Position numbers and translations under genes: made by a program. From positions 15,048-33,007 of the forward strand of contig UZAE01012726.1 of the NCBI GenBank assembly GCA_900617975.1: a DNA stretch of 17,960 nucleotides, in the 5' to 3' direction. This DNA is from Rodentolepis nana (taxonomy: Eukaryota > Platyhelminthes > Cestoda > Cyclophyllidea > Hymenolepididae). The notes under the pieces are model-generated. The model had not been told where the DNA came from, ran no database searches, and saw only the letters and a program-made list of their open reading frames with translations. Each line of letters begins with the position of its first letter. Within the stretch, counting starts at the first letter, position 1. Positions 1 through 17,960 of this stretch are shown here, piece after piece.

Positions 1-72
1 TTCCTACTTTTAAAATTTATTACTTAAATCACGCTCCAAGCCTAATTAAGTAATAAATTTTAAAAGTAGGAA
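1..72. repeat. perfect 27-bp inverted repeat (hairpin)
   Basis: Bases 1-27 are the exact reverse complement of 46-72, with an 18-base spacer at 28-45. The arms are AT-rich and begin TTCCTACTTTTAAAA. The left arm starts at the window edge, so the repeat may be longer. It could be the end or core of a foldback element or MITE, or a long RNA hairpin if transcribed. Only the symmetry itself is certain. Confidence 0.85.
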
Positions 73-1015
73 ATTTTAAACTCCTGCTACTCTAATCTTT
101 GCGTCAAAATCCCTTGATATGAAATGGTTCCTGGAAGTAACTAAGCTGCTTCAACGATTTGGAGGAACCAGAAGTGTGATATGGAACACATTTATCTGGG
201 CTGTGTTTAGCGACATGGGGCTTATTCATTAAATAAAATTTTAGGTACGTTGACCTCGTAATGACTATTGATTAATGATTGGTGGCGAGGTATCTACACT
301 CGTGACCTCATTTGCTCCTTGACGCGATCAGCATCAATGCAACACATTCCAGAATGTTCGAGGGCGCATGAGACTGCGTTGTTTAATTGTGTTAGCATTG
401 GGTACTCCACAAAGGCGAGAATATCCGTCCCTGCCTTTCGCTTCATAAAACACTTATGGCTCAGAGATATTGCAATTTCCGTTACACTTTGTGGTTTTTC
501 CTCCACTATGAAGTGCAGTTCCGCGGTTACAGGTTTGTGATCCAACATCACTATATAAAGTTGATATTTTAAAGATCACGAACTCATGATCAGGTAGTTA
601 TTAGCAGAGAAATGAGCGTTCTATGGCGATTTTCTTAAATAGAGAAAATTCGTATTTTATTTAGTCAGCCATGATAAGAATGGGAAATGAACTTCCACAT
701 TATTCCAAGGATTATTTCAGCTTTGGGTAAAAGAAATGCAAATATAGGGAATGTTTTAAGAGGTATTAATTGTGCTTTAGTACAAAGAATTCCATACCGA
801 ATCTCTATAATTTTCTGACTATCCTCCAATCACAACTTGAATCTCCGTAATCAAAGTGCCTTAAGAAATTACAACAAAGGCATATATCAAAATTTCTTAC
901 AATTTGTCTACTTTATGAGTTAACGTTTCAAAGCCCTTTGACTTCATAGTCTAGAAAGACCGTTCAAGCAGAAATATGGTTATTAGTGAGTCATCATATT
1001 GAATTTTGGCTCCTT

Positions 1016-1042
1016 CCCCCCCCCCCCCCCACCCCACCCCCA
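1016..1042. repeat. C-rich tract
   Basis: Fifteen consecutive C (1016-1030) are followed by ACCCC-type repeats. The complementary strand carries several runs of four or more G and could form a G-quadruplex. Confidence 0.8.
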
Positions 1043-1210
1043 CGGAAATTACATTTATTTCCACCAAAAAATGACAGAGGAGGAATCGGTAAATTTTATG
1101 TATCAAAATCCATCCCCTCCTCTGTTTATACACGCTAATTACATTGTCAGCTAACGTGGGAGTGTGCTTAAAATCGGCTAGAGTGAAATTCACCAGCAGT
1201 CTTCCCACAC

Positions 1211-1254
1211 CTCTCCCCACCACCCCCACCCCCACCCCCATCCCCCATCCCCCA
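1211..1254 (-). other. G-quadruplex-capable repeat on the minus strand
   Basis: The plus strand holds repeated CCCCCA and CCCCCAT units. Read on the minus strand these are at least five runs of four or five G separated by one to three bases, which meets the usual G-quadruplex pattern with i-motif potential on the plus strand. Confidence 0.75.
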
Positions 1255-1732
1255 TTAGAAAGAGCTCTGATTCCTATGAACACATGTTCAGATAAGCGTG
1301 GCCAACATCACCATCGCTGATATGGTCACAAATGCTACCGTCGTTAGTGAACGAAGTCAAGTGCGCAGGGTGAAATAAGTGCTTGGGGTACCCCGAAAAA
1401 TGGGCGGTTAGGTGGCGAAAGAGATAAGGAGGTATGCAATTGTGAAGTCGGAGGTGGGACCAGATGAAGTTTGGTTAGATCACATTCAGTTCACCCTCCC
1501 CCCCCCCCGCTCACCCTCATCCCTTAAATTGAAGAGGTAAATTATAATTTAAGGCATTTAAATGCCGTTGGTGGAAGGAAGCAGTTTGGAATTTACTGGC
1601 TATAGTTTGCGGGATGCCCGAAGTTTTTGGACCTGATAATCTACTAGGCTCTCTCCACACTACTGAATACAGTTAAGTATTGCGCAGGACCTTTACATGC
1701 ATATACTTTTTGGTGGAAGTTCGAGGCCAGGT

Positions 1733-1900
1733 GTCGACTGATGGTTTATAGACTTTTTTTGCAGTATGAGTATAAGTTGTCCAAGATGCACCACGTGGAG
1801 GTAAATCTATTGCGCACTCACCCCTCTGTGAAGTCAGAGGTCAACTAAAGGGCTAATGATGACCATCTCAAAGACTTTCATTTGATATAAATAATTATTT
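1733..1900. mobile_element. ribozyme-headed SINE-like element, copy A, 5'-inverted
   Basis: The element head lies in inverted orientation at 1733-1824 (its first G is at 1824 on the minus strand). It joins at about 1821-1825 to the element's 3' part in plus orientation, from the CTCTGTGAAGTC segment through the conserved AACTAAAGGGCTAATGAT to a GATATAAATAATTATTT tail. The pyrimidine-rich body between them is missing. An inverted 5' piece joined to a forward 3' piece with an internal deletion is the known signature of twin priming during LINE-driven retrotransposition. I could not find a clear target-site duplication. Confidence 0.85.
1748..1824 (-). ncRNA. HDV-like ribozyme, degenerate (copy A)
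   Basis: The core order is still visible on the minus strand: a GGGG start, the P3/L3 segment ACCUCCACGUGGU, an ACAAC join, a P4-like UAUACUCAUA and a GC-A-run J4/2 followed by AAGUCUAU. P1 is damaged (the 3' strand reads GCAUCUU) and P1.1 reads GGA. Probably inactive, although the presumed catalytic C is kept. Confidence 0.65.
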
Positions 1901-2298
1901 AGTCGTTTCTCACCGCTTCCTCGTTACCGGCATTAAAATATGCTATCAGTATGACCAATTTAAAGTTCATTATTCGACGTTAGATTTCGCTTAGTTTCGT
2001 GTTGGCTACAATGTTTCTGCAATATAGCCTATCACTAGCAAGTTTTCGTAAATAGAACCAAATTTCAAAGGAATAGTGTTCAAGGAATAGTCCCACATCT
2101 GTTTCAGCCAAAGAACCAAATAGAGAATACTTTTGTTTGCCATTTCTTTAAATTCTAAGATTGGCAGAATCTTACTACCCCCAAAAGAAAAGAGGAGTTG
2201 CATGTGTGCGTGCGTGCAAATCAGCAAAATAGGCACAAAACTGTGCTCACTAAACCAAAGAATGATTGAAAGTAAACTACTAAACATGAATTGATGAA

Positions 2299-2316
2299 CT
2301 GGAACGTGCGTTCCAG
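2299..2316. repeat. short perfect inverted repeat
   Basis: CTGGAACG and CGTTCCAG are exact 8-base complements separated by two bases. The role is unknown; with so small a spacer it is better seen as a possible protein-binding palindrome than as a stable hairpin. Confidence 0.7.
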
Positions 2317-2482
2317 CCGCGCCGACACAACACTTGTGCATTGAGCAGAGCAGATGACCGACCATAGGGGAAAAAGCGGCTACTCACCATTGGTAAGCGA
2401 GCAGGTGTATACAGTTCTCCATCACTAAGGCCTAAAGGTGTGTATGAGTGAATGAAGGAGAGAATGTGAGACAGAGAAGCCC

Positions 2483-2526
2483 GGGGGTGAGTGGGTGGGA
2501 GTGAGGAGAGGTGGGGGTGGGGGGGA
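2483..2526 (+). other. G-rich, G-quadruplex-capable tract
   Basis: At least four runs of three or more G (GGGGG, GGG, GGG, GGGGG, GGGGGGG) occur within 44 bases on the plus strand, with short spacers. Confidence 0.65.
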
Positions 2527-3159
2527 GTATTTGTAAGGGGGGTTGATATGGCTATGCTTCGCTGCACGTGGACATGAACGAAGACCGACAGCTTATGTGT
2601 ACGTACAGACTGAGTACCTTTCTTCTAATTGGTGGCGGATGCTTCTCACAAAATTGTCTCGGCTCAGTGTAGTTCCATTCGAAAGCGACCACCTGTGTGC
2701 ATATTTGCATTTCCACTCCTCTCACCTTCGTGTGCCTTAATGTGCTGAGAAATTGCTTACCTTTTGGCTGTCCCAGTTAAGCCGACAAACCAACTTTAAC
2801 ATTTATGACTGTGGCGTTGTGTGCGGTGGGTAGAATACCTATTCTCAAGTTATAATTCTGTGAAAAACAGAAATTTTGGTAAGTACTTCCTAGTGGTAGG
2901 AAACATTAACAGGCAAGTTATTAATGTGGTAAAAATTTCGGCTCATAAACCACTTCTAATTAGTATATAAGTTCAATTGATTGAAGTTGAAATAATAATA
3001 ATAATGATAAAAATAATTGAATCGATCGATTTCATGAATGCAGATACTGAGCCCACTATTACTAGAGTGCACCTTGAACAGCTTCTGTGATTTCGGTCAA
3101 TTAAAATGAGTGTTAAAGTGTTAAATTCGTATAACAGTCCTTAAAAAAGTAATTTCAAC

Positions 3160-3231
3160 GGGGTGTGCGATAGACTTACCTCCACATGGTGTACCACGGG
3201 CAACATACTCTCAAACGGCAAAAAAAGTCTA
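3160..3231 (+). ncRNA. HDV-like ribozyme, decayed (copy B)
   Basis: P1 pairs GGGGUGU with GUACCAC but has a G-A mismatch at the second pair. P3 (ACC/GGU) is intact, L3 reads UCCACAU with the expected G changed to A, and P1.1 GG is kept. P4 has lost most pairing (CAUAC against AAACG). The GGCAAAA J4/2 with the presumed catalytic C and an intact P2 (AUAGACUU/AAGUCUAU) remain. Probably inactive. Confidence 0.72.
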
Positions 3232-3489
3232 TAAACTGGCAGTTGACTTCTGACTTTAAACTACCATGACCCCACTGTTTGTCATTTTCGACCACTTCCA
3301 CAGTGTCCATCTTACCTGTTCTTTGCCTTCTTGGCTGTCTGTCTCTTTTACATCTTTGAATCACTCTTCTGTTCGCCTTCTCTACTTTTCTCACTTTGAT
3401 GTTCCTCCTCCTTCTCTCTGTGAAACCCGAAGTCAGTTAAAGGGCTAATGATAAGTATCATAAAACCTGCCATTTGAAGTAAATAATTA
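3160..3489 (+). mobile_element. ribozyme-headed SINE-like element, copy B
   Basis: A nearly full-length forward copy. It has a GGGGTGTGCG head, the GGCAGTTGACTTC motif near 3237-3250, a pyrimidine-rich body, the conserved 3' block (AGTTAAAGGGCTAATGAT, 3435-3452) and a GTAAATAATTATTT tail. It contains no meaningful open frame. The flanks TAATTTCAAC (before) and TTATTTCTGC (after) match at 7 of 10 positions and may be a decayed target-site duplication. Substitutions in the head suggest an older copy. Confidence 0.88.
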
Positions 3490-4000
3490 TTTCTGCGGCA
3501 GTCTAGGTCTATTATGTCCAGACAGTTTTGAATAATTAAGTTTATTGGTTTGAAGAATCTGAACCTTCGAACACTCATGCTGATTGAAATGTAACTAGCG
3601 TTCTATTATAACTCAAGTACAAGCTCACTGGTCGTCACCTTTCTGCCCATGTAAACTTATATATTAAGGAAAGTTGAGATAATTCCTCCTAAAGAAAAGC
3701 ACTCATAGGCGCCACATGTGGTGAGAGATTATATCGGAGGAAGAGAATGCAAGAAACAGAGAGAAATGGAGAAAGAGCGAGAAGGGTGAGGGGGTGAAAA
3801 GAGAATTCATTAAAAGCAAAGGCAGAATTTGAGCATGGGAAGGGAAGATTAACAGGTGGAAGCCAGGCAAAGGAAGACGAGGGAGAAAACAGGCTGGAAA
3901 GGGAGTGGGTTTTGTAACGCCCTTCCCCCCCCCCCTTCGCACAAAATTCTCGGTACTGAGTACACTCTGGAAACTATCTTATTAATCTGGAGACTACCTA

Positions 4001-4016
4001 TAAGAAGAAGAAGAAA
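4001..4016. repeat. GAA microsatellite
   Basis: Four to five AAG/GAA units follow a CTATCTTATTAATCTGG-type sequence. Similar GAA runs end the non-repetitive blocks before 5045 and 8347, so they may be the tails of another old retroelement family. Confidence 0.6.
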
Positions 4017-5028
4017 GCGGGTAAGGTTGTGTAGTCAAGGAGGAAAATTGTTCCCTTATTTTGCCCCCCCATGTATCTACTTTAGAAATATATTGATTTG
4101 GTATGGCTAAACAAAACTCAAGGACATTTAACTTTGGCGCTTTTTTAAAATCTATTGTAACTTTGAAGCAGGCTACCATGCAACTAGTAATTCGATGATG
4201 CAGGGGTACACGACAAAGGAACTAACGTTTTTAAAGCCACTTATGATTTCAAACGTTACAGACTACATTCGACAAATGTTGATTAAAAGTTGTGCCAATT
4301 AGAGGTTTCCTTTCAATTGAAATTCATGGCTTGGGAAGATCAAAAAATGCATGACAAAAGATCTCACTATCCAGAAGAAAGCTATAGTTTGCTTTAAAAG
4401 CAATCAATTTTGTCAAAAATATACTTAATAATCATTTCACTTAAACTCCACATTTTATGTTCAATTGACGTAAGTGAAGTAACAAGTTTTCGCTTGATAT
4501 AAAGGCAATTTAAAAAGACTCCATTTTTTCCTAGTTGCGCATGAACGTTTCCATTGGGAAAACTATCATCGATAGTTTGCTTCTTCACAGATTGACAAAC
4601 ATCAACAATCCTGCTGGCAAAAGCAATGCCTCTCCAATCTCCAGGGTTCTTTGAAGGTGGGGAATACTTAATTTCGAGGATTGCAACCGAATCAACTTTC
4701 AAGGAGACCCGAAAGCTCATAAAAAAGTCAGTTTAATCTAAGTTCCATGACGACAAAGTTTGAATTTTCCTATTCGCCTCTACTAACTAAACTGGCAAAG
4801 GCGAAGTGGCCATTAACTAGCTTTAATAATAATCTAAATTATATGATTAAAGCCTCTCCTTGCAATGCGTCCATTAAGACTGGTTCGTTTGCCTTCATTT
4901 CATTTCCTTCTCAAAATATCCCGCTTTCTCACCATCTGCTTAACCAAAAGTATTTACAGAGGCGCCAAAAGCCTTCTGCCGCAGGGTAAATATTATCTGC
5001 CTGGTACCCTCCAGCCTGAGGGGACTGG

Positions 5029-5044
5029 AAGAAGAAGAAGGTGA
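5029..5044. repeat. GAA microsatellite
   Basis: GAAGAAGAAGAAG follows a GC-richer segment (about 4960-5028) containing CCTC/GAGG complementarity. It may be the 3' tail of an unidentified retroelement; no second full copy is in the window to prove it. Confidence 0.6.
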
Positions 5045-5154
5045 AGGAGGAGAAGGACCATATGGCGGGCGATTTACTATGGAATAACTGAGCCAATATC
5101 GCCACAACTGGGAGTGTAGATTTGGGGTGGGTTCAATCTTCGGAAAATAAAATG

Positions 5155-5168
5155 GTGTTGAAAAATAT
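5155..5168. repeat. target-site duplication, left side of copy C
   Basis: GTGTTGAAAAATAT is repeated exactly at 5492-5505. The two 14-base copies flank the minus-strand element and mark its ends precisely. Confidence 0.93.
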
Positions 5169-5491
5169 TTATTTATTTCAAATGGCAGGCGTTTTGATAG
5201 ATATCATTAGCCATTTAGTTGACTTCGGGCTCCACAGAGGGAAGGTTCATCAAAGTAGCAGAAAGGCGAGGGGTGGGGAACAGAAGAGCGATTCACAGAT
5301 GTAAAAGAGGTAGACAGACACAAAGGTGGAGAAAAAGGTAAGGTGAGTACTGTGAAGTAGTCGAATATGCCATACATTGGGGTGAGGGTAGTTTGAAGTC
5401 AGAAGTCAACTGCCAGTTAATAGACTTTTTTGCTGTATGAGTATACGTTGCTCAGGGTGCACAACGTGGAGGTAAGTCTATCGCACACCCC
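5169..5491 (-). mobile_element. ribozyme-headed SINE-like element, copy C, full length
   Basis: A 323-bp full-length copy on the minus strand, bounded by perfect 14-bp target-site duplications. On its own strand it runs from GGGGTGTGCG through the ribozyme head, a TTGACTTCTGACTTCAAACTA segment, a pyrimidine-rich body and the 3' block ending GCCATTTGAAATAAATAA. There is no coding capacity and no Pol III A/B box that I can see, so it depends on a partner LINE (not in the window) for reverse transcription and probably on outside promoters for transcription. Its first base abuts the duplication exactly. Confidence 0.94.
5420..5491 (-). ncRNA. HDV-like ribozyme (copy C)
   Basis: P1 GGGGUGU/GCACCCU is intact, including a terminal G-U wobble as in the HDV ribozyme. 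P2 AUAGACUU/AAGUCUAU is perfect and L3 is UCCACGU. P4 hairpin CGUAU-ACUC-AUACA has lost its outer C-G pair. J4/2 is GCAAA. Two further lesions: the third P3 pair is broken (ACC/UGU) and the second P1.1 G is A. Likely weakened. Confidence 0.83.
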
Positions 5492-5505
5492 GTGTTGAAA
5501 AATAT
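5492..5505. repeat. target-site duplication, right side of copy C
   Basis: Identical to 5155-5168. It directly abuts the first G of the element, which is the predicted ribozyme cleavage site. Confidence 0.93.
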
Positions 5506-5808
5506 ACTCTCCTGAAAGTCACAATGAATTAAAAATGATTTAATTGAGGGAGATTTTTTTGGGGGTGGGGAGGGGGAGGGGAAGAAAATGGTTTAGTGAC
5601 TGTTGAGATAAATTAGCCCTTTGAAAGGCTATTTTTTTGTTGCGAATTCCCAACATTGCCTATGACTGAACGACACACATTTTGCTGATGAACCCACCCC
5701 ATTCTCTTACCTATTTTAAACATGAACCTTAAAAGGTCATGTTAGTCTCAATGACTCAATAGTGGCAGGCAAGTATATCTACAAACTTAATCATGTTTTA
5801 AAATATGA
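5506..5808. other. non-coding stretch
   Basis: It holds a strong G-quadruplex-capable tract (5561-5581) and otherwise no recognisable feature. Confidence 0.5.
5561..5581 (+). other. G-quadruplex motif
   Basis: Four runs of four or five G separated by single T or A bases, the tightest kind of canonical G-quadruplex motif, directly preceded by a run of seven T. Confidence 0.85.
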
Positions 5809-5880
5809 GGGGTGTGCGACAGGCTTTAATCCACGCAATGCACTCTGGGCAACGTATACTCATACGGCAAAAATGTCTAC
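5809..5880 (+). ncRNA. HDV-like ribozyme, decayed (copy D)
   Basis: P1 is kept with one G-U change (GGGGUGU/GCACUCU). P1.1 GG and the GCAAC join, the P4 hairpin CGUAU-ACUC-AUACG and the GCAAA J4/2 are all intact. P2 (ACAGGCUU against AUGUCUAC) and P3 (UAA/AAU around UCCACGC) are damaged, so activity is doubtful. Confidence 0.72.
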
Positions 5881-5948
5881 AAACCTGTAGTTGATTTCCC
5901 ACTTCCAGCTGCCACGTCCCGACTGTAGGTCATCTTCTACCACTTCCA
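5809..5948 (+). mobile_element. ribozyme-headed SINE-like element, copy D, 3' part missing at an N
   Basis: The first ~140 bases of the element are present: the GGGGTGTGCG head, a clear P4/J4-2 segment, a diverged GTAGTTGATTTCCCACTTC segment and the start of the body up to CCACTTCCA. Similarity stops exactly at the single N (5949); what follows is unrelated to the family. Either a real rearrangement or an assembly join explains this. Confidence 0.85.
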
Positions 5949-5949
5949 N
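5949..5949. other. ambiguous base, possible assembly join
   Basis: A single N lies exactly at the end of repeat copy D. The other ambiguous base in the window is at 16084, inside a C-rich tract. Confidence 0.9.
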
Positions 5950-6184
5950 TTTCCGAAAGTCCGCCCAGGGCGGTTAAATGGAAACTTCCTTTTCATTTTC
6001 ACCTCGACAATTCCGTCTTTTAAGCTGCTCTTTACTCATATAACTTTAACTCCTAATTCCAATTAAGTCCGCTGGGCTTTTGACGAGTACTTTTTGAGCG
6101 CTATGTAATATCTGCTGCTTGGGTGTGCTTTCTTTTAGTAGGAAGATTTCTAGCGGAAGTGGACTCAATAATTTCTCATGAATG

Positions 6185-6198
6185 ATAAAATATCATCA
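6185..6198. repeat. target-site duplication, left side of copy E
   Basis: ATAAAATATCATCA matches 6501-6514 at 13 of 14 bases and abuts the first G of the element. Confidence 0.9.
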
Positions 6199-6268
6199 GG
6201 GGTGTGGGATAGACTTATCTCCACTTGGTGCATCCTGGCAACGCATATTCATACGGCAAAAAGTCTAT
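6199..6268 (+). ncRNA. HDV-like ribozyme (copy E)
   Basis: P1 GGGGUGU/GCAUCCU keeps all seven pairs through a G-C to G-U change. P3 AUC/GGU keeps pairing by a U-G wobble, P2 is intact and the J4/2 GCAAA is present. L3 reads UCCACUU (expected G lost), one G after P1' is deleted, and P4 has one C-A mismatch. Possibly weak or inactive. Confidence 0.78.
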
Positions 6269-6500
6269 CAACTGGCGGTTGACTTCTCACTTCAAACTAC
6301 CATCACCTCACTCTATGCCATATTCGACTATTTCCACAGTATTCATCTCACCTTTGTTCTACCTTTGTGTCTGTCTCTTTTCCATCTTTGAAATACTCTT
6401 CTGTTCCTTCGTCTCGATCTTTTTCACTTTGATGTTCCTTCCCCTCTGTGAAGCCTGAAGTCAACTAAAGGGCTAATGGTAACCACCAAGATATAAATAA
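6199..6500 (+). mobile_element. ribozyme-headed SINE-like element, copy E, full length
   Basis: A 302-bp forward copy with all segments in order: ribozyme head, GGCGGTTGACTTCTCACTTC, pyrimidine-rich body, CTCTGTGAAGCCTGAAG, AACTAAAGGGCTAATGGTAACC and a GATATAAATAA tail. Near-perfect 14-bp target-site duplications flank it. A short deletion removes part of the usual ACGCCTGCCATTT segment before the tail. The run of five T at about 6420 would stop Pol III, which argues against Pol III producing full-length RNA. Confidence 0.93.
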
Positions 6501-6514
6501 ATAAAATATCAACA
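6501..6514. repeat. target-site duplication, right side of copy E
   Basis: ATAAAATATCAACA matches 6185-6198 with one difference and directly follows the element tail. Confidence 0.9.
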
Positions 6515-7307
6515 TTCACCTGCCTTTCTGAGATGACTTTCCATTGCATTTCAATCCCGTAGGGTGATATTATGATTTTAGTTCAATGAAATTAAGAATT
6601 ATTATATGGTTATCTAAATGACGGGAATCCATCTGACATTAGAGGGGGAATAAAGATTATTAAGGTGAGCATTAAAAGTGTATTTACAGTCTGATTGTAC
6701 AAGTTTTCATTTAGTCGAATTAAATAATCCATTCAATGGATGACCTTTGAAACGCTTCCAAAGCACCAATGAATTTTTGCCATACAATTCGTAGAGAATG
6801 GTCAATGCTTTCTCAAATTTTTGGCCATCCAATCGATATAAACTGGCATAACCTCCAAAGATTCATATATTTCACGGTCCTTAAACGCCAAGGGTGGAGT
6901 CCGATTCATACCTCCTCGTGGACGTCAATCAGAAGTCTTTTGAACCCTTGCTTTGTATTTATTAAATCAAGTAATGAGTGTTAGGTTATCTTCTTGCGAA
7001 AATGAAAGCATTTTCCCTGAAAATATAGACCTATCGTTTTACAATTTCTTTCTCTAAACAATGGAATTTTGTCCAAATTAATGAGTAATCTGGGGGCATT
7101 ACATAATTTTTCCATGTCAACTGGATATTGATACATAAACTTCTAAACGCCTTTTAATTTATGAATATTTCAGAGATATTTTTACTTTACTTACACATGT
7201 GAGTTTTGAAACGGTTTCCAACCGTTTCTATATAATGAAATCCTATTTAATTTGAATCATGTATTCAATATCATCGGTATCTCAAGAGAAGTATATTTGC
7301 GGCATGT
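6515..7307. other. non-coding stretch without a recognised gene
   Basis: No gene is supported; a 71-codon frame at 6769-6984 resembles nothing known. The notable structure is the perfect hairpin at 7208-7228. Confidence 0.5.
7208..7228. repeat. perfect 9-bp hairpin
   Basis: GAAACGGTT and AACCGTTTC are exact complements separated by TCC, followed by TATATAATG. The half-sites contain AACGG/CCGTT, a Myb-like core. It could be a protein-binding palindrome or an RNA hairpin; function is not shown. Confidence 0.75.
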
Positions 7308-7322
7308 CCACTTAGGGGGATT
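7308..7322. repeat. target-site duplication, left side of copy F
   Basis: CCACTTAGGGGGATT is repeated exactly at 7645-7659. The boundary with the element is ambiguous by a base or two because both carry C at one end and T at the other. Confidence 0.92.
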
Positions 7323-7644
7323 TATTTATTTCAAATGGCAGGCGTTTTGATAGCTATCATTTGCCATTTAGCTGACTTCGGGCTTCACAGAGGGAAGATT
7401 CATCAAAGCAGCAGAAAGTTGAGGGGTGGGGAACAGAAGAGCGATTCACAGATGTAAAAGAGGCAGATAGACACAAAGGTAGAGAAAAAGGTAAGGTGAG
7501 TACTGTGGAAGTTGTCAAATAAGACAACCAGGGGGTCGTGGTAGTTTGAAGTCAGAAGTCAAATGCCGGTTAATTGACTTTTTTGCCGTATGAGTATACG
7601 TTGCCCAGGGCGCACCACGTGGAGGTAAGTCTATCTCACATCCC
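7323..7644 (-). mobile_element. ribozyme-headed SINE-like element, copy F, full length
   Basis: A 322-bp minus-strand copy flanked by a perfect 15-bp target-site duplication. Its body and tail are very close to copy C, including the shared segment with GAACAGAAGAGCGATTCACAG on the plus strand, so C and F belong to one recent subfamily. It has no coding capacity. Confidence 0.94.
7572..7644 (-). ncRNA. HDV-like ribozyme, P1 damaged (copy F)
   Basis: P3 ACC/GGU, L3 UCCACGU, P1.1 GG, the GCAAC join, P4 CGUAU-ACUC-AUACG and the GCAAA J4/2 all match the family consensus exactly. P1 carries an inserted A (GGGGAUGU) and a changed 3' strand (GCGCCCU), and P2 has one mismatch (AAGUCAAU). The P1 lesions probably reduce or abolish cleavage. 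Confidence 0.82.
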
Positions 7645-7659
7645 CCACTTAGGGGGATT
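7645..7659. repeat. target-site duplication, right side of copy F
   Basis: Identical to 7308-7322 and adjoining the first bases of the element. Confidence 0.92.
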
Positions 7660-8288
7660 AAAATGAGTCAATTGTTTCTTCTTGGAGCCGTGAGGAGGTC
7701 TACGAGAGTGACAAGGGTTATTGAAGCATAACAACCCCAACAAGGGTTAGTTCTCAAAGCGAACTGAAATTATTATAAATTAAAGCCGACTCCTTCCGGT
7801 CATTTTTCCATCTAATCCTCCTTTCTCATTTTGGCTATGAGCGTAGATGACTTGGGGTCTTTCTTTTATCCCCTGCCACCACTATGTTTGGTGAAGTCTT
7901 TAAAACGAGACAGTTTAATTAGAGCTGGAAAGAAAGTGGTCTTACGTCTGCGTGTGGGTTGGACTTTTAGTTCTGATTAGGTGAAATCGAATAATTGTCG
8001 TATTTTCAAGACTGCAAGAAGTTTCAGTGGGAAAATGACCTAATCAACACGCTTGGAATAAAGTAGTCTTTGCAATGCCTGATTCGCCGCCCATTTACAA
8101 CTAACTGAAGGAAAAACTTCCGTTTCCATGCACCTTCAAATGAAAAGAGATTACTTTTTTGTCCAAATCTGTGAGAACGGAAGTACCCACATTCGCCGAA
8201 CCGCCCCCTTCCTCCCCTTCCGCCCAACTTATTTTCTCTTTTCTTTATCTCGCTTTTCTATCTCTTATTCTACCTCTCTTTTTTCTAA

Positions 8289-8307
8289 ACCCGTCAAAGT
8301 GACGGGT
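8289..8307. repeat. perfect 8-bp hairpin
   Basis: ACCCGTCA and TGACGGGT are exact complements around an AAG loop. The hairpin lies between a pyrimidine-rich stretch and a GAA microsatellite 25 bases downstream, an arrangement that could be the 3' end of an unidentified retroelement. Confidence 0.72.
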
Positions 8308-8331
8308 CGGCTCTGATGCCAACTGTCTTAT

Positions 8332-8347
8332 CAAGAAGAAGAAGAAA
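8332..8347. repeat. GAA microsatellite
   Basis: Four to five AAG units after CTGTCTTATC. Compare the GAA runs at about 4001 and 5029. Confidence 0.6.
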
Positions 8348-9209
8348 ACAAGGATATAAACACTTTAGGGATAAACTTTATGCTATTTGGCAATATCGCT
8401 TCCCGTGGGAACAAAAAGTTGTAATGAATCCCCCTCCCCCCCCACACACACCCGATTCCTTCCTAGAAGTTTTGTCTTTCTCTCGTTCTCTCCCAGTGCA
8501 TATTTGCTTGTATCTCGCCAATTTGGAAAGCGAAACTTCGAATTAATCATTTGTAACTAGTCCTCAGTTGTAGAAATAATGTTTATGCATAATTTTGCTT
8601 CATTTAAAGGAAAGGGCTAGGCGAGAATGGGAACGAAAGAATGACTGATTCAAAATCCCCATTTTGATGGAAAAAAAGGAGAATTCTATCCTCCCAATAT
8701 TAAGTAGCTTGAATTCAATCGACCCATCTTTGGAAAAATACACATTTGCCCAGTCAATTATGCTCCTTGATCCTGTCACGCTGTGGATTATTGGACTCAT
8801 AGTCTGAAATGCTCCTTAACTATTCCATCTTTGATAAGAACATTGCCATGGCATATGATTTCGCAGGTTCTAGTTGCTTTCATTTGATAGCACAAAACAA
8901 CCAACGGCTTTTCTGTGGTAAATATTCGCCTAGCAACAAAAATTTGGACTCATTCCAATACCATGCACTCATTTGGCTTTGTGTTATTTTTTAAATAACA
9001 ATATGAATGAGTAGCCAACCTGGTTGCTCATAGATTCAGCGGCCACGGGGCGCCTTTTTTAACAAGAACTGTCAATCACACAGCATTGTCCATCAATTAA
9101 GAGGTATGAGAAAGCTGTTTTTTGCTAATGCATTTTGAAATAATCGTGTATTTCGGTAGTATATATATTGATCTAAATATCTGAATTAATATTAATTAAA
9201 GCATTTAAG

Positions 9210-9230
9210 ATATATATATATATATATATA
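9210..9230. repeat. AT dinucleotide microsatellite
   Basis: About ten TA units in uninterrupted array. Confidence 0.95.
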
Positions 9231-9451
9231 GGCAGGTTGCTGGGTAGTAACTCATTATTTTACAAATTGCTTTTCATTATCATAGCAATGACCAATTTAA
9301 GTTGTTTATCTGATTTGAGATCAACCTCCAACGAGCAAATTTCTTGATTCTTCCAATGTCAATCAGGAATTATCGATCTTACATCATTATTTCGCATTTT
9401 CTTCGAATGACTGAGAAGATGACATTTTTTGTTTATATTAATCTACTTTCT

Positions 9452-9750
9452 ACTTCCACGTGGTGCACCCTGATCAACGTATATTCCTACGGCAAAAAAG
9501 TCTATTAACTGACAGTTGACTTCTCACTTCAAACTACCATCACCTCACTCTAGGCCATATTCGACTTTTTTCACAGTACTCACCTCACCTTTGTTCTACC
9601 TTTGTGTCTGTCTCTTACATCTTTGAAACACTCTTCTGTCCCCCCCTCGACTTTTTTCAACTTGATTTTCCTTCCCCTATGTGAAGACTGAAGTCAACTA
9701 AAGGGCTAATGATAACCATCAAGACGCCTGCCGTTTGATATAAATAAATA
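9452..9750 (+). mobile_element. ribozyme-headed SINE-like element, copy G, 5'-truncated
   Basis: The copy starts inside the ribozyme, near the P3/L3 segment (TTCCACGTGGTGCACCC), and then runs through P4, the GGCAAAAAAGTC segment, body and tail to GATATAAATAAATA. The flanks ACTTTCTAC (9445-9453) and ACTTTCTGC (9751-9759) match at 8 of 9 positions and are likely target-site duplications. Premature end of reverse transcription explains the lost 5' strands of P1 and P2; this copy cannot self-cleave at the usual site. Confidence 0.9.
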
Positions 9751-9757
9751 ACTTTCT

Positions 9758-10128
9758 GCCTAAGAGCAACAGAGATGTGGTAACGAAAATAAAGCAAGCT
9801 TATAGTATTCGAAAAATGCAATTTTTAGGCTGTTCCTTATGAAAAAAAGTAAGAAATTATTCTCGGTTTTCGAAAGTACTTTTAGCTTAGTTAAGAAATT
9901 TGTGGCTCCGCGTTACAAATTTTGGTTCTGCTTCTGAGATTCATTGTGGAAAGTAATGCGTTAACCTTTCTGAGTTCTAGGTGTCAAGACACTTTTAAAA
10001 CGCCTTTTATTATTATCCTTCAATTATCTGAACTAATATATCGCATCTGAACAGCAAAGTCATAAACGATACCTCTAGAGTTACTAATTCTGGAATGTGA
10101 TTACTTACTTTCCCTTCTTCTGTGTGAG
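9758..10128. other. non-coding stretch, nothing recognised
   Basis: AT-rich unique DNA between two repeat copies; no gene, RNA or structured repeat seen. Confidence 0.5.
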
Positions 10129-10142
10129 GGGTTATCAAAGAT
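10129..10142. repeat. target-site duplication, left side of copy H
   Basis: GGGTTATCAAAGAT is repeated exactly at 10438-10451. Confidence 0.93.
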
Positions 10143-10437
10143 TTATTTGTATCAAATGACAGGCGTCTTCATGGTTACCATTAACCCTTTAGTTGACTTC
10201 AGGCTTCACAGAGAGGAAGGTACAGTCGAGAGGGGGGGGGAACAGAAGAGTGTTTCGAAGATGTACAAGAGACAGACACAAAGGTAGGAAAAAGGTGAAG
10301 TGGGTACTGTGGAAGTAGTCGAATATGACATAGTGAGGTGATGGTGAGAAGTCAACTGTCAGAAAATAGACTTTTTCGCCGCATGAGTATACGCTGCCCA
10401 GGGTGCACCACATGGAGGTAAGTTTATCGCACACCCC
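10143..10437 (-). mobile_element. ribozyme-headed SINE-like element, copy H, near full length
   Basis: A 295-bp minus-strand copy bounded by perfect 14-bp target-site duplications. Head, body, conserved 3' block (here ATTAACCCTTTAGTTGACTTC on the plus strand) and a short A/T tail are present. The TCAAACTACC segment after the first TTGACTTC is missing. It has one of the two best-preserved ribozyme heads in the window. Confidence 0.93.
10366..10437 (-). ncRNA. HDV-like ribozyme, well preserved (copy H)
   Basis: P1 GGGGUGU/GCACCCU is intact with the terminal G-U wobble. P3 ACC/GGU is intact and P1.1 GG faces CC of L3 (UCCAUGU, one change from consensus). P4 CGUAU-ACUC-AUGCG keeps pairing through a U-G wobble. 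J4/2 reads GCGAA, the same as in HDV itself, with the C in the catalytic position. P2 has one A-C mismatch. A good candidate for residual activity. Confidence 0.87.
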
Positions 10438-10451
10438 GGGTTATCAAAGAT
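10438..10451. repeat. target-site duplication, right side of copy H
   Basis: Identical to 10129-10142 and adjoining the first G of the element. Confidence 0.93.
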
Positions 10452-11510
10452 AGAGCACAAAACTTTTGTAGCAAGCGAAGAGTTTTATCTACTTTAATTA
10501 TTTAGAACAACTGAGATAGGTTAAAAAATGTCCGAGTAAATGAATTCGGACAGGGGGTCGAAAAGATGTCGAGAGGAACATTAAAGCCATAGTGTCCTAC
10601 CTCACTTGATTTTTTGGAATTAGAGTATACGTATTTCCCAAATGGATCACTAATGTTCCAACATTCTAATACCATGGTTCCTATGATACGCAGTGCAGAT
10701 TAAGTAGCGTACTTATTAATCCGAAGTCAATTTCAAGTCATTATTCTCCTAGTGTTTTTTTTGAAGCTAAATGAAATTTAGCAACTCAGAATCTTATTAA
10801 GGGAGTGATGAGTCAAATAACACCCATCCATCCATAAGCTGTGTACACTCAGGGTGAAATCGAAATCGTGGATCTCACAGAATAAGCTCCGTGATCAATC
10901 TACAATTTTCGCCTCAAATTGAAGCTATGCTTTTGAAAAAAAAATGCAATGGTTAATGCAACTTGAAAAAAAGAAGTTTTGCCTAAAAGAAGACCAAAAT
11001 AAAGGGAAAGTTAGAAGGTTATTTACCTACAAAAGCTATTGGAAAAAAGATGTTAATTAGCATTGTTTCAACAAAGCATTATTTGTCTTGGTAAGAAACG
11101 TCTTTTACCAATTCAAGTTTCCTTCTCTGCGAAAAGAACTCCAAATCAGTCATGACAGTCTATAGGCCAAATAGACAGGGAAAATGAAATCCCATTGGCC
11201 TTTAAGCCACTTCGCTGTAGAGCATCTGCGATCTGATGCTTTGTTTGTTTTTCTCACGAGACAATATTACCAAGTAGTCATAGCAGGACTCAATTTTGTC
11301 CCATTTGACCTCTTTAAATAAAAAAGCTACAAAAAAGAGCAGTTATCTTTCCGGGATCTCACATTTCTTCACTGATTTACCAAGTGTTATTATGCTAGTA
11401 CAATGATTAAATTAGGTGAGAGTCGCTGTTCATTGTTGTGCAATAGAGGAATAGGCAAATAGTACCTTCTATCAGAAGAAAAATAAAATAAAATTGATTT
11501 TTTTATATCT
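10452..11510. other. non-coding stretch, nothing recognised
   Basis: AT-rich unique sequence with A and T runs; no coding region, RNA gene or clear repeat seen before the 5S-like sequence. Confidence 0.5.
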
Positions 11511-11630
11511 GTCAGCGACCATGCCACATAGAAGGCACCGGTTTTCGTCCGATAACCGAAGTTAAACAAGGTCGGGTAGGGTTAGTATTTGAATGGGTGA
11601 CTGGCTGGGAATACCCGGTGTTGATGACTT
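11511..11630 (+). rRNA. 5S rRNA-like sequence, diverged, probably a pseudogene or retro-copy
   Basis: Exactly 120 nt with 5S features throughout. The ends GTCAGCGAC and GTTGATGAC pair at eight of nine positions as helix I. The middle contains CCGGTTTTCGTCCGATAACC, then GAAGTTAAACAAG (A box), GTCGGGTAGGGTTAGTA (intermediate element) and GAATGGGTGACTGGCTGGGAA (C box). This is the invertebrate form of the 5S internal promoter region, with scattered substitutions. No run of four T follows; four bases later the SINE-like copy I begins. The divergence suggests a pseudogene, or a 5S head carried by a chimeric retro-copy. Confidence 0.88.
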
Positions 11631-11634
11631 CTTT

Positions 11635-11706
11635 GGGGTGTGCGATAGACTTACCTCCACGTTGTGCACCCTGGGCAACGTATTCTCATGCGGCAAAGCA
11701 GTCTAT
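11635..11706 (+). ncRNA. HDV-like ribozyme downstream of 5S (copy I)
   Basis: P1 GGGGUGU/GCACCCU is intact. P2 has seven pairs (AUAGACU/AGUCUAU) and L3 UCCACGU and P1.1 GG match consensus. P4 CGUAU-UCUC-AUGCG pairs fully with a U-G wobble and J4/2 is GCAAA. The one clear lesion is the third P3 pair (ACC/UGU). Cleavage would separate the 5S-containing leader from the element RNA. Confidence 0.85.
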
Positions 11707-11936
11707 AAACCGGCAGTTGACTTCTGACTTCAAACTACCATGACCTCATTGTTTGTCATATCCGACCACTTCCACGGTATTCACTTTTCCTTTTTCTCTA
11801 CCGTTGTGTCTGCCTTTTGTATTCGTGAATCCCTCGACTTTTGCGATTTTGATGATCCTCTCCAATATGAATCCGGAAGTCAACTAAGGATCTAGTGTTA
11901 ATTATCATAAAGCTCGACATTTGATATAAATAAATA
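11635..11936 (+). mobile_element. ribozyme-headed SINE-like element, copy I, joined to 5S
   Basis: A forward copy of about 302 bp starting at the first G of GGGGTGTGCG, only four bases (CTTT) after the 5S-like sequence. Head, GGCAGTTGACTTCTGACTTC segment, body, diverged 3' block (AACTAAGGATCTAGTGTTAATT) and GATATAAATAAAT tail are in order. I find no target-site duplication at the 5S junction (GATGACTTCTTT is not repeated after the tail), nor a clear one around the 5S-plus-element unit. A Pol III transcript started in the 5S unit would pass through the ribozyme before the first T run (11784). Confidence 0.9.
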
Positions 11937-12852
11937 TTTTCTAGGTCATAGAGAATTCTCACTCTTTTATTTCTTTAAAACAATCAAGATCTTAAACATC
12001 GTTGACCTTGAAACACTCGTTTAACCTAATTTATCATTTTTTTCATTTACCGATGTCGTTATATGTTACCATTTTTTGAAACTGTTGTTACCAATTACGG
12101 AGGTATCCAAAAAACCTGTCCTGACTTTTGAAAGGCAAATTGAATCTGCGCATATTTTAAGTCAGTCTTTTAGAAGAAGTGGCATTTTTTGAGAAATGAA
12201 ATATTAATGAAATGACACAAAATTTCAGTACATGCTACCTATACCTCTGGCGAAGAATTCAATTAAAGTAACTTGGTGTGCTGAAATTGATGGCACCAAA
12301 CACTAATTGCTTCTGTTTAGTTTTTTAATACAATTACAATTTCAAGTGGTGTGAAATGAAATCTAACAAGAGAGAGAAGCTTTTTTCTGCTACAATTGAT
12401 AAAATATTCCAAACTATTGAAATAGGCGTCATGTCCTGTCATTTGTTCCAGTCCACCACCCATTGCCAAACCCATTTTACCTCAAATGGAAAATAAAATA
12501 AAATTTCCTTAATAAATATTTTACCAATATTTTAGCTGAATCCTTAAACTAGAGGAGCTAACTAAATCATAAAACAAAACTGTAGTTCTTGTGTTCTATA
12601 TTACCTACGTTCTTGCAACTAACAATTTGAAACAAAACTAGACTAATCCTAGCATTTGTTATTTCCATAATCAAACATGTCTGAACCGAAGCATAAAGTT
12701 GGATGGAACTTTTACGTCTCTCTGAGCATAAAACCTCCTCTTTAAAACTTCTCAATTCGAATAAAATCTCCAAATACACGTCACGTACTTACCTACATTC
12801 ATATACACTTTCTAAGTGTTAGAATGCAGTGATCTTATCGTGCCCACACTCG

Positions 12853-12873
12853 CACACACACACACACACACAC
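12853..12873. repeat. CA dinucleotide microsatellite
   Basis: About ten uninterrupted CA units. Confidence 0.95.
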
Positions 12874-13281
12874 CTCTCAACATAATTGTCATTCCAAGTG
12901 GACTAGGTGAGAAGAGAGGGAGGGGGGGGGGAGAATGTGCGGTTATAAATGCTCCCCCGCCTCCCTCGTGAGGGAGAGATGTAGTGGTCAAACAAACCAC
13001 TACAACTCACTAATGCACTCAACACTGCTTAGATGTTATCAGATAATGGTGTGTGGAGGCATTATCCACTCCTCTTATTTCCATCCCCTTCCCTCACCTG
13101 TGAGGGCAAGACAAATTCTCTTCCCGAACCACATAAAGGTGAGCATGGGGGAGATGTTATCTTTGCAGTGGAAGGAATGTGTGTTTCTGTAGGTGTTTAT
13201 GTCACACGCACACACAAACACAGTTAAAACACCTGGATATCTATTTTTGTTGTCACCAGGAGATGAAGGAAATGTGCTTGA

Positions 13282-13296
13282 GGGAGGGAGGGAGGG
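13282..13296 (+). other. G-quadruplex motif (AGGG repeat)
   Basis: Four GGG runs separated by single A, within an AGGG tetranucleotide microsatellite. Confidence 0.85.
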
Positions 13297-14212
13297 AGGT
13301 TGGTGGGTAAGTGAGTTGTGGTTGACTGAAGTACCGTATGGGAAACCAAACACCTGGTTGCGGTTGAGGCGACACAGATACGTGTGTGAAGGGGTGCTTT
13401 TGACAGGTTGATAGATTTGTCTATTTGTATAAGCACAGGCTCTGACGCTGTATCCTGTTTTTCCTCCAAGGTTGCTGATACTCCACAAATGAGGAATGAG
13501 ATCGCTAACAGTCTAGAATGGTAAGCTAAGTTTAAATAATAATAATTAGGCTGACATCTCTTTGATGTCAAGACATTGCTAGAATTTCAGCATATTGATT
13601 GAGAAAGGAAAAGCGTAAAAATGAGCTGCTTTCGTGAATTTTAATTTTTTTATTAATTTAATTAATTTGGAGAAGAAGTAAATGACTCATATATATTTGT
13701 GCATTCTATTATTTGTTAACTAATATTTAACCAATCCGAAATCGAAAACTCAGAAAATTTGTGATGATTGCAACGTCGTTTAATGAAAAAATTAGGATTT
13801 TCAATTTTTGTTTAAATGGAGCGGCTGGTGAAGAAATATAAAAATTATAAATAATTAGCATTATTTTTATTAATTTTTATCGAGTTACTTACTAAGTGAT
13901 AGGCACACTTGTTTGAAATCCAAATATTTGAACAATCTTTAATTCCAAATTTATCAATGTGGTAGGCGAATCTGAAGTGAAACTGTACCAACTACCTGAG
14001 TCAGCAATTCGGAGTAGATTATGATATAATTGTGCTCATTCTTTCGAATAAGTTTACAGAAAGCATATCTACCCAATCACAGCGAACTGTTTAAATGTCC
14101 ACATTAGTCAGGAATTCAGTCAGGACTTTGAAATGGCCCATGATCATGTGGCCTGAGGTAAGCATCCTGGCACAGGGAAATCCTTTTCTCCTATTGTGAA
14201 TAGTAGTCGGCT

Positions 14213-14226
14213 ATTTTTTTTACCTC
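14213..14226. repeat. target-site duplication, left side of copy J
   Basis: A run of T followed by ACCTC, matched by 14911-14923 with one T fewer. It abuts the first G of the element. Confidence 0.9.
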
Positions 14227-14298
14227 GGGGTGTGCGATAGACTTATCTCCACGTGGTGCACCCTGGGCAATGTATACTCATACGGCAAAAAAGCCTAT
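14227..14298 (+). ncRNA. HDV-like ribozyme, well preserved (copy J)
   Basis: P1 14227-14233 pairs with 14258-14264 (GGGGUGU/GCACCCU, terminal G-U). P2 14237-14244 pairs with 14291-14298 with one A-C mismatch. P3 14245-14247 pairs with 14255-14257 (AUC/GGU, one wobble). L3 is UCCACGU (14248-14254); its CC (14249-14250) can form P1.1 with GG (14265-14266). P4 is UGUAU-ACUC-AUACG (14271-14284). J4/2 starts G14285, presumed catalytic C14286, AAA. Every element of the HDV fold is present in the right order, giving cleavage just before 14227. Confidence 0.9.
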
Positions 14299-14610
14299 TG
14301 ATCGGCAGTTGACTTCTGACTTCAAACTAAAGTCTATTACCTGGCAGTTGACTTCAAACTACCATGAGTAAGTCTATTAACTGGCAGTTGACTTCTGAGT
14401 TCAAACTATCATGACCCCAAGTCTATTAATCGGCAGTTGACTTCTGACTTCAATTACCATGATCTATTAACTGGCAGTTGACTTCTCTATGTCATATTCG
14501 TTATATTAACTGGCAGTTGACTTCTCACTTCAAACTACCCCGTCAATTACCTGGCAGTTGACTTCAAACTACCATGATCCCCCTATTGATCGGCAGTTGA
14601 CTTCTGACTT
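14291..14610 (+). repeat. eight-unit ~40-bp tandem array inside copy J
   Basis: The GGCAGTTGACTT core recurs eight times with spacings of 39, 40, 49, 41, 39, 41 and 39 bases. Most units start with a version of (AA)GTCTATTA, the 3' strand of ribozyme stem P2, and continue into TTCAAACTACCATGA. The units alternate between CTGGCAG and ATCGGCAG forms. Confidence 0.95.
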
Positions 14611-14910
14611 CAAACTACCAAGACCCCACCGCATTTCATATTCGACTAAGTAAACAGTCCAAGACCTCACTGCATTTCATATTCGACTAATTCCACAGTA
14701 CTCACCTTATTTCTACCTTTGTGTCTGTCCGTCTCGTTTACGTCTGTGAATCATTATTCTGTGCCCCCTCTCGACTTTTTGCCACTTTGGTGTTCCTCTT
14801 CCTGTCTGTTAAGCACGAAGCCAACTAAAGGGCTAATGATACCTATCATAACGCCGGAAGCCAACTAAAGGGCTAATGATACCTATCATAACGCCTGCCA
14901 TTTGAAATAA

Positions 14911-14923
14911 ATTTTTTTACCTC
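14911..14923. repeat. target-site duplication, right side of copy J
   Basis: A, seven T and ACCTC, matching 14213-14226 except for one T. Confidence 0.9.
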
Positions 14924-16205
14924 AGGAAGTCGAGGAATCTCTTGATTCCACGTGCATTCTTTTATTCTGGTGCCATTTTTTTTCAAAAATAAGACAAATT
15001 TCAAATTAATATATGGGTGGAAAGTATATTGGGCAGACTAGTTCAAACGAATTTAATGGCAAAGTGGAAATGTGAGTGGAATAAAAACAATTTTTTTTGA
15101 AATTTTTTGTCTAATTTGTGGCTTAGAGGTTCTGTAAGAAGATTAATTGAACTTAGCATTAACTAAGGAAACCCATTCAAACGTCAAATTAATTAGTTCA
15201 TTTAAATTTGCTTTAAATTGTGACCAGAAATTTTCAAATAGGTCAAGGTTTGAATTTGCAAACTGATTAAAATGTGTTCCATGTAATTTTTTGATTTGAG
15301 AACAAGATGCTATATTCTGACAACACTTCCGTCTGGTATATTAAAAGGTTTTAAACGTACATCACCCAATTTTTATAGAAATGAATCTTTGAGAATACAA
15401 TAGCTCAAAGAAGGATAAAGATCATTTCCTCGAAATTTTCTCCATAATGCAAGCAACTGAATGCCAGTGTCTGAAGACTTGGCCAATTTTCGAAGGCATT
15501 CAACAGCCTACTTCATACCAAACTCAACTTCATTAGTCTGCCTGTTTACCCTGTTAATTAAATTACAACCACCTCATAAAATGGGTATTAACTAATTTCA
15601 AAATTACCGAAAGCCACAACTGAATTCCAACCACAAAATCAATTGGTGGATGGAAGTTGCCGTGAGGGCTCATTATTAAACATATTTGGGGAAATTGATT
15701 GAGAATTGAATGCCATGATGCGATTAGCAATACTTTCAAAATAGCTCTTTAGTTTCCATTCATACCGCAGATAAGTCGCCATTATGACCGATAAAACGAG
15801 TTACCCTGGTATAGTTTCATCTTTGCTGCCCATTCAATTAGTGGTCAATAACTCTAAAAATATAATTTTTCCACGAGATAAGACAAAAAAGTACACTCTG
15901 CGCAAAGCCACGCTCAATAGAATCCACTCCTGCAAATTTTCGGAGTAATCAAGTCGTCTTGAATGTCTCCTTGTGTGAAATCTTCGCTAGAAATTTAATC
16001 AGAGCTTAACATTTCCTTAAATTGGGTGATGACGTTTCGAACCCCACCCCCCCCCCCCTCCCCTTCCCCTAAGTGACAAAACTNCACCCCTCCCCCACAA
16101 TCCAATCACCACATTGCCTCCTCCTCCTCCTTGTGTGCTGATAGGTGTCTTCCTCACCGCTTCCAACTCCTCAAGTCTGTGTGGGAAGACCTTTTCCATG
16201 GAAAG
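14924..16205. other. non-coding stretch without a recognised gene
   Basis: AT-rich unique DNA to about 16010, then C-rich DNA (16045-16110) with an N at 16084 and a CTC repeat near 16118-16130. A minus-strand frame over the C-rich part (16017-16199) is low-complexity and not a gene. Confidence 0.5.
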
Positions 16206-16275
16206 GTCAGGGCTTCACTTAAAGACCAATGACTATTATAAAATATGACATTTCGGCACTTGTAAATTTTAATAA
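16206..16275 (+). mobile_element. diverged 3' fragment of the SINE-like family, copy M
   Basis: ACTTAAAGACCAATGACTATTATAAAATATGACATTT aligns by eye with the family's 3' block (ACTAAAGGGCTAATGATAACTATC...GCCATTT) and is followed by an A/T-rich tail. The C/T-rich DNA before it could be a decayed body, but I cannot align that with confidence. Confidence 0.5.
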
Positions 16276-16291
16276 TTTCCCAAGAGAGAGG

Positions 16292-16314
16292 GTGTGTGTG
16301 TGTGTGTGTGTGTG
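16292..16314. repeat. GT dinucleotide microsatellite
   Basis: About eleven uninterrupted GT units. Confidence 0.95.
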
Positions 16315-16450
16315 CAGAGAGGAGAGGATAGTATGCGCGAATGTCAGGTCAGTGATTTGTGGCTTGTGGAAAAAATCTTTTGAAAAGAGGAAGTTAATTT
16401 AATTTAACACTTTGTCAGAGATTTTCAAATATGTATTGACAAACCATTTT

Positions 16451-16480
16451 GCAATAAGTCGCAATAAGTTGCAATAATTG
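16451..16480. repeat. three-unit 10-bp tandem repeat
   Basis: GCAATAAGTC, GCAATAAGTT and GCAATAATTG follow one another without spacer. Confidence 0.85.
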
Positions 16481-16528
16481 TGAAAAACAATTGACACAGG
16501 AAAATAGTAACCCGAACAAATAGTTACC

Positions 16529-16547
16529 GGGAGGGGAGGGGGAGGGA
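16529..16547 (+). other. G-quadruplex motif
   Basis: Runs of three, four, five and three G separated by single A bases, followed by further GG and GGG runs. Confidence 0.85.
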
Positions 16548-17002
16548 GGTGGAGGGTTGGACAACTTTTACTAAATGGGTTGTTCAAGTTCCCACCTCCG
16601 AATTTCAGGATTCGTCCTCGGGGTTTTAGCAGAAAATGAGTCCCGTGTTGGTCAGCGCACAAGTACCGATTTACCTTTTTCCACCCAATGGTTAGGAAGG
16701 CAAATTATTGTATACGATTTTCTGCAGTTCACAATTTTAGTATTGCAAAGACGAGGTGCATAAAAGCTTCATGCTTCAAGATTTCATAATGAGATATCGG
16801 CTGCCACCTAAACAAGACAAAATTTTATTGTTAAAATTCAAGTAGCTGGGAATAAAAATGTGAGTTTTGGCTTTACCTTTTTTGCGAAATAATCACGATT
16901 TTGATAAGTTAATTAGGTATCAGTAATGCTATTTTACTACTGTGCCCTAATTTAAATTAATTAATGAAATACCTCAAATACAAGTTGGACAAATATACGC
17001 GA

Positions 17003-17306
17003 AACCGCAGGGTGACTGGTGATTGGTTGCGCCTAGTTGCTTTCACCTATCATAAAAACCGCAAACCGCAATATACGATGCTGGAACGATAGTCATTGGC
17101 CACTTGATGCAATTCTCAAGCCTAAATGGAAAACCGCTTTTATGCCGACTTATTTAGCTATATTTAGTAGCACAAACAGTAGATAAGGTGCAACAGCGGT
17201 AAACTGATTGGTGTGTTTTCATTGATTTCTAATATACCACTAATGGTTGCCGATTAAGATGAAATTAATGCTCATTGGATACTTAAAGAATACAGCCTTA
17301 TATAAA
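17003..17306 (+). promoter_or_regulatory. candidate promoter or enhancer: Runt-type motifs, CCAAT boxes, TATA box
   Basis: AACCGCA, which fits the Runt/RUNX consensus RACCRCA, occurs at 17003-17009 and as an abutting pair at 17057-17063 and 17064-17070; AACCGCT follows at 17132-17138. ATTGG (reverse CCAAT) occurs at 17022, 17095, 17207 and 17274. A TATATAAA box lies at 17299-17306. No Initiator, exon or transcript is visible downstream, so function is inference from motif clustering alone. Confidence 0.3.
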
Positions 17307-17611
17307 TGAAGAAAAGTGATATGGGAAGGAATTTAAATTGATATAAGAATAGGATCAAAGTTAATTTAAAACTAACGAGCTAGAATTTGGGGAAAGTCTT
17401 TTCATCTACCCGTCTTGACTATGTAGATCGTGGACTAATTGATCCACTGCCAATATTGTCTTACTTCTTTAATGTTAGAAATTGCCGTTTATTTTCTTTG
17501 AAATGAGTAGAGGACAAATATTGGCCCACAAAATTCCTATTCTTGAGGATAAGTTGACTTAGAGGGATAGTTTTTTAGGCTTAATGGTGGATTTAAATGT
17601 ACATTTAAAGA

Positions 17612-17668
17612 TTTATTTATTTATTTCAAATGGCAGGCGTTTTGATAGTTATCATTAGCCCTTTAGTT
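17612..17668 (-). mobile_element. SINE-like family, 3' end only (copy K)
   Basis: On the plus strand, ATTTATTTATTTCAAATGGC and the following CAGGCGTTTTGATAGTTATC, then CATTAGCCCTTTAGTTTGA, match the tail and conserved 3' block of copies C and F closely. The rest is missing, as in a strongly 5'-truncated insertion. No clear target-site duplication. Confidence 0.9.
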
Positions 17669-17748
17669 TGATATCTGCCACGGAAAAATTATGGGAATCT
17701 AAATGTTAAGATCAAAACATGCGTCACTCTGCAAATCAAACCATAATA

Positions 17749-17830
17749 TTTATTTATTTATTTCAAATGGCAGGCTTTATGATATTTATCATTAACCCTT
17801 AAACTTTGACTTCAGCTTCCCCATGGGTGG
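17749..17830 (-). mobile_element. SINE-like family, 3' end only (copy L)
   Basis: TTTATTTATTTATTTCAAAT then GGCAGGCTTTATGATA and CATTAACCCTTAAACTTTGA match the family's 3' end on the minus strand. A G-rich stretch at 17826-17838 may be a remnant of the body. It lies 80 bp from copy K in the same orientation. Confidence 0.87.
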
Positions 17831-17960
17831 GGGGGGGGTACATTTATAGCAGTTTATTGATAGCAGTTCATTAGCTGTCTTCTTGCTTCCCAGTATCTCT
17901 GGCTATCCGTCGCTGTCTTTAGTGCTGGACACCAAATCAGGTGGGTCTGCTCCATTTCCT

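What the first reader, a model, noticed from the sequence alone, without database searches (positions are those of the whole stretch)
14227..14298. A short non-coding retrotransposon family carries an HDV-like self-cleaving ribozyme at its 5' end
The first ~72 nt of the repeat fit the HDV ribozyme strand by strand: P1 GGGGUGU/GCACCCU (terminal G-U wobble as in HDV), P2 AUAGACUU/AAGUCUAU, a 3-bp P3, L3 UCCACGU with the CC that forms P1.1 with GG, the UGGGCAAC join, a P4 hairpin, and J4/2 GC(A/G)AA with the catalytic C. P1 and P2 cross, giving the nested double pseudoknot. The presumed catalytic C is kept in all nine copies that retain the head (A, B, C, D, E, F, H, I, J). HDV-like ribozymes are established in R2, RTE and related LINEs and in trypanosome L1Tc/NARTc; I know of no description for this family.
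Basis: partly seen in the sequence, partly recalled or inferred. Interest (0 to 1): 0.96.

Follow-up and report, generated by a model that had tools for sequence, protein, structure and literature searches.

The report
Tapeworm SINE headed by HDV-like ribozyme
A short parasitic DNA repeat, present in thousands of copies in the dwarf tapeworm genome, begins with a sequence that folds like the self-cutting RNA of hepatitis delta virus, which probably trims its RNA to the exact end needed for copying itself; a longer, enzyme-encoding relative begins the same way.

Summary
The head at 14227-14298 has the HDV nested double pseudoknot, with one A·C mismatch in P2. Rfam's HDV-F-prausnitzii model matches 8 of 9 window heads at E<=10 (best 7.5e-5), none at gathering score; genome-wide 37 of 61 scored places pass it. 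The host is Rodentolepis (Hymenolepis) nana. A head pattern occurs 16,057 times in 107 Mb. Of 61 near-full copies, 39 have target-site duplications of >=9 nt; 23 end exactly before G1, the predicted cut site. A partner LINE (endonuclease, RT, RNase H) has a homologous head and tail. In a minority, complete 5S rRNA is fused in front of G1 (34 places besides the window's copy I) and was inserted as one unit, as expected if reverse transcriptase ran off an RNA end at G1 and jumped to 5S RNA. Most likely a SINE that cuts itself out of read-through transcripts and is copied by that LINE. No covariation was found; cleavage is untested. The kind is known (R2 SIDEs, L1Tc/NARTc); I found no tapeworm description in the library searched.

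The parts
14227..14298 (+). Copy J, HDV-like ribozyme head: P1 7/7, P2 7/8 (A15·C68), P3 3/3, P1.1 2/2, P4 5/5
14286..14286 (+). Presumed catalytic C (equivalent to HDV C75; equivalence recalled)
14227..14911 (+). Whole copy J, about 685 nt, lengthened by internal tandem repeats (14349-14620 and 14817-14895)
14215..14226 (+). Target-site duplication of copy J (12 nt shared with the 3' flank), ending right before G1
1748..1822 (-). Copy A head (P1 5/7, P4 3/5), next to a + strand tail at about 1822-1900: looks like a 5' inversion
3160..3492 (+). Copy B; head 3160-3232 (P4 2/5)
5160..5491 (-). Copy C (ends approximate); head 5420-5491; 14-nt target-site duplication ending at G1
5809..5948 (+). 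Copy D, head 5809-5880 (P3 lost); match ends at about 5948
6199..6489 (+). Copy E; head 6199-6268 (one G of P1.1 missing)
7318..7644 (-). Copy F (ends approximate); head 7573-7644 (best Rfam hit of the window); 15-nt target-site duplication ending at G1
9434..9756 (+). Copy G, head truncated at its 5' end
10135..10437 (-). Copy H (ends approximate); head 10366-10437 (P2 7/8, otherwise complete); 14-nt target-site duplication ending at G1
11635..11940 (+). Copy I; head 11635-11706
11511..11629 (+). 5S rRNA copy fused in front of copy I; the same 5S+head junction recurs at 34 other scored places

Best explanation
The repeat is a non-autonomous non-LTR retrotransposon (SINE, or 'SIDE') of the dwarf tapeworm. 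Its first 72 nt are an HDV-like self-cleaving ribozyme. Proposed working: the element is transcribed within a longer host transcript; the ribozyme cuts just before its first G and frees an RNA with an exact 5' end (inferred); the protein of a partner LINE, which has a homologous ribozyme head and a similar 3' tail, recognises that tail and copies the RNA into DNA at a nicked site by target-primed reverse transcription; when the enzyme runs off the RNA end at G1 it now and then jumps to another small RNA, mostly 5S rRNA (inferred from fused copies). Shown: structure fit, 5' ends at G1, target-site duplications, 5S fusions at G1, LINE homology, pattern counts. Not shown: cleavage, transcription, mobilisation in trans.
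For: RF02682 matches 8 of 9 window heads at E<=10; in the genome 37 of 61 scored places (of 25,212 candidates) pass its gathering score, best 54.5 bits; of 14 control genomes 8 have matches at E<=10 but 0 pass it. Strict descriptor including P2: 0 of 20,000 shuffles, 0 places outside element copies. Exact duplications of >=9 nt in 39 of 61 near-full copies against 2.8% of 1,200 mispaired controls; 23 of 39 end exactly before G1, 7 more within one base. Of 33 dispersed 5S-like places, 28 continue straight into the head; in 21 composites read, 20 have the element downstream in the same direction, in 19 of them starting at its nt 1-3; duplications of >=9 nt lie near the 5S start in 4 of 12 testable and at G1 in 0 of 12. 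In 25 near-full copies not selected by sequence the head diverges less (0.068) than the middle (0.113; lower in 23 of 25, Wilcoxon p=5e-5) and the tail (0.100; 20 of 25). A LINE copy has a homologous head (4-97) and tail (256-309) on the strand of its RT; 22 of 37 LINE 5' pieces hold a near-complete head, with the catalytic C in 20 of 22. Runs of 6 and 7 T inside the SINE and A/B-box scores no better than shuffles speak against an own RNA polymerase III promoter.
Against: No covariation: pairs changed on both sides and still paired number 8 against a shuffled mean of 5.3, maximum 11, over 113 heads; 0 in the window set. Nested-fold energy is ordinary, z=-0.31. No window copy passes the strict descriptor or the Rfam gathering score. 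22 of 61 copies have no duplication of >=9 nt and 16 of the 39 that do end elsewhere than right before G1; in the window 4 of 9 heads have one ending at G1, a fifth (E) has 11 nt ending 3 nt earlier, and A, B, D, I share at most 6 nt. Some heads have lost the C: LINE 2 of 22, unselected SINE 5 of 43. 5' ends and 5S jumps at G1 show where the RNA ended, not that a ribozyme made that end; a transcription start at G1 would do as well.
Confidence: 0.88

Rival explanations
1. The head is mainly an internal DNA promoter that starts transcription at G1, as the Pr77 segment of trypanosome L1Tc is in part; the ribozyme fold is secondary or dormant.
For: Pr77 is reported as both promoter and ribozyme (PMC4035085 passages); the head is the least diverged part of the element; a start at G1 would also give 5' ends and 5S fusions there.
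Against: A promoter role alone does not explain P1, P2, P3, P1.1, P4 and the C in the right order. Both roles can coexist.
Confidence: 0.07
2. Chance resemblance: a repeat end that happens to look HDV-like.
For: No covariation and ordinary nested-fold energy; the descriptor was written after seeing the sequence.
Against: 0 of 20,000 shuffles and 0 places outside the elements match the descriptor; LINE and SINE majority heads both fit despite changes in L4 and at position 41; Rfam, which I did not tune, gives E down to 1.1e-7.
Confidence: 0.03
3. A 5S rRNA-derived RNA polymerase III SINE whose 5S part is usually lost.
For: 5S is fused in front of G1 at 34 scored places besides copy I, and in 4 of 12 testable composites the duplication of >=9 nt lies near the 5S start, so 5S and element were inserted together.
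Against: In the 61 near-full copies 23 duplications end right before G1, without 5S. The spacer between 5S and G1 differs (TCTT, TTTTT, TTAT, longer) and 5S is joined to LINE-type heads too, as expected of separate template jumps. A and B boxes are not better than shuffles, with T6/T7 inside the SINE.
Confidence: 0.02

Closest known systems
R2 SIDEs and R2/R1 hybrid SIDEs of Drosophila (PMC3414825; passages read)
   Same: Short non-autonomous element with a 5' HDV-like ribozyme and a LINE-derived 3' end; those ribozymes self-cleave in vitro. R2 also shows jumps from its 5' end to U12 snRNA and tRNA, like the 5S and tRNA-Pro fusions here.
   Different: Those sit in rDNA at fixed sites and were rare in the survey; this family is dispersed, in a flatworm, with 16,057 head and 12,413 tail pattern matches, and its middle (about 98-246) was not found in the LINE copies examined.
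L1Tc/NARTc, ingi/RIME and SIDER elements of trypanosomatids, with the Pr77 ribozyme (PMC4035085; passages read)
   Same: LINE and short partner share a 5' head of about 77 nt that is an HDV-like ribozyme, and the 3' end.
   Different: Other phylum and sequence; promoter activity of the tapeworm head unknown; whether the tapeworm LINE belongs to the ingi clade was not tested.
HDV-F-prausnitzii (Rfam RF02682) and HDV ribozyme (RF00094)
   Same: Order of helices, L3/P1.1/J4-2 core; RF02682 is the best Rfam model.
   Different: Here P2 8 bp, J1/2 3 nt, P4 of 5 bp; in the window RF00094 matches four heads only at E 0.56-5.4; in one composite it reaches E 0.002, below its gathering score.
Metazoan retrozymes with hammerhead ribozymes (PMC7761336; passages read)
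   Same: Small non-autonomous retroelements that carry a self-cleaving RNA.
   Different: Hammerhead and circular RNAs there; HDV-like here. Circles were not looked for.
Persaeus SIDE with CR1 in Lepidoptera (PMC6740152; search listing only)
   Same: A dispersed, widespread SIDE with a LINE partner in animals.
   Different: The listing mentions no ribozyme; the paper was not read.

Membership tests
HDV-like ribozymes | Nested double pseudoknot P1/P2/P3/P1.1/P4 in fixed order | tested here: met
   Consensus SINE and LINE heads match a strict descriptor; 0 of 20,000 shuffles. No single window copy passes it
HDV-like ribozymes | Catalytic C in J4/2 | tested here: met
   9 of 9 window heads; LINE 20 of 22, unselected SINE 38 of 43
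HDV-like ribozymes | Covariance-model hit at curated threshold | tested here: met
   Genome: 37 of 61 scored places; 4 of 20 composite loci. Window copies: 0 of 9
HDV-like ribozymes | Compensatory base changes within the family | tested here: not met
   8 double changes against shuffled mean 5.3, maximum 11, over 113 heads; expected for copies of one recent lineage, so weak evidence
HDV-like ribozymes | Mg-dependent self-cleavage before G1 | not testable with these tools
   Needs bench assay; only the coincidence of element 5' ends with G1 is shown
SINE/SIDE mobilised by a LINE | Target-site duplications and 3' tail | tested here: met
   39 of 61 copies with >=9 nt, 2.8% in controls; AAAT-rich tails
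SINE/SIDE mobilised by a LINE | 3' end shared with a LINE of the same genome | tested here: met
   Tail homology 0.7-1.5 kb downstream of RT on the same strand in 6 of 20 RT loci: L001, L002, L008, L013, L015, L016; the other 14 showed none within their flanks, and some look like LTR elements
SINE in the strict sense | Internal pol III promoter | tested here: not met
   A/B box scores no better than shuffles; internal T6/T7. A minority with 5S in front may be an exception; 'SIDE' may be the better term
L1Tc/ingi clade | RT phylogeny within ingi clade | not tested
   No reference RTs on hand; domain set endonuclease, RT, RNase H only

The most novel reading that the evidence does not exclude
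A tapeworm LINE/SINE pair in which the ribozyme replaces the promoter of a classical SINE: the short element has no pol III promoter of its own, lives on host read-through transcripts cut by its HDV-like ribozyme, and by this route reached more than ten thousand dispersed pattern matches (roughly 4-5% of the assembly if each were a full copy), possibly the largest set of HDV-like ribozymes in one animal genome (not checked against others); its RT jumps repeatedly from the ribozyme-made RNA end to 5S rRNA, founding 5S-headed composites.
Probability: 0.55. Interest if true: 0.68.

Novelty: new member of a known kind. Interest (0 to 1): 0.62.

Why it matters
It extends ribozyme-headed short retroelements from rDNA-bound elements of flies and from trypanosomes to an abundant dispersed family in a flatworm. 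Cyclophyllidean genomes are described as streamlined with inactivated mobile elements, and taeniids as having very few (starts of abstracts in listings, PMC12471100 and PMC4558846). It offers thousands of natural ribozyme variants, identifies the likely partner LINE, shows recurrent 5S fusions at the predicted cut site, and predicts that host transcripts of R. nana are cut wherever an intact copy lies in sense orientation.

Tried and rejected
A DNA search with the head found nothing, as the tool skips very common words; the pattern search then found 16,057. Covariation was looked for and not found. The head core in the viral and prokaryote collections: 0 matches, so no outside relative was compared. 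The 5S copy before copy I: I first took it for an unrelated neighbour because a query that ended before the SINE matched 33 places; a longer query showed that 28 of these 33 run into the head, so that reading was dropped and the composites were examined. L143 has about 90 nt between 5S and head that look tRNA-Lys-like by eye (recalled), but ARAGORN and Rfam at E<=1 do not confirm it. The LINE copies L015 and L016 have the head inverted next to truncated LINE, which fits 5' inversion; the C2663 copy has it in sense. Dropped before counts: in the TSD test, copies not matching from the first 6 nt to nt 305, without 45 nt of 5' and 80 nt of 3' flank, and duplicates (60 of the loci had been fetched by RF02682 or by an exact head pattern, so base conservation is partly by selection); 15 of 37 LINE pieces without a near-complete head; in the divergence test all but the 25 near-full copies not chosen by sequence, measured against a consensus made from the selected copies. 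MAFFT placement of indels in the A-run lowers the P2 counts. The tail pattern allows 3 mismatches and two LINE tails compared differ by 3 and 5, so some LINE tails may be counted; the LINE heads compared differ by 4 from the SINE head pattern. Literature: nine of ten searches used; 'Hymenolepis' with 'ribozyme' gave 0 papers. The library holds open-licence papers only; Repbase was not available.

Full report
What was claimed.

Check of the observation. The window holds nine heads (A-F, H-J) and one 5'-truncated copy (G). Mapped to the family consensus, copy J has P1 7/7, P2 7/8 (one A·C mismatch), P3 3/3, P1.1 2/2 and P4 5/5; the C is present in 9 of 9 heads. Two strings in the finding (UGGGCAAC, AAGUCUAU) are consensus, not copy J. 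No window copy is free of defects: H and J lack one P2 pair, D has lost P3, A and B have weak P4.

Independent tests of the fold. At Rfam gathering thresholds only a 5S rRNA is found in the window. At E<=10, RF02682 (HDV from F. prausnitzii) matches 8 of 9 heads, best 41.6 bits (cut-off 44), E=7.5e-5, four of them at E<0.01; RF00094 matches four heads at E 0.56-5.4. In the whole genome (107,105,815 bases, 4,701 contigs) RF02682 scored 61 places of 25,212 candidates; 37 pass the gathering score, best 54.5 bits; of 14 control genomes 8 have matches at E<=10 and 0 pass. I read the heads of 30 of the 61, and all 30 look like this family. The Rfam model leaves P2 unpaired, so P2 is extra evidence: a strict descriptor with P1, P2, P3, P1.1, P4 and the C, written after seeing the sequence, matches the SINE consensus and the LINE majority head, 0 of 20,000 dinucleotide shuffles, and in 273,889 bases on both strands 19 places inside element copies (overlapping loci not merged) and 0 outside. 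Against: nested-fold energy is ordinary (z=-0.31) and there is no covariation, as expected when copies descend recently from one lineage.

Whose genome. A COX1 gene on C1797 reads with the flatworm mitochondrial code and is closest to tapeworm COX1 (best hit unnamed 91%, best named Pseudanoplocephala crawfordi 89%, Taenia 87%; that these are cyclophyllideans is recalled). LINE proteins named Rodentolepis nana lie on contigs of 24,280, 14,554 and 89,128 bases, the lengths of C403, C4334 and C2222. The genome is therefore taken to be R. (Hymenolepis) nana.

The element. The consensus is 323 nt with an AAAT-rich tail. A 28-nt head pattern occurs 16,057 times (<=3 mismatches; reversed control 0), a tail pattern 12,413 times (may include LINE tails). 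These are pattern matches, and tandem heads count more than once; if each were a full copy they would make roughly 4-5% of the assembly. Of 61 distinct near-full copies 39 have exact target-site duplications of >=9 nt (13-14 nt in 19 of them), against 2.8% of 1,200 mispaired controls; 23 of the 39 end exactly before G1, 7 more within one base. Agreement among the 61 is at most 0.61 per position in the 12 bases upstream and at least 0.84 in the first 12 bases from G1 on (the copies were required to match from the first 6 nt). In the window, copies C, F, H and J have duplications of 12-15 nt ending at G1; E has 11 nt ending 3 nt earlier; A, B, D and I share at most 6 nt. In the 25 near-full copies not selected by sequence, the head diverges less than the middle (0.068 against 0.113, lower in 23 of 25) and the tail (0.100, lower in 20 of 25), which suggests constraint on the head among active lineages.

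5S in front of copy I. The 5S rRNA copy at 11511-11629 lies 5 bases before copy I. A query that ended before the SINE matched 33 dispersed places; with the head included, 28 of these 33 run on into the head, and 34 scored places besides the window span the junction (40 of 2,063 candidates scored, so a lower bound; one pair on C2564 may be a duplication). I fetched 20 of the places and read them with copy I: 20 of 21 have the element downstream in the same direction (L142 does not); in 19 it starts at nt 1-3, directly or after a T-rich spacer of 3-8 nt in most (longer in L135, L140 and L143; L141 has a partial head first); both SINE-type and LINE-type heads occur. Rfam confirms 5S in 20 of 20 fetched loci and RF02682 at gathering score in 4. 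Where both ends can be tested (12), a duplication of >=9 nt lies near the 5S start in 4 (in L124, 15 nt, and L140, 12 nt, ending exactly before 5S nt 1) and at G1 in 0. So 5S and element were inserted together, at least in these. One of 56 loci scanned has a tRNA-Pro 11 nt upstream of a diverged head (L031), and the sequences outside tRNA and tail share 13 nt by eye. This is what template jumping from an RNA that ends at G1 to the 3' end of another small RNA would give; R2 of Drosophila does the same with U12 and tRNA (PMC3414825 passages). It shows where the RNA ended, not by what means.

The partner LINE. RT-bearing loci were found by Pfam RVT_1 (150 of 460 candidates scored; 20 fetched). 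SINE-like tails lie downstream of the RT on the same strand in 6 of the 20. The copy on C2663 runs from a SINE-like head (4-97, in sense) through endonuclease (PF14529), reverse transcriptase (PF00078) and RNase H (PF00075, one piece above and one below its cut-off) to a SINE-like tail, about 4.1 kb, with broken frames and a G in place of the catalytic C. Its 5' UTR found 85 matches (40 of 564 candidates scored); of 37 pieces (36 fetched, plus the C2663 copy) 22 hold a near-complete head, with the catalytic C in 20 of 22. The LINE head differs from the SINE head at P1 position 7 (C-G in place of U·G), position 41 and in L4; the majority head still passes the descriptor. A LINE head pattern occurs 359 times (<=2 mismatches). 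No homology was found between the SINE's middle and the body of the LINE copies read, apart from SINE copies inserted in or near them.

How it most likely works. Shown: fold, 5' ends, duplications, 5S fusions, tail and head shared with a LINE, pattern counts. Inferred: read-through transcription (no pol III boxes above shuffles and T6/T7 runs inside), cleavage before G1, target-primed copying by the LINE protein, template jumps.

What is known. The kind exists: R2 SIDEs of Drosophila, whose ribozymes self-cleave (PMC3414825, passages), and NARTc/RIME/SIDER with L1Tc/ingi in trypanosomatids (PMC4035085, passages). HDV-like ribozymes in R2 and other LINEs are mentioned in PMC7761336 (passages). 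No paper in the library holds both 'Hymenolepis' and 'ribozyme'. I file it as a new member of a known kind, of interest for its scale, its host, its LINE partner and its 5S fusions.

Noticed in passing
window 14349-14620 and 14817-14895: Copy J is about 685 nt long because segments of the element are tandemly repeated inside it (units of about 39-80 nt and a perfect 40-nt doublet).
   Followed up: partly
window 1748-1900: Copy A's head on the minus strand abuts a plus-strand tail of the same family: looks like a 5' inversion during insertion; LINE copies L015 and L016 show the same.
   Followed up: partly
window 11511-11940; L124-L143: Recurrent 5S rRNA + ribozyme-headed element composites, both with SINE-type and LINE-type heads; whether repeated jumps or one lineage was not settled by a tree.
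   Followed up: partly
L031 1501-1656; L143 179-274: tRNA-Pro upstream of a diverged head (ARAGORN); in L143 a stretch between 5S and head that looks tRNA-Lys-like by eye but is not confirmed.
   Followed up: partly
G000 C90:18569-18685, L028, L102, L105, L110, L111: Tandem duplications of parts of the ribozyme head or of sequence just after it (e.g. three head-pattern matches within 117 bases on C90) recur in SINE and LINE copies; origin not studied.
   Followed up: no
(P0150, P0155): Among the named relatives of the tapeworm LINE's RT outside tapeworms are spider proteins (54% over 30% and 45% over 38% of the query) and a fish protein (24%); possible horizontal transfer, not tested.
   Followed up: no
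window 1-72: Perfect inverted repeat with 27-nt arms (1-27 and 46-72) at the window's left end, possibly a MITE-like end; only weak miRNA-family matches (E 0.35 or more).
   Followed up: no
window 17602-17663 and 17745-17800: Two minus-strand tail fragments of the same family.
   Followed up: no
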